Positions 1-59,969 of a stretch of DNA of 59,969 nucleotides are shown in pieces (position 1 is the stretch's first letter; the number at the start of each line of letters is the position of its first letter). The stretch is from Fundidesulfovibrio agrisoli (lineage in GTDB: Bacteria > Desulfobacterota > Desulfovibrionia > Desulfovibrionales > Desulfovibrionaceae). The position numbers were made by a program, and so were the translations under genes. The stretch is from contig NZ_JAKZKX010000024.1 in assembly GCF_022808715.1 (NCBI RefSeq), forward strand, positions 1-59,969. Reading direction: 5' to 3'. The notes beneath the pieces are model-generated. The model saw only the letters and a program-made list of their open reading frames with translations. It had not been told where the DNA came from and ran no database searches.

Positions 1-17
1 CGCGTTTTCAAGCGCGG

Positions 18-364
18 GGAAGCGTATCTACGCCGCCCGGCCCGCGGTGTCAACGACTTATTTCGTCGACGCTCAATCTTCGTTTTTCAATCCCCGCCGA
101 AGCACTCGGCTCCGTCGGGCGAGGCGGCAACCTATGGGCTTCCGTCCTCCGCGTCAACAACTTTCTGCGAAGTTTTCGACACGTTCCGCTCCGGCCAGGG
201 CGTCTCCACCCTTCCCGCAGCGGGCCGAACTTCCTACCGAAGCCCGACTGCCGTGTCAACCGCCTTTCGCGTCTTGTTGTCAATTTTTCAAACCCGCCCC
301 AGGTGGCCGTCAGGCCCTCCCGCAGCGGGAGAGGCTGTCTAGCCGGACCAGGGCCCCGCGTCAA
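18..364 (-). promoter_or_regulatory. Array of four tandem sigma70-type promoters facing left
   Basis: On the minus strand four promoters follow each other, each with an exact 17-bp spacer. P1 has TTGACA (48-53) and TAGATA (25-30). P2 has TTGACG (152-157) and TAGGTT (129-134). P3 has TTGACA (254-259) and TAGGAA (231-236). P4 has TTGACG (359-364) and TAGACA (336-341). The -35 boxes lie 104, 102 and 105 bp apart. Runs of A/T sit just upstream of P1, P2 and P4, as UP elements would. Tandem strong promoters like this are typical of rRNA or tRNA operons. The gene driven lies beyond the left edge, so its identity is inferred. Confidence 0.75.
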
Positions 365-552
365 CAGCTTTTCCGCAACCTGCGGAACTTTTTTATGATT
401 CGAGGCGGGGCAAGAGGCGCAAGACCTCTGCATCACTATGCTTCACGCCGCAGCGAATTTGCCCTTCCCCAGGGCGCACCCCAGGCTCCCCGGTGCGTCC
501 TATTGAAGAAGGGTATCTGAGCCGCACATTGTAATATAGCACAGAAACGCAA
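365..552. other. Gene-free stretch upstream of the promoter array
   Basis: No convincing coding sequence is seen between the promoter array and the asnS terminator. Open frames across 1-584 are Arg/Pro/Ser-rich, without recognisable domains, and overlap the promoter boxes. An AT-rich patch near 526-541 could hold another leftward -10 element, but no matching -35 is present. Confidence 0.5.
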
Positions 553-579
553 GAGGGGAAGGCTTTCGCCCTCCCCCCT
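553..579 (-). terminator. Likely terminator of asnS
   Basis: A 9-bp stem (555-563 with 568-576, one mismatch) closes a 4-base loop 35 bp beyond the asnS stop. The T-run on the minus strand after it is weak, so this is a moderate call. Confidence 0.5.
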
Positions 580-612
580 TTCAAGGAAACAGTCTCCCGG
601 AATTGAAGCCGT

Positions 613-1989
613 TTAGAATTCCAAGTGCTTGTACGTCCTGGGGAAGGCGATGACGTCTCGGATGTTGGTCACACCCGTGACCAGCATGACCAGGCGCTCG
701 AAGCCCAGGCCGAAACCGGCGTGGGGGGCCGTGCCGAAGCGGCGGGTGTCCAGGTACCAGCCGTAGCTCTCGCAGGAGAGGCCCAGCTCGTCGATGCGGG
801 CCTGGAGCCTGTCCATGCGCTCCTCGCGGGCGCTGCCGCCGATGATCTCGCCGATGCGGGGCACCAGCACGTCCATGGCGCCCACGGTCTTGCCGTCGTC
901 GTTCTGGCGCATGTAGAACGCCTTGATATCCTTGGGGTAGTCATAAACGATCACTGGCTTGCCGAAGTGCTCCTCGGCCAGATAGCGCTCGTGCTCGGTC
1001 TGGATGTCCTTGCCCCAGCCCACGGGATACTCGAAGGATTTCTTGGCCTTGGTGAGTATGTCGATGGCCTCGGTGTAGGAGATGCGTTCGAAGGGCTCGC
1101 CCACGAGCTTGTCCAGGCGCTCGGCCAGGCCGGTGTCCACCCACTTGGCGAACAACTCCAGGTCGGAGGGGCGGTTCTCCATGACCGCCTTGATGCAGTA
1201 CTTGAGCAGGTCTTCGCCCAGGTCCATGTCGTCGGTCAGGTCGGCGAAGGCCATCTCGGGCTCCACCATCCAGAACTCGGCCGCGTGGCGGGCCGTGTCG
1301 GAGGGCTCGGCGCGGAATGTGGGGCCGAAGGTGTACACGTCGCCCAGGGCCAGGGCGAAAGGCTCGGCCGAGAGCTGGCCGGAGACCGTCAGGAAGGCCT
1401 CCTTGCCGAAGAAGTCGGCCTTGATTCCCTCGGGGCCGAGCATCTGGCCCGGGGTCAGGGTGGTGACGCGCAGCATCTCGCCCGCGCCCTCGCAGTCCGC
1501 CCCGGTGATAAGGGGCGAGTGCAGGTAGAAGAAGCCGCGCTCCTGGAAGTAGCGGTGCACGGCCAGGGCCAGCTCGGAGCGGATGCGGAAGAGCGCGCCG
1601 AACTTGTTGGTGCGGGGCCGCAGATGCGCTATGGTGCGCAGGAATTCGTCGGAGTGCCGCTTCTTCTGCAAGGGGAAGGTGTCCTGGTCGGAGGCGCCGA
1701 TGAGCGCGACCGACGTGGCCTTGATCTCCCAGGCCTGGCCCTTGCCGGGGGAGGGAACGAGCTCGCCCTCCACGGCCACGGAGGCCCCGGTGCCCATCTC
1801 CTTCACGGAGTCGTACCCGGGGATGCCGGCGTCCACCACGGCCTGGATGTTGCCCAGGCAGGAGCCGTCGTTGATTTCCAGGAAGGAGAATTCCTTCGAA
1901 TCGCGCCGGGTGCGCACCCAGCCCTTCACCAGCACACGGGGAGCGGGCCCTTCGGCCGCGAGCAGTTGAGCGATCTTGGTACGTTTCAT
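613..1989 (-). CDS. asnS: Asparaginyl-tRNA synthetase
   Basis: Class II aminoacyl-tRNA synthetase that charges tRNA-Asn with asparagine in the cytoplasm. The 458-residue product has the usual family length. An N-terminal OB-fold anticodon-binding domain (about residues 16-100, starting VKGWVRTRRDSKEFSFLEIN) precedes the class II catalytic core. Motif 2 is seen as FRAEPSDTARHAAEFWMVEPE and motif 3 as GFGLGFERLVM, with the C-terminal ending IAFPRTYKHLEF typical of AsnRS. The ATG start at 1989 gives an N-terminus (MKRTKIAQLL) that needs no extension. It is a single gene, divergent from ftsY, with its own terminator. Confidence 0.97.
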   Translation of the reverse strand: MKRTKIAQLLAAEGPAPRVLVKGWVRTRRDSKEFSFLEINDGSCLGNIQAVVDAGIPGYDSVKEMGTGASVAVEGELVPSPGKGQAWEIKATSVALIGASDQDTFPLQKKRHSDEFLRTIAHLRPRTNKFGALFRIRSELALAVHRYFQERGFFYLHSPLITGADCEGAGEMLRVTTLTPGQMLGPEGIKADFFGKEAFLTVSGQLSAEPFALALGDVYTFGPTFRAEPSDTARHAAEFWMVEPEMAFADLTDDMDLGEDLLKYCIKAVMENRPSDLELFAKWVDTGLAERLDKLVGEPFERISYTEAIDILTKAKKSFEYPVGWGKDIQTEHERYLAEEHFGKPVIVYDYPKDIKAFYMRQNDDGKTVGAMDVLVPRIGEIIGGSAREERMDRLQARIDELGLSCESYGWYLDTRRFGTAPHAGFGLGFERLVMLVTGVTNIRDVIAFPRTYKHLEF

Positions 1990-2102
1990 CCCGACATTCT
2001 AATCCAATCGGGAGTATGCGGGCAAGAGGCGTCTGCGCCCTTGTCTGGGAAGGCCCGCTGGGTTAGGAGAGGTGCGCACAGTAAATCTTATAAGGATGGC
2101 TC

Positions 2103-3533
2103 ATGGGTTTTTTCTCCAAGCTCAGCTCCTGGATCGGCCGCAAGAAGCCCGAAGAACAGACGCCCGAAGAGAAGGCTCCTGAAAGCAGGGAAGCCTCCGA
2201 AGCTCCCGCCGGGGAACAGGCCGCGCCAGCGCCAGAGCTGGGGCCGGAGCCGGAAAGCCCCGCGCCTGCCGGGGCTCCCGAACGGGAAGAACAGGCCGCA
2301 TCCGCCGCCTGCCCCACGCCCGAGCCCGGCGCGGCTCCCGCCTGGCAGTCCGAACTGACCCTGACCTTGCGCCAGGCCGAGCCCAAGCTCTCGGTGTGGC
2401 TGGGCATCGTGCTCCAGGGCGTCGATCGCGGCGGCCCCGAACTCTGGGCGCGTCTGCGCTTCCTGTTCAACTGCCTCGAAGCCCCTGCGGCCGAGGCCGA
2501 CGAGTTCATCGCCTCCTTCGAGAAGTGGCTCGCCAACATGGGCTACGAGGAGGTGGAGGAATTCCGCTCCGAGCTGCAGTACCGCCTGGCCCTTGCCCTG
2601 GACCTGGAGGACGAGGAGGACGAGCGCAGCCGCCTGTTCATCAAGCTCTCCGAAGGCCTGGCCAAGACCCGCGAACAGATCGCGGCGCGCATCGACGGGC
2701 TGCTCTCCTCCCACTCCAAGATGGACGACGACTTCTGGGACGAGCTGGAGGAGATCCTCATCATGGCCGACGTGGGCTTCGAGCCCGCGGCCAAGCTGCT
2801 CTCCCAGCTCAAGAACCGGGCCCGCAAGGCCGGCGTGACCGACCCCTCCGGCTTCAAGGACATCTTGCGCGAGGAGCTGGCCCAGATCTTCAAGGCCCCC
2901 AAGACCATCAAGGCCGTGAACCCGCCCGAGGTGGTGATGATGGTGGGCGTCAACGGCGTGGGCAAGACCACCTCCATCGCCAAGCTGGCCTACCGGGCGC
3001 AGATGCAGGGCCGCAAGGTGCTCATCGTGGCGGGCGACACCTTCCGAGCCGCCGCCATCGAGCAGCTGCAGATCTGGGCCGGGCGCGTGGGCGCGGGCTT
3101 CTTCTCCAAGGGCGAGGGCGCGGACCCGGCGGCCGTGGCCTTCGAGGCCATGGACCACTGCCTGGCCAACGGCTACGACCTCATGCTCCTGGACACCGCG
3201 GGCCGCCTGCACACCAAGATAAACCTCATGGAAGAGCTGAAGAAGATCGAGCGGGTGCTCGGCAAGAAGCACCCCGGGGCGCCCCACCGCACCATCCTGG
3301 TGGTGGACGCCACCACCGGCCAGAACGCCCTCTCCCAGACCAAGCTGTTCCACGAGGCCGTGGGCGTGGACGAGATCGTGCTCACCAAGCTCGACGGTAC
3401 GGCCAAGGGCGGCGTGGTGGTGGGCATCGCCCTGGAGCACGCCATCCCCATCACCTTCGTGGGGCTGGGCGAAAAGATGGAGGACATGCGGCCCTTCTCC
3501 GGCGAGGACTTCGCCAAAGCCCTGCTGGTCTAG
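2103..3533 (+). CDS. ftsY: Signal recognition particle receptor FtsY
   Basis: GTPase receptor that docks SRP-ribosome complexes at the inner membrane for co-translational membrane insertion. The 476-residue product has a Lys-rich N-terminal membrane-targeting start (MGFFSKLSSWIGRKK). An acidic Glu/Pro/Ala-rich A domain follows to about residue 90, then the NG GTPase domain. G-motifs are visible: P-loop GVNGVGKTTS near residue 281, DTFRAAA near 312, DTAGRL near 364 and TKLDG near 430. An AAGGAT ribosome site lies 6 bp before the ATG. The HD-domain gene follows 3 bp after the stop, so the two are probably co-transcribed. Confidence 0.97.
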   Translation: MGFFSKLSSWIGRKKPEEQTPEEKAPESREASEAPAGEQAAPAPELGPEPESPAPAGAPEREEQAASAACPTPEPGAAPAWQSELTLTLRQAEPKLSVWLGIVLQGVDRGGPELWARLRFLFNCLEAPAAEADEFIASFEKWLANMGYEEVEEFRSELQYRLALALDLEDEEDERSRLFIKLSEGLAKTREQIAARIDGLLSSHSKMDDDFWDELEEILIMADVGFEPAAKLLSQLKNRARKAGVTDPSGFKDILREELAQIFKAPKTIKAVNPPEVVMMVGVNGVGKTTSIAKLAYRAQMQGRKVLIVAGDTFRAAAIEQLQIWAGRVGAGFFSKGEGADPAAVAFEAMDHCLANGYDLMLLDTAGRLHTKINLMEELKKIERVLGKKHPGAPHRTILVVDATTGQNALSQTKLFHEAVGVDEIVLTKLDGTAKGGVVVGIALEHAIPITFVGLGEKMEDMRPFSGEDFAKALLV

Positions 3534-3536
3534 AAC

Positions 3537-4103
3537 ATGCTCGTAGACAACTCCAACCAGGCCGGTACGACCATGCGCACCCCCTCCAGGACGGAGGCCC
3601 TGGCCCTGCTCGAACAACATCAATCCAAGCCGGAGCGCATAGCCCACAGCGTCGCCGTGGCCGAGCTCGCCCTGGCCATCAGGGACAGGCTGGCCGAGCG
3701 CGGCCACGTGCTGGACCGGGGCCTCGTGGAGTCGGCCGCCCTGCTCCACGACATGTGCAAGGGCCAGCCCGACCATGACCGCGCCGCGGGCGAGTTGCTG
3801 CGCGGCCTGGGCTACCCCGAGGTGGCCGCCGTGGCCGAGGTGCACACCCGCCTGGCCGGGCGTACGCCCCAGGAGCCCGAACCCGTAAGCGCCGCCGAGG
3901 TGGTCTACATGGCGGACAAAAGCTACCGCCGCACCACCCGGGTGAGCGTGGAGGACCGCTACGCCATCTGGCTCAAGACCTGGGAGGGCAACGCGGAGAA
4001 GCTGGCCAGCCTGGAGAACGGGCAGAGGCGCGCCGAGACGGTGCGCGCGCGCATCGAGCGGGCCATGGGGCTGCCCCTGGATCAGGTGGGCCCGAAACCG
4101 TAA
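3537..4103 (+). CDS. HD-domain phosphohydrolase
   Basis: A 188-residue protein with a metal-dependent HD-domain signature. His37 lies in a helix reading HSVAVAELALA and the HD pair (71-72) in LLHDMCKG. Later acidic and His residues (EVHTRLAG, VVYMADKSYR) fit the remaining ligands. HD proteins hydrolyse phosphate esters, often of nucleotides; the substrate here is unknown. The gene starts 3 bp after ftsY. No clear ribosome site precedes this ATG, and Met13 (at 3573) is an alternative start. Translation may be coupled to ftsY. Confidence 0.8.
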   Translation: MLVDNSNQAGTTMRTPSRTEALALLEQHQSKPERIAHSVAVAELALAIRDRLAERGHVLDRGLVESAALLHDMCKGQPDHDRAAGELLRGLGYPEVAAVAEVHTRLAGRTPQEPEPVSAAEVVYMADKSYRRTTRVSVEDRYAIWLKTWEGNAEKLASLENGQRRAETVRARIERAMGLPLDQVGPKP

Positions 4104-4173
4104 ATTTTGACTTTACACAATCCGCTTGCACATGACATCCTCCGGCCATGATCCGCTGCCGGAGGCTCCCACT

Positions 4174-6105
4174 ATGACCAGCGCCCCGCCCGAACGATCC
4201 GCCCGGGCCATGCTCGGCAGCGTGTTCGGCTTTCCGGGGTTCCGCCCCGGCCAGGCCGAGGCGGTGCAACGCCTGCTCGGCGGGCGCAGCGTGCTCGCCG
4301 TGTTCCCCACCGGCGCGGGCAAGAGCCTCTGCTATCAGCTGCCCGCGCTGTGCCTCTCGGGCGTGACGGTGGTCATCTCGCCGCTCATCGCCCTGATGAA
4401 GGACCAGCTCGACTTCCTCACCGCCAAGGGCATCGCGGCCGCCCGCTACGACTCCAGCCTGGACGCGGCCCAGGCCCGCGCCGTGCTGGACGACCTGCGC
4501 GGCGGCAGGCTCAAGCTCCTCTACATCTCGCCCGAACGGCTGGCCAACGAGCGTTTCCTGCAGCACCTGCGCGGGGTGAAGATCTCCCTGCTGGCGGTGG
4601 ACGAGGCCCACTGCATCAGCGAATGGGGCCACAACTTCCGGCCCGACTACCTCAAGATCGCGGACCTGGTGCGGGATCTCGGCATCCCGAGGGTGCTGGC
4701 GCTCACGGCCACGGCGGACCAGGCCACCGCGCAGGACATCGCCCGCGCCTTCGCCATCGCCCCCGAGGACGTCGTGCGGACCGGCTTCCACCGCCCCAAC
4801 CTGGAGCTGCGCGCCACGGCCGTCACGCCCGGCAGCCGCAGGCGCACCCTGCTCGACCGCCTGGCCTCGCGGCCGCGCGGCCCGGCCATCGTCTACGTCA
4901 CCTTGCAGAAGACGGCCGAATCCGTGGCGGAGTATCTGAGCCGCAACGGCTTCCAGGCCAAGGCTTACCACGCGGGCATGGAGAACGAAGACCGCGACGC
5001 CGTGCAGGACGCCTTCATGGCCTCCGCCGACATGATCGTGGTGGCCACCATCGCCTTCGGCATGGGGGTGGACAAGGCCGACATCCGCGCCGTGTACCAC
5101 TACAACCTGCCCAAGTGCGTGGAGAGCTACGCCCAGGAGATCGGCCGGGCCGGGCGGGACGGCGCACCTGCCGTGTGCGAACTGCTGGTCTGCCGCCAGG
5201 ACACCGTGACCCTGGAGAACTTCGTGCTGGGCGACACCCCGGACGAGGGCTCCATCGCGGCCGCGCTGGACGAGATCCTCGGCGGGGAGGCGCAGCAGGA
5301 CATCTCCGTCTACGATCTCTCCAACCGGCACGACATCCGGCCCCTGGTGGTGCGCACGCTGCTGACCTACCTGGAGTTGGCCGGGGTGCTGCGCTCCGTG
5401 GGGCACGTCTATTCCAGCTATCTGGTGGAGCCGCTCAAGCCCTCGGCGGAGTTCCTCCCCCTCTTCGACGCCCAGCGGCAGGAGTTTCTGCGCCGGGTGC
5501 TGGCCAAGCTGGTCAAGCGCCGGAAATATTTCGCCATCGACGTGGACGAGGCGGCGAAGGCCCTGGAGGAGCCCAGGGAGCGGGTGGTCAGCGCGCTGGA
5601 GTACCTGCACGCCCAGGGGCATGTCGCGCTCAAGACCAGCGGCGTGAAGCAGCGTTTCCGCGTGCTCGCGCCTGACAGGGACAGGGCGGCGCTGGCTGCG
5701 GAGCTGGCCCGGCGCTTCAACCAGCGGGAGACGAGGGATGTGGAGCGCGTGGGCAGGATGCTGGCCCTGGCCGCCACCTCGGGCTGCCTCACGCGGGAAC
5801 TGGCCGGGCACTTCGGGGAGGAAATGGGAGACTGCGGGCACTGCGGCCCCTGCCTGGGCGACGCGCCCGCCCACCCCGCTCCGCTGAACGTGCGCCGCCC
5901 CAAAGGGCAGGCCATGGAGCGGGTCGCCGCCCTGATCCGGGAGCGGCTGTCGCAACTGGGCACGCCCCGGCGCATGGCCAAGTTCCTATGCGGGATATCC
6001 TCGCCCGCCACCATGCGGCTCAAGACCCATGAGGCGTTCGGGCTGTTCGAACGCGTGCCGTTCACCATGGTGCTGGAGCTGGCGCGCAGAGAGATTGAGG
6101 GATGA
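4174..6105 (+). CDS. recQ: RecQ-family ATP-dependent DNA helicase
   Basis: A 3'-5' superfamily 2 helicase used in recombination and repair of stalled forks. From the start chosen here it is 643 residues. Walker A is TGAGKS (Lys50), the DEAH box lies near residue 143 in LAVDEAHCISEWGHNFRPDY, and motif VI is EIGRAGRDGAP. A Cys cluster in the RQC-like region (GDCGHCGPC, about 552-560) probably binds zinc. I prefer the ATG at 4174 because GGAGG sits 8 bp upstream; an in-frame ATG at 4126 lacks a ribosome site. It converges on the toxin gene with only 9 bp between the stops. Confidence 0.93.
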   Translation: MTSAPPERSARAMLGSVFGFPGFRPGQAEAVQRLLGGRSVLAVFPTGAGKSLCYQLPALCLSGVTVVISPLIALMKDQLDFLTAKGIAAARYDSSLDAAQARAVLDDLRGGRLKLLYISPERLANERFLQHLRGVKISLLAVDEAHCISEWGHNFRPDYLKIADLVRDLGIPRVLALTATADQATAQDIARAFAIAPEDVVRTGFHRPNLELRATAVTPGSRRRTLLDRLASRPRGPAIVYVTLQKTAESVAEYLSRNGFQAKAYHAGMENEDRDAVQDAFMASADMIVVATIAFGMGVDKADIRAVYHYNLPKCVESYAQEIGRAGRDGAPAVCELLVCRQDTVTLENFVLGDTPDEGSIAAALDEILGGEAQQDISVYDLSNRHDIRPLVVRTLLTYLELAGVLRSVGHVYSSYLVEPLKPSAEFLPLFDAQRQEFLRRVLAKLVKRRKYFAIDVDEAAKALEEPRERVVSALEYLHAQGHVALKTSGVKQRFRVLAPDRDRAALAAELARRFNQRETRDVERVGRMLALAATSGCLTRELAGHFGEEMGDCGHCGPCLGDAPAHPAPLNVRRPKGQAMERVAALIRERLSQLGTPRRMAKFLCGISSPATMRLKTHEAFGLFERVPFTMVLELARREIEG

Positions 6106-6114
6106 AGGCTGTCT

Positions 6115-6390
6115 TTACTCCGGCCACATCATGCGCGTGTGCAGGAGTCGCAGAATTTCCACCCGGCCCTTGGCGAGGCGGTACACGCAGACAAACGCCG
6201 TGCCCGGAATCACGAGTTCCCGCGTATCCTGGACCGCGCCTTCACGGCCAACACGGGGAAACTGGTCCAGTCCGGCGCAGGACACCTTGATTTTGATCGC
6301 CGTCCGCCGGGCGGCTTCGGGGTTGTCCTGGGCGATGTAAGCCAACTGGGCGCGTAAATCGTCCAGGGCATGAACGGTCCACATTGGCAT
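6115..6390 (-). CDS. parE: RelE/ParE-type toxin
   Basis: A 91-residue basic protein of the ParE/RelE superfamily. It opens with MWTVHALDDLRAQLAYIAQDNPEAA, has the middle signature LDQFPRVGREGAVQDTRELVIPG, and ends with a beta strand VEILRLLHTRMMWPE. These are hallmarks of ParE-like toxins, which inhibit gyrase (ParE) or cleave mRNA at ribosomes (RelE). The gene starts 2 bp after the antitoxin stop, so they form an operon. The subtype is inferred, and the symbol is provisional. Confidence 0.88.
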   Translation of the reverse strand: MPMWTVHALDDLRAQLAYIAQDNPEAARRTAIKIKVSCAGLDQFPRVGREGAVQDTRELVIPGTAFVCVYRLAKGRVEILRLLHTRMMWPE

Positions 6391-6392
6391 GG

Positions 6393-6626
6393 CTAGGCCC
6401 CGAACTCCCTGAAGGCGGAATCGACCTCATCCTGGGGCGCGAAACGCCCCGCTTCCGCCGCTTCGACCCCCTCCCGCACCTTGGCGAGATACCACTCGTG
6501 GTAGGCGATGAAATCCTCGATGGCCTTGTTCAGGGCCCAGTTGCGGCTTCTGCCCATCTGCTTGGCCACTTCGTCCAACCTGGCCAATGTGGCGCTGTCC
6601 GTGCGCAACGTGCTGGCGACGCTCAT
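6393..6626 (-). CDS. Ribbon-helix-helix (CopG/ParD-like) antitoxin
   Basis: A 77-residue protein whose N-terminal half (MSVASTLRTDSATLARLDEV) resembles a ribbon-helix-helix DNA-binding domain. The acidic C-terminal half (YHEWYLAKVREGVEAAEAG, then FAPQDEVDSAFREFG) is the toxin-wrapping segment usual in this family. The start at 6626 is chosen over an upstream ATG at 6647 because GGGAGG lies 7 bp before it. It would neutralise the downstream toxin and repress the shared promoter. Confidence 0.88.
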   Translation of the reverse strand: MSVASTLRTDSATLARLDEVAKQMGRSRNWALNKAIEDFIAYHEWYLAKVREGVEAAEAGRFAPQDEVDSAFREFGA

Positions 6627-6656
6627 GGCGGTGCCTCCCGGATGCATGATGCCACC

Positions 6657-6685
6657 ATGGTATCGCTATGACATCAAGTTGACAA
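6657..6685 (-). promoter_or_regulatory. Promoter of the toxin-antitoxin operon
   Basis: TTGTCA (6680-6685) and TACCAT (6657-6662) are separated by 17 bp on the minus strand, about 30 bp upstream of the antitoxin start. Confidence 0.5.
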
Positions 6686-6721
6686 CATCCGAACCGGGCT
6701 TCCAGTGCGCATCAACAAAAA

Positions 6722-6751
6722 ACGCGGCCATAGCTTCCGCCGTGGCCGCGT
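6722..6751 (-). terminator. Rho-independent terminator of the purF operon
   Basis: A perfect 9-bp GC-rich stem (6722-6730 with 6743-6751) is followed on the minus strand by a run of T. It lies just past the stop of the 111-residue gene. Confidence 0.85.
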
Positions 6752-6779
6752 CAATTCGCGAATATCCTCAACAATCCGT

Positions 6780-7115
6780 CTAGGTGAAGGCCTTCACCAG
6801 CTCCAGCGGGGTCTCCGCCGGCAGCTCGATGCGATTGTCCTTCAGGAAGGTTTCCGCCAGCTTCTGCATCCACTCCCTGCTCACGCGCAGTTCCTCGAAG
6901 CGCAGCACGGGTTTGCCGTCCTCGCGCTCCAGGCTGTAGCCCACCAGCTCCACGCGGATGGCCTCGGCCTCTCCCTTGGGGGTGCCTTCCAGAACCAGCA
7001 CCTTGCCCTTCGAATCCAACTCCACGCGCAGCATGTCGCAATAATCCTTGAGCAGCGGTTTGAGTTTCACCGTGGCCGCCGCGGCGGCCACGCTGTCCAT
7101 GATGGCCCTGAGCAA
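6780..7115 (-). CDS. Uncharacterised small protein downstream of purF
   Basis: A 111-residue soluble protein with no motif I recognise. It is mixed alpha/beta, with an Ala-rich helix at the N-terminus, alternating charged strands (VLVLEGTPKGEAEAIRVELVGY) and an amphipathic C-terminal helix. The frame opens with TTG at 7115, 6 bp after the purF stop. An in-frame ATG at 7100 is the alternative start; neither has a strong ribosome site. Its place between purF and the terminator makes co-transcription with purine synthesis very likely. No function is assigned. Confidence 0.75.
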   Translation of the reverse strand: MLRAIMDSVAAAAATVKLKPLLKDYCDMLRVELDSKGKVLVLEGTPKGEAEAIRVELVGYSLEREDGKPVLRFEELRVSREWMQKLAETFLKDNRIELPAETPLELVKAFT

Positions 7116-7121
7116 CGCGGC

Positions 7122-8534
7122 CTACCAGGTCAGGGCGTTCTGCTCGTCCATGCAGAGCTTGCCGCCCTCGGCGCACGGCGGGATCACGTAATTCCCGTCG
7201 AAGCAGGCCAGGCAGTACTTGTGGTGCTCCCTGTCCGCGCCCACGGAGTCCAGCAGGCCGCCGATGGAGAGGTAGTGCAGGCTGTCCAGCCCGATGTAGC
7301 GGGCGATGTCCTCCACGGCGTGGTTGGCCGCGATGAGTTCGCCCTTGGAGGAGAAGTCGATGCCGTAGAAGCAGGGGAACTTGATGGGCGGGCAGCTCAC
7401 GCGCATGTGGATCTCGCGCGCGCCCAGCTCCCTGAGCTTCTTCACGCGGGTGCGGATGGTGGTGCCGCGCACGATGGAGTCTTCCACGATGATGATGCGC
7501 TTGTTCTTGATGAGCGAGCGCACGGGGTTCAGCTTCACGCGCACGGAGAAGTCACGCATGGACTGCGAGGGCTGGATGAAGGTGCGCCCCACGTAGTGGT
7601 TGCGCACCATGGCCACCTCGAAGGGCAGGCCGGACTGCTGGGCGTAGCCCACCGCCGCGTAGACGCCCGAATCGGGGAAGGGCATCACGTAGTCGGCGTC
7701 CACCGGGGCCTCCTGGGCCAGGGTCTTGCCCATCTGCTTGCGGCAGGAGTAGACCACCTCGCCGAAGACCACGGAGTCGGGCCTGGCGAAGTAGACCAGC
7801 TCGAAGATGCAGCGCTTGGCGGGCTTGGGCTCGCCGATGCGGAAGGTGCGCAGGCAGTTGCCCTGCACCACCAGCATCTCGCCCGCCTCCACGGTGCGCA
7901 GGTATTCGGCCTCGATGAGGTCGAAGGCGCAGGTCTCGGAGGAGATCACGTAGGCGTCGTCCAGGCGGCCCAGGCACAACGGGCGGATGCCGTGGGGGTC
8001 GCGCACGGCGATGAGCTTGTCGTTGGCCAGGATCAGCAGGGAGTAGGAGCCCTTCACGCGCTGGCAGGCCTTGATGACGGCGTCCTCGATGGTGCCGCCG
8101 TTGAGGTGCTTGGCGATGAGGTGCACGAAGATTTCGGAGTCCATGGTGGTCTGGAAGATGGAGCCGGAGGCCTCCAGTTCCGCGCGCAACTCCAGGGTGT
8201 TCACCAGGTTGCCGTTGTGGGCGATGGCCAGGCGCCAGTCCCCGAAGCGCACCAGGAAGGGCTGCGCGTTGCGCAGCAGCGAGGCCCCGGTGGTGGAGTA
8301 GCGGATGTGGCCCACGGCGATGTTGCCCTTGAGCTCCTTGCCGAGGTGGCGCTCGTTGAACACGTCGGCCACCAGGCCCATGCCCTTCTGCTCGCGGATC
8401 TGCTCGCCGTCCCAGGTGACGATGCCGGCCGACTCCTGCCCCCTGTGCTGGAGGGCGTAGAGGCCGAAATAGGTCATGCGAGCGGCCTCGGGGTGGCCGT
8501 AGATGCCGAACAGTCCGCAATACTCTTTCTTCAT
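7122..8534 (-). CDS. purF: Amidophosphoribosyltransferase
   Basis: Catalyses the first committed step of purine synthesis, making phosphoribosylamine from PRPP and glutamine. The 470-residue product starts MKKEYCGLFGIYGH. Cys6 would become the N-terminal nucleophile after loss of a short propeptide, as in the Bacillus-type enzyme. The glutaminase half shows LQHRGQESAG, GHIRYST and AHNGN; the transferase half has the PRPP motif IIIVEDSIVRGTT. C-terminal cysteines (KYCLACF) fit the 4Fe-4S cluster of the Bacillus type. The start at 8534 is chosen over an in-frame one at 8594 because the nucleophile must lie near the N-terminus. Confidence 0.96.
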   Translation of the reverse strand: MKKEYCGLFGIYGHPEAARMTYFGLYALQHRGQESAGIVTWDGEQIREQKGMGLVADVFNERHLGKELKGNIAVGHIRYSTTGASLLRNAQPFLVRFGDWRLAIAHNGNLVNTLELRAELEASGSIFQTTMDSEIFVHLIAKHLNGGTIEDAVIKACQRVKGSYSLLILANDKLIAVRDPHGIRPLCLGRLDDAYVISSETCAFDLIEAEYLRTVEAGEMLVVQGNCLRTFRIGEPKPAKRCIFELVYFARPDSVVFGEVVYSCRKQMGKTLAQEAPVDADYVMPFPDSGVYAAVGYAQQSGLPFEVAMVRNHYVGRTFIQPSQSMRDFSVRVKLNPVRSLIKNKRIIIVEDSIVRGTTIRTRVKKLRELGAREIHMRVSCPPIKFPCFYGIDFSSKGELIAANHAVEDIARYIGLDSLHYLSIGGLLDSVGADREHHKYCLACFDGNYVIPPCAEGGKLCMDEQNALTW

Positions 8535-8566
8535 GTGCTTGCTACCTGCCGTAAGCTGAAAGTGAG

Positions 8567-8594
8567 GAGATAATGCTCCTTCCTTCCGAGTCAA
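8567..8594 (-). promoter_or_regulatory. Likely purF promoter
   Basis: TTGACT (8589-8594) and TATCTC (8567-8572) with a 16-bp spacer lie on the minus strand, directly after the carB terminator and about 32 bp upstream of the purF start. Confidence 0.5.
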
Positions 8595-8597
8595 CTA

Positions 8598-8630
8598 AAA
8601 AGCCCCGGCCGTCCTTGCGGGCGGCCGGGG
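8598..8630 (-). terminator. Rho-independent terminator of carB
   Basis: A perfect 9-bp stem (8603-8611 with 8622-8630) is followed on the minus strand by five T, immediately after the carB stop. Confidence 0.9.
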
Positions 8631-8645
8631 CGCTTGCTTGCGCTA

Positions 8646-11876
<3,231 letters not shown>

Positions 11877-11929
11877 GACTTGGGAAGGGTTGTTGAGGTT
11901 GGGTGGGCGCGCGAGGCCCGGACACTGCG

Positions 11930-11945
11930 CGATTTTGTAAAATCG
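11930..11945. promoter_or_regulatory. Inverted repeat upstream of carB
   Basis: Two 7-bp arms (CGATTTT and AAAATCG) surround a 2-bp centre, 54 bp upstream of the carB start and about 136 bp upstream of the lspA start. The arms are unusually AT-rich for this genome. It may be an operator; no regulator is known. Confidence 0.4.
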
Positions 11946-12018
11946 TGGGCTTCGCCTCGCGGGTGGATGTACGCAAATAGCCGCCCCCCGGCAAGATGTT
12001 TGAGGCCCCGCCCGGCGA

Positions 12019-12046
12019 TTGACTTCCCGGCCAGCTAGCATATTGG
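12019..12046 (+). promoter_or_regulatory. Possible lspA promoter
   Basis: TTGACT (12019-12024) and TATTGG (12041-12046) with a 16-bp spacer lie 36 bp before the lspA start. Confidence 0.4.
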
Positions 12047-12081
12047 GATGCGCAGCCGCTTACGAACCACAAGGAAGCCAC

Positions 12082-12561
12082 GTGAAGCCACACTACCTGC
12101 TCGCCGCGAGCCTCGCCGCCGTAGTCACCCTGCTGGACCAGGCCTCGAAATACCTGGTGCAGAAGCACATCACCCTTTTCACCGGGCGCGAGGTCATCCC
12201 CGGGTTCTTCAATCTGGTGCACACGCTCAACAAGGGTGCGGCGTTCGGCTTCCTCAATGACACGGGCGGCAACTGGCAGACATATTTCTTCCTGGGGGCC
12301 TCGGCCCTGGCCGTGGTCATCATCGCCAACCTGCTCACCAAGGCCCACCCCAAGGACACCCTCTTCGTGACCGCGCTGGGCCTGATCCTCGGCGGGGCGC
12401 TCGGCAACATGGTGGACCGCATCCGCGCGGGCGAGGTGACCGACTTCCTCGATTTCTACATCGGCTCCTACCACTGGCCGGCCTTCAACGTGGCCGACAT
12501 AGCCATCACGCTCGGTTCACTGTTCCTTATATTCTCACTCTACGAACGCAAGAGGCCCTGA
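12082..12561 (+). CDS. lspA: Lipoprotein signal peptidase
   Basis: Inner-membrane aspartic protease that removes signal peptides from diacylated prolipoproteins. From the GTG at 12082 it has 159 residues, the usual size, with four predicted membrane helices. The catalytic aspartates sit in the conserved blocks DFLDFY (Asp121) and FNVADIA (Asp139). Other family blocks seen are DQASKYLV, NKGAAFGFL and GGALGNMVDRI. AAGGAAG lies 6 bp before the GTG, which favours it over an upstream in-frame ATG at 12019. Two lipoproteins encoded in this window (12838 and 34900) are potential substrates. Confidence 0.95.
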   Translation: MKPHYLLAASLAAVVTLLDQASKYLVQKHITLFTGREVIPGFFNLVHTLNKGAAFGFLNDTGGNWQTYFFLGASALAVVIIANLLTKAHPKDTLFVTALGLILGGALGNMVDRIRAGEVTDFLDFYIGSYHWPAFNVADIAITLGSLFLIFSLYERKRP

Positions 12562-12619
12562 AGCCAAACCCCTCGCGGCCTTGCCAAACCGGCCGCCTGG
12601 ATATAGCAAGGACGCACCT

Positions 12620-12841
12620 ATGAGCCTGACAACACTCGTCGGGGGGTTCCCCATCTGGTTCTACGTCGCGCTGGCCCTGCCGCTGGTGCTCAACTTCTGG
12701 GCGATCACCCACGCCTTCTATCGCGAGTTCCCCACAATACAGGAAAAGATGGTCTGGCTGTGCCTGGTGGTCTTCGTGCCCGTGGTCGGAGCCGTCATCT
12801 ACCTCTTCGTGGGCAAGAAAAGAGGAAAGTCAATCAAATGA
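12620..12841 (+). CDS. Small membrane protein with PLD-nuclease N-terminal domain
   Basis: A 73-residue protein with two hydrophobic helices (about 9-31 and 39-63) and a Lys/Arg-rich tail (GKKRGKSIK). The pattern FWAITHAFYREFPTIQEKMVWLCLVVFVPVVGAVIYLFVG matches the PLDc_N domain, found as a membrane anchor in phospholipase-D-like proteins but here alone. The start at 12620 has AAGGA upstream. Its TGA overlaps the ATG of the next gene, so translation is probably coupled. Role unknown. Confidence 0.8.
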   Translation: MSLTTLVGGFPIWFYVALALPLVLNFWAITHAFYREFPTIQEKMVWLCLVVFVPVVGAVIYLFVGKKRGKSIK

Positions 12842-13680
12842 GCCGTAAGCATATCGCCGCCCTGGCCGCCCTGCTCATGCTCTCGGGATGCGCCGGAAGC
12901 TCCGACGCCCCGGTGAAGGGCAAACCCGTGGACCCCAACGCCCAGGCCCAGGCCAACGCCCTGGCCGAGGTGGACGGCCTGCGCTCCCGCGTGCAGCAGC
13001 TCTCCGCCCAGGTGGAGGAATTGAACCTCCAGGTGCGCTCCCTGACCTCCGGCGACGGCGGAGGCGGAGGCGCGAACTCCCTGCCGGAGCTCTCCAGGCG
13101 CATCCAGAAGCTGGAGGGCAACCTGAAGCAGGTGGCCTCCCAGCTCGGCGTGGAGATCGACGGCCAGGTGCCCGCCGCGCAGCAGGCCCCCGCGACCGAC
13201 CAGGGCCAGCCCGCCATGCAGCAGGCCGCACCGCAGCAGCCCCAGGCCCAGGCGCAGGCTCCGGTCCAGGGCAAGGCCCCGGGCAAGCCCACCGACGTGC
13301 CCGCCGCCACCAACACGGACCCGGCCGAGGCCATCTACGCCAAGGGCATGCAGGCCTTCCAGGCCAAGGAGTACGACAAGGCCGCCTCCATGTGGGGCGA
13401 CGTGGCCAAGAACTACCCCAAGCACACCCTGGCCCCCAACGCCTACTTCTGGATGGGCGAGGCCTACTTCCAAAAGGGCGACATGCCCCAGGCCGTGCTC
13501 AACTACCAGGAAGTCATCGAGAAGTTCCCCAAGAGCAACAAGGCGCCCGCGGCCATGCTCAAGCAGGGCATGGCCTTTCAGAAGCTGAACAAGAAAGAGG
13601 CCGCCAAGATGATCTTCCAGGACCTGGTCAAGAAATTCCCCGACTCGGCTGAAGCCCGCCGGGCCAAGAGCCTCATCTAA
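12838..13680 (+). CDS. cpoB: Tol-Pal cell division coordinator CpoB (YbgF-like) lipoprotein
   Basis: A 280-residue envelope protein. The signal peptide ends in the lipobox LSGC (Cys18), so it should be lipid-anchored, unlike soluble E. coli CpoB. A coiled coil follows (VDGLRSRVQQLSAQVEELNLQ), then a Gly patch, a second coiled coil, and a Gln/Pro/Ala linker around residues 115-160. C-terminal TPR repeats (AIYAKGMQAFQAKEYDKAA, YFWMGEAYFQKGDMPQAV, and a third) match YbgF/CpoB, which coordinates outer-membrane constriction with peptidoglycan synthesis. It overlaps the preceding gene by 4 bp. Confidence 0.88.
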   Translation: MSRKHIAALAALLMLSGCAGSSDAPVKGKPVDPNAQAQANALAEVDGLRSRVQQLSAQVEELNLQVRSLTSGDGGGGGANSLPELSRRIQKLEGNLKQVASQLGVEIDGQVPAAQQAPATDQGQPAMQQAAPQQPQAQAQAPVQGKAPGKPTDVPAATNTDPAEAIYAKGMQAFQAKEYDKAASMWGDVAKNYPKHTLAPNAYFWMGEAYFQKGDMPQAVLNYQEVIEKFPKSNKAPAAMLKQGMAFQKLNKKEAAKMIFQDLVKKFPDSAEARRAKSLI

Positions 13681-13691
13681 GGTACCCAGCA

Positions 13692-14120
13692 ATGAACGAG
13701 ATCAGAAAGATCGTGCACCTGAGCTTCTCCCCGGAGACCTCCGGCAAGCCCGTGGTGTGCAACATCATCAAGCTCTACGACCTCTGCTTCAACATCCTCA
13801 AGGCGCACATCACGCCCCGCGAGGTCGGCGAGATGATCCTGGAGATCAACGGCCTGGAGAAGGCCGTGAGCGACGCCATGGACTACCTCAAGGAGCACGG
13901 CGTCAAGATCACGCCCGTGGGCCAGAAGATCCGCAAGGACGAGGCCTCCTGCATGCACTGCGGCGTGTGCACCGCGCTGTGCCGCCCCCGCGCCCTCTCC
14001 GTGGACAGGGCCACCTGGAAGGTCACCTTCGACCCCGAGAAGTGCGTGGCCTGCGGCCTGTGCGTGAAGGTCTGCCCGGTGAAGGCCATGGAGACCCAGT
14101 TGGAGAACGGCACCATCTAG
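13692..14120 (+). CDS. NIL-domain 4Fe-4S ferredoxin-like protein
   Basis: A 142-residue cytoplasmic protein with an N-terminal NIL domain (about residues 6-76) and two 4Fe-4S motifs. The first is CMHCGVCTALCRP and the second CVACGLCVKVCPV. NIL domains are small ligand-binding folds best known from the methionine ABC transporter ATPase. In sulfate reducers and methanogens NIL-ferredoxin fusions are linked to sulfur amino acid metabolism, including homocysteine synthesis. That role is by family knowledge only. It begins 11 bp after cpoB. Confidence 0.88.
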   Translation: MNEIRKIVHLSFSPETSGKPVVCNIIKLYDLCFNILKAHITPREVGEMILEINGLEKAVSDAMDYLKEHGVKITPVGQKIRKDEASCMHCGVCTALCRPRALSVDRATWKVTFDPEKCVACGLCVKVCPVKAMETQLENGTI

Positions 14121-14142
14121 CGCGCGTTCCCGGGAGTCCGGC

Positions 14143-14670
14143 ATGGATGAAGACAAACGCACGTTCCTGCGCATCCCCACCAACCTGCGCGGCAGGATCA
14201 GGCTGCTCGCCTCCGACAAGGAGCTCCAGCTCTTCCGCGAGGCCCCCATCACCAGCACCTCGGTCTCCGTGATGGAGCTCAAGAGCGCGGGGGTGAACGA
14301 GGCCCTGGTGAACGCCCTGGCCGGCATCGACCGCAAGCTGGACATGCTCATCTCCGTGCACAGCCAGGACAACCTCCTGGACGACTTCCCCTACCCGGTG
14401 CGGATCGGCGAGATTTCCGGCGCCGGGGTCAAACTGACCAGCTCCCTGCCGCTGGAAGTGGGCCAGATGATCGAATGCGTCATCACCCTGACCCAGGTGC
14501 CGATCCGCATGGCCGGGATCATCGGGCAGGTTGTCCGCAACGAGGATGTTGGCGGCGAGCCCGGTTGGGCCGTGGACTTCACCCGCGTTCGCGACCGCGA
14601 CCTGGAGTCCATCGTTCAATTCGTGTTCCAAACCCAGCGCGACGAGCTGCGCGTCAAGATGTGGGAGTAG
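14143..14670 (+). CDS. PilZ-domain protein
   Basis: A 175-residue protein. The start MDEDKRTFLRIPTNLRGRIRLL has the RxxxR-like c-di-GMP motif (FLRIP), although the PilZ barrel looks split. A helical insert (about 40-80) precedes the strands GEISGAGVKLTSSLPLEVGQMIECVITL with the (D/N)xSxxG-like element EISGAG. The C-terminal half ends GWAVDFTRVRDRDLESIVQFVFQTQRDELR, as in PilZ proteins controlling motility. The cheZ gene follows 6 bp later, so a role in flagellar or chemotactic control is likely. Confidence 0.82.
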   Translation: MDEDKRTFLRIPTNLRGRIRLLASDKELQLFREAPITSTSVSVMELKSAGVNEALVNALAGIDRKLDMLISVHSQDNLLDDFPYPVRIGEISGAGVKLTSSLPLEVGQMIECVITLTQVPIRMAGIIGQVVRNEDVGGEPGWAVDFTRVRDRDLESIVQFVFQTQRDELRVKMWE

Positions 14671-14676
14671 CCAGGC

Positions 14677-15411
14677 ATGGTTCAGAGCGAGGCGGCGATC
14701 GAAAACATCATGGACAAGCTCATGGACGAGATGGTGGACAACCTCAAGGCGTCCATCACCCAGGCCGTTGAGACCGAGCTGTCCAAGACACTCACCCGCT
14801 CGCTTTTGCAGAGCGAGTTCTACAAGCGCCTGAGCGACAACATGCGCACGGGGCTTCAGTCCATCTACAAGGAGCTGTCCAGCGCCCGGCAGGACGAAGG
14901 CGGCGCCGAGATCACCAAGGAGAAGAAGCGCGCGGACCAACTCTTCAGCGAAGCCGCCGACCAGTTGGACAAGATCCTGGCCACCACCGAGCAGGCCACC
15001 GGCGAGATCATGGACGTGGTGGAGAAGCACCTGGAGATGCAGGCCGAGTCCAACAAGATCCTGCACAGCCTGAAGTCCGGCGGCGTCACCAAGGAGCAGT
15101 TGGCCGAGCTGCGCTCCATGAGCGACGCCCTCAACGAGGACCTCATGAGCATCATGACCACCCTCTCCTTCCAGGATCTCACCGGCCAGCGCATCAAGCG
15201 CATCATCGGGGCCATCAAGAACGTTGAGGCCATCGTGCTGGACCTCTACCTCTCCACGGGCTTCAAGCTGAAGGCCCACGAGGAGGCCCCCGAAAAAGAC
15301 ATCGACCTCATCGAGGCCGAGGCCGACCGCAAGGTCAGCGAGCTCAAGGGGCCACAGATGGACTCCAGCCAGGCCTCCGTGGACGATCTGCTGGCTTCGC
15401 TCGGGATGTAG
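14677..15411 (+). CDS. cheZ: Chemotaxis phosphatase CheZ
   Basis: Dephosphorylates CheY-P to end the chemotactic signal. The 244-residue product is long helices, as expected for the CheZ four-helix bundle. The catalytic region reads LSFQDLTGQRIKRII, with Gln171 of the DLTGQ signature the likely equivalent of the catalytic Gln. The C-terminal tail ASVDDLLASLGM matches the CheY-binding peptide of proteobacterial CheZ. A linker precedes the tail. It follows the PilZ gene and is closed by a strong terminator. No cheY is in the window. Confidence 0.92.
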   Translation: MVQSEAAIENIMDKLMDEMVDNLKASITQAVETELSKTLTRSLLQSEFYKRLSDNMRTGLQSIYKELSSARQDEGGAEITKEKKRADQLFSEAADQLDKILATTEQATGEIMDVVEKHLEMQAESNKILHSLKSGGVTKEQLAELRSMSDALNEDLMSIMTTLSFQDLTGQRIKRIIGAIKNVEAIVLDLYLSTGFKLKAHEEAPEKDIDLIEAEADRKVSELKGPQMDSSQASVDDLLASLGM

Positions 15412-15438
15412 GCGTATTTCAGGCGGCAAAACGCGGAA

Positions 15439-15465
15439 GGGGGCCAATCGGCCCCCTTTTTTTTT
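15439..15465 (+). terminator. Rho-independent terminator after cheZ
   Basis: A perfect 7-bp stem (15439-15445 with 15450-15456) and 4-base loop is followed by nine T. It lies between convergent genes. Confidence 0.92.
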
Positions 15466-15487
15466 CGTGCGCCGCCCGCTCCCCGCG

Positions 15488-16618
15488 CTACTGCACGGCC
15501 TTTCGCGCCAGCTCCGTCTTCTCCAGCTCCCGCACCATGGGGACGATCATCTCCCCCACCCTCTTGTGCGTTGCCTCGTTGGGGTGGGCGTCCAGGGAGC
15601 CAACCACAAGGTCGGACGGAGGCGTCCCTGTGAACACCGGGCTCAGGTCCAACACGGCGGCCCCCTGCTCCGTCAGTGCTCCGGCGACCTTGGCCGTGAT
15701 GGGCGCGCTCTGGCCCGGGGCCTGCAACATGGGGAAGACCACCGCCACCAGCGCGATGTGGTTCTCCCGGCAGTAGCGGGCCAGCTCCGTCAGTTCGGCG
15801 TTGTGCGCCCCCCAGACCGCCGGGTCGGCGTAGGCCCCCTGGAGCGAGGCCCAGAAGGTGTCGCCTCCGCCTGTCAGGTTGCCGCCCCAGCGCTCCATGC
15901 GCCAGTAGAGGTAGTCGGCCAGGGCCGAGTTCTCCAGCAGGGTCTTGGTCAGGCCCTTGGGCAGGTTCACCGCAAAGTTCGCCGGGTAACCCACCTGCCG
16001 GGCGGCGGCGAAGATGTCGTTGACGTAATAGGAGAAGACCACAACGTCGGGCTTCACCGGGAACTCCTCGAGGGCCTTGATCTCGTCAGGGGTGTCCCAG
16101 CCGATCTTGGAGACGTTGTACACGCGCCAGGCCTCGCCCAGCGCGCGGGCGGCCACGTCGGAGAAGCGGTCCCCGGCCTGCTTGACCCCGTGCCCGGCCG
16201 CAAAGGAGTCGCCCAGCACAACCAGCACGCGCTGGCCTGGCCCCGGCGGCGTCACTTCCATGTCGCGGTAGCCCAGCTTGTTGATGGGCTGCCAGTGGCG
16301 CTCGAACCACTTCTTCCCGGCGCGGGTCAGGTTGAAGCCGTCTGACTGGTCGTAGAAGTGGGAGAAGTAAAGCTCCAGGAGCAAAAACCCCAGCAGCAAT
16401 GAGTCGAGCACGAGAATCCCGGCCGCCAGGGCCTCCAGCGAGACGGGCAGGCGCTTGCGCACCCCGGGCAGCAGCACGGCGTGCAGGGCCAGGACCAGCA
16501 GGATGATGGCGAGGATCAGGATGGCGCGCTCCTTGGGCGCGGCGCCATGGCCGCGCGGTATGTCCCGTGAACGACCGGAAACTGGTTTCCCCCGCCCGAT
16601 CGGGCCGGGCGGGATCAT
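15488..16618 (-). CDS. SGNH/GDSL-type hydrolase, membrane-anchored
   Basis: A 376-residue protein with two hydrophobic helices near the N-terminus (about 32-50 and 63-86) and a periplasmic SGNH domain. Block I is VVLGDSFAAGHG (nucleophilic Ser), block III lies near YYVNDIF, and the catalytic Asp/His pair is DAHPNEATH. Such proteins deacetylate or acetylate envelope polysaccharides; the substrate is unknown. The ATG at 16618 lacks a good ribosome site and no better in-frame start is evident. Two glycosyltransferases lie upstream on the same strand, so it may act on the same glycan. Confidence 0.78.
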   Translation of the reverse strand: MIPPGPIGRGKPVSGRSRDIPRGHGAAPKERAILILAIILLVLALHAVLLPGVRKRLPVSLEALAAGILVLDSLLLGFLLLELYFSHFYDQSDGFNLTRAGKKWFERHWQPINKLGYRDMEVTPPGPGQRVLVVLGDSFAAGHGVKQAGDRFSDVAARALGEAWRVYNVSKIGWDTPDEIKALEEFPVKPDVVVFSYYVNDIFAAARQVGYPANFAVNLPKGLTKTLLENSALADYLYWRMERWGGNLTGGGDTFWASLQGAYADPAVWGAHNAELTELARYCRENHIALVAVVFPMLQAPGQSAPITAKVAGALTEQGAAVLDLSPVFTGTPPSDLVVGSLDAHPNEATHKRVGEMIVPMVRELEKTELARKAVQ

Positions 16619-16703
16619 CCGAATCTTTTTCTTATGTCCCGAAGCAAGTCAACGCAGTTACCATGGAAGCGCGGAAAGATGCGGCTGGAGCCGGCCCGTC
16701 CGT

Positions 16704-17978
16704 TCAGCCCGCGCCGCCTCCGTACTGCTTGCGCCACTCATCCAGGAAGAGGATGGCCGTCTCCACCGGCGAGAGTTTGCCCGCCTTGGCCCTCAAGGCC
16801 CAAACGAGGTCAGCGAAGGGGGCCTCGGGGCTGAGCCCCAACTCGCCGAGCAGCCTGGCGGCGGCCTCGCGGTGTTCCTCGGGCAGGGCGTCCAGGGCGT
16901 TCCCGCCTTCGGCTGACCGGGGCCAGCCCTCCAGGCGCGACTCCAGGAATTCGAGCAGCGTGCGCATCCTGGCCTGATAGGTGTGCTCGGCCAGGGCGCG
17001 GTTGCGAGCCCGCTCCGCGTAGGCGTCGCGCTCCTCGGGGTGGGCCAGGAAGTGCCGCAGGGATTCGTGCAGCTCCAGCATGGAGCCGAAGGTGGCCAGC
17101 TCCCCCGGGGCGAACAGCTCGCCCATGAGGCTGCGCTCGTCCACCAGTTGGAAGGCCCCGCACATGGCCAGCTCGAAGGTGCGCGGGTTCACGAAGTCCC
17201 CGCCGCTGACCAGGTCCCTGGCGGAAATGCTGGAGTGCAGGTTGAGGTTCACGGCCGTGGCGTTGAAGATCTTCACCGCGTCCTCGGGGCTCACGCGCTC
17301 CCCGCCGCGCTGCACGTAGGCCTGGAGCACGTCCTCCCCCTCCCAGTCCGAGCCCCAGATCTTGAGCCCGTAGGAGACCAGCTCCTTGAAGGCCACGCGC
17401 CGGTTGGGGTAGCCCGCCCCCAGGAAGGAGACCTCCGAGCCGTAGACGCGCTTCTCCACGGATGAAAGCTCAAGCGGCGCATGAAAATCCGGGTCCGCCG
17501 CCAGGGGCAGGTACAGGGCGTTGGGCTGCCCGGCGGCGGCCAGCTTGGTGAGCAGGGGCTCCTTCTGGATCACGGCGAAGGCGTCGTAATGGGCCGCGTA
17601 GGACTCCCAGTAGGTGAAGAGCCGGAAATCCTCCACGAACCACATCACCGAGGGGATGCCCATCTGGCGCAGCCGCTTGAGGGCCTGGCGCGAGAGCGGG
17701 GCCTGGGCCAGGGCCAGCACGAGGTCGGGCCGGAAGGTGTCCGCCTTGGCCAGGATGGCCTGGGCCACCACCTGCAGGAAGGCGTGCTCCAGGTGCTCCA
17801 GCCGCTCGGAGGTGACGCGCAGCCCCTTGAGCGCGGAGAACGCTCCGTAAAACTCCGGGGCGTCGAACACCTCGACGCAGTGGCCCAGCCCCGTAAGGGC
17901 TCGGGCGCAGTAGCGGCCGATGGGCAGCGAGCCCCCGTACATGGGCAGGACAACGAGCACGCGCAGGGATCGGTTCAT
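16704..17978 (-). CDS. CgeB-like glycosyltransferase
   Basis: A 424-residue protein with a GT-B-like fold. The N-terminal Rossmann half begins LRVLVVLPMYGGSLPIGRYCARALTGLGH. The C-terminal half has the CgeB-family block SEVSFLGAGYPNRRVAFKEL, then GGDFVNPRTFELAMCGAFQLVDERS, and a helical tail. CgeB-type proteins are glycosyltransferases for surface, spore or flagellar glycans. It overlaps the upstream family 9 glycosyltransferase by 4 bp, so the two are translationally coupled. Donor and acceptor sugars cannot be read from sequence. Confidence 0.82.
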   Translation of the reverse strand: MNRSLRVLVVLPMYGGSLPIGRYCARALTGLGHCVEVFDAPEFYGAFSALKGLRVTSERLEHLEHAFLQVVAQAILAKADTFRPDLVLALAQAPLSRQALKRLRQMGIPSVMWFVEDFRLFTYWESYAAHYDAFAVIQKEPLLTKLAAAGQPNALYLPLAADPDFHAPLELSSVEKRVYGSEVSFLGAGYPNRRVAFKELVSYGLKIWGSDWEGEDVLQAYVQRGGERVSPEDAVKIFNATAVNLNLHSSISARDLVSGGDFVNPRTFELAMCGAFQLVDERSLMGELFAPGELATFGSMLELHESLRHFLAHPEERDAYAERARNRALAEHTYQARMRTLLEFLESRLEGWPRSAEGGNALDALPEEHREAAARLLGELGLSPEAPFADLVWALRAKAGKLSPVETAILFLDEWRKQYGGGAG

Positions 17979-19198
17979 AATGTCTCAAGAAGTGCTTGAT
18001 GTTTGGGGAGCATGAAGTCCGGGTCCGCCACCATGTCCTCGGCGAGGGCTGGCGCGGGCTGGTAGCCGTCGCCGCCGAGGCCCAAGCTGCGGGCCGCGAA
18101 GGCGCGCAAGGCCAGGCGTTCGCCCCTTCCCGGGTCCGCGCCGCAGAAGGGCTCGCAGCACGCGCCCAGGGCGTCGAAGCCGGTGCGGAAGCCAGTGAGC
18201 CCGGCGGGCGGCTCCACACCAGACTTGCCAGAAACCAGCCGCAGGAATTCGCGGGAGGCGAAGGGCTCCAGGCAGGCCACCTCGTTTGGGCACGGGGCGG
18301 ATTCCAGGCAGGGGGCGCAGTCCAGGGTGGCCTGCCAGACCGTGTGCCCCAGGCCGTAAGGGCCTGTCTCGTGGCACCAGGCGTTGGAGAGGAACAGGGC
18401 CGTCACGGGCACGCCCAGGTGCGCGGCCAGGTGCATGATCCCGGTGTCCGGGGTGAGCAGGCGGTCGAGCCCGGCCACAGTGTCCACAAGTTGCTCCAGA
18501 TTGGTGCGGCCGGTGAGGTCCGTGACCAGCCGGGCCACGCGTTCCGGCAGCAGGGCCGTGAGCTCCTTGGCGGCGGGCCGCTCGGCGGCGGTGCCCAAGA
18601 GCGTCACCCCGGCTGTGCCCAGCGTGGGCAGCAGGGCCTGGATCACCCCGGCCAGCACGCGCGGCGGGGGGGAGCGCCTCGGGTCGCGCCCGGCCAGGGC
18701 CACGCCCAGGCCGCCGCCCTTGGGCCCGGCTGCGGGGTTCACCGTGGATGCCTCGGCCAGCGGTGGGGCGTAGCCCGCCCAGAAATCCGCCAGGTTCACC
18801 CCGGCCTGCCTGCGCCTGCGCGTCCAGCGGAAGGCCATCGCCGCCCAGGGGTCACGCTTAAGCTGGCCTTGCTCCAGGCGGTGGCCGCGCACGGTCTCCG
18901 GGTCGAAGGCGGTGCTCAGGGCGGCGCTGAGGCCCGAATAGTTGAGGTTGTAGACCCGCCGGAACCCGGCCTCGGCCAACTCGCGCACTCCCTGTTGCAG
19001 GGCGGCCAGGTCCGGCCGGGAGTGGGCCGCCACGGCGTGCACCGTCGCCCGGGGATAGACCAGGCCCGCCAGGCCCGCCAGGGATGCGTCCACCAGCAGG
19101 TGCACGGGCCGCCCGGACTGCTCCAGGCCCGCCACCAGCCGCTTGGTCTGAAGCAAATCCCCGAAGCGGGCCAGCTGCATGACGAGCACGGGTTTCAT
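17975..19198 (-). CDS. Glycosyltransferase family 9 (heptosyltransferase-like)
   Basis: A 407-residue protein. It opens MKPVLVMQLARFGDLLQTK, the signature of lipopolysaccharide heptosyltransferases, and has the nucleotide-sugar block LLTPDTGIMHLAAHLGVPVTALF. The C-terminal half carries several cysteines (DCAPCLESAPCPNEVACLEP), a pattern I associate with the deltaproteobacterial branch of the family. It probably adds heptose to the LPS core or a related glycan. The start at 19198 places the signature at the N-terminus; sequence upstream is not family-like. Confidence 0.88.
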   Translation of the reverse strand: MKPVLVMQLARFGDLLQTKRLVAGLEQSGRPVHLLVDASLAGLAGLVYPRATVHAVAAHSRPDLAALQQGVRELAEAGFRRVYNLNYSGLSAALSTAFDPETVRGHRLEQGQLKRDPWAAMAFRWTRRRRQAGVNLADFWAGYAPPLAEASTVNPAAGPKGGGLGVALAGRDPRRSPPPRVLAGVIQALLPTLGTAGVTLLGTAAERPAAKELTALLPERVARLVTDLTGRTNLEQLVDTVAGLDRLLTPDTGIMHLAAHLGVPVTALFLSNAWCHETGPYGLGHTVWQATLDCAPCLESAPCPNEVACLEPFASREFLRLVSGKSGVEPPAGLTGFRTGFDALGACCEPFCGADPGRGERLALRAFAARSLGLGGDGYQPAPALAEDMVADPDFMLPKHQALLETL

Positions 19199-19275
19199 AC
19201 GCCCAGGGTAGCCCAAGGCCGGGGGGAAAGAAAGTGGGTTTGCTGGCGGGCCGGGTTGTGCTAGGCTCTCTGCCC

Positions 19276-19953
19276 ATGCGTTACTACCCACTCTACGCGG
19301 ACCTCACCCGCAAGCGCTGCCTCGTGGTCGGCGCGGGCGAGGTCGGCCGCCGCAAAATAGGTACCCTGGCCGCCTGCGGGGCCAAGGAAATCCTCGTGCT
19401 GGACACCAGCCCCCCGGACGCCGAGCTCCAGGAGGTCCTGGCCCTGCCCAACGTGAGCTTCGAGCAGCGCTCCTTCGAGGAGGCCGACCTGGACGGCCGC
19501 TTCCTGGTGATCGCCTCCACCTCCAACGAGGAGCTCAACTGGCGCATCAGCCGGGCCTGCGAAGCCAGGGACCTGCTCTGCAACATCGTGGACCAGCCCG
19601 AGAAGTGCAGCTTCATCGTTCCCGCGCTCTACACCCAGGGCGACCTGACCGTGGCCATCTCCACTGGCGGGGCCTCCCCGGCCATGGCCCGCAAGATCCG
19701 CAAGGAGATGTCCGAGACCTTCGGCAGCGAGTACGCCGCCGCGCTCATGCTCATGAGCAGGCTGCGCCCCCTGGTGCTGGAGCTGGGCCTGGGCTCGCCG
19801 CGCAACGGGGCCATCTTCCGCAGCCTGGTAGAATCGGGCCTGCTGGACGCCCTGGAGCGGCGCGACATGCCCGCCACGGCGGAAATCCTCACCGCGCACA
19901 TTCCTTCCGAGCTGCACGGCAGCATCCCGGAGCTACTGGATGGACTCAGCTGA
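19276..19953 (+). CDS. sirC: Precorrin-2 dehydrogenase (siroheme synthase N-terminal type)
   Basis: Oxidises precorrin-2 to sirohydrochlorin with NAD, a step to siroheme for sulfite reductase and to the alternative haem pathway of sulfate reducers. The 225-residue product has the Rossmann block RKRCLVVGAGEVGRRKI, then VIASTSNEELNWRI and NIVDQPEKCSFIVPAL, as in CysG-N/Met8p/SirC. No separate ferrochelatase domain is attached, so another protein must insert iron. The start MRYYPLYADL at 19276 is preferred to 19234. It overlaps the next gene by 14 bp. Confidence 0.9.
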   Translation: MRYYPLYADLTRKRCLVVGAGEVGRRKIGTLAACGAKEILVLDTSPPDAELQEVLALPNVSFEQRSFEEADLDGRFLVIASTSNEELNWRISRACEARDLLCNIVDQPEKCSFIVPALYTQGDLTVAISTGGASPAMARKIRKEMSETFGSEYAAALMLMSRLRPLVLELGLGSPRNGAIFRSLVESGLLDALERRDMPATAEILTAHIPSELHGSIPELLDGLS

Positions 19954-20764
19954 ACTCGCCCTCTACGCAGCGCTGACCCTCTATCTGGTGGGCAGCGGCG
20001 GGCACATCTGCGGCATCTTCACCGGCAAGCACCGCCCGAACACCTTCGGGGGCATCGCCTCCGGCGCTGGTTTCGCCTGCCACACGGTGAGCCTGGCCCT
20101 GCGGCTCTTCGCCAACCCCTCCCTGGCCCTGGCCAGCGGGGAGTTCTACCTGAGCCTGTTCTCCTGGAGCCTGCTGCTGATCCTCTTCGTGCTCTGGGTG
20201 CGGCTCAAACTCTCCTTCCTGGGGCTCATCGCCACGCCGCTGGCCTTCATCATTCTCCTGGGCTCGCTGGGCGTCAATTCGGCGCGCCTGCCCCTGCCGC
20301 CCTCCCTGGCGGGGCTGTTCTTCGGGCTGCACATCGGTACGCTGTTCTGCTCGCTTGGGCTCATGGCCATGGCCGGGGCCGCCGGAGCCGCCTACCTCAA
20401 GCTGGAGCGGCGCATCAAAAGCAAGGAGAAGCTCAACGGCGTATGGGCCGCGCTCCCCTCGCTGGACAAGCTGGACAACGCCAACCGCCTGGCCGTGACC
20501 TTCGGCTTCCCCCTGTACACCGTGGGCCTGCTCTCCGGCTTCCTCTGGGCCGGGCTCACCTGGAAGCGCTACTTCTCCTGGGACCCCAAGGAGATCACCG
20601 CCGTGTTCATCTGGCTTCTGTTCGCCTTCCTGTTCCACCAGCGCGTGGCCCTGGGCTGGCGCGGCAGAAAGACGGCCTGGCTGGCCATATGGGTGTTCGG
20701 GCTCAGCCTGGCCTCCATGCTCGGCATCAACTTCTTCGTAAAGACGCACCACAGTTTCGCCTGA
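19940..20764 (+). CDS. CcsA/HemX-like membrane protein
   Basis: A 274-residue integral membrane protein with about eight helices and the cytochrome c assembly (CcsA/CcmF) haem-handling motif. The signature is in WKRYFSWDPKEITAVFIWLLFAF. Conserved histidines are in GGHICG, ACHTV, GLHIGT and FHQRVAL. CcsA-family proteins deliver haem to apocytochrome c; HemX homologues sit next to hemA and affect its level. Here it lies between sirC and hemA with overlaps on both sides (14 bp and 1 bp), which favours a HemX-like name. Confidence 0.87.
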   Translation: MDSAELALYAALTLYLVGSGGHICGIFTGKHRPNTFGGIASGAGFACHTVSLALRLFANPSLALASGEFYLSLFSWSLLLILFVLWVRLKLSFLGLIATPLAFIILLGSLGVNSARLPLPPSLAGLFFGLHIGTLFCSLGLMAMAGAAGAAYLKLERRIKSKEKLNGVWAALPSLDKLDNANRLAVTFGFPLYTVGLLSGFLWAGLTWKRYFSWDPKEITAVFIWLLFAFLFHQRVALGWRGRKTAWLAIWVFGLSLASMLGINFFVKTHHSFA

Positions 20765-22089
20765 TGCAGCACGACATCCATATTCTCGGTCTCAACCACC
20801 GCACGGCGGACGTGAACGTGCGGGAGTGTTTTTCCCTCAAGGAGCAGGTGAGCTTCGAGGAGTGCGTCGAAAGCCTGGGCAAGGCCGTGGACGAACTGCT
20901 GGTGCTCTCCACCTGCAACCGGGTCGAGATCCTGGTTGTGGCACCCCTGGGCTCCGGCGCGGGGGAGAAGGTCATCCGCTGCTGGGCGGAGTCCAGCGGC
21001 CGCAGCCCCTCGGAGCTGGCGCCCCACGTGTACCATCGGCGCGGGCTTGAGGCCGTGGAGCACCTGTTCCAGGTGGCCGCCGGGCTCGACTCCATGGTGC
21101 TTGGCGAACCCCAGATCCTGGGGCAGCTCAAGCAGGCCTACAAGAACGCCGTGGACAAGGGCCAGACCAAGGTGGTGGTCAACCGCCTGCTGCACAAGGC
21201 CTTCTCCACGGCCAAGCGCGTGCGCACGGAGACGGGCATCGGCACCAGCGCCGTCTCCATCAGCTACGCCGCGGTGGAGCTGGCCAAGCACATCTTCGGC
21301 GAGATGGGCGACAAGAAGGCCATGCTCATCGGCGCCGGCGAAATGGCCGAACTGGCCGCCACGCACCTGGTGGGCGCGGGCGTCAAGTCGCTCAGCGTGG
21401 TCAACCGGACCTTGTCCCGCGCGGAGGAGCTGGCCGCCCGCTTCAAGGGCAGGCCCCTGGCCTTCGCCGAGCTCATCGACCGCCTGCCCGAGGTGGACAT
21501 CGTCATCAGCTCCACCGGCTCCCCCGAGCCCATCATCCGGGCCCGCGACATCAAGGACGTGCTCAAGAAGCGCAAGTTCAAGCCCATGTTCTTCATCGAC
21601 ATCGCGGTGCCCCGCGACATCGACCCGGACATCAACAGCCTGGACAACGTCTACCTCTACGACATCGACGACCTGAAGGACGTGGTGGAGGAGAACAAGG
21701 CCCAGCGCGCCACCGAGGCCGAAAAGGCCCGGGACATCATCCGCTCCGAGTCGGAGAAGTTCGGCCAGTGGCTCAAATCCCTGGACCTGCAGCCCACCAT
21801 CGTGGACCTGCTGGGCCAGGGCGAAGCCATCGCCCGCAAGGAGCTGCGCCGCACTCTCAAGCGCCTCGGCCCCGACTGCCCCCAGAGTGTGCAGGACGCC
21901 GTGGAGAAGCTGGCCCTGTCCCTGGCGCACAAGCTCTACCACCCGCCCCTGTTGTTCCTGAAACGGCGCTCCCAGGAGGAGGACGGCGGCGAACGCTTCC
22001 TGGACCTGGCCCGGCGCATGTTCGACCTCGACGACGAGGTGGTGCCCCCCGATGCCCACATGGACCGCAAACCAGCCGCCAAGGAGTAG
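20764..22089 (+). CDS. hemA: Glutamyl-tRNA reductase
   Basis: Reduces glutamyl-tRNA to glutamate-1-semialdehyde, the first step of tetrapyrrole synthesis in the C5 pathway. The 441-residue product starts MQHDIHILGLNHRTADVNVRE. The catalytic Cys51 is in LSTCNRVEI, the substrate block is GLDSMVLGEPQILGQLKQAY, the NADPH block is AMLIGAGEMAELAATHL, and a helical dimerisation domain ends it. The ATG overlaps the stop of the CcsA-like gene by one base. The real start is clear; longer frames upstream are artefacts. Confidence 0.96.
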   Translation: MQHDIHILGLNHRTADVNVRECFSLKEQVSFEECVESLGKAVDELLVLSTCNRVEILVVAPLGSGAGEKVIRCWAESSGRSPSELAPHVYHRRGLEAVEHLFQVAAGLDSMVLGEPQILGQLKQAYKNAVDKGQTKVVVNRLLHKAFSTAKRVRTETGIGTSAVSISYAAVELAKHIFGEMGDKKAMLIGAGEMAELAATHLVGAGVKSLSVVNRTLSRAEELAARFKGRPLAFAELIDRLPEVDIVISSTGSPEPIIRARDIKDVLKKRKFKPMFFIDIAVPRDIDPDINSLDNVYLYDIDDLKDVVEENKAQRATEAEKARDIIRSESEKFGQWLKSLDLQPTIVDLLGQGEAIARKELRRTLKRLGPDCPQSVQDAVEKLALSLAHKLYHPPLLFLKRRSQEEDGGERFLDLARRMFDLDDEVVPPDAHMDRKPAAKE

Positions 22090-22091
22090 CC

Positions 22092-22427
22092 ATGCGCGTA
22101 TACCAGATTGACGAACTCACCCGCGAAGACGTGGAGAAGGTCGAGGCGCGCCTGGTGCAGAAGGGCTGGACCGGCTCCATCAAGGGCATGTACTATGTGC
22201 CCATCCCCGAGGAATTTCTGGGGCCGGAGCAGCGTGAGCACTTGGAATCCTGCGGGCCGTTCTTCCTGCCCCTGGAGACCGGCGACGGCTGGATTCGCCT
22301 GGAGCTTCTGGTGCGGGCCAGGCAGATTCTGCGCTGCTCCTGCGTGGCATACGCCAACGCGGCCATGCGCGAGCACATGATCGACAGCCTGGACGTGCTC
22401 GTGCGCGAGCTCGACATCGCCGTCTAG
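22092..22427 (+). CDS. Uncharacterised 111-residue protein after hemA
   Basis: I do not recognise the family. The protein starts MRVYQIDELTREDVEKVEARL. The middle is mixed (GMYYVPIPEEFLGPEQREHLESCGPFF), and the end is helical and charged (EHMIDSLDVLVRELDIAV). Three cysteines (Cys54, Cys82, Cys84) include a CSC pair in RCSCVAYANAAM. AAGGAG lies 6 bp before the ATG, and the gene sits 2 bp after hemA, so it is surely expressed with tetrapyrrole genes. No membrane segment or signal is present. Function is not assigned. Confidence 0.75.
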   Translation: MRVYQIDELTREDVEKVEARLVQKGWTGSIKGMYYVPIPEEFLGPEQREHLESCGPFFLPLETGDGWIRLELLVRARQILRCSCVAYANAAMREHMIDSLDVLVRELDIAV

Positions 22428-22436
22428 GAGCGCGCC

Positions 22437-22844
22437 ATGACCATCTTCGTCTGGTCCGACAGCCTGAGCGTGAACCACAAGGAGATCGACCAGCAGCACA
22501 TGCGCCTGGTCGAGCTGCTGGCCGACCTGGAACGGGCCCACGCCGCCGGGGAAGGCAAGGAAATCCTGGCCCGCGTCATCCGCGAGCTCAACGACTACGT
22601 GCGCGAGCACTTCAGCACCGAGGAACGCCTGATGAACCGCATCGGCTTCCCCGGCCTGGAGGCGCACGTGGCCCAGCACGAGGCCTTCATCGAGAAGCTG
22701 CTCCACTTCGAGCTTGACTACCTGGGCGACAGGGCCGAGCTGTCCAACGACCTGCTGATTTTCCTGCAGCGCTGGTTCGAGGAGCACGTCACCGGCTTCG
22801 ACCAGGAATACGCCCGTCATTTCCAGCAGCACGGGCTGCTCTGA
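22437..22844 (+). CDS. Bacteriohemerythrin
   Basis: Di-iron O2-binding four-helix protein, common in anaerobes for oxygen sensing, transport or scavenging. The 135-residue product has all seven ligands in order: His21, His58, Glu62, His77, His81, His117 and Asp122. They appear as HFSTE, HVAQH and HVTGFD. The N-terminal VWSDSLSVNHKEIDQQH is typical. It is a single-domain form without sensor fusion. It follows the hemA-linked small gene by 9 bp and is close to tilS, so it is probably part of one transcript. Confidence 0.95.
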   Translation: MTIFVWSDSLSVNHKEIDQQHMRLVELLADLERAHAAGEGKEILARVIRELNDYVREHFSTEERLMNRIGFPGLEAHVAQHEAFIEKLLHFELDYLGDRAELSNDLLIFLQRWFEEHVTGFDQEYARHFQQHGLL

Positions 22845-22848
22845 GCAC

Positions 22849-23907
22849 ATGGCCCTGCCCGGCGGGCTCTCCGCCCTCTCCCCCTGGTCCGCCCATCTCT
22901 GCCTGCGCGTGGAGCGCACACTGCTTGACCTCGCCGGGCAGGAGCTGCGCGGCCAAAGCGTGGTGCTCGCCGTATCCGGCGGGCTGGACTCCACGGCCCT
23001 GGCCGCCATGCTCTCGATCCTCGGCCCGCGCCTGGGCCTGACCCTGCACGCCGCCCACCTGGACCACGGCCTGCGCCCCGACTCAGCACAAGACGCCGCC
23101 CACTGCGCCGAGACCTGCGCCGCGCTGGACATCAGCTGCGTGGTCAAGGCCGCCGACATCCGCGCCGAGGCCGCCAGCCGGCACACCGGCCTGGAGGACG
23201 CCGGCCGCAGGGCGCGCTACGCCTGGCTGGAGGAACTGCGCCGCGAGACCGGCTCCTTCGCGGTGCTCACCGCGCACCAGCTGGACGAACTGGCCGAAGA
23301 CGTCATCATGCGACTGCTCCGCGGCGCGGGCTGGCCCGCCCTGGGCGGCATGCCCGCCTGGGACCCGCAGCGGCGCATCCTGCGCCCCCTGCTCACCCTG
23401 CCCAAGGAGCAGCTGCGCCGCTTCCTGAACGAATGGGGCCTGGCCTGGCGCGACGACCCCAGCAACGAGGACCGCGCTTTCCTGCGGAACCGGGTCCGCA
23501 AGGATTTCGTGCCGTTGTTCATTCGTGAAAATCCGCACTTTCTGGGGACCGTGGCCGAACTCTGGACCCAGGCGCGCATCGACGAGTCTTTCGTCCATGA
23601 CGCCGTGTCGCCGCTGATCCCGGAGCCGGACACGGCCACGGGAGAGCGCCTCCTGCCCGGCGACACCCTCAAAAACCTCCCCAAGGCCCTGCGCCTGCGC
23701 CTCTACAAGCGCGTCGTGGAGTCGCTCGGGCCAGGCCAGCCCCTGGCCGCGCCACTGCGCGCCCTGGACGAGGCCTGGGCGGCTCGCTCCCTCGGCAAGG
23801 ACTTCCAGTTCCCCGGCGGCAAGCAGGCCATGGTGACGCGCGATGGCATCGTTTTCATTCCAGGTTCCGGGGCCGCCGCCGTTGACACTTCCCCGCCCGA
23901 GGGATAG
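22849..23907 (+). CDS. tilS: tRNA(Ile)-lysidine synthase
   Basis: Modifies C34 of the CAU-anticodon tRNA-Ile to lysidine, so it reads AUA rather than AUG. The 352-residue product has the PP-loop ATP motif VSGGLDST (residues 42-49), LDHGLR, and the HQLDELAEDVIMRLLRG block. The later RPLLTLPKEQLRRFL and DDPSNEDRAFLRNRVRK blocks are signature TilS elements. It is somewhat shorter than E. coli TilS because the C-terminal tRNA-binding domain is reduced. Its stop overlaps the -10 box of the adk promoter. Confidence 0.94.
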   Translation: MALPGGLSALSPWSAHLCLRVERTLLDLAGQELRGQSVVLAVSGGLDSTALAAMLSILGPRLGLTLHAAHLDHGLRPDSAQDAAHCAETCAALDISCVVKAADIRAEAASRHTGLEDAGRRARYAWLEELRRETGSFAVLTAHQLDELAEDVIMRLLRGAGWPALGGMPAWDPQRRILRPLLTLPKEQLRRFLNEWGLAWRDDPSNEDRAFLRNRVRKDFVPLFIRENPHFLGTVAELWTQARIDESFVHDAVSPLIPEPDTATGERLLPGDTLKNLPKALRLRLYKRVVESLGPGQPLAAPLRALDEAWAARSLGKDFQFPGGKQAMVTRDGIVFIPGSGAAAVDTSPPEG

Positions 23908-23910
23908 AGA
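23882..23910 (+). promoter_or_regulatory. adk promoter inside the end of tilS
   Basis: TTGACA (23882-23887) and TAGAGA (23905-23910) have an exact 17-bp spacer. The -10 begins at the tilS stop codon. Transcription would start roughly 30 bases upstream of the adk start. Confidence 0.7.
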
Positions 23911-23946
23911 GCACCGATTGTTACTTTTTAAACAAGGAGGCGGCGC

Positions 23947-24618
23947 GTGAATATCCTGACCTTCGGGCCCAACGGCAGCGGCAAGGGAACTCAGGGTTCC
24001 CTGGTTAAGCAGAAATACAATCTGGCTCACATCGAGTCCGGCGGCATCTTCCGCGAGCACATCGGCGGCGGCACCGAGCTGGGCAAGAAGGCCAAGGCGT
24101 ATATCGACCGCGGCGACCTGGTCCCCGACGAAATCACCATCCCCATGGTCCTCGAGACCCTGAAGACCAAAGGTCAGGGCGGCTGGCTGCTGGACGGCTT
24201 CCCCCGCAACACCGTGCAGGCCCAGAAGCTGTGGGAGGCCCTGCAGGCCGAAGGCATGAAGCTCGACTACGTGATCGAGATCCTGCTGCCCCGCGAAATC
24301 GCCAAGAACCGCATCATGGGCCGCCGCATCTGCAAGAACGACCCCAACCACCCCAACAACATCTTCATCGACGCCATCAAGCCCAACGGCGACAAGTGCC
24401 GCGTCTGCGGCGGCGATCTCTCCGCCCGCTCCGACGACCAGGACGAGGCCGCCATCGGCAAGCGTCACGACATCTACTACGACACCAACACCGGCACCCT
24501 GGCCGCCGCCTACTTCTACAAGGACCTGGCCGCCAAGGGCGTGACCAAGTACATCGAGCTCGACGGCGAAGGCGCCATCAACGACATCAAGGAAAAGCTG
24601 CTGGCCCAGCTGGCCTAA
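23947..24618 (+). CDS. adk: Adenylate kinase with metal-binding LID
   Basis: Interconverts ATP, ADP and AMP. The 223-residue product has the P-loop GPNGSGKGT (8-16), the AMP motif LLDGFPRN (81-88), and a long LID. Cys129, His135, Cys151 and Cys154 in the LID match, including in numbering, the metal ligands I recall for the Desulfovibrio gigas enzyme, which binds zinc, cobalt or iron. The start is GTG with a strong AAGGAGG 6 bp upstream. It has its own promoter and terminator, so it is a single-gene unit within a gene-dense region. Confidence 0.97.
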   Translation: MNILTFGPNGSGKGTQGSLVKQKYNLAHIESGGIFREHIGGGTELGKKAKAYIDRGDLVPDEITIPMVLETLKTKGQGGWLLDGFPRNTVQAQKLWEALQAEGMKLDYVIEILLPREIAKNRIMGRRICKNDPNHPNNIFIDAIKPNGDKCRVCGGDLSARSDDQDEAAIGKRHDIYYDTNTGTLAAAYFYKDLAAKGVTKYIELDGEGAINDIKEKLLAQLA

Positions 24619-24632
24619 CGCATCCGCTACCT

Positions 24633-24671
24633 AGCCCCGGAGCCCGGCCCGCCGGGTTCCGGGGCTTTTTT
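24633..24671 (+). terminator. Rho-independent terminator of adk
   Basis: A long GC-rich stem with outer arms 24633-24640 and 24659-24666 is followed by a T-run, 15 bp after the adk stop. Confidence 0.9.
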
Positions 24672-24678
24672 ACATCCA

Positions 24679-25293
24679 ATGAGCAAAGCCGCCCGCATAG
24701 ACGCCCTGCTGGCCCGCCTGGCCGCCGTGCCACAGGCCCCTGACCTGTTCAATCCCTTCCAGGACGCGCGCCTCGCGGGCAACATGCGCCAGTTCCTGCT
24801 CTTCCTGGCCCGCCAGCCCGTGAAGCTGGCGCTCATCGGCGAGGCCGCCGGGCACCGGGGCTGCGCCCTGACCGGCATGCCCTTCACCAGCCCGGAGACG
24901 CTGGCCACCAACGCCAATCCGTTCTTCGCCTCCCACCGGGAGACCATGTTCCGCCAGGGCGACGTGTTCGAGCCCAGCGGCCGCTACGTTTGGGGCGTGG
25001 CCGACGCCCACGGCGTCATCCCCCTGCTCTGGAACGCCCTCCCCCTGCACCCGCACCTGCCTGGCAAGCCGCGCACCAACCGCACCCCGCGCACCAAAGA
25101 GCTGGAGCTGGGCAAACCCTTCCTGGCCGAAGTTCTGGACATCTTCCGCCCCCACCTGGTGGTGGCCGTGGGCCGCAAGGCAGAGCACTCCCTGGGGGCG
25201 CTCTTCCCCGGGCTGGCCTTCCGCACCGTGCGCCACCCGGCCATGGGCGGCAGCACCCTCTTCCGCGCCCAGATGGCGGAGATCCTCGCCTAG
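24679..25293 (+). CDS. Uracil-DNA glycosylase family protein
   Basis: A 204-residue single-domain protein of the uracil-DNA glycosylase superfamily, which removes uracil from DNA. Seen are LALIGEAAGHRGCALTGMPFTS (motif 1 region, about 50-71) and VRHPAMGG (motif 2 with conserved HP). The N-terminal LFNPFQDARLAGNMRQFLLF resembles family members outside the classic Ung group. It lacks the four cysteines of iron-sulfur families 4 and 5. The start at 24679 lies just after the adk terminator T-run, and no good ribosome site is seen. Subfamily is not settled. Confidence 0.8.
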   Translation: MSKAARIDALLARLAAVPQAPDLFNPFQDARLAGNMRQFLLFLARQPVKLALIGEAAGHRGCALTGMPFTSPETLATNANPFFASHRETMFRQGDVFEPSGRYVWGVADAHGVIPLLWNALPLHPHLPGKPRTNRTPRTKELELGKPFLAEVLDIFRPHLVVAVGRKAEHSLGALFPGLAFRTVRHPAMGGSTLFRAQMAEILA

Positions 25294-25602
25294 CACGGCT
25301 TTACCTCGAGCACCTGGAGGATCGCCAGGCAAGCGGATGCCGAAGCATACGCCCTGATTCCCGCCCCGCCCAACGGAGCGAACCAAAGGGCCACGAAGGG
25401 CGTCTGTCCCGCCCGCTGCGGCGCCGCGCCCCGTCTTCTGCTCGAGCCCCACGGTTCCGCGTCTGAAGCACTTTCTCGAAGGCTTGGTATCCTAATAATT
25501 TGCGTTGCCTGGGATGCCGCCAGAGGTTAGAGACAGGCCGGACACGATTGAACATGATGTAAACCGCATCCGGCATTTGGCGCCGCAACACCAATCCATC
25601 AG
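25294..25602. other. Gene-free stretch
   Basis: About 310 bp hold no convincing gene. Small open frames are short and lack homology. A locally AT-rich patch near 25484-25502 could mark a promoter for the SGNH gene, but no confident -35/-10 pair was found. Confidence 0.5.
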
Positions 25603-27042
25603 ATGATGAACCGCTTCTTCGCCGCCCTTTTCTCGGTCCTCTTGCTGGCCACAGCCACCGGGCTGCTGATGCGCGAAAGCATCAATACCAGGCTTCTCGA
25701 CATCCACGCCTTCAAGCACGACCCCGCCGCCACCACCTCGCCCACTCTGGGGTTCCGCCTCAGGCAAAGCAACGAGATCAAGGACAAGGCCCTCCACGGC
25801 TTCCGGCACAACGCCTACGGGTTCACCGGACCGGACTTCAGCCTGCGCAAGCCTTCCGACACTTTCAGAATCATCTGCTTGGGCGGCTCCACCACCTACG
25901 GTGCGGGCGTCGAAACGGACATGTATTCCTACCCCGCACTCCTGCAGGCGATGTTCGAGCGCACCAGATCACCCGGCGGCAAACGCATCGAAACGATCAA
26001 CGCGGGCGTTTTCGGCTACAACTCTCTGCACACCTACCTGCAAGTCGCCACTCGGCTGCGACTCTTCGACCCGGACATGTACATCATCATGGACGGGCTG
26101 AACGATCTCGATGCAGCCCAAGCCTTGCATCGAAAGGTGTATACACGGGAATACACCATCCCCGAAACATTCCGCAACGTCGTGGGTTACGAACGCAATC
26201 TGCAGAAAGCCCTTGACGCCGCCCGGCGCGACAATGTGCTGGCCGTGCTGGTCAGCGATCCGCTGAAGTCCGGCAAGGACCCGGCCGCATCCTACCTGAC
26301 GGACGGGAATCAGGACCTGGCCGAGTTGCTGGCCTTCGGACGCACGGCCCTGCCCGTCATCAACGCCTCGCTAGCCGCCAGGAACCACGTCCCCTTCGAC
26401 AACGCGCAGGACACCTTCGACCCCATCCTCTCGGATCGAGCCAAGACCCGCAGGGTCTGGGCGGACGACCTGCACCTGACCCGCTACGGCTATTACCTGC
26501 TGGCCCGCGAGGTTTACCGACAGTTGATGGCCATTCCCGCCGTACAGCAGGCTGCAGGAACCAGCCGGGCCGCCTCCAGCGAGGAGTTGGACGCACTCTT
26601 CCCTGAAATCGTGCTGTGGCGCCCTGCCGACGGCATGGGCTGGGCCGCGTCTACGGCACTCCGCAACGGGGAGCCGGAGGCCGTCAACATCAAGGACCTG
26701 GAAACCAACGACAAAGGCTGGAGCGCCTTCACGCCGTCCGACAGCGAAATCCCGGCCACATTGACGGTCGCCCCGGGCGCGGGCGTCACCCGGTTCAGAA
26801 TCTACCCGCGACTGGAGAAGGCAAGCGACAGCGTGAGCGTGTTCTGGCTGTCCGCCGACGGCAGGCGGCAGCCGATTTTCACCTTGGCCAAGGGTTTCGA
26901 CGACAGCCATTGGACTCCTTAGTCGGCATGGTATGACATCAGCGTGCCTGATGAACCCGGCGGAAAATTGGAAATCATCCTGAAGGGGTTCACTTCACAA
27001 TTCTGGCACAACGGCCCGGGACTGCTGTTTCCTGTCAACTGA
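25603..27042 (+). pseudogene. SGNH-like secreted protein interrupted by in-frame TAG at 26920-26922
   Basis: The first frame gives 439 residues from ATG 25603 to TAG at 26920-26922. A signal or anchor helix (FFAALFSVLLLATATGLLM) precedes an SGNH-type domain with GGSTTYGAG in place of GDS, DGLNDLD, and the Asp/His pair in DDLHLTRYGYYLLA. A C-terminal beta domain follows. After the TAG the same frame continues for 40 sense codons (SAWYDISVP, then KLEIILKG and FWHNGPGLLFPVN) to TGA at 27042. This extension reads as a natural end of the beta domain. So a nonsense mutation or sequence error is likely; the shorter protein could still be functional. Confidence 0.7.
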
Positions 27043-27059
27043 GGAATATCCCCGCCCTC

Positions 27060-27088
27060 TTGCTTAACCCCGGCAGGCGCACTATCAT
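27060..27088 (+). promoter_or_regulatory. Promoter of the radical SAM gene
   Basis: TTGCTT (27060-27065) and TATCAT (27083-27088) with a 17-bp spacer lie 36 bp upstream of the ATG. Confidence 0.55.
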
Positions 27089-27124
27089 CAATGGGCGATC
27101 ATCATCAGCCCGCGAGGTTCGTCC

Positions 27125-28417
27125 ATGCCGCACGCCGTCAGCCCCCGCATCGTCCATGTGGAGCCCACCACCCGCTGCAACATGCGCTGCCGCATGTGCA
27201 TCAAGGCCGTCACCGATTCCCCGGTCCCCGACGGAGACATGCCGTTTGAGGATTTCCAGCGCCTGCTGCCCGACCTGGCCGGTTGCGGCAAGCTGGTGTT
27301 CGCCGGCATCGGCGAGCCCCTGCTGCACCGCGACCTTCCCGCCATGATCGCGGCCGCGCGCCAGGTCATGAGCCCTGACGCGGAGATCGCCATGCAGTCC
27401 AACGGGCTGCTCCTGACCAAGGAGCTGGCCCTGGAGCTGGCTACCGCAGGGCTGGACACGATATGCATTTCGATCGACTCCCTCGACGACGCGGACGGCG
27501 AATCCCTGCACGGCGCGGTGCGGCTGCAGTCCCTGGCCGACGCCTACGAGGCCCTGCGCCTGGCCGGCGAGCGCGCCGGACGCCCGATCCGGGTGGGCGC
27601 GCAGATCGTGCTCATGCGCGAGAACGCCCCTCGCCTGCCCGAGATGGTGCGCTGGGCGGGTGACCACGGGGCGCGCTTCGTCATCGTGTCGCACCTGTTC
27701 CCATACACCCGCGAGGCGGAGGACCACTCGCTGTTCAACCCCAACCCCGAAGAGGCCGCCCGCTACTTCTCAAAGTGGAAGGCCATCGCGGCCGGGGAAG
27801 GGCTGAATTTCGACGACTACTACAACGTGCTCTGGCGGGTGGACAAATCCGATGGAGACAAGCGCCTGGTGCACCTGGTGAAGCTCATGCAGCGCGACGC
27901 CAACGCCAACGGCGTGTGGATGAACGTTCGCAGCCTCTTCGACTGGGACCGCACCGACAGGGCCGACCTGGAGCGAGCCTTCGAGGGCGCGCGCGCCGTG
28001 GCGCGGGAGCTGGACATGGAGATCAACCTGCCGCCGCTCTCGGCACGGCAGGAGAGACGCTGCGACTTCATGGAGGAAGGCGCCACCTTCATCAGCCGTT
28101 CGGGCCAGGTTGCGCCGTGCCACTTCCTGTGGCGCAACTACCGCTGCATCATGGGCGGCGAGACCAAGCACGTGCGCGCTGCGTTCTTCGGCTCCATCAG
28201 GCAGGCCCGCCTGGAGGACATCTGGAACGAGGCCGGCTACAAGGACTTCCGCGACCAGGCCCTGGCCTACGAATATCCACACTGCGCCAGTTGCAACGGC
28301 GGCCCCTGCAGCGACATCACCTCGGCCAGTTCCCCCTTCGAGGAGGACTGCATCGGCTCGCGCGTGCCCTGCTGCCACTGCCCCTGGCCGGTGGGGCAAC
28401 TGGCCTGCCTGAGCTAG
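27125..28417 (+). CDS. Radical SAM/SPASM protein
   Basis: A 430-residue radical SAM enzyme. The 4Fe-4S motif CNMRCRMC (Cys18, Cys22, Cys25) follows HVEPTTR. The SAM-binding GIGEPLLH is near residue 62. A SPASM-like C-terminal region has many cysteines: CDFMEEG, QVAPCHF, CASCNGGPCSD and CIGSRVPCCHCPW. These would hold one or two auxiliary clusters. The general type matures peptides or metalloenzymes. I lean toward a metalloenzyme maturase from the C-terminal pattern, but this is inference. No short precursor peptide is obvious nearby, and the upstream SGNH gene is the only close neighbour. Confidence 0.85.
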   Translation: MPHAVSPRIVHVEPTTRCNMRCRMCIKAVTDSPVPDGDMPFEDFQRLLPDLAGCGKLVFAGIGEPLLHRDLPAMIAAARQVMSPDAEIAMQSNGLLLTKELALELATAGLDTICISIDSLDDADGESLHGAVRLQSLADAYEALRLAGERAGRPIRVGAQIVLMRENAPRLPEMVRWAGDHGARFVIVSHLFPYTREAEDHSLFNPNPEEAARYFSKWKAIAAGEGLNFDDYYNVLWRVDKSDGDKRLVHLVKLMQRDANANGVWMNVRSLFDWDRTDRADLERAFEGARAVARELDMEINLPPLSARQERRCDFMEEGATFISRSGQVAPCHFLWRNYRCIMGGETKHVRAAFFGSIRQARLEDIWNEAGYKDFRDQALAYEYPHCASCNGGPCSDITSASSPFEEDCIGSRVPCCHCPWPVGQLACLS

Positions 28418-28693
28418 CGCGGCAACGCCACTCTCCGGGGGCGCACTCCACGGGCTCGGCGCAGCAAGACCTTGCACCGGCCTGCGGTACGGCTCGTGTC
28501 GCCTCAGCCCGACAAAGCAGGGCTGCCGCCAATGCCGTGTCGCATCCTCCCGGAGCGGCCAGCCATCAACGCGAAGCCGGAAGGGATACCGAAGGGAGGA
28601 ACTCCCTTTGGCGGGGTCCAGGGGCAGCGCCCCTGGCCGCCGGAGGCTCCTGCTCCCTCCTCCCTCCGCCCTTCCCCCTTCAAGAACGACGAA
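28418..28693. other. Intergenic stretch with a dispersed hairpin repeat
   Basis: There is no gene between the radical SAM stop and the rpsT terminator. The right part (about 28570-28652) holds a repeat-like element described separately; the left part shows nothing recognisable. Confidence 0.6.
28570..28652. repeat. REP-like hairpin element, copy 1
   Basis: Two hairpins lie side by side. One has arms AAGGGAG/CTCCCTT (about 28592-28608). The other is a perfect 8-bp stem (28618-28625 with 28629-28636) with a 3-base loop, followed by GCCGCCGGAGGCTCC. A related copy on the opposite strand is at 59815-59875, so this is probably a dispersed repeat. Confidence 0.6.
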
Positions 28694-28723
28694 AAGCCCG
28701 CACGGCGAATAGCCGGCGGGCTT
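28694..28723 (-). terminator. Rho-independent terminator of rpsT
   Basis: Outer arms 28694-28701 and 28716-28723 form a GC stem, with a further pairing inside the loop. T residues follow on the minus strand. Confidence 0.8.
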
Positions 28724-28743
28724 GTTGTCGGTATGGCGGGCAA

Positions 28744-29010
28744 CTAGGCCGTGATCTTGTTCACGGCGAGATTCAGCCTGGAGACGTTGCGCGCGGCGGT
28801 CTTCCAGTGAAGAATCTTCTTGGAGGCGGCCTTGTCGAGAATCATCGTGGCGGCCTTGAGGGCCTCCTGGGCGGCGGCGGCATCCTTCTGCTCGACGGCC
28901 AGGCGCACGGCCTTGACGGCGTTGCGCACACGGGTTTTCATGGCGCGGTTGCGCGCACGGGCGATAAGGCTCTGACGGTGCCTCTTCAAAGCGGACTTAT
29001 GATTGGCCAA
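28744..29010 (-). CDS. rpsT: 30S ribosomal protein S20
   Basis: Binds 16S rRNA in the small subunit. The 88-residue basic protein starts MANHKSALKRHRQS and has the helical bundle expected of S20, with KTRVRNAVKAV and ALKAATMILDKAASKKILHWK. The start codon is TTG (29008-29010), with GGAGGGAG just upstream. E. coli rpsT also uses UUG and is autoregulated, so the odd start may be a conserved control feature. It has its own promoter and terminator, separate from glyS upstream. Confidence 0.97.
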   Translation of the reverse strand: MANHKSALKRHRQSLIARARNRAMKTRVRNAVKAVRLAVEQKDAAAAQEALKAATMILDKAASKKILHWKTAARNVSRLNLAVNKITA

Positions 29011-29046
29011 GGGATCTCCCTCCTCGCATCAAGTTCAAAGACGGAC

Positions 29047-29075
29047 TTGATAGATGCGATCTGTTAAGCTGTCAA
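29047..29075 (-). promoter_or_regulatory. rpsT promoter
   Basis: TTGACA (29070-29075) and TATCAA (29047-29052) have an exact 17-bp spacer on the minus strand. The 5' leader would be about 30 bases. Confidence 0.8.
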
Positions 29076-29085
29076 GTGATTTCGT

Positions 29086-31170
29086 CTAAACCTGCAACGC
29101 GGCGAAGTCCGCGAGCCTGCCCAGCCGGTCCACCAGCGATTTCAGAATATTCAGGCGGCTTTTGCGCAGCCCTTCGTCCTCGCACATCACCATCACCCCG
29201 TCGAAGAAGGCGTCCACACCGGGGCGCAATTCCGCCAGGAGCCCGAACAGGGCGTCGAAATCGTCGTTCTTCCAGAGCTCCTCGAAGCGTCCGGCAGTCT
29301 CCTCCAGCAGGGCTGCCAGGGCCACCTCGGCGGGCTCCACCAGCTTGGCCTTGTCCACCACGCCGTCCAGGGCATCGCTCGCGGCCTGCTTGCGGATGAT
29401 GTTGGCCGCGCGCTTGAAGGCCAGCACGGCCTGGTCGAAGCCGTCGCCCTCGCTGAAGCGCGCCAGGGCGGCCATGCGGGCGTCCAGGGCCCACACGTCG
29501 TCGAAGCCCGCGCCGATGGCGGCGTCAACCACCTGCGGGCGCAGGCCCTTGCCCAGGTACTGGGCCTTGATGCGGGAGCCGAAGAACTCCAGCAGCTTGG
29601 CCTTGGCCTCGGCGGGTTCGAGCTTCCAGCGCACTCCGTCGTAGCCCTCGAAGGCTCGCTCCACCAGCCAGGCCAGGCTCACGCGAAGGCCGCGCTCCAC
29701 CAGGATGCGGCAGATGCCCAGGGCCTGCCTGCGCAGGGCGTAGGGGTCGGCCGCGCCGGTGGGGATCATGTCCAGGCCGAAGCAGCCAGCCAGGGTGTCG
29801 ATCTTGTCGGCCACGGCCAGCAGCGCTCCGGCCTTGCTGGAGGGCACGGGGCTCTCAGGCCCCAGGGGCAGGTACTGCTCGGCCACGGCCTGGGCCACGG
29901 CCTCGTCCTCGCCCTTGCGGCGGGCGTACACGCCGCCCATGACGCCCTGGAGGTCGGCGAATTCGCCCACCATCTCGGAGACAAGGTCGGCCTTGCAGAT
30001 GCGCCCGGCCTGGATCAGCGGCGCGGAGAGCGCGTGGTCAACCTCGCGGGCCAGGGCCGCGCACAGGCTCTCGATGCGGCGGGACTTCTCGCCCATGGAG
30101 CCCAGCGGAGCCAGGAAGGTCACGGATTCGAGCTTGGCCAGCCAGGTCTCGAAGCTGGAGGCCAGGTCGGTCTCCCAGAAGAAGCGGGCGTCCTCCAGGC
30201 GGGCCTTGAGCACGCGCTCCCAGCCTTTGCGCACCAGGGCCACGTCGGTGGGCTTGAGCCCCGCCGTGGTCAGGAAGTGCGGCAGCAGCTCGCCCTGGGC
30301 GTTCTCCACGCCGAAGCTCTTCTGGTGGCTCTCCATGCTGGTCAGCAGCACCTGCCGGGGCAGCTCCAGGTAGCGCTTGTCGAAGTTGCCCAGGATGACC
30401 AGCGGGTATTCCACCAGCCCGCAGACCTCCTCCAGGAGCCTCTCGCCGATGATGGGCTTGCCCCCAACGGCCGCGGCGGCCTTCTCGCACTGCTCGAGGA
30501 TGAGCTCGCGGCGCTTGGCCGGGTCGGCCACCACGGCGGCCTTGTTCTCCAGCGTGGGCAGGTAGTCGGCCGGGGTTGCCAGCTCCCAGGGTCCGGTGCC
30601 CATGACGCGGTGGCCCCAGGTGGTGCGACCGGAGGGCACGCTGGCAACCTCGAAGGGAACCACATCGCCGTCGAGCAGGGCCACGATCCAGCGGATGGGC
30701 CGCCCGAAGGTGTAGTCCAGGCTGCCCCAGTGCATCTTCTTGGGGAAGTTCAGCGCCTTGATGGCAGCCAGGCAGGCGGCGGGCAGCAGGTCCGCGGCCT
30801 TGACGCCCCCGGTGCTCTTGCGCAGGGCCAGGTACTGGCCTTTGGGGGTGTCCACGGTGAACAGGGCGGACATGTCCGCGCCCTGCCCCTTGGCGAAGCC
30901 CAGGGCGGCGGGGGTGGGGTTGCCGGAGGCGTCGTAGGCGGCCTTGACCGGCGGGCCGGTGACCACCTCCTCCTCGCGGCGCTGCTCGGCGTCGAGGCCT
31001 TCGACCATCACGGCCAGGCGGCGGGGCGTCACCCAGGCGCGCAGGCCCGTGAAGCCGAGCTTGCACTGCTCCAACTGGGCGGCCACGGCCTGGCGGAATT
31101 CGTCGGAAAGCGGGGCGAGGAAGCGCGAAGGCATCTCCTCGAAGCCGATTTCAAGTAGAAAGACGGGCAT
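29086..31170 (-). CDS. glyS: Glycyl-tRNA synthetase beta subunit
   Basis: Beta chain of the alpha2-beta2 type glycyl-tRNA synthetase, which supplies tRNA binding. The 694-residue product starts MPVFLLEIGFEEMPSRFLAPL, the family signature. Further family blocks are LRAWVTPRRLAVMVEGL, FPKKMHWGS, RPIRWIVALLDG and the HD-like region (ICKADLVSEMVGEFADLQGVMG). A helical C-terminal domain ends it. It follows glyQ by 11 bp. Length is normal. Confidence 0.97.
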   Translation of the reverse strand: MPVFLLEIGFEEMPSRFLAPLSDEFRQAVAAQLEQCKLGFTGLRAWVTPRRLAVMVEGLDAEQRREEEVVTGPPVKAAYDASGNPTPAALGFAKGQGADMSALFTVDTPKGQYLALRKSTGGVKAADLLPAACLAAIKALNFPKKMHWGSLDYTFGRPIRWIVALLDGDVVPFEVASVPSGRTTWGHRVMGTGPWELATPADYLPTLENKAAVVADPAKRRELILEQCEKAAAAVGGKPIIGERLLEEVCGLVEYPLVILGNFDKRYLELPRQVLLTSMESHQKSFGVENAQGELLPHFLTTAGLKPTDVALVRKGWERVLKARLEDARFFWETDLASSFETWLAKLESVTFLAPLGSMGEKSRRIESLCAALAREVDHALSAPLIQAGRICKADLVSEMVGEFADLQGVMGGVYARRKGEDEAVAQAVAEQYLPLGPESPVPSSKAGALLAVADKIDTLAGCFGLDMIPTGAADPYALRRQALGICRILVERGLRVSLAWLVERAFEGYDGVRWKLEPAEAKAKLLEFFGSRIKAQYLGKGLRPQVVDAAIGAGFDDVWALDARMAALARFSEGDGFDQAVLAFKRAANIIRKQAASDALDGVVDKAKLVEPAEVALAALLEETAGRFEELWKNDDFDALFGLLAELRPGVDAFFDGVMVMCEDEGLRKSRLNILKSLVDRLGRLADFAALQV

Positions 31171-31181
31171 GATGGCTTCCT

Positions 31182-32051
<870 letters not shown>

Positions 32052-32076
32052 GCGGACTCCTCTGGAGTAAAAGGCG

Positions 32077-32826
32077 TCAGATGCGCCTAAACGAGCCGTG
32101 GTCCCAGGTCAAGCCCAGGTGGTATTCAACGAAAAGGTCAAGGGCGCGCCCGCACTCCATGCGCGCCTGCGGGTCCAGCGCCATGCCGGCCCACTGCTCC
32201 GCCGCGCCCTCGGCCACGCACCGCAGCACTTCGAGCGACCCGCGACCCAGGTGCGCCTGCGCGCCCTTGCCGTACTGGGCGCAGTCGCGACAATACAGCC
32301 TGCCCTGCTCCACCAACATCCTGGTGGACTGGGCCTCGTCCAGCGGCACGCCGCAGCGGGCGCAGGAGTGCAGGTCCGGCTTGAAGCCCTGGTCGAAGGC
32401 CATGCGCGCCCGGAAGAACAGCGGCATGAGCCTGTTCACCGATTCGCAGCCCTCCATGGCGGCCAGGGTGGAAAGCAGCAGGTCGTAGGCCGCCTCGCTT
32501 CCGGGGAGCCCCAGGTGAGCGGCATCCAGAAATTTCAGGCAGTTGACGGCCATGCCCAGGCGTTCGCCGTCCTGGCGCAGGCGCGGGTGGGACGCGATGA
32601 GCGAGCCTTCCAGCAGGTAGGTGTAGCCTGTGCCCCCCTGGGACTTCACCTTGAAATTCACTACGTTGAACGGGTCCAGGCAGCCCAGGAAGCGCCTGCG
32701 GCTCACGGAGCCGCCAAAGGCGAAGGCGTTGAACACACCCTTGCGCGGCGAGAAAAGCCGCACCCAGGCGTCCACCTCCCTGAACCGCCCGACCTTGAGC
32801 ACCAGGGCTTTTTCCGTGGATTCCAT
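32077..32826 (-). CDS. recO: DNA repair protein RecO
   Basis: Loads RecA onto SSB-coated single strands in the RecFOR pathway. The 249-residue product has the N-terminal OB fold ([26 protein letters not shown]), a helical middle, and a zinc-binding pattern CARCG then CRDC (about 157-180). An ending [18 protein letters not shown] fits RecO. It starts 3 bp after the rodZ stop, so it is translated as part of the same transcript. Confidence 0.93.
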
Positions 32827-32829
32827 GCG

Positions 32830-33816
32830 CTAGGGGAAGGTGACGGTCCGCCCTTCGAGCTTGCCGCCTTCCAGCGGATAGTCCTTGCCGTTGAGCTTGG
32901 CCGCGACGGCCCCGGCGTTCAGAAAGCGCACGGTGACCTTGTCGTTGAAGCGCAGGGCCAGGCGCTGCCCCTTGAGCAGGGAGAACGTGCGGGTCTGGCC
33001 GTCCTCGAGGGTGACCTCCAGGCGCGCGGGCTGGGTGGCGTTCAACTCCACGCCCTGCTTGCCGGACGTGCCGAAGTTGGCCTCCGCGGCCAGGGCCGCG
33101 GGGGAGACGTCCTGCCCGGGAGCGGCGCTCTGCTGCGCGGCGGGGGCCTTGGGCGCGGAGCTGCCGGTGGCCAGCACGTCGCGCGCGGGGGCACCCTCGC
33201 CCGTGGCGGGCTGGGGCTTGGCCTCGGCTTCGGGCTTCTGCGGGGCCTGCTTGGCGGAGTCCGCGGGCTTCGGAGCCGTCGGGGACTGGGGCGCGGCCTG
33301 GGGCGCGGCCTGCGGTGCGGGTTGCTGCGCGGCCTTCTCGGGGGAGCTGAACAGTTTCTGAAACTCCTCCAGGGGGAGGCTCACCTTGAAGTTCGAGAAG
33401 AAGAAAAACCAGACCAGCCCGCCGAACACCAGCAGCAGCGGCACCCCGAGCCAGAGCGAGGGCCGGAAACCGGAGCCCGTGGCGATGGACGGCACGGACA
33501 GCTTGCGCTCCTTCAGCGGGGCGGGGATGTCGCGCGGCTCCAGCCGCTGGGGAGCCTCGCGCACATGGTCGTCGTCGGCGCGGTAATGGTTGGAGAGCAC
33601 CCGGCCCATCTCCTCGGGATCAAGGCCAACCAGCTTGGCGTAATTCTTGACGAATCCCTTGGCGTAAACGGGATGCGGCAGTTCCTTGGTGCGCCCTTCC
33701 TCAAGGGCGACCAGGTACTTTTTGCTGATCTTGATCTCGGTGGCGGCCTGCTCCAGGCTGATGCCCAGGCGTTCCCGCTCCTGGCGCAGCAGCGCGCCCA
33801 TTTCCTCGAGGGTCAT
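32830..33816 (-). CDS. rodZ: RodZ-like helix-turn-helix membrane protein
   Basis: Cytoskeletal-type protein linking MreB to the membrane and cell-wall machinery. The 328-residue product has an N-terminal HTH (LLRQERERLGISLEQAATEIKISKKYLVALEEG), a membrane helix near 122-142 (LWLGVPLLLVFGGLVWFFFF), and a Pro/Ala/Gln linker. The C-terminal domain resembles DUF4115 (LEVTLEDGQTRTFSLLKGQRLALR). This order is that of RodZ. It lies between surA-like and recO genes, with no mreB in the window. Confidence 0.9.
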   Translation of the reverse strand: MTLEEMGALLRQERERLGISLEQAATEIKISKKYLVALEEGRTKELPHPVYAKGFVKNYAKLVGLDPEEMGRVLSNHYRADDDHVREAPQRLEPRDIPAPLKERKLSVPSIATGSGFRPSLWLGVPLLLVFGGLVWFFFFSNFKVSLPLEEFQKLFSSPEKAAQQPAPQAAPQAAPQSPTAPKPADSAKQAPQKPEAEAKPQPATGEGAPARDVLATGSSAPKAPAAQQSAAPGQDVSPAALAAEANFGTSGKQGVELNATQPARLEVTLEDGQTRTFSLLKGQRLALRFNDKVTVRFLNAGAVAAKLNGKDYPLEGGKLEGRTVTFP

Positions 33817-33845
33817 TGGTAGTCCTTACAACAGCCTCAGTTGGA

Positions 33846-34802
33846 TCAAAGATTGATTTTGATGACGGACTTGGCGCGCAGCTTGTCCATGTACTCGGTG
33901 AACTGCTTCTCCAGCTTGACGCGGTAGATGCGCTCCTGGATCTCGTCGTGCATGCTCTCCAGGGAGGGCACGCTGGAGGCCGCCGGAGCCTGGGCGGCGG
34001 CATCGCCGCCGACGGTCAGCAGCACGGGCTTGCCGTCGAGCAGCACGGGCTGGCTCACGCCGCCGGGCTGGGTGTCCTGCAGGGCCTGGCGCAGTTCGGG
34101 CGCGAGGTCCTTGAGTTCGACCTTGCCGATGTCGCCGCCCTGGTCGGCGCCGGGGCCGATGGAGTGTTTGCGCGCGGCGTCGGCGAAGCTGATCTGGCCG
34201 CTGGCGATGCGCTGGCGCAGGGCCTTGGCCTCGTCCATCTTGGCCACCATGATGAGGCCCACGCGCTGGCCGGTCTGCACGCGCAGGTCGCCCTTGTTCT
34301 CGTCGTAGTATTTGCGGATCTCGTCCTCGCTGACCAGCACCTTGCGCTGCACCATGTAGCCCAGGAGCTGCTTCTTGAGGATGTCCTTCTTGATGCTGTC
34401 GGCGAACTGCTTGCGGGACATTCCCTCCAGGCGCAACTGCTGGACGAACTGCTCCTCGCTGATCTTTCCCTTCTCCCGCATTTCCTTGATGCGGGCCTCA
34501 ACCTCGGCGTCGGAGATGTTGACCTTCATCCTGACGGCTTCCTGGCGCAGCAGGATATCCTCCACCATGGAGGCCAGGATGCGCGACTGCAGCTCCTTGT
34601 TGACGGACGAGTTGGGGTCGTACGGCTTCTTCTCCACCTGGGTGACGTAGAGGCGCACGCGCTCGTTGAGTTCGAAGAGGGTTATCATCTCGCCGTTAAC
34701 CTGCGCCACCACCTTGTCCACCACCTGTTGGGCGGCGTTGGCGGTTGCAACCAGGGAGACGGACAGCAGCACGGCGGCAAGCAGACGGGGGAACAGGGAC
34801 AA
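33846..34802 (-). CDS. surA: SurA-like periplasmic peptidyl-prolyl isomerase/chaperone
   Basis: Folding factor for outer-membrane proteins. The 318-residue product has a signal peptide (LLAAVLLSVSLVATANA), an N-terminal chaperone domain (VVDKVVAQVNGEMITLFELNERV), and one parvulin-like domain (GLIMVAKMDEAKALRQRI to GKPVLLTVGGD). Two parvulin domains are usual in E. coli SurA; only one is seen here. The start codon is TTG (34800-34802), with GGAGG 6 bp upstream. It follows the PPIase lipoprotein gene by 97 bp. Confidence 0.85.
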   Translation of the reverse strand: MSLFPRLLAAVLLSVSLVATANAAQQVVDKVVAQVNGEMITLFELNERVRLYVTQVEKKPYDPNSSVNKELQSRILASMVEDILLRQEAVRMKVNISDAEVEARIKEMREKGKISEEQFVQQLRLEGMSRKQFADSIKKDILKKQLLGYMVQRKVLVSEDEIRKYYDENKGDLRVQTGQRVGLIMVAKMDEAKALRQRIASGQISFADAARKHSIGPGADQGGDIGKVELKDLAPELRQALQDTQPGGVSQPVLLDGKPVLLTVGGDAAAQAPAASSVPSLESMHDEIQERIYRVKLEKQFTEYMDKLRAKSVIKINL

Positions 34803-34899
34803 TGGTATCCTCCAAGAAGGCTGGATGGCCGGAGTCGGGACCGGCCTTGCGGCGAGCCCCTTGTATGCTGTTTTGTTTGCCTATGCAACGAGGCGGCCT

Positions 34900-35832
34900 C
34901 TAGCCGCCGCCTTTTTCGGGAACAAGGGCCGGGCTTATCTGCAGCACCGCGCCGGAGAGGGCTTTTTCCAGCCAGGCGGAGAACTCCGCGGCCAGTTTGG
35001 CCTCGGCAAGGCGCTTTTCCACCAGGGGATAGACTTGCGCCACGCCCTCCACCCGGGGTTCGGAGCGCTCCAGCAGCAAAAGAGCCTGGAACCCCGCTCC
35101 GCCCGCAGCCATGGGACCCGCCTGCCCGGGCTTGAGCCCGGCCAGTGTGTCCCGCCATTTGCGGGGCAGGCTCTCCACGGTGCCCGCCTGGGTCTGGATG
35201 GAGACGTCGTCGAAGACGGTGAGCAGGTCCACGGGGTCCTTGGCCTTGGCCGCCGCCTCCAAGGCTTTTTTCAGGCTCTCGGCGTTCTTTGATTCGATCC
35301 GCAGGAATTTAACGGCGGCCGGCTGGGCGAACTCCCTGGAGTGCTCCTTGTAGTAGGCCTGCACCTCGATGGGCGCGATCACCACGCGCGGCCGCAGCAC
35401 CTGGGCGATGAGCGTGTCCATGGCCAGGCGGGCGCGCAGCCTCTCCCGCCAGATGGCCGGCTCCACCCCCTCCTCGGCCATGGTCAGCTCGAAGGCGTTG
35501 CCGGGGTAGCCGTCGCGCAGGGCGGTCTCGGCGCGCAGCACGTCGGCCTCGCCCGGCTCCAGGCCGCGTTTTTCGAGCTCCTGGGCCACCAGTGAATCCA
35601 CCACCAGCACGGCCAGTGCCTGCCCGTATTCGCTCCTCAGCCGCTTGAGCTCCTCCCCCTCCCCTCCGGGCTGGACGTAGAGCTTGAGCCCGTGCACGAA
35701 CTCCAGGGTCTTCAGGCTCACGGGCCTGCCGTTGACCAGGGCCACCACGCCCGGCTCCATGGGCTCGCCGCCGCACCCGGCGAGGCTCACGGCCGCCAGC
35801 AGGAGGCCCGCCAGCAGAAGGCCGCGCATCAC
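34900..35832 (-). CDS. Parvulin-type PPIase lipoprotein (PrsA/SurA-like)
   Basis: A 310-residue protein with a lipoprotein signal peptide whose lipobox is LAGC (Cys20). A SurA_N-like helical domain (VALVNGRPVSLKTLEF, then ALAVLVVDSLVAQELEKRGL) is followed by a degenerate parvulin region (VKFLRIESKNAESLKKALEAA to GGAGFQALLLLERSEPR). It should act as a periplasmic folding chaperone. Its ATG overlaps the mfd stop by 4 bp, so the two genes are coupled. Enzyme activity is uncertain; it may be chaperone-only. Confidence 0.83.
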   Translation of the reverse strand: MMRGLLLAGLLLAAVSLAGCGGEPMEPGVVALVNGRPVSLKTLEFVHGLKLYVQPGGEGEELKRLRSEYGQALAVLVVDSLVAQELEKRGLEPGEADVLRAETALRDGYPGNAFELTMAEEGVEPAIWRERLRARLAMDTLIAQVLRPRVVIAPIEVQAYYKEHSREFAQPAAVKFLRIESKNAESLKKALEAAAKAKDPVDLLTVFDDVSIQTQAGTVESLPRKWRDTLAGLKPGQAGPMAAGGAGFQALLLLERSEPRVEGVAQVYPLVEKRLAEAKLAAEFSAWLEKALSGAVLQISPALVPEKGGG

Positions 35833-38800
35833 GGAGCCAGCCCCGCAAGCTCTTTGGCCGCGTAGAGCAGGTTCTCGCGCACGGCGCCCTCCTGGGGCAG
35901 GCGGAGGTCCAGCTTGGCGGGCGGCAGCAGCTTCACCCAGCCCTGGCGCGGCGCGATCCAGGCCAGCAGGGCCTCGGGCGAGAGCGAGGCGGCCTGGGCG
36001 TCCCAGGTGAGGGCCAGCTTGGCGGGGTGGACGTCCGCCTTGCGCACGCCGAGTTTGGTCAGGATGCGCTTGAGGCCCAGCACGGCGGCGAAGTTCTCCA
36101 CTTCCTCGGGCGGATGGCCCCAGAGGTCGCGGATGTCGGCCAGCACCTCGGCCAGCTCGGCCTCGCCCTGGGCCGTGGTCATCCGCTTGTAGAGGCGCAG
36201 CCGCTCCTTGGAGTCGGGCACGTAGGTCTCGGGGATGCGCGCGGGGATGCCCAGGTTGAGCTCGGTCTCCACCTCCTCGCGGGGCGGCTCGCCCTTGACC
36301 CGGCGGACCTCCTCGTCGAGCATCTCCAGGAAGAGGTCCAGGCCGATCTTGGCGATGTGCCCGGACTGGGCCTCGCCCAGGATGTTGCCCGCGCCGCGCA
36401 GGCGCAGGTCCTCCATGGCGATCTGGAAGCCCGCGCCCAGGTAGTCCATGTCCAGGATGACCTGCAGGCGCTTGCGGGCCAGCTCGGGCACGCGGTCGAG
36501 CGACGGCACCACGAAGTAGGCGTAGGCCTGGCGCTCCGAGCGCCCCACCCGGCCGCGCAGCTGGTAGAGCTGGCCCAGGCCGAACATCTGGGCGTTGTCC
36601 ACCACCAGGGTGTTGGCCCGGGGGAAATCCAGCCCGGATTCGATGATGGCCGTGCAGACCAGCACGTCTATTTCGCCGTGCCAGAACTTGTGCATGGACT
36701 CTTCCAGGTCCTTCTCGGCCATCTGGCCGTGGGCCATGCCGATGCGCGCGCCCGGGGCGATCTTGCGCACGAAGTCCCCTGCGGCGGCCAGGCTGTGCAC
36801 GCGGTTGTGCACCCAGAACACCTGCCCGCCCCGCTCCAGCTCACGGCCCACGATGTTGGCCAGCATGGCCTCGTCGCGCTCCACCAGGGCCGTCTCCACC
36901 ACCTTGCGGTCGGCGGGCGGGGTCTCCATCACGGAGAGCCCCCGGATGCCGGAGAGCGAAAGCTGCAAGGTGCGCGGAATGGGCGTGGCCGAGAGGGTGA
37001 GGGCGTCCACGTTCTTCTTGAGGGTCTTGAGCTTTTCCTTGTGCTTGACGCCGAAGCGCTGCTCCTCGTCGAGGATGATGAGCCCCAGGCGCGGGAAGCT
37101 CACATCCTTCGAGAGCAGGCGGTGCGTGCCGATGAGGATGTCCAGCTCGCCCTTGGCGGCCTGCTCCGTGACCAGCTTGGCCCGCTTGGGCGGCACGAAG
37201 CGCGAGAGCATGCCCACGTTGACGGGGAAGCCCTCCAGGCGCTTGACGAAATTCTGGTAGTGCTGCTCGGCCAGCACCGTGGTGGGGCACAAGAGGGCCA
37301 CCTGCTTGCCGTCCAGCACGGCGCGGAAGGCGGCGCGCATGGCCACCTCGGTCTTGCCGAAGCCCACGTCGCCGCAGACCAGGCGGTCCATGGGTTCGGG
37401 GCGCTCCATGTCCTCCAGCACGTCGGAGATGGCGCGCTCCTGGTCGGGGGTCTCCTCGAAGCCGAAGGTGGCCTCGAACTCCCAGTACAGCTCGTTGACC
37501 GGCCCGTAGGCGTAGCCCTTGGCCACCCGGCGATAGGCGTACATCTCCACCAGGTCCTGGGCGATCTTCTCGATGGCCTTGCGGGCCTTTTCCCGGCTGG
37601 TCTTCCAGCGGGCGCCGCCCAGGCGGTCCAGGGAGGGGTCGGTACCCTCGGGGCCCTTGTAGCGCTGCACCAGGCCCAGGCGGTCCACCGGCAGGTAGAG
37701 CTTGTCCCCGCCGTCGAAGAGCAGCAGCAGATAATCGTTGGCGGCCTGGTCCACGGAGAGGCGGGTCAGCTCCTCGAAGCGGGCGAGGCCGTAGTCGCGG
37801 TGCACCAGCAGGTCGCCGAGGTTGAGGTCGTCGAAGGCGGTGAGGCCCTTGAAGCCCTTCTCCGGCTTGGGGCGGGCGGCCTTGCTCGCCCCGGGCTGGA
37901 TCACGTCCTCCGGCAGGACCAGGCAGTTGTTCCAGCCCAGCTCCATGCCGCGCCGCAACGGTGAGATCAGGGCGTAGAGCCCGGGCCGCCCCGCCGGGGC
38001 CTCCTGCGAGAAGGCGAAGCCCTCGTGCTCGGCCAGCTTGAGGAACTTCTTGCGGGATTGGCGCGAGTGGAAGGAGAACAGCACCTGCCTGCGCTCCTCC
38101 TGCCACTGCTTGAGCCCGGCCACCAGGGTGCTCCAGGGACGGCGGGCCTCGTCGGGGCGCCAGAACAGGTCGGCGAAGTTGTCGATGTGGCGCTCGGGCA
38201 GGTCGGTGCCGTGCTTCTCGCGCCCGATGACCAGATCCTCGAACACCAGCTGGGGCCTGTCCATCCAGGTCCGGCGCGACATTGCCTCGGGCCAGACCAG
38301 CTGGTGCCTGGGCCAGGGGAAGCCCTGCGCCCCGGCCAGCTTCTCCAGCTCCGTGACCCAGGCCAGCTCCTGCTCCTCCAGGCGGGGGCGCAGGCTGGCG
38401 GACTGGTGCAGCACGAACACGGCGTTCTTGGGCAGCCAGCGCTCCAGGGGCACGGGGGCCTCGTAGTAGAGCCCGGGCCAGATGTTGCCGTCACCGCGCA
38501 GGAGCATGTCCTCCATGTGGGCCTGGGCCGAGCGGTTGAGCTCGCCGGTCTGGGCCAGCCTGGCCCAGTTGGCGCGGGCCTGCTCCTTGAACTCCTCCGA
38601 GAGGATGGCCGGGGCCACCGGCAGGATGGAGACGCGCTCCAGCGGGGCCTGGGAGCGCTGCGAGCCCGCGTCGAACAGGCGGATGCTCTCCAGGGTGTCG
38701 CCGAAGAACTCCAGGCGCACGGGCTGGTCGTAGCCGGGGGGGAAGATGTCCAGCAGGTCGCCGCGCAGGGCCATGTCGCCCGGCAGGGAGGCCATGCCCA

Positions 38801-39272
38801 CGCGCTTGTAGCCCCAGAGCACGGTCTGATCCAGGATCATCTCCGGGGAGATCTCCTCCCCGGCGCGCAGCTCCAGAACGTTGTGCGCAAGCGCCGCCGG
38901 AGGCGGCCACTTGGGCAGCAGGTTGTCCACGGAGAGGCAGAGAATCCTGGGCTCCACGTCGCTGGCGCAGGCCTGCAGGAAGGCCCAGCGTTTGGCCCAG
39001 AGCGCCGCTCCCGGGGGCGCGGGCGTGTAGGACGGCAGGGCCGCCCAGGGGCGCTCCGGCCCGGCTGGGGCATCCTGGGGGAAATAGAGCTGCATGAGCG
39101 CCGTGAGCTGGGCCATGTCGGCCGCGCCCGGGGCGAGGACGACAACGGGCCTGCCCTTGGCGCGGATGTCGCGGCAGAGGCTGACCAGGCTGCCCGGCCC
39201 GCTCTTGTAGACGCTGAGCGACTGGGCCTTGCCCGACAGCAGTTCGTTCAGTGGCAGTTGTAAATTGGCCAT
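35829..39272 (-). CDS. mfd: Transcription-repair coupling factor
   Basis: Removes RNA polymerase stalled at lesions and recruits UvrA. The 1147-residue product has an N-terminal UvrB-like region, a CarD-like RNA polymerase interaction domain (LNLGDLLVHRDYGLARFEEL, near 484), and RecG-like helicase motifs. The helicase blocks are DRLVCGDVGFGKTEVAMRAAF, LCPTTVLAEQHYQNF, LIILDEEQRFGVKHKE, LSATPIPRTLQ and QLRGRVGRSERQAY. A TRCF C-terminal domain ends it. It is first in the leftward operon, overlapping the PPIase gene. Confidence 0.97.
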   Translation of the reverse strand: MANLQLPLNELLSGKAQSLSVYKSGPGSLVSLCRDIRAKGRPVVVLAPGAADMAQLTALMQLYFPQDAPAGPERPWAALPSYTPAPPGAALWAKRWAFLQACASDVEPRILCLSVDNLLPKWPPPAALAHNVLELRAGEEISPEMILDQTVLWGYKRVGMASLPGDMALRGDLLDIFPPGYDQPVRLEFFGDTLESIRLFDAGSQRSQAPLERVSILPVAPAILSEEFKEQARANWARLAQTGELNRSAQAHMEDMLLRGDGNIWPGLYYEAPVPLERWLPKNAVFVLHQSASLRPRLEEQELAWVTELEKLAGAQGFPWPRHQLVWPEAMSRRTWMDRPQLVFEDLVIGREKHGTDLPERHIDNFADLFWRPDEARRPWSTLVAGLKQWQEERRQVLFSFHSRQSRKKFLKLAEHEGFAFSQEAPAGRPGLYALISPLRRGMELGWNNCLVLPEDVIQPGASKAARPKPEKGFKGLTAFDDLNLGDLLVHRDYGLARFEELTRLSVDQAANDYLLLLFDGGDKLYLPVDRLGLVQRYKGPEGTDPSLDRLGGARWKTSREKARKAIEKIAQDLVEMYAYRRVAKGYAYGPVNELYWEFEATFGFEETPDQERAISDVLEDMERPEPMDRLVCGDVGFGKTEVAMRAAFRAVLDGKQVALLCPTTVLAEQHYQNFVKRLEGFPVNVGMLSRFVPPKRAKLVTEQAAKGELDILIGTHRLLSKDVSFPRLGLIILDEEQRFGVKHKEKLKTLKKNVDALTLSATPIPRTLQLSLSGIRGLSVMETPPADRKVVETALVERDEAMLANIVGRELERGGQVFWVHNRVHSLAAAGDFVRKIAPGARIGMAHGQMAEKDLEESMHKFWHGEIDVLVCTAIIESGLDFPRANTLVVDNAQMFGLGQLYQLRGRVGRSERQAYAYFVVPSLDRVPELARKRLQVILDMDYLGAGFQIAMEDLRLRGAGNILGEAQSGHIAKIGLDLFLEMLDEEVRRVKGEPPREEVETELNLGIPARIPETYVPDSKERLRLYKRMTTAQGEAELAEVLADIRDLWGHPPEEVENFAAVLGLKRILTKLGVRKADVHPAKLALTWDAQAASLSPEALLAWIAPRQGWVKLLPPAKLDLRLPQEGAVRENLLYAAKELAGLAP

Positions 39273-39285
39273 GGGCCTAACGGCG

Positions 39286-39315
39286 AAAAGCCGCCGGTCC
39301 TCTCGGGACGGCGGC
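39286..39315 (-). terminator. Rho-independent terminator of cheW
   Basis: Near-perfect 11-bp arms (39290-39300 with 39305-39315) and a 4-base loop are followed by T residues on the minus strand. It separates cheW from mfd. Confidence 0.8.
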
Positions 39316-39340
39316 CTGTTCGGTTGGTTGGGGTTTGCGC

Positions 39341-39817
39341 TTACGCCCCGGAGAGCGTCTCTTGCTCCTCATGGGAGAGCAGTCTGTCGAGATCGAGCAG
39401 GATGAGCAGCCGGTCCTCCAGCTTGCCCACGCCGCTGATGTATTCCGATTCCATGCCGGAGACCACGGGCGGCGGCGGTTCCACCGTGCTGGAGGGTATG
39501 CGCAGCACCTCGGAGACCGAATCCACCACGAAACCGACGATCATGCCGTTGATCTCGATCACGATGATCCGGGTGTTCTTGTCGTGGCTGCGCGCCTCCA
39601 GGCCGAAGCGCCTGCGCAGGTCGATGATGGGGATGACCTTGCCCCGCAGGTTGATCACGCCCTCCACGAATTCGGGGGCGCGCGGAACCCGCGTGATCTC
39701 CATCATGCGGATGATCTCCTGAACTTTCAGGATATCCACGCCGAACTCCTCATCGCCGATGCTGAAAGTCACCAGCTGCATGAGTTCCGCGTCTTGCTTC
39801 TTCTGAACCTCGTCCAT
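39341..39817 (-). CDS. cheW: Chemotaxis coupling protein CheW
   Basis: Links chemoreceptors to the CheA kinase. The 158-residue product has the CheW beta fold: LVTFSIGDEEFGVDILKVQEII, the signature VEGVINLRGKVIPIIDLRRRFGL, IIVIEINGMIVGFVVDSVSEVL, and the C-terminal DRLLILLDLDRLL. GGAGG and AAGG both lie upstream of the ATG. It is a single gene with its own terminator. No cheA or receptor gene is nearby in the window. Confidence 0.95.
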   Translation of the reverse strand: MDEVQKKQDAELMQLVTFSIGDEEFGVDILKVQEIIRMMEITRVPRAPEFVEGVINLRGKVIPIIDLRRRFGLEARSHDKNTRIIVIEINGMIVGFVVDSVSEVLRIPSSTVEPPPPVVSGMESEYISGVGKLEDRLLILLDLDRLLSHEEQETLSGA

Positions 39818-40021
39818 CCTTGTGATACCTCCAAAGGCGAGCAGGCAGGCACGAATCGTGCGTGCAGGATGGGCCCGCGCCAGGGCGAAGCGTTACCCGT
39901 ATTCGTTTGAGGAGGCAACACCCATGTGGCGGCCCTCCCCGCGCAGCCCGCGCTTGCAATTATCGGCAGGTGGTATAAGGATGCCGGGGCCGGGAGCTTC
40001 CGGCGGAGGCATATACGCTTT

Positions 40022-40243
40022 ATGGGCCAATACATTCCCGACAACGACCAATATCCCCTGGAAGACCAGCTCAAGACCCTCGCTGACGACGAGCTGCTGG
40101 ACTTCTGGGAGGAAGCCCAGATGCTCGACCGCCCCCTGGGCGAAAACGCCGAGCCCGTCAACGTCACCCCGCTGGAGTACGAACGCATCATCCTCCAGGA
40201 GCTGATGCTGCGCTCCTGCATGCGCGGCGCGGGCCCCCGCTAG
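40022..40243 (+). CDS. Small acidic uncharacterised protein
   Basis: A 73-residue acidic protein (MGQYIPDNDQYPLEDQLK), helical in the middle (ADDELLDFWEEAQMLDRPL), ending ILQELMLRSCMRGAGPR. I recognise no family. GGAGG lies 12 bp upstream, a long but usable spacing, and a strong terminator follows 30 bp after the stop, so it is a discrete small gene. A longer frame in another reading phase here (39822-40205) looks like a shadow. Confidence 0.65.
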   Translation: MGQYIPDNDQYPLEDQLKTLADDELLDFWEEAQMLDRPLGENAEPVNVTPLEYERIILQELMLRSCMRGAGPR

Positions 40244-40272
40244 CCGTCACCCTGGCTCTAACCGCCATATAA

Positions 40273-40301
40273 GGAATCCGCCCGGCGGATTCCTTTTTTT
40301 T
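40273..40301 (+). terminator. Rho-independent terminator after the small acidic gene
   Basis: A 10-bp stem (40273-40282 with 40284-40293) is followed by a run of eight T. Confidence 0.9.
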
Positions 40302-40307
40302 CGGGCG

Positions 40308-40346
40308 CAAAAAAGCCGGAAGGGCTCTCGCCCTCCCGGCCTTTTT
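40308..40346 (-). terminator. Rho-independent terminator of icd
   Basis: Near-perfect 11-bp arms (40315-40325 with 40330-40340) are flanked by A-run on one side and T-run on the other, so it can work both ways. It lies just after the icd stop. Confidence 0.9.
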
Positions 40347-40364
40347 GCTATTCGGAACGCGGGC

Positions 40365-41513
<1,149 letters not shown>

Positions 41514-41549
41514 TTCGCGCTCCTGCTGGGGGTCGTGTGGGAGCCCAAG

Positions 41550-41578
41550 GGCTTACGTTCGCGCCTCGCCCCTGTCAA
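41550..41578 (-). promoter_or_regulatory. icd promoter overlapping the end of the EamA gene
   Basis: TTGACA (41573-41578) and TAAGCC (41550-41555) have a 17-bp spacer on the minus strand, about 37 bp upstream of icd. Confidence 0.65.
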
Positions 41579-42509
41579 TGATCCGAGCCCCGCCGGAGGC
41601 GTTGTTCGTGCCGTTTTTCACAGATCGGCGCACCAGGTAGATGCCCCCAAGCACCAGGCCCCCGCCCCCGATCTGGCCCCAGCCCACGGGCTCGCCCAGG
41701 AAGGCCCAGCCCAGAGCCAGGGCCGCCAGCGGCGGCAGATAGGACACCGAGGAGGCCGCCACCGCGCCCACCGCGTGGATCAGCCCGTAATAGATCACGT
41801 AGGCCGCGCCCGAGCCCAGCGCGCCCAGGCCCAGGGCCACGCAGGCCAGCAACTGCCAGGAGCCCGCCACGCGGGACATGCCCTCCCACTGGGCCAGGGG
41901 CGCATAAAGCACCGCCGCCAGGAGCATCTGCAGCGCCGCCAGGCTCAGCGGCGGGACGCCCGTCTGCGTGAGGAACCTGCGGGCGTAGACGAAGGCCGCC
42001 GCGTAGCCCATGCCGCCCGCGAGCATGTAGCCCGCTCCGGCCAGGGTGGAGGCGGCAACGCCGCGCCAGGGGGCCACGATGCAGACGATGCCCAGGAAGC
42101 TGACGCCAAGCCCGGCCAGCCTGGCGCGGGTGAGGCGCTCCTCCGGCAGGAACGCGGCCGCCAGCATGGCCGTGAGCAGCGGCACCGAGCCGGAGAGCAC
42201 CCCGGCCACGCCGGAATCGAGCCGCTTCGTGCCCTCCATGAAGCAGTGGAAGGTGAACACGTTGGCCGCCAGGGTCATCACGGTGACGTGCAGCGCCAGC
42301 CGGGGGGAGCGGCGCGCAGCCCGCAGCGCGGCGGGCAGGAAGGGCGTGAGCGCCAGCGCCCCGGAAGCCAGGCGCAGCCACACGGCCTGGGAGGCGACCA
42401 GGCTTGCGGTGCTGATCTTCATGAACAGGAAGTTGGCCCCCCAGAGCAGGCCGAGCACGCCCAGCCAAAGGAACGGGGCGTTGCGCAGGGAAAGACGGTC
42501 GCGGAGCAT
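41553..42509 (-). CDS. EamA/DMT-family membrane transporter
   Basis: A 318-residue inner-membrane protein of the drug/metabolite transporter superfamily with about ten helices and two EamA repeats. The first repeat spans about 13-145 (WLGVLGLLWGANFLFMKIS start) and the second about 158-290 (LAGAGYMLAGGMGYAAAFVYARRFL start). Members export amino acids, metabolites or drugs; the substrate is unknown. The AraC-type regulator gene sits 17 bp upstream on the same strand and may control or be co-expressed with it. Confidence 0.88.
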   Translation of the reverse strand: MLRDRLSLRNAPFLWLGVLGLLWGANFLFMKISTASLVASQAVWLRLASGALALTPFLPAALRAARRSPRLALHVTVMTLAANVFTFHCFMEGTKRLDSGVAGVLSGSVPLLTAMLAAAFLPEERLTRARLAGLGVSFLGIVCIVAPWRGVAASTLAGAGYMLAGGMGYAAAFVYARRFLTQTGVPPLSLAALQMLLAAVLYAPLAQWEGMSRVAGSWQLLACVALGLGALGSGAAYVIYYGLIHAVGAVAASSVSYLPPLAALALGWAFLGEPVGWGQIGGGGLVLGGIYLVRRSVKNGTNNASGGARIIDRGEART

Positions 42510-42526
42510 GAAACCCTCCTGTGTGT

Positions 42527-43390
42527 TCAGGAGGCTTCTGCATCCTTCGCGGCGGAACCGTCTTGCAGATTCTTGCTCTTTTTGCGGAAGGCCCCGGGGG
42601 TCACGCCCACCACAGCCTTGAAGCGGTTGGTCAGGTGGCTCTGGTCCGCGAAGCCGGTGGCCGCGGCCACGTCCGCGATGGAGGCCCCGCCCGCCAGCAG
42701 GCGCTTGGCCCCCTCGATGCGCCGCTGCAGTTGGTAGATGTGCGGTGGCACGCCCACCTCGGCCCCGAAGGAGCGCACGAAGTGGTAGGGGCTCATGCAG
42801 GCCACGGCGGCCAGCTCATCCAACCCGGGTGCCCGGGCGTGGTGAGCGTCCAGGTAATCGCGGGCGCGCTGGATGCCCGGTCGGGCCTTGCGCAGGGAGG
42901 GCGCGGGGGGACGGGGCGAGGCGTGCCTCCCGATCAGCCGGGCCAAGGCCCAGGTGAGCAGGCTCTGCTTGGCCAGGGGCGTGGCGCAGCCCGAATCCAG
43001 GGCGGCGTGCAGGGCCAGGAGGCCGCGTGTGAGCTCGTCGTCGCGGATCACCAACTCGTCGAAGGCGGGCACGCCCACGGGCCGCCCGGCAAGCTGGCTG
43101 GCTATCCCTTGCAGGATGGCGGGATGCGGGTAGACCACCCGGTAGCTCCAGCCCGCCTCGGTGGCGCCGTGGCCGGTGTGCTGCTCGCCCGCGTTCATCA
43201 CGCAGGTGGTGTCGGCGGGCATGATCTCGTCGCCGCCCCGGTAGCGGGCGCGCTGGGCCCCGGCCTGGATCACCCCGATGACGAACTCCTCGTGGGCGTG
43301 GGGCGCGAAGCGGTGGTTCACGAAGGAGGCCTGGAGGCACTCCAGGCCGCCCAGGTCGTGTTCGATCCAGTAGCGGGCGCTGTCTTTCAT
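42527..43390 (-). CDS. AraC-family transcriptional regulator
   Basis: A 287-residue protein. The N-terminal cupin-like sensing domain (FVNHRFAPHAHEEFVIGVIQAG, with metal-type His residues, then GDEIMPADTTCVMNAGEQHTGHG) is followed by a double HTH AraC domain (about 175-275; DELAAVACMSPYHFVRSFGAEVG and IADVAAATGFADQSHLTNRFKAVVGVTPGAFRK). Regulators of this type, paired with EamA or LysE exporters, often sense the exported metabolite. The ligand is unknown. Confidence 0.9.
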   Translation of the reverse strand: MKDSARYWIEHDLGGLECLQASFVNHRFAPHAHEEFVIGVIQAGAQRARYRGGDEIMPADTTCVMNAGEQHTGHGATEAGWSYRVVYPHPAILQGIASQLAGRPVGVPAFDELVIRDDELTRGLLALHAALDSGCATPLAKQSLLTWALARLIGRHASPRPPAPSLRKARPGIQRARDYLDAHHARAPGLDELAAVACMSPYHFVRSFGAEVGVPPHIYQLQRRIEGAKRLLAGGASIADVAAATGFADQSHLTNRFKAVVGVTPGAFRKKSKNLQDGSAAKDAEAS

Positions 43391-43453
43391 GGGCTGGGCT
43401 CGCGAATAGCTTGCCGGGAAGGATAGGCGCGGCCAGGGCGCAGGGCAAGAAAA

Positions 43454-43480
43454 AGGGCCGATGGGGTTACCATCGGCCCT
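43454..43480 (-). terminator. Terminator of tRNA-Asp copy 1
   Basis: A perfect 11-bp stem (43454-43464 with 43470-43480), followed on the minus strand by a T-run, directly follows the tRNA gene. Confidence 0.88.
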
Positions 43481-43490
43481 GTGGGCTCAG

Positions 43491-43567
<77 letters not shown>

Positions 43568-43608
43568 GCATGCCCCGCGTCGGCTTTCACCGTCGCGGGG
43601 AAGCGTGA

Positions 43609-43635
43609 TTTATAGGGGCTGGCCAAAAAGGTCAA
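43609..43635 (-). promoter_or_regulatory. Likely promoter of tRNA-Asp copy 1
   Basis: TTGACC (43630-43635) and TATAAA (43609-43614) with a 15-bp spacer lie about 42 bp upstream of the tRNA. The spacer is short, so the call is moderate. Confidence 0.5.
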
Positions 43636-43661
43636 GCCCCTTGCGCGGGGAAAATGAAAAA

Positions 43662-44594
43662 TCATGCTCCCGCGCACTCGCCGGGAAAGCGCACGCCAGT
43701 CAGCCGCTCGGACGCGGCCCACAACTCGCGCGCCAGGCCGATATCCCTGGAGCGGCAGGAGCCGCGCACCTTCTTGGGGTAGCCGCGCGCCTGCAGGCAG
43801 CCGTCCGGCCCGATGAAGTCGCCGCTTACGATCTCCGGGTCCGTGGCCGCGCACAAGGTGGGCAGCGCCCCTTGCCAGGGGCGCATGGCGAAGCAGCCGT
43901 TCAGGCGGCGCAGGCGGGTGGTGCGCTGCAGATTGGTGGCGGACCAGCCCGGGTGCGCGGCGGCCACCACCATGCCTGGCTTCGCGCCTCGCGCCACGGA
44001 GGCCAGCTCGTTCACGAACAGCAGGTTGGCCAGCTTGCTGTCGCCGTAGGCCTTCCAAGAGCCGCAGGAGCAGCCGCCCTTGCAGCAACAGCCGCGCTGG
44101 GGCTGGCCCAGGCGCTTGACGTCCAGGCAGCCCCACTTGTGGGCCATGCTGGAGACCACCACCACACGCGGGGCGTCCGAAAGCATCAGCTGCGGCCAGA
44201 GCAGGCCCGTGAGCGCGAAGTGGCCCAGGTGGTTCACGCCCATCTGGCTCTCGAAGCCGTCGGCGGTGACGCCGGGGGGCGGCACCATGACGCCCGCGTT
44301 GTTCACCAGCAGGTCCAGCCTGGGGAAGCGCTCCCCGAAGGCCTGGGCGAAGGCGCGCACGGTGGCCAGGTCGGCCAGGTCCAGCGGCATGAACGCTGCC
44401 TGTGCGCTAGGAACTTCAGCCGCCAGCCGGGTTGCGGCCTCCTCGCCGCGCTCCGGGTCGCGGCAGGCCAGGACGACCTGAGCGCCTTTGGCGGCCAGCG
44501 CTTTCGCGGTTTCATAGCCGATGCCGCTGTTGGCCCCGGTGACGATGGCGATGCGGCCGGTCTGGTCCGGGATGGATGCGGTTGTCCATTGCAT
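43662..44594 (-). CDS. Short-chain dehydrogenase with an unusual cysteine cluster
   Basis: A 310-residue NAD(P)-dependent SDR of the retinol dehydrogenase/protochlorophyllide reductase-like group. The cofactor motif TGANSGIG (19-26), NNAG (98-101), VVVVSS (145-149) and the catalytic YGDSK (Tyr183, Lys187) are all present. Just before the catalytic Tyr lies a five-cysteine cluster CCCKGGCSC (169-177), with more Cys later (GCFAM, GCLQ, SCRS). I have not seen this in typical members. The start at 44594 has AGGAG 8 bp upstream; longer frames lack one. Substrate is unknown. Confidence 0.87.
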   Translation of the reverse strand: MQWTTASIPDQTGRIAIVTGANSGIGYETAKALAAKGAQVVLACRDPERGEEAATRLAAEVPSAQAAFMPLDLADLATVRAFAQAFGERFPRLDLLVNNAGVMVPPPGVTADGFESQMGVNHLGHFALTGLLWPQLMLSDAPRVVVVSSMAHKWGCLDVKRLGQPQRGCCCKGGCSCGSWKAYGDSKLANLLFVNELASVARGAKPGMVVAAAHPGWSATNLQRTTRLRRLNGCFAMRPWQGALPTLCAATDPEIVSGDFIGPDGCLQARGYPKKVRGSCRSRDIGLARELWAASERLTGVRFPGECAGA

Positions 44595-44612
44595 GTGCGA
44601 GCTCCTTTTTGA

Positions 44613-44640
44613 TTCTACAATTTGATAAGTTTCAAACTTA
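44613..44640 (-). promoter_or_regulatory. Promoter with overlapping palindromic operator upstream of the SDR gene
   Basis: On the minus strand a TAGAAT -10-like box lies at about 44613-44618. Overlapping the expected -35 is a perfect inverted repeat of 7-bp arms around one base (44626-44640, TAAGTTT-C-AAACTTA). It is AT-rich against a GC-rich background. A repressor site is likely; the regulator is not identified. Confidence 0.55.
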
Positions 44641-44919
44641 ATAAACGCAGCTCCAGGGATGCGGGCGCGCGCCCGCATTGGTCCTCCGCCGCCGATTACG
44701 ACTCCCTGGCCGAGCGGAAAACGTTTCGACAAACGTCGAATCGACATCTATGCCCGGTTCCGCCGCATGTCAACGGAAGAGCCATGAAACTGTCCGCGCG
44801 CTCTTCCGATTCCGGGAAAAGGCTTGCCACAGGCAACGTTCCGCCGCACTACTCGTTAAGGGACGCGATTCTCAGCGGCCCCGAGGCCCGCAACCGGGAA
44901 GGACGACAAGGGAGACACC
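44641..44919. other. Gene-free stretch between SDR and small Cys-rich gene
   Basis: No gene, repeat or RNA is convincingly seen. It should contain the start region of the 81-residue gene, but no confident promoter was found. Confidence 0.5.
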
Positions 44920-45165
44920 ATGGAAGACCATACGTGCGGGAACTGCCTGTATTGGCTGCCCTTCGACGGGCACACCCAGCGCGGCTATTGCCGCCTCAAC
45001 CCGCCGTGCGTGCCGGACGAGCACTCCGGGCGCATGCTCCCGGACGGCAGCGGCAGGATCGTGAAGCGCTGCGAATGGCCAGTGACCGAGCAGGGGCAGT
45101 ATTGCGCCCAGTTCAAGCAGGCGACGGGACCGGCCACCAAGGGCGGTGCGGAGTTGTGGGGGTAG
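44920..45165 (+). CDS. Small cysteine-rich protein, possibly metal-binding
   Basis: An 81-residue protein with six cysteines: CGNC at 6-9, then Cys24, Cys30, Cys51 and Cys62 (HTCGNCLYW, YCRLNPPCVP, RCEWP, YCAQF). The spacing suggests zinc or iron-sulfur binding. It also has aromatic and Pro residues around the cysteines, as in small deltaproteobacterial proteins of unknown role. AGGGAG lies 6 bp upstream of the ATG. No signal peptide is seen. It lies between the two tRNA-Asp copies, facing away from the SDR gene. Confidence 0.75.
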   Translation: MEDHTCGNCLYWLPFDGHTQRGYCRLNPPCVPDEHSGRMLPDGSGRIVKRCEWPVTEQGQYCAQFKQATGPATKGGAELWG

Positions 45166-45254
45166 GGTCCGGCGCGGCTGATACCGTAGCTCGGCCCACC
45201 CCAGGCCGCCACAGCCAATGAGGGGGCGAACCGCAGGCGAAGGCCCAAGCGCAC

Positions 45255-45289
45255 AAAAAGCGAAGGGCCAAGCGTGCGCTCGGCCCTTC
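45255..45289 (-). terminator. Terminator of the tRNA-Val/tRNA-Asp unit
   Basis: Arms 45262-45269 and 45282-45289 form a GC stem with a T-run after it on the minus strand, about 33 bp past tRNA-Asp copy 2. Confidence 0.8.
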
Positions 45290-45322
45290 ATAATCCGATC
45301 AGCCAATCTGGCTGTTGTTTAC

Positions 45323-45399
<77 letters not shown>

Positions 45400-45410
45400 G
45401 CGTTTCTCTG

Positions 45411-45486
45411 TGGTAGGCGGAACAGGGCTCGAACCTGTGACCCCCGGCTTGTAAGGCCGATGCTCTTCCAACTGAGCTACCCGCCC
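45411..45486 (-). tRNA. tRNA-Val (TAC)
   Basis: A 76-nt gene with encoded CCA. The anticodon loop is TTACAAG (anticodon TAC), with D-arm TAGCTCAGTTGG and T-arm GGTTCGAGCC. The acceptor stem has G-U at both ends (pairs 1-72 and 7-66). Confidence 0.95.
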
Positions 45487-45504
45487 GCCCTCACGAGAAG
45501 AGTG

Positions 45505-45533
45505 CTTTTACGCGCACACTCCGGGAAGGTCAA
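45505..45533 (-). promoter_or_regulatory. Promoter of the tRNA-Val/tRNA-Asp unit
   Basis: TTGACC (45528-45533) and TAAAAG (45505-45510) have a 17-bp spacer, about 19 bp upstream of the tRNA-Val 5' end. Confidence 0.7.
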
Positions 45534-45690
45534 CTGGTTTCTCGACAAAGCGCGCAAGCCCCCTCCTCTCCACTTCACCAGACAGCAAAATTTGTCTCAC
45601 GTTCGCCATTTTCGTCATCAAACCGTAACAATGAACGCCTAATCGACATGGACAACGCCCGGGAAGGCCACCCCAGGGACGGAGCGCTCC

Positions 45691-46575
45691 ATGCTGCAGA
45701 CATTCATCCTGTGCATTTTAGCCGCAGGCACCGTTATATCGGGTATTTCATACACGCTCTACTGGCGTTCAGCCCTGCGTGATCCACACCACTCCCACGG
45801 CACGGCGTTCAGCAGCGGCTCCGGGCTCTTCTTCTGCGTACTCCGGGCGTTCATGGGCAGCGTTTTCAGCCAGTTCTTCATCTACGCCTCCTACCCGCTG
45901 GGCTTCCTGAAGCCGCGCCGGGGTCCGAAGTTCCGGCCGGATTGCGAAAAACCCACGGTGGTGCTCGTCCACGGCCTGTACCACAACGCCTCGGCCTGGT
46001 ACGTCTACAGCTGGATGCTGCGCCGCCAGGGCTACGCCAACATCGTCTGCTGGAGCTACAACACCGTCAAGTACGACTTCTGGGAGCTGGCGGAACAGCT
46101 TCGCGGCGTCGTCGCGCGGGCTTCGGAAACAAGCGGCGGCCAGGTGGCCCTGATGGGCCACAGCCTGGGCGGCTTGCTGGCCCGGGCCGCCGTGGCCGAC
46201 CCGGACTGCGCCTCCCGCGTGCTGGCCCTTGTGGCCCTGGGCTCCCCCCACGGGGGCAGCACCCTGGCCGGGCTGGCCCTGGGCCGCCTGGGCCGCAGCC
46301 TGGCCCACGGGGGCGAACTGGTGCGCCGCCTGGCCGCCCTGCCCTGCCCGCGCGCCGTACCCAAGCTCAACATCTATTCCCCGCTGGACAACATGGTCCT
46401 GCCCACCGGCTCGCTGGAGATCGGCCAGCCCGGCTGGGTCCAGGCCGAGACCGCGCCCATCAGCCACGTGAGCATGCTCTACCATCCGCCCACCCTGCGC
46501 CTGGCCCTGGACTTCATGGAGGAGGCCACGGGCTGCGCCGCCTGCCGGGGCGAAGAGGCGCTCGCGGGAGCTTGA
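45691..46575 (+). CDS. Lipase-like alpha/beta hydrolase
   Basis: A 294-residue protein with an N-terminal membrane helix (about 3-25) and a second hydrophobic segment near 48-73. The alpha/beta hydrolase core shows the oxyanion block VVLVHGLYHNASAW, the nucleophile elbow MGHSLGG (catalytic Ser), and a likely catalytic Asp in YSPLDNMV and His in ISHVSML. It resembles triacylglycerol lipases and esterases with a short or no lid. It precedes the histidine kinase gene by 45 bp and may or may not share its transcript. Confidence 0.85.
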   Translation: MLQTFILCILAAGTVISGISYTLYWRSALRDPHHSHGTAFSSGSGLFFCVLRAFMGSVFSQFFIYASYPLGFLKPRRGPKFRPDCEKPTVVLVHGLYHNASAWYVYSWMLRRQGYANIVCWSYNTVKYDFWELAEQLRGVVARASETSGGQVALMGHSLGGLLARAAVADPDCASRVLALVALGSPHGGSTLAGLALGRLGRSLAHGGELVRRLAALPCPRAVPKLNIYSPLDNMVLPTGSLEIGQPGWVQAETAPISHVSMLYHPPTLRLALDFMEEATGCAACRGEEALAGA

Positions 46576-46620
46576 TAAACCGGGGGCAGGTGGTCTACTG
46601 GCTGTGCAGGCGGCACACCA

Positions 46621-49600
46621 ATGAAATCCCCCCTGCTCACTGTCCTGTTCCTGTTGGCGTTCGGGTGCAGCCTGGCTCATGCCCAGGCCGAAGGCGCCAA
46701 GAAGCGCATCCTCTACTTCAATTCCTACCATAGCGGCTACGCCTGGTCCGACCAGGTGCTCGTGGGCATCCGCACCGCGCTGGACAAATCCGGCCAGCCC
46801 TACGACCTGCTGATCGAATTCATGGACACCAAGCGCTTCGTGACCTCCGACGTGGGAGACATCCTGGAGCGGCTCTACCGCGACAAGTACGCCGGGATCA
46901 CCCCCGACGTGATCATCGCCTCGGACGACTACGCCTTCCAGTTCCTGCTGGAGCGCCAGGACAGGCTTTTCCCGGGCGTCCCGGTGATCTTCTGCGGCGT
47001 CAACGATTTCGACCCGGCCATGATCGCCTCGCGCCGCAACATGACGGGCGTGGTGGAGAACCCCGACTTCAAGGCCAACTTCAAGCTCGTGCGGGAGCTC
47101 CTGCCCGACGTGCGCCGCGTCATCGTGGTCACGGACTACTCCCTGACGGGCCAGGCCATCCAGAAGCAGCTGCTGCGGGCCGCAGCGGAATTCAAGACCG
47201 ACTTCACGCTGGAGTGCATCACGGTGCGCACCCTCAACGAGGTGCTGGAGGAGACCAAGAACCTCACCGAGCGGGATATGGTCTACCTCGTGCCCATCTA
47301 CCTGCACGACGACGGGCAGGTCTATTCGGTGGAGGACGTCTGCGACATACTCTCCGTCAAACTGCCCGTGGCCATCAACAGCGCCTGGCAGTTCATGCTC
47401 GGCCACGGCATCATCGGCGGCAAGCTGCACTCCGGCGAGGGCGAGGGCGCGCTGGCCGCCAACATGGCCCTGCAGGTCCTGGCCGGGGAGCCGCCCTCCA
47501 AGATCAAGGTGGTGGACACCTTCGACGACCCCTACATGTTCGACTACAAGGCGCTCAAGCGCTTCGGCATCCCGCAGATCAAACTGCCCTTCGGGTCCAC
47601 GCTCATCAACGAGCCCCTGAGCTTCTACACCATCAACAAGCACATCGTCTGGTTCGGCCTCTCGGGCTTCTTCTTCCTGGTGTTCATCCTGGTGCTGCTG
47701 GTCACCTCCATCCTGCAGAAGCGCTCGGTGGAGCTGCAGATCAAGAACCAGCTCTCCTTCCTGCGCATCCTCATGGACACAATCCCCCTGCCCCTTTCCT
47801 ACAAGGGGGTGGACGGCCGCTACCTCGGCTGCAACCTGGCCTTCGAGAAGTGGTTCGGCGTGGAGCGCGACCAACTGCTTGGCAACCCGGTGCATCCGCT
47901 GGCCACCCGCTTCGACTCGGCCGAGCGCAACCTGCTGGCCAGGCCCGGGGTCATCAGCTTCGAGTCGGACATGCTCGACGCGGCGGGCAGCCCCCACGGC
48001 GTCATCGTCAGCAAGGCCACCTACCTCGACGCCAAAGGCGAGATCGCGGGCGTGGTGGAGGCCATCCAGGACATCACCCTGCGCCGCGAGGCGGAGAAGG
48101 CCCTGCGCCAGTCCCAGACGATGCTGCAGACCGTGCTCAACAACATCCCGCAGCTCGTCTACTGGAAGGACAGGAACCTCAACTTCATCGGCGTGAACCG
48201 CTCCTTCCTGGACTTCTTCGGCCTGGAGGGCCCTGAGCAGATCGTGGGCAGCAGGCTCAACAAGCTCCTGCCGGAGGAGGAGGCCAAGTCCTCGGAGGAG
48301 ATCAACCGCAGGGTGCTGGCCTCCGGCCACTCCATCCACCGCCGGGAGTGGATACTCAACCTGCCCGGGCGCGAGCCCGTGGTGCTGGAGATGACCATCG
48401 TGCCGCTCTACGACGGCGCGGGCAACGTGGTGGGCATCCTGGGCACCGCCGAGGACGTCACGGCCAAGATGAGCCTGGAGAAGCAGCTGCTCCAGTCCCA
48501 GAAGATGGAGGCCATCGGCGCCCTGGCGGGCGGCATCGCGCACGACTTCAACAACATCCTGACATCCATCATCAACTCCACCGAGCTTGCGCTCATGGAC
48601 ATCTCCGACGACTCGGACACCGCCCTGGACCTGGAACGCACCCTCAAGGCCGCCCGTCGCGGCGCACGCCTCGTGAAGCAGATCCTCTCCTTCAGCCGCC
48701 CCACGCAGGAGGGCTTCACCGCCACGGACGTGGCCGAAGTGGTGCACGAGGCCCTGGCCATCTTCGCGGCCACGCTGCCGCGCTCCATCTCGCTCAACGA
48801 GCGCATCAGCGTGCACCCGGCCATGGCCTTCGCCGACCCCACCCAGCTGCACCAGATCGTCATGAACCTCTGCGCCAACGCCTTCCAGGCCATGCGGGAG
48901 AGGGGCGGCCACATGTCCATCGAACTCGACGAGACCGACTTCGACGAGGTGGGGGCCGAGGTGTTCTCCATCCAGCCGGGGCGCTACCTGCGCATCAGCG
49001 TGACGGACAACGGCCCGGGCATCCCCCCCGAAATCATGGACCGCATCTTCGACCCCTTCTTCACCACCAAGGCCAAGGGCGAGGGCACGGGCCTGGGCCT
49101 GGCCGTGGTGCACGGCATCGTCAAGTCGCACCGGGGGGCGCTCAAGGTCTCCAGCCAGCCCGGGCAGCGGACCAGCTTCGAGATCTTCCTGCCCAAGCTG
49201 GAGGAGGTCAGCCGCGCCAAGATCGCCCTGCCCACGGCCGCGCCCATGCGCAAGGGCCACGAGCACGTGCTCTTCGTCGAGGACGACGAGGACCAGCTCA
49301 AGGTCATCCCCCGGGTGCTGGAACTCATGGGCTACACGGTCACGGCCAAGAGCGGCGCGCAGGAGGCCCTGGACTATCTGGCCCACTCGGTCGGTGATGT
49401 GGAGATCGTGGTCACGGACTTCGACATGCCCACCCTCTCGGGCGTGGAGTTCGCCGGACGCCTGGGAACGCTCCATCCCCAGCTTCCCGTGATCCTGGTG
49501 TCCGGGCGGCGCAGCGCCTTGACTGCCGCCGAGCGCGCGGGCAACATCCGCACCGTTCTTCTCAAACCCTACAACGGCGAGGACCTGGGCCGGGCGATCG

Positions 49601-49629
49601 GCCACATCCTCGATGCCGGACGCACCTGA
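46621..49629 (+). CDS. Hybrid histidine kinase with periplasmic ABC-substrate-binding sensor
   Basis: A 1002-residue sensor. The signal peptide ([17 protein letters not shown]) precedes an ABC-substrate-binding-type domain ([15 protein letters not shown] to about 335). A membrane helix at about 342-366 ([20 protein letters not shown]) follows. Two PAS domains span about 380-495 and 500-620. HisKA ([18 protein letters not shown], phospho-His in AHDF), HATPase ([33 protein letters not shown]), and a C-terminal REC domain ([10 protein letters not shown] with Asp in VVTDFDMP) complete it. Its ligand is unknown. Its stop overlaps the ATG of the next gene. Confidence 0.95.
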
Positions 49630-51035
49630 TGTCCACCATACTCGTAATCGATGACGACGCGGAAATCCGCGACACGTTCCAGAGCCTCTCCCGCCGCATG
49701 CGGTTCACCTTCCTGGGGGCTGGCACCCTGGCCGAGGGCCTTGGCATGCTGCGCGCCAACCCTGTGGACGTCATCCTGCTTGATATCCGCCTGCCCGACG
49801 GCAACGGCCTGGACGCCCTGCCCGAGATCAGGCGGGGCGACTCCCCGCCGGAGGTCATCATCCTCACCGGCCTGGGCGACCCGGACGGCGCGGAGATGGC
49901 CATCGCGGGCGGCGCTTGGGACTACCTGGTCAAGCCCGCGCCCATCAAGCAGACCATGCTCTCGCTGACCAGGGCGCTCAAGTACCACAAGGAAAAGGGC
50001 ATCGAGGTGGCCACCGTGGCCCTGCGCCGCGAGGCCATCGTGGGCACCAGCCCCAGGCTGGAGGCCTGCCTGGACCATGTGGCCCAGGCCTGCCGCCTCA
50101 CCGGCCCGGTGCTCATCATGGGCGAAACCGGCACCGGCAAGGAGCTCATGGCCCGCACCATCCACCAGAACTCCCCCCGGGCCACGGGCGAATTCGTGGC
50201 CGTGGACTGCGCCTCACTCACCGAGACCCTGCTCGAGAGCACCCTGTTCGGCCACCGCAAGGGCTCCTTCACCGGCGCCGACCAGGACAGGCCCGGCCTG
50301 GTCAAGCTGGCCGACGGCGGCACGCTCTTCCTGGACGAGGTGGGCGAGATGCCGTTGAACATCCAGCGGGCCTTCCTGCGCGTCCTGCAGGAGAAGCGCT
50401 TCCGCCCCGTGGGCTCCAACGCGGAGGTGCAGAGCGATTTCCGGCTCATCGCTGCCACCAACCGCGATCTGGAGGACATGGCCGCGCGCGGCGAGTTCCG
50501 GCAGGACCTGCTCTTCCGCCTGAAGACCTTCACCATCACCCTGCCCCCCCTGCGCGAGCGCAAGGAGGACATCAAGGCCCTGACCCTGCACCACCTGGAC
50601 ACGCTCTGCGAGCGCTACGGCCTGCCCACCAAGGGCGTGGGCACGGACTTCTCCGAGATGCTCATGGCCTACTCCTGGCCGGGCAACGTGCGCGAACTCT
50701 ACGGCGTGCTGGAGCGGGCCCTGGCCGCCTCGGGCATGGAGCCCACGCTCTACGCCAAGCACCTGCCCCCGGAGGTCCGCCTGCAGGTGATGAAGGCCAA
50801 CATCGAGCGAGGCAGGCAGGACGACCGGCCCGCGGCCATGCCCGAACCCCTCCTGCGGGATCTGGCCAAGGGCCACATGCCCTCGCTCAAGGCCTACAAG
50901 GAGAACAAGGAGCGCGAATACCTGGACGCCCTGATCCTGCACACCGGGAAGGACCTCCAGTCCATGCTGGACACCTCGGGCCTGTCGCGCTCTCACCTGT
51001 ACGCCTTGCTCAAGAAACACAACATGTCCCTCTAG
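49629..51035 (+). CDS. Sigma54-dependent response regulator
   Basis: A 468-residue NtrC-type activator. An N-terminal REC domain (VIDDDAEIRD, phospho-Asp52 in LLDIRLP) is followed by an AAA+ domain with Walker A GETGTGKE (about 163-170), the sigma54 contact loop GSFTGAD, Walker B GGTLFLDEVGEM and the arginine region AATNRDLEDM. A C-terminal Fis-type HTH reads LQSMLDTSGLSRSHLYALLKKH. It is the partner of the preceding kinase by overlap. Targets are unknown, and no clear sigma54 promoter was found in the window. Confidence 0.95.
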   Translation: MSTILVIDDDAEIRDTFQSLSRRMRFTFLGAGTLAEGLGMLRANPVDVILLDIRLPDGNGLDALPEIRRGDSPPEVIILTGLGDPDGAEMAIAGGAWDYLVKPAPIKQTMLSLTRALKYHKEKGIEVATVALRREAIVGTSPRLEACLDHVAQACRLTGPVLIMGETGTGKELMARTIHQNSPRATGEFVAVDCASLTETLLESTLFGHRKGSFTGADQDRPGLVKLADGGTLFLDEVGEMPLNIQRAFLRVLQEKRFRPVGSNAEVQSDFRLIAATNRDLEDMAARGEFRQDLLFRLKTFTITLPPLRERKEDIKALTLHHLDTLCERYGLPTKGVGTDFSEMLMAYSWPGNVRELYGVLERALAASGMEPTLYAKHLPPEVRLQVMKANIERGRQDDRPAAMPEPLLRDLAKGHMPSLKAYKENKEREYLDALILHTGKDLQSMLDTSGLSRSHLYALLKKHNMSL

Positions 51036-51044
51036 GGGAAGCGC

Positions 51045-52283
51045 ATGGGCTACCGGCAGGCGCACGCCCCCATCTACGGCTACATGCGGGGCCACAGGCA
51101 CACCATCCCCCTGCATCTGGTGCACTACGCCCGCACCTTCAGCATCTTCAGGCTGCTCAACTCTCTGGACCCGGGCAGCGTGCTCAACGTGGGCGGGGCG
51201 GACGGATGCCAGTCCCACCTGATGCGCGCGCTCTTCGGCGCGCCCGTGACCACCGTGGACATCGACGAGGGCGCGCTGGCCATCGCCCGCGAGCGTTTCG
51301 GCCTGGAGGTGGCCCTGGGTTCCGCCCTGGACCTGCCCTTCGCGGACGACTCCTTCGACACGGTGCTCTGCATCGAGACCATCGAGCACATCCGCGACCC
51401 CGGGCGCGTGGTGGCGGAGCTTACGCGCGTGGCCCGGCGCAACGTGATCGTCTCCACGGAGAGCTTCTTCGACAGCGAGGAGCAGAAGCGGGCCTTCCTG
51501 CTCTACATCCGCGAGACGCACCCCCAGTTCTTCCGCGAGCGCGACCCCGTGACGCCGGGGGACGTGAGCTACTTCACCCGCGAGGACTTCCACGCCCACT
51601 TCGGCACCCGGAAGCTGCGCTTCCTGCCGCAGTTCAGCGGCAAGCAGGCCGAAATCATCGGGAGCATCGAGGCGGTGCGCGAACACGTGCGGGCCATGAC
51701 CGAGGGCATCGCCCCGGACAGGCGCTCCAAGGTGATCGTGCACTACGCCAAGGGCGCGCCCGCGCCCAACCCCTCGCCGCTGGACGAGGACGACATCCTG
51801 CGCGCCATCGTCACCGAAGGCCCCCTGTTTCCGATGCCCTCCCTGGAGCGAGACGAAGAGATGCTGGCCGAGGACGAGGAGAACCTGGAGAGGATCGCCC
51901 GCTTCCACGCGGAGAAGGCCTTCTGCGCCGTGACGACGCCAGGTGGTGTTCCTGAAACTCCCATCGAGGAGCCAGGTGCCGTGGGCATGAACATGCGCTG
52001 GCTCACCCGGGACGACCTGGAGCGCTCACCCCGCTTCTGCACCAGGCTGGTCACGCTGGCCCCGGGCGGCCGCACCCCGGAGCGCGAGACCCCCTGGGAG
52101 CACCAGTTGCACATCCTCTCGGGAAAAGGCCTGCTGCTGGAGCGGGAGCGAAAGACGGAACTCACCCCCGGGACGACTGTGCTGGTCCGCGAGGGGCTGC
52201 ATTTCCGCGTGGAGAACCCGGGAGACGAGCCCCTGAGCTATCTGGACATCATCCCCTCCATCACCCACTACTTCGGGCGCTGA
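51045..52283 (+). CDS. SAM-dependent methyltransferase-cupin fusion
   Basis: A 412-residue two-domain protein. The N-terminal half is a class I SAM methyltransferase: motif I VLNVGGADGCQSHL (about 46-59), VDIDEGAL, and the acceptor block FDTVLCIETIEHI. The C-terminal cupin domain (about 310-410) has FCTRLVTLAPGGRTP, WEHQLHILSGKGLLL and LHFRVENPGDEPLSYLDIIP, which carry likely metal-binding His residues. The linker is acidic. The gene starts 10 bp after the regulator, so it is probably in the same operon. Substrate unknown. Confidence 0.85.
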   Translation: MGYRQAHAPIYGYMRGHRHTIPLHLVHYARTFSIFRLLNSLDPGSVLNVGGADGCQSHLMRALFGAPVTTVDIDEGALAIARERFGLEVALGSALDLPFADDSFDTVLCIETIEHIRDPGRVVAELTRVARRNVIVSTESFFDSEEQKRAFLLYIRETHPQFFRERDPVTPGDVSYFTREDFHAHFGTRKLRFLPQFSGKQAEIIGSIEAVREHVRAMTEGIAPDRRSKVIVHYAKGAPAPNPSPLDEDDILRAIVTEGPLFPMPSLERDEEMLAEDEENLERIARFHAEKAFCAVTTPGGVPETPIEEPGAVGMNMRWLTRDDLERSPRFCTRLVTLAPGGRTPERETPWEHQLHILSGKGLLLERERKTELTPGTTVLVREGLHFRVENPGDEPLSYLDIIPSITHYFGR

Positions 52284-52350
52284 GCCCTTCCCGACCACCG
52301 ATCCTCCCATCGGCGTGCCCCCCGGTGCGGCCGAATCTTCACCCGTACCG

Positions 52351-52379
52351 TTGACTCGCCGCAATATGTGTATATACAC
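52351..52379 (+). promoter_or_regulatory. marR promoter with perfect palindromic operator
   Basis: TTGACT (52351-52356) and TATACA (52373-52378) have a 16-bp spacer. The 12-bp perfect palindrome GTGTATATACAC (52368-52379) covers the -10. It is the expected place for MarR autorepression. Confidence 0.75.
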
Positions 52380-52408
52380 TCATTCAACGACGCTCACGAG
52401 AGGCTGCC

Positions 52409-52897
52409 ATGAACCAGCACATCACCCCGCACAACGGCCCCGCCCCCGGCGAACTCGGCCGGGCCTGCGCCTGCTACAACATGCGCCGGGCCAGCCGGGC
52501 GCTCACCCGCCTCTACGACGCCTGGCTCGCGCCCAGCGGGCTCAAGGCCACCCAGTTCTCCCTGTTGGCGGCGGCACGCTCCCAAGGCGAACTGACCGTG
52601 AGCAGGCTGGCCGAAATCATGGCCACGGAGCGCACCACCCTGACCCGCAACCTGAAGCTTTTGGAGGAACGGGGGCTGGTGAGCACCGCCCCAGGCCGCG
52701 ACAAACGCGAGCACCTGGTGCGCATCACCAAGGCGGGCCAAGCCGCCCTGCTTGCGGCGCTGCCCTACTGGGAGAAGGCCCAGACGGCCATGGAGGAACG
52801 CTTCGGCAAGGAGCGCCTGGCCGAATTCATCACCGGCCTGCGGGAATTGACCGAGGCCGCCGGGGAAGCACCCGCGCAGCCCGAGGAGGATGCCTAG
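52409..52897 (+). CDS. MarR-family transcriptional regulator
   Basis: A 162-residue winged-helix repressor. The DNA-binding part reads LKATQFSLLAAARSQGELTVSRLAEIMATERTTLTRNLKLLEERGLV, followed by the wing APGRDKREHLVRITKAG. Helical dimerisation ends flank it. MarR proteins sense phenolics, oxidants or metals. Cysteines at positions 14 and 16 (RACACYNMRRA) are candidates for redox sensing. It lies directly before the iron-sulfur protein gene, with stop and start adjoining, so it probably regulates that gene. Confidence 0.93.
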   Translation: MNQHITPHNGPAPGELGRACACYNMRRASRALTRLYDAWLAPSGLKATQFSLLAAARSQGELTVSRLAEIMATERTTLTRNLKLLEERGLVSTAPGRDKREHLVRITKAGQAALLAALPYWEKAQTAMEERFGKERLAEFITGLRELTEAAGEAPAQPEEDA

Positions 52898-53911
52898 ATG
52901 CAAGCGGACACCCATACGGTAATCGAGCCGGCGGCCAATGCCGCAACCGATGACGCGCCCGTGCTGGAGGCCGCCTTCCTCAAGGCCCTCTGTCTGGAGG
53001 CCGGGGCGGGCGACGCCGGATTCGTGGAACTGGAGCGCCCCGCGCTGGACTTCGAGCGCGAGGACATCCTGCAAGTCTTCCCGGGCGCGCGCACCGTGGC
53101 GGCCCTGGTGTTTCCGCTCAACCCGGAGAACATGCGCAGCCGGGTGCGCAACATGTCCTCCTCGGAGTTCCACAACGCCTCGGAGGAAGCCGCCGAGGTG
53201 TCGCGCAAGCTGCTGCGCCGCTTGAACCGGCTCGGGGTGCGGGGCGTGGCCGTCCCGGCGGATTTCCCCATGGACATGAGCCGCTACCCCGGAAAGATCT
53301 GGCACGTGAGCCACAAGATCATGGCCGTGCAGGCCGGTCTCGGGCACATGGGGATCAACCGCCTCGTCATCCACCCGGAGTTCGGCAACTTCGTGCGCCT
53401 GACCTCCCTGCTGCTGGACGCCCGGCTCGACGCCTACGGCAGCCCCCTGGAGGAGAACCCCTGCATCCGCTGCGGCCTGTGCACGGCCGTTTGCCCGGTG
53501 GGGGCCATCAGCAGGGACAAGCCCTTCGACCTCATGACCTGCATGACCCACGCCTACCGCGACAACTCCGTGGGCTTCACCGACATGCTGGGCGCGCTGG
53601 TCGCCTCCAAGGACATGGCGGCCTTCGGCGAGCGCTTCAACGAGCGGGAGATCGCCTCCATGTGGCAATCCCTCATGTACAAGATGAACTACCGCTGCGG
53701 CTACTGCATGTCGGTCTGCCCCGCCGGGAAGGCCGGAGGCATGGGCTACCTGGGCAGCGAGAAGCAGTTCGTGCGCGAGGTCTTCACCCCCCTGCGGGAC
53801 CGCAAGGAGGAAGTCTACGTGGCTCAGGGATCGCCAGCCGAGGCCCGCGCCAGGAAGAACCCCAACAAGAACGTCCGCGTGGTGGGCTACACCAGGGAGC
53901 GCAAGCAGTAG
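52898..53911 (+). CDS. 4Fe-4S binding reductase-like protein (QueG-like)
   Basis: A 337-residue protein. The N-terminal half (AAFLKALCLEAGAGDAGFVEL, then FPGARTVAALVFPLNP) resembles the cobalamin-binding region of epoxyqueuosine reductase and reductive dehalogenases. The HVSHKIMAVQAGLGHMGINRLVIHPEFGNFVRL block resembles the catalytic region. The cluster motifs are CIRCGLCTAVCPVGAI and CGYCMSVCPAGKAGG. It may be a QueG paralogue rather than QueG itself. Its start adjoins the MarR stop. A redox or detoxification role is inferred from the neighbour. Confidence 0.8.
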   Translation: MQADTHTVIEPAANAATDDAPVLEAAFLKALCLEAGAGDAGFVELERPALDFEREDILQVFPGARTVAALVFPLNPENMRSRVRNMSSSEFHNASEEAAEVSRKLLRRLNRLGVRGVAVPADFPMDMSRYPGKIWHVSHKIMAVQAGLGHMGINRLVIHPEFGNFVRLTSLLLDARLDAYGSPLEENPCIRCGLCTAVCPVGAISRDKPFDLMTCMTHAYRDNSVGFTDMLGALVASKDMAAFGERFNEREIASMWQSLMYKMNYRCGYCMSVCPAGKAGGMGYLGSEKQFVREVFTPLRDRKEEVYVAQGSPAEARARKNPNKNVRVVGYTRERKQ

Positions 53912-53938
53912 GAAGTCGGCGCGGATGGCGCAGAAACC

Positions 53939-54571
53939 TCACCCCTCCCGCAGCGCCGTCCAGACGCCCGCCCCCACCATTACTGCCCCGCCGGTGCGCG
54001 CGCAGGCGCGCTGCATCCGGGGGTTGGAGGCCACGCGGCGCAGCCTGCCTGCAAGGCAGATGTAGGCAAGGGTGTTGAGGAAGGCCAGGAAGAGAAAGGT
54101 GGCCAGCATGGTGGCCAGCTGCGGCAGAGGCGGAGCCTGGGCCGAGATGAACTGGGGCACGAAGGCCACGAAAAAGAGGATGGACTTGGGGTTGAGCGCC
54201 GTGACCGCGAAGGCCTGCCCGACCATGCGCGTGCGGATCCCAATCCCCACGGTTCCGCCGCTGGACGCCACGAGGGGGGACTCTTCCGGCCGCTGCCGCC
54301 ACATTCTGTATCCCAGCCAGAGCATATAGGCCGCGCCCGCCAGCTTGAGCGCCGTGAAGGCCGTGGCGCTGGCCTGCAGGAACACGCCCAGCCCCGCCAG
54401 GGAGCACCCCAGGGACAGCGCATCGCCCATCACGACCCCGATGGCCGCCCACCAGGCCCGCCTGGCCCCGTAGGCCAGCCCGAAGCCGGAGACGAGCATC
54501 ACTGTCGGCCCCGGAAACACCAGCAATATCGCAGAAGCACCCACGAACGCCAGCCAGGTATGCAGTTCCAT
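53939..54571 (-). CDS. LysE-family amino-acid exporter
   Basis: A 210-residue integral membrane protein of the LysE/RhtB family with about six helices. The signature AILLVFPGPTVMLVSGFGLAYGARRAWWAAIGVVMGD is present, with LKLAGAAYMLWLGYRMW and LNPKSILFFVAFVPQF further on. Family members export amino acids such as lysine, threonine or homoserine. It converges with the reductase-like gene. The transported substrate is not predictable. Confidence 0.9.
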   Translation of the reverse strand: MELHTWLAFVGASAILLVFPGPTVMLVSGFGLAYGARRAWWAAIGVVMGDALSLGCSLAGLGVFLQASATAFTALKLAGAAYMLWLGYRMWRQRPEESPLVASSGGTVGIGIRTRMVGQAFAVTALNPKSILFFVAFVPQFISAQAPPLPQLATMLATFLFLAFLNTLAYICLAGRLRRVASNPRMQRACARTGGAVMVGAGVWTALREG

Positions 54572-54631
54572 CTTTCACTCCTGATCAGCACGGTCTGCCG
54601 CCGCTCTGGTTCGAGGTTCCGGCCCTTACGA

Positions 54632-54659
54632 GAAAGGCCGCGCCCTTGCGGGCGCGGCC
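54632..54659 (-). terminator. Terminator of the DHS-like gene
   Basis: A perfect 10-bp stem (54636-54645 with 54650-54659) is followed on the minus strand by TTTCTCG, about 35 bp past the stop. Confidence 0.8.
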
Positions 54660-54693
54660 TCTTCGATCGTCGGTCGGAGGCGTTGCCCTCCCG

Positions 54694-55665
54694 CTAGTCG
54701 CCCAGCACGTAGCTGAAGATCAGCGGGGCCACGATGGCCGCGTCGGAGTTGATCATGTAGCGGGGGGTGTCGATGTCGAGCTTGCCCCAGGTGATCTTCT
54801 CGTTGGGCACCGCGCCGGAGTACGAGCCGTAGGAGGTGGTGGAGTCGCTAATCTGGCAGAAGTAGGCCCAGAAGGGGGTGTCTTCCATCTCCATGTCCTG
54901 GATGAGCATGGGCACCACGCAGATGGGGAAGTCGCCCGCGATGCCGCCGCCGATCTGGAAGAAGCCGATGGGGGTCTTCTCTTCGGCCATCTTGATGTAC
55001 CAGTTGGCCAGGTGCTGGAGCTGCTCGGTGCCGTGGCGGATGGCGGCGTGGCTCTTCACGTTGCCGCGCATCACCTCGGAGCAGAAGATATTGCCCAGGG
55101 TGCAGTCTTCCCAGCCGGGAGTGTAGATAGTCAGGCCCATTTCCTTGGCGGCCAGCACCCAGGAGTGCTCGGCGGGCACCTGGAAGTGCTTCTCGATGCC
55201 GGGCTGGTCAAGCAGGTCGTAGATGAACTCGAAGGGGAACTGGGGCTTGTTCTCGTCGGCGGCCTTCTTCCACAGCTTGGAGATGTCGCGCTGCACCTGG
55301 CGCAGAACGCCCTCGGGGATGCAGGTGTCCGTGACGCGGTTGAAGCCCGCGTCGTAGAGCTCCTTCTCGGCCTCGGGGGAGAGGTCGCGATAGTTGGGGC
55401 ACATCTTGTATTCGTTGTGGTTGAAGAGGTTGAACAGGTCCTCCTCCAGGTTGGCCGCGGTGCAGCAGACGGCGTGCACCTTGCCCTGGCGGATCATGCG
55501 CGCCAGGCTGATGCCGATCTCCGCCGTGCTCATGGCCCCGGCCATGGTCAGGAACATCTTGCCGCCGCCGGCCAGCAGGGCGTTCCAGTCCCTGGCCGCG
55601 TCCAGGGTCTCGCGGGCGTTGAAATGTCTGAAGTGAAGGTCCATGAATTGCGTGATGGTGCTCAT
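54694..55665 (-). CDS. Deoxyhypusine-synthase-like protein
   Basis: A 323-residue protein of the deoxyhypusine synthase fold. Seen are FLTMAGAMSTAEIGISLARMIRQGKVHAVCCTAANLEEDLFN, an NAD-binding core, FFQIGGGIAGDFPICVVPMLIQD, and the catalytic-lysine block VPNEKITWGKLDID, whose Lys295 matches the catalytic Lys of eukaryotic DHS. Bacteria lack eIF5A, so the true reaction is probably aminobutyl transfer to a polyamine or an unknown protein. The start at 55665 has AGGAG 5 bp upstream; longer frames do not fit. It has its own terminator. Confidence 0.88.
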   Translation of the reverse strand: MSTITQFMDLHFRHFNARETLDAARDWNALLAGGGKMFLTMAGAMSTAEIGISLARMIRQGKVHAVCCTAANLEEDLFNLFNHNEYKMCPNYRDLSPEAEKELYDAGFNRVTDTCIPEGVLRQVQRDISKLWKKAADENKPQFPFEFIYDLLDQPGIEKHFQVPAEHSWVLAAKEMGLTIYTPGWEDCTLGNIFCSEVMRGNVKSHAAIRHGTEQLQHLANWYIKMAEEKTPIGFFQIGGGIAGDFPICVVPMLIQDMEMEDTPFWAYFCQISDSTTSYGSYSGAVPNEKITWGKLDIDTPRYMINSDAAIVAPLIFSYVLGD

Positions 55666-55997
55666 TGCCGCTCCTGTGCCGCAGCCGCGCCGTACGGCGC
55701 TTGATGATCTTGATTGGATATATGTGTATTCAAAGGAAATGCTCGAATGCACTCTGCCCTGGGCCGCCGCGCAGCGCCTCCGCCATGTGGGAGAAACGGC
55801 TGCCGAACCGGCCCGGGACGGCGATGCCCCAGCCAAAGAATCAAGTCCGTAGCAGACAATAGGGGGGTGCGTAAAGCCCGGCGGGCCGTTCTGGGCGGTT
55901 GAAGGGGGCCGAAAGTCACTGTAGTGTAACCTTCGCAGGGCAAAACATGTTCGTCTGGCCGCATTCGGCCCGCACGCCACCCCAACCCGGAACATCC
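55666..55997. other. Divergent intergenic region
   Basis: No gene is seen. On the right it contains the promoter of the acyl-CoA ligase gene (55899-55927). On the left there is an AT-rich patch near 55712-55725 where a promoter for the DHS-like gene may lie, but its -35 is not clear. Confidence 0.55.
55899..55927 (+). promoter_or_regulatory. Promoter of the acyl-CoA ligase gene
   Basis: TTGAAG (55899-55904) and TAGTGT (55922-55927) have a 17-bp spacer, about 70 bp upstream of the start. Confidence 0.5.
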
Positions 55998-57689
55998 ATG
56001 ACGTACAGCGCCTCCCCCTGGCTCGAGCACTACGACCCGGGCGTCCCCGCGAGCATCGAATACCGCCTGGAGCCCATCACCGCCCTGCTGGATTTCGCCG
56101 CCGAGCGCCACCCCCGGCGCACCGCCGTGCTCTTCCGCAACCTGCGCATGGATTACGCCACCCTGCGCCACAAGGCCGGACGCTTCGCCCGCAGCCTGCG
56201 CGAGATGGGCATACGGCCCGGAGACCGCGTGGCCATCATGCTGCCCAACCTGCCCCAGACCATCGTGGCCTACTGGGGCGCGCTCTACGCCGGGGCCGTG
56301 GCAGTGTTCGTCAACCCGCTCTACATGGAGACGGAACTGACGCACATCCTAGAGGACAGCGGGGCCAGGGCGCTCGTCGTGCTGGACCTGCTCTGGGAGA
56401 AGCACCGCGCGGTCATCGAGGGTTCGGCCCTGGAGCGCATCATCGTCACGCGCGTCAGCGGCGGCCTCGGCTTCCCGCTGGACTGGCTCTACAGGGTGTC
56501 CGCCTGGCGCCAGGGCAAATTCCCCCGCCTGGAGCTGGACGGCAAGCGCACCCTGCGCTTCGGGCGCTGCTTCGCCGCCGAGCCCTATCACATCGAGGGC
56601 GTGGACCCTCTGGAGACAACGGCACTGCTGCAATACACCGGCGGCACCACCGGCATCTCCAAGGGCGTGGTGCTCACGCACCACAACCTCTCCAGCAACA
56701 TCCAGCAGGCCAAGGCCCTGCTCTCCGTGATGGCCAAGGAGACGGAGGTCTTCCTGGGGCTGCTGCCCTTCTTCCACATCTACGGCCTGCAGCTACTGGT
56801 GAACTTCGCCACGGCCAACGCGGCGGCCGTCGCCCCGGTGCCCCGCTTCGACCCGCTGGATACGCTCAAGGCCATCGCACGCTACAGGCCCACGGTGTTC
56901 CCGGGCACGCCCTCGGTCTACATGGCGCTCTTGCAGCAGAAGGCCCTGCCGGATTTCGACCTGACCTGCGTGCGCTTTTGCGTCTCCGGCTCCGCGCCGC
57001 TGCCCGTGGAGGTGCTGCGCCGCTTCAAGGAGGTCACCCGGGCCGAGATCGTGGAAGGTTTCGGCCTCACCGAGGCCTCGCCCTTCACCCACGTCACGCC
57101 CCTGCACGGCCAGCGCAAGCCCGGCTCCATCGGCCTGCCCTTCCCGGACACCCAGGCCCGCATCGTGGACCTGGCCGACGGCGTGACCCCCATGCCCCCC
57201 GGCAGCCCCGGCGAGCTGCTCATACGCGGCCCTCAGGTGATGCGCGGCTACTGGAACCGCCCGGAGGAGACCGCCGACACCCTGCGCGGCGGCTGGCTGC
57301 ACACGGGCGACATCGCCGTGATGGACGAGCAGGGCTACTTCTTCATCGTGGACCGCAAGAAGGACATGATTATCAGCGGCGGCTTCAACGTCTATCCCCG
57401 CGAAATCGAGGAGGTTCTGCACACCCACCCCGGCGTGCAGGAGGTGGCCGCCATCGGCGTGCCGCACCGCTCGCGCGGCGAGGTAGTGAAGGTCTACATC
57501 GTGCCCAAACCCGGCCTGACCCTGACCCGCGAGGAGGTCATGGCCTTCTGCAAGTCGCACCTGGCCGCCTACAAGGCCCCCAAGTTCGTGGAGTTCCGCA
57601 CCGAACTGCCCAAGACCTTCGTGGGCAAGGTGCTCCGGCGCACCCTGCGGGCCGAGAACCCGCAGACCGCCCCCGAAGCGCGGGCCTAG
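55998..57689 (+). CDS. fadD: Long-chain acyl-CoA ligase (AMP-forming)
   Basis: Activates fatty acids to acyl-CoA via an acyl-AMP. The 563-residue product has the P-loop block LLQYTGGTTGISKGVVLTHHN (near residue 210), the motif VEGFGLTEASPFTH, the hinge block GGWLHTGDIAVMDEQGYFFIVDRKKDMIISGGFNVYPREIEEVL, and the C-terminal catalytic lysine region LPKTFVGKVLRR. The length and motif order fit FadD-type ligases. The start at 55998 gives MTYSASPWLEHYDPGVP, normal for the family; 55899 is too far upstream. The cyclic-nucleotide-binding gene follows 45 bp later. Confidence 0.92.
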   Translation: MTYSASPWLEHYDPGVPASIEYRLEPITALLDFAAERHPRRTAVLFRNLRMDYATLRHKAGRFARSLREMGIRPGDRVAIMLPNLPQTIVAYWGALYAGAVAVFVNPLYMETELTHILEDSGARALVVLDLLWEKHRAVIEGSALERIIVTRVSGGLGFPLDWLYRVSAWRQGKFPRLELDGKRTLRFGRCFAAEPYHIEGVDPLETTALLQYTGGTTGISKGVVLTHHNLSSNIQQAKALLSVMAKETEVFLGLLPFFHIYGLQLLVNFATANAAAVAPVPRFDPLDTLKAIARYRPTVFPGTPSVYMALLQQKALPDFDLTCVRFCVSGSAPLPVEVLRRFKEVTRAEIVEGFGLTEASPFTHVTPLHGQRKPGSIGLPFPDTQARIVDLADGVTPMPPGSPGELLIRGPQVMRGYWNRPEETADTLRGGWLHTGDIAVMDEQGYFFIVDRKKDMIISGGFNVYPREIEEVLHTHPGVQEVAAIGVPHRSRGEVVKVYIVPKPGLTLTREEVMAFCKSHLAAYKAPKFVEFRTELPKTFVGKVLRRTLRAENPQTAPEARA

Positions 57690-57734
57690 CGGTTTTCCCC
57701 GCCCTGTGGCATACCCGCCGGGCGGAGGAACACC

Positions 57735-58235
57735 ATGGAATACAGCGCGGGCGAAGACCTGTACCACAACCCCGACGTGGGGCCCAAACTGCTGGAGATG
57801 CTCGACAGCTCCACCTGGGCCAAGGACCTCTCCGAGGACGACATCAAGGGGCTGTGCCGCTACTTCAAGCTGGAGCTCCACCCCAAAGGCTCCACCATCT
57901 TCGAGGAGGGCGCCGCCGAGGATTCGATGGCCATCATCCTCACCGGCTCCATCGAGATCACCAAGAAGGACGCCACCCCGGACCACCGCCCCAAATGCCT
58001 GGTGCGCATCGGCCCCGGCAGAGCCTTCGGCGAGCTGGCGCTCATCGAGGGGCCGCCGCGCTCGGCCACGGCAAAGGCCATCGAGGACGTGAGCATGCTC
58101 GTGCTCACCCGCTTAAGCTTCGACAGCCTCTGCGCCAAGGAGCAAGCCCTGGCGCTCAAGTTCGTGCTCAACATCGCGCGCCTCATCAGCTTCCGCCTGC
58201 GCAACACGAGCGTGAAGCTGGTGGAATATCTCTAA
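57735..58235 (+). CDS. Cyclic-nucleotide-binding domain protein
   Basis: A 166-residue protein that is mostly one cNMP-binding beta-barrel: LELHPKGSTIFEEGAAEDSMAIILTGSIEITKK, then VRIGPGRAFGELALIEGPPRSATAKAIEDVSMLVLTRLSFDSL. The phosphate-binding cassette FGELALIEGPPRSATA (Glu and Arg) is intact. No DNA-binding HTH or kinase domain is attached, so it probably relays a nucleotide signal by partner binding. GGAGG lies 7 bp upstream of the ATG. It sits between fadD and ubiD, perhaps in one transcript. Confidence 0.9.
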   Translation: MEYSAGEDLYHNPDVGPKLLEMLDSSTWAKDLSEDDIKGLCRYFKLELHPKGSTIFEEGAAEDSMAIILTGSIEITKKDATPDHRPKCLVRIGPGRAFGELALIEGPPRSATAKAIEDVSMLVLTRLSFDSLCAKEQALALKFVLNIARLISFRLRNTSVKLVEYL

Positions 58236-58269
58236 AGGCCCAGCGCCCAATCACATTCTGGAGAAACGA

Positions 58270-59718
58270 ATGGCTTACAAGGACCTGCAGGAATTCATCC
58301 GCGTCATCGAAAAACACGGCGAGCTCAGGCGCGTCGGCGTGGAGCTGGACCCCTACCTCGAAATCGCGGAGGTCACGGACCGGGTGAGCAAGTCCGCCGG
58401 GCCGGCCGTCCTGTTCGAGAACGTGAAGGGCAGCAAGTTCCCCGTGCTGACCAACGCCTTCGGCTCCTACAACCGGATGAACCTCTCCCTTGAGGTTGAA
58501 AGCCTGGACGCCCTGGCCGAGCACATCGAGACCTTCATGGAGGTCAAGAAGCCCGACGGCATCATCGAAAAGCTCAAGCTGCTGCCCAAGCTGGCGCGCA
58601 TGGCCAACATCTTCCCCAAGGAGGTCACCAAGGCCCCCTGCCAGGAAGTCGTCCACACCGGCGACGACGTGGACCTCTCCATCATGCCCGTGCTCACCAC
58701 CTGGCCCGGCGACGCGGGGCCCTTCATCACCTTGCCCCTGGTCATCACCAAGAACCCCGAGACCGGGGTGCGCAACATGGGCATGTACCGCATGCAGGTG
58801 TTCGACAAGAACACCACCGGCATGCACTGGCACAAGCACAAGGGCGGGGCCTACCACTACCACCTGGCCGAGAAGCTGGGCAAACGCCTGGAGGTGGCCG
58901 TGGCCATCGGCGCGGACCCCGCCGTGACCTACGCCGCCACCGCGCCCATCCCCGACGAGATCGACGAGATCATCTTCGCCGGGTTCCTGCGCGAGTCCCC
59001 GGTGGAGATGGTCCAGTGCAAGACCGTGGACCTGCAGGTGCCCGCCAACGCCCAATTCATCCTCGAAGGCTACGTGGAGCCGGGCGAGCGCCGCCGCGAA
59101 GGCCCCTTCGGCGACCACACCGGCTACTATTCGCTGGCCGACAACTATCCCGTGTTCCACGTGACCGCCCTGACCCACCGCAAGGACGCCATCTACCCCG
59201 CGACCCTGGTGGGGCCGCCCCCCATGGAGGACTGCTACATGGGCAAGGCCACGGAGCGGCTCTTCCTGCCGCTCATCAAGAAGTCCCTGCCCGAGGTCAA
59301 GGACATCAACCTCCCCCTGGAGGGCGTGTTCCACAACCTCTGCTTCGTCTCCATCGACAAGCGCTACCCCGGCCAGACCCGCAAGGTCATGTACGCGCTG
59401 TGGGGCATGGGCCAGATGATGTTCACCAAGGTCATCGTGGTGGTGGACGCCGAGGTCAACGTGCAGAACGTCTCGGAGGTGCTCTGGCGCCTGGGCAACA
59501 ACGTGGACTGGCGGCGCGACATCGTGGTGCTGGAAGGCCCCACCGACGCCCTGGACCACGCCTGCCCCCTGCCCCACTACGGCGGCAAGATCGGCATCGA
59601 CGCCACCAAGAAGACCGCCGAGGAAGGCCACTACCGCGAGTGGCCCGACGCCCTGACCATGAGCAAGGACGTCAAGGCCAAGATCAGCGGCCTCTGGAGC
59701 AGCCTGGGCATCGACTAA
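58270..59718 (+). CDS. ubiD: UbiD-family decarboxylase
   Basis: A 482-residue prenylated-FMN-dependent decarboxylase. Family blocks are LEIAEVTDRVSKSAGPAVLFENVKG near the N-terminus, GMYRMQVFDKNTTGMHWHKHKGG, and the active-site segment EGPFGDHTGYYS. The C-terminal half ends with the IGIDATKKT motif common to UbiD. In sulfate reducers such enzymes decarboxylate an intermediate of menaquinone synthesis (futalosine route), or aromatic acids; which one is not shown by the sequence. UbiX, which makes the flavin cofactor, is not in the window. A strong terminator follows. Confidence 0.9.
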   Translation: MAYKDLQEFIRVIEKHGELRRVGVELDPYLEIAEVTDRVSKSAGPAVLFENVKGSKFPVLTNAFGSYNRMNLSLEVESLDALAEHIETFMEVKKPDGIIEKLKLLPKLARMANIFPKEVTKAPCQEVVHTGDDVDLSIMPVLTTWPGDAGPFITLPLVITKNPETGVRNMGMYRMQVFDKNTTGMHWHKHKGGAYHYHLAEKLGKRLEVAVAIGADPAVTYAATAPIPDEIDEIIFAGFLRESPVEMVQCKTVDLQVPANAQFILEGYVEPGERRREGPFGDHTGYYSLADNYPVFHVTALTHRKDAIYPATLVGPPPMEDCYMGKATERLFLPLIKKSLPEVKDINLPLEGVFHNLCFVSIDKRYPGQTRKVMYALWGMGQMMFTKVIVVVDAEVNVQNVSEVLWRLGNNVDWRRDIVVLEGPTDALDHACPLPHYGGKIGIDATKKTAEEGHYREWPDALTMSKDVKAKISGLWSSLGID

Positions 59719-59746
59719 GCCCGGTCAGCTAACCCAATCAGATTGA

Positions 59747-59785
59747 AAGCGCCCCACGGCTCAGATCCGTGGGGCGCTTGTTCTT
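59747..59785 (+). terminator. Rho-independent terminator of ubiD
   Basis: A perfect 13-bp stem (59747-59759 with 59767-59779) is followed by a T-rich tract, 28 bp after the stop. Confidence 0.92.
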
Positions 59786-59814
59786 TCCAGAGCTGAAAAC
59801 ACTGAGAAGAGAGC

Positions 59815-59875
59815 CACCGGCGGCCAGAGGGCCTTCGGCCCTCTGGACTCCCTTTTCGCTTCGCCTTCACCGCGG
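59815..59875. repeat. REP-like hairpin element, copy 2
   Basis: A perfect 10-bp stem (59824-59833 with 59837-59846) with a 3-base loop, flanked by GAGCCACCGGCGG on the left and by ACTCCC and GCTTCGCC on the right. Read on the minus strand it matches copy 1 at 28570-28652 (GTCCAG-stem-CTGGCCGCCGG-GGCTC). Confidence 0.6.
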
Positions 59876-59969
59876 AAGTCCGCCTCCAACGTGATAGGAC
59901 GCTGTGTCTTCCGGCGGGGCCTCCGGGCGCGAAGCCGAAGGATGTTCTTCAAATGCGTCCGAGGTTTCG
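59876..59969. other. Right end of the window, no feature seen
   Basis: The last 94 bp, after the repeat copy, contain no recognised gene. It could be intergenic or the edge of the next gene outside the window. Confidence 0.4.

Follow-up and report, generated by a model that had tools for sequence, protein, structure and literature searches.

The SGNH/GDSL hydrolases (PF13472) have a catalytic domain; in the gene described here, the GGST, MDGLND, and DDLHL motifs are its catalytic blocks. In the SGNH esterase CEX (PDB 6hfz and 6hh9), there is also an accessory beta domain.

In the portion of a published survey that we draw on, in-frame stop codons are described as widespread in bacterial genes and tending to be short-lived, with many of the affected genes keeping dN/dS below 1 (PMC7918605).

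Here, we describe an SGNH/GDSL hydrolase gene with an in-frame TAG in Fundidesulfovibrio agrisoli (Desulfovibrionaceae), the genome of which (assembly GCF_022808715.1) comprises 3.94 Mb in 52 contigs. The stretch of DNA analysed (hereafter, ‘the window’) is one whole contig (NZ_JAKZKX010000024.1; 59,969 nucleotides). We consider it likely that the gene is intact apart from the TAG, which a nonsense substitution would have introduced recently.

The open reading frame and its domains

The open reading frame (ORF; 25603–26922, forward strand) begins with ATG at 25603 and runs for 439 codons to a TAG at 26920–26922; beyond it, the same frame continues for 39 sense codons (26923–27039) to a TGA at 27040–27042. 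A sequence-only reading had already described an SGNH-like ORF ended by TAG with an open frame beyond it, which the sequence confirms, and had counted 40 more sense codons. The count is 39; 40 residues are missing only when the TAG site itself is included. The gene lies between a uracil-DNA-glycosylase-superfamily gene (24679–25293) and a radical SAM/SPASM gene (27125–28417, forward strand), and the latter is a conserved neighbour, with a 90% identical orthologue in the same place in another genome of the genus (G003).

Residues 92–297 (25876–26493, forward strand) match the Pfam model Lipase_GDSL_2 (PF13472) with 56.4 bits against a gathering score of 32.9 (E 7.1e-15). This catalytic domain contains the GGST, MDGLND, and DDLHL blocks, which show little or no variation among the aligned sequences (in the alignment of six sequences, GGSTT is invariant and DDLHL nearly so), and the gene product is a probable esterase. 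Solved structures searched with a profile yielded a single match, the lysophospholipase L1-like esterase 9otv (E 4.3e-4), which covers the catalytic part only. The catalytic domain is preceded by an N-terminal helix (residues 2–32; 25606–25698, forward strand), predicted from its hydrophobic sequence and from a model of the orthologue, in which the helix has low confidence beginning at residue 22; it is a possible membrane anchor or signal. It is followed by a C-terminal beta domain (approximately residues 340–479 in the orthologue; 26620–27039, forward strand), delimited by alignment, family profile, and the orthologue model, and broken by the TAG. No match to this domain was found in the Pfam and NCBIfam scans, and the NCBIfam scan gave none for either the window protein or the G003 orthologue. 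The window also encodes another GDSL-type hydrolase (15488–16618, reverse strand; 376 amino acids; PF13472, E 5.2e-10).

An open stretch beyond a stop codon is, taken alone, no more than chance would give. Counting both strands, the window has 456 TAG triplets, and 43% of them precede at least 39 sense codons. In-frame runs at least as long also follow the stops of 14 genes (the SGNH gene included) out of 31 listed by hand; we therefore rejected the open frame as evidence by itself. It is the homology of the tail, seen in the alignments, that lifts this TAG above chance.

The orthologue and other family members

A search of 59 genomes, the F. agrisoli genome included, gave matches in 17, and a search of 288 genomes of the family (F. 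agrisoli and G003 included) gave matches in 16 at E 1e-15 or better. The same-genus genomes returned were that of F. agrisoli and six others, one per species. A scan of genome contigs with the window protein found no relative; a second contig scan, with the alignment, found three loci, which were left out of the counts.

The G003 genome encodes a syntenic orthologue of 479 residues that is 73% identical to the window protein without gaps, has the same radical SAM gene downstream, and ends with TGA in the same final column as the TGA at 27040–27042. The 39-residue tail aligns to its C-terminus without gaps, with 32 of 39 residues identical. More distant relatives (41–52% identical; G002, G006, G005, and G030) also run through the TAG column and can be aligned to the tail. 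The window gene (25603–27039) has diverged from G003 faster than most genes compared in the window: the median identity of matched window ORFs, shadow frames included, is about 90%.

Among the seven relatives checked, the residue at the TAG column is Glu in five (GAA in G003, G002, G006, G005, and G030) and Val in two (G290 and G295). The sequence-only reading had proposed a change from CAG, TGG, or a similar codon. The relatives bear out the nonsense change and offer nothing for Gln or Trp as the lost residue, and they call for an additional third-position change: TAG differs from the GAA of the G003 orthologue at two bases. One route to TAG would begin with a silent change, the nonsense change coming second; a possible alternative is a stop codon that later changed to another stop.

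A profile of five intact relatives, run over open frames from 37 of 127 loci, recovered 26 distinct family ORFs at E 1e-10 (matches such as G003:C8 and G295:C13 are outside this ORF count). Nineteen of them reach at least profile position 479, two by their C-terminal part alone. Another six match only to position 351 or less, so that the domain is not shown in them, although the C-terminal part is long, and of a different kind, in some of these. The window ORF, which ends at position 448, is the only one of the 26 to end inside the C-terminal domain. Homologues ending at the same TAG, which the sequence-only reading had named as a refuting result, were looked for among these ORFs and not found; none of the other 25 has a stop at the TAG column. 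In G004, a 289-residue open frame (L122; G004:C5:659-1000) matches the C-terminal beta domain only, so that this domain may also exist separately from the hydrolase.

One further family member ends at a TAG, namely, a tandem SGNH paralogue in G005 (L033; G005:C5, frame 3654–4892). We rejected it as a parallel case because further stops follow soon after the TAG and the 7.5 kb downstream yielded no trace of the C-terminal beta domain; it is a paralogue without the domain, and it shows that domain-less members exist in the genus. This paralogue, together with the fact that six of the 26 family ORFs (itself among them) do not match the domain, lends something to the idea that the window gene lost its C-terminal domain adaptively, the truncated protein being favoured. 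We regard that idea as highly improbable, however, on account of where the cut falls, as set out below.

Predicted effect of the TAG on the protein

The AlphaFold model of the intact G003 orthologue, computed from six sequences (mean pLDDT 78.0), comprises the helix of residues 2–32, an alpha/beta core, and the C-terminal beta domain. The latter has ten strands, at residues 359–361, 363–365, 373–378, 385–391, 397–403, 410–416, 422–429, 442–447, 455–461, and 466–470. Because the TAG stands at residue 440, the last three of the ten would be missing from the window protein, and it is to these three that the 39 codons past the TAG (26923–27039, forward strand) are homologous. The earlier suggestion that the C-terminal beta domain naturally ends with the added residues thus agrees with both the relatives' alignments and the fold model.

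The truncated window protein, modelled with the same relatives, has a mean pLDDT of 69.2. Over residues 341–430, the 10-residue means are 76–93 in the intact orthologue vs. 32–78 in the truncated protein; over residues 241–330, they are 79–95 vs. 73–94, and confidence in the catalytic core thus hardly changes. The comparison is suggestive of a loss of confidence in the C-terminal domain due to the cut, in models that also differ by 27% in sequence. An adaptive loss of the domain is hard to reconcile with this picture: the cut is inside the domain rather than at its boundary, leaving seven of the ten strands of the orthologue model, and the part that remains is modelled with low confidence.

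Selection on the tail and age of the stop

In the comparison with G003, dN is 0.173 and dS 0.661 over the 439 codons that precede the TAG (dN/dS 0.26); over the 39 codons that follow it, dN is 0.094 and dS 0.445 (dN/dS approximately 0.21). The tail has eight nonsynonymous and nine synonymous differences and no gap. Eight nonsynonymous differences fall within the spread of upstream 39-codon windows (4 to 25, median 14), of which 17% have eight or fewer. Synonymous constraint in the tail (dS 0.445 vs. 0.661) involves only 26.8 sites, too few to call.

Had the tail been neutral over the whole window lineage, 30–38 nonsynonymous differences would be expected vs. the eight seen (P 2.4e-6 to 5.8e-9) in a simple Poisson sketch that assigns equal shares of the divergence to the two lineages. 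If the tail was neutral along half of the lineage, P is 0.04 to 2.4e-5, according to the constraint assumed, and neutrality for a quarter of it or less is compatible with the data under weak assumptions. These comparisons show purifying selection on the tail, which implies that it was coding until recently or is still coding. Its low nonsynonymous count means that it has been coding most of the time, so that the stop is recent, or an error, or read through. An undecayed tail is equally expected under nonsense mutation, sequence error, and read-through.

A sequencing or assembly error at one base, with a full-length gene in the living organism, would leave the tail constrained just as in an intact gene. 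Such an error would, however, need to have hit a codon whose third base already differed from that of GAA through drift, and the contig does not look error-rich, as the comparison of gene pairs below indicates. We consider an error unlikely.

Functional or leaky read-through of the UAG, giving mostly the short form and a minority of protein with the complete C-terminal domain, would also account for the tail's dN/dS of approximately 0.21. The parts of the survey cited above that we rely on, in which in-frame stops with dN/dS below 1 are widespread in bacterial genes, are in keeping with it (PMC7918605). Against it stand the other 25 family ORFs, which have no stop at the TAG column, and the decoding evidence that follows.

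Decoding of TAG in the genome

To assess TAG as a stop, 182 gene pairs between the F. agrisoli genome and G003 (45 from the window and 137 from contig C51) were picked by a heuristic based on an excess of third-position differences. A first pair count was spoiled by shadow ORFs, and as some shadow frames persist after filtering, the counts are approximate. In 60 of the 182 pairs, the gene has a terminal TAG at the residue where its G003 counterpart ends too (54 TAG/TAG, four TAG/TAA, and two TAG/TGA). Another 23 pairs stop close to the aligned residue without coinciding with it, two have a sense codon where G003 stops, and one ends far away.

A stop inside the match is found in 12 of the 182 pairs, seven of which carry TGA only. 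The five that include TAG or TAA are the SGNH gene, one other window gene, and three genes in C51; in the four besides the SGNH gene, no stop lies beyond codon 24 of the match, the pattern that over-long starts would give. By contig, the window has three pairs with internal stops among 45; the two besides the SGNH gene have theirs at match codons 7 and 8 and seem to have been given over-long starts. An error-rich contig is therefore unsupported. The nine pairs with internal stops among the 137 of C51 fall into two groups. Five have stops only in the first 27 codons (10 and 24; 3 and 24; 27; 4; 23), for which the simplest account is that the relative's ORF was started too far upstream; the remaining four (codons 36/119, 78, 54/137, and 33) have TGA only, overlap longer open frames, and are probably shadow frames. 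Elsewhere in the window, a gene for a deoxyhypusine-synthase-family protein, here in a bacterium (54694–55995, reverse strand; PF01916, E 1.3e-37), probably has an over-long start, since the match to the G003 ORF does not begin until residue 106 and the 5′ end of the gene overlaps a divergent AMP-binding gene at 55899.

Release factor 1 is encoded by a prfA gene without an internal stop (541.7 bits, cut-off 423.25). With prfA present and TAG a common terminal stop, we rejected loss of release factor 1 or genome-wide reassignment of TAG. Among the 46 Rfam tRNA hits of the F. agrisoli genome examined with ARAGORN, none has the anticodon CTA of an amber suppressor, the list being incomplete (some standard tRNAs, such as that for Ile, are absent from it); the tRNA-Leu listed with anticodon tag is a leucine tRNA. 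ARAGORN also reported a tRNA-Arg (tcg) in the window (38655–38734, reverse strand), which lies inside a 1147-residue ORF (35829–39272), is absent from the Rfam tRNA hits, and is probably a false positive.

The model for the N-terminal part of the pyrrolysyl-tRNA synthetase PylS (TIGR03912) has no match in the seven genomes of the genus and was found in the Methanosarcina control. The C-terminal model (TIGR02367) gives weak matches in all seven and above the cut-off in none; as 13 of 14 control genomes give matches to it, one above the cut-off, the weak matches are probably other class II synthetases. With no PylS above the cut-off in these seven genomes, pyrrolysine recoding was rejected. The base after the TAG (+4) is U, which is reported to reduce read-through in Escherichia coli (PMC5289835).

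The sequence-only reading had held read-through to be the less likely course, TAG being an ordinary stop for many genes here, and had pointed to pylS or a suppressor tRNA as what to look for; the pair counts and the tRNA, PylS, and release factor searches side with it. We judge read-through to be quite improbable, and a leaky UAG that sets the ratio of a catalytic-only short form to the long form, with selection keeping both, to be very improbable.

A probable recent nonsense substitution

A late nonsense change, the core of the earlier reading, is where the relatives, the fold model, the recoding searches, and the usage of TAG agree: the orthologue has a sense codon (Glu) at the site and the old final TGA, and the tail is undecayed. 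If the stop seen in the assembly is also carried by the living genome, as we infer, events may have run as follows. Of the two base changes from GAA, the one at the third base would have been silent if it preceded the nonsense change. Release factor 1 would then terminate the ribosome at the UAG, yielding a 439-residue protein that keeps the complete catalytic domain but whose C-terminal beta domain stops three strands short. The unfinished domain would probably fold poorly or be unstable, and the gene would be an early pseudogene or else tolerate the loss of these strands.

Locally, this is a matter of annotation, and the gene ought to be flagged as truncated or as a possible pseudogene. Should peptides of the tail be found, the gene would become a natural test case for functional UAG read-through in a bacterium whose genome, when searched, yielded no pyrrolysine system and no suppressor tRNA.

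Comparison with described systems

The in-frame TAG is what the window gene has in common with pyrrolysine and other amber recoding systems; the F. agrisoli genome differs from these in having release factor 1 and ordinary TAG stops, with no PylS above the cut-off and no CTA anticodon found. The likeness to the SGNH/GDSL hydrolases (PF13472) is in residues 92–297, which match their catalytic domain above the gathering score, and the difference is in the extra C-terminal beta domain of the window family, cut by the TAG in the window.

With the intact orthologue model as query, the six best Foldseek matches all belong to the two-domain esterase CEX, which is active on acetylated mannans (PDB 6hfz and 6hh9), followed mainly by single-domain GDSL-type esterases. 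The whole-chain TM-scores for CEX are nonetheless only 0.29–0.39, with an rmsd of about 20 Å and 12–14% identity. Such low scores and so large an rmsd mean that the domains are arranged differently or are not homologous, and with the TM-scores below 0.4, we assign the accessory domain to no known family.

Finally, the stop resembles the in-frame nonsense substitutions treated in the portion of the survey used here (PMC7918605). It differs from them in being carried by only one genome in our set; with its alignable flanks and a dN/dS below 1, it is, as far as that portion of the survey describes them, an in-frame stop of the same kind.
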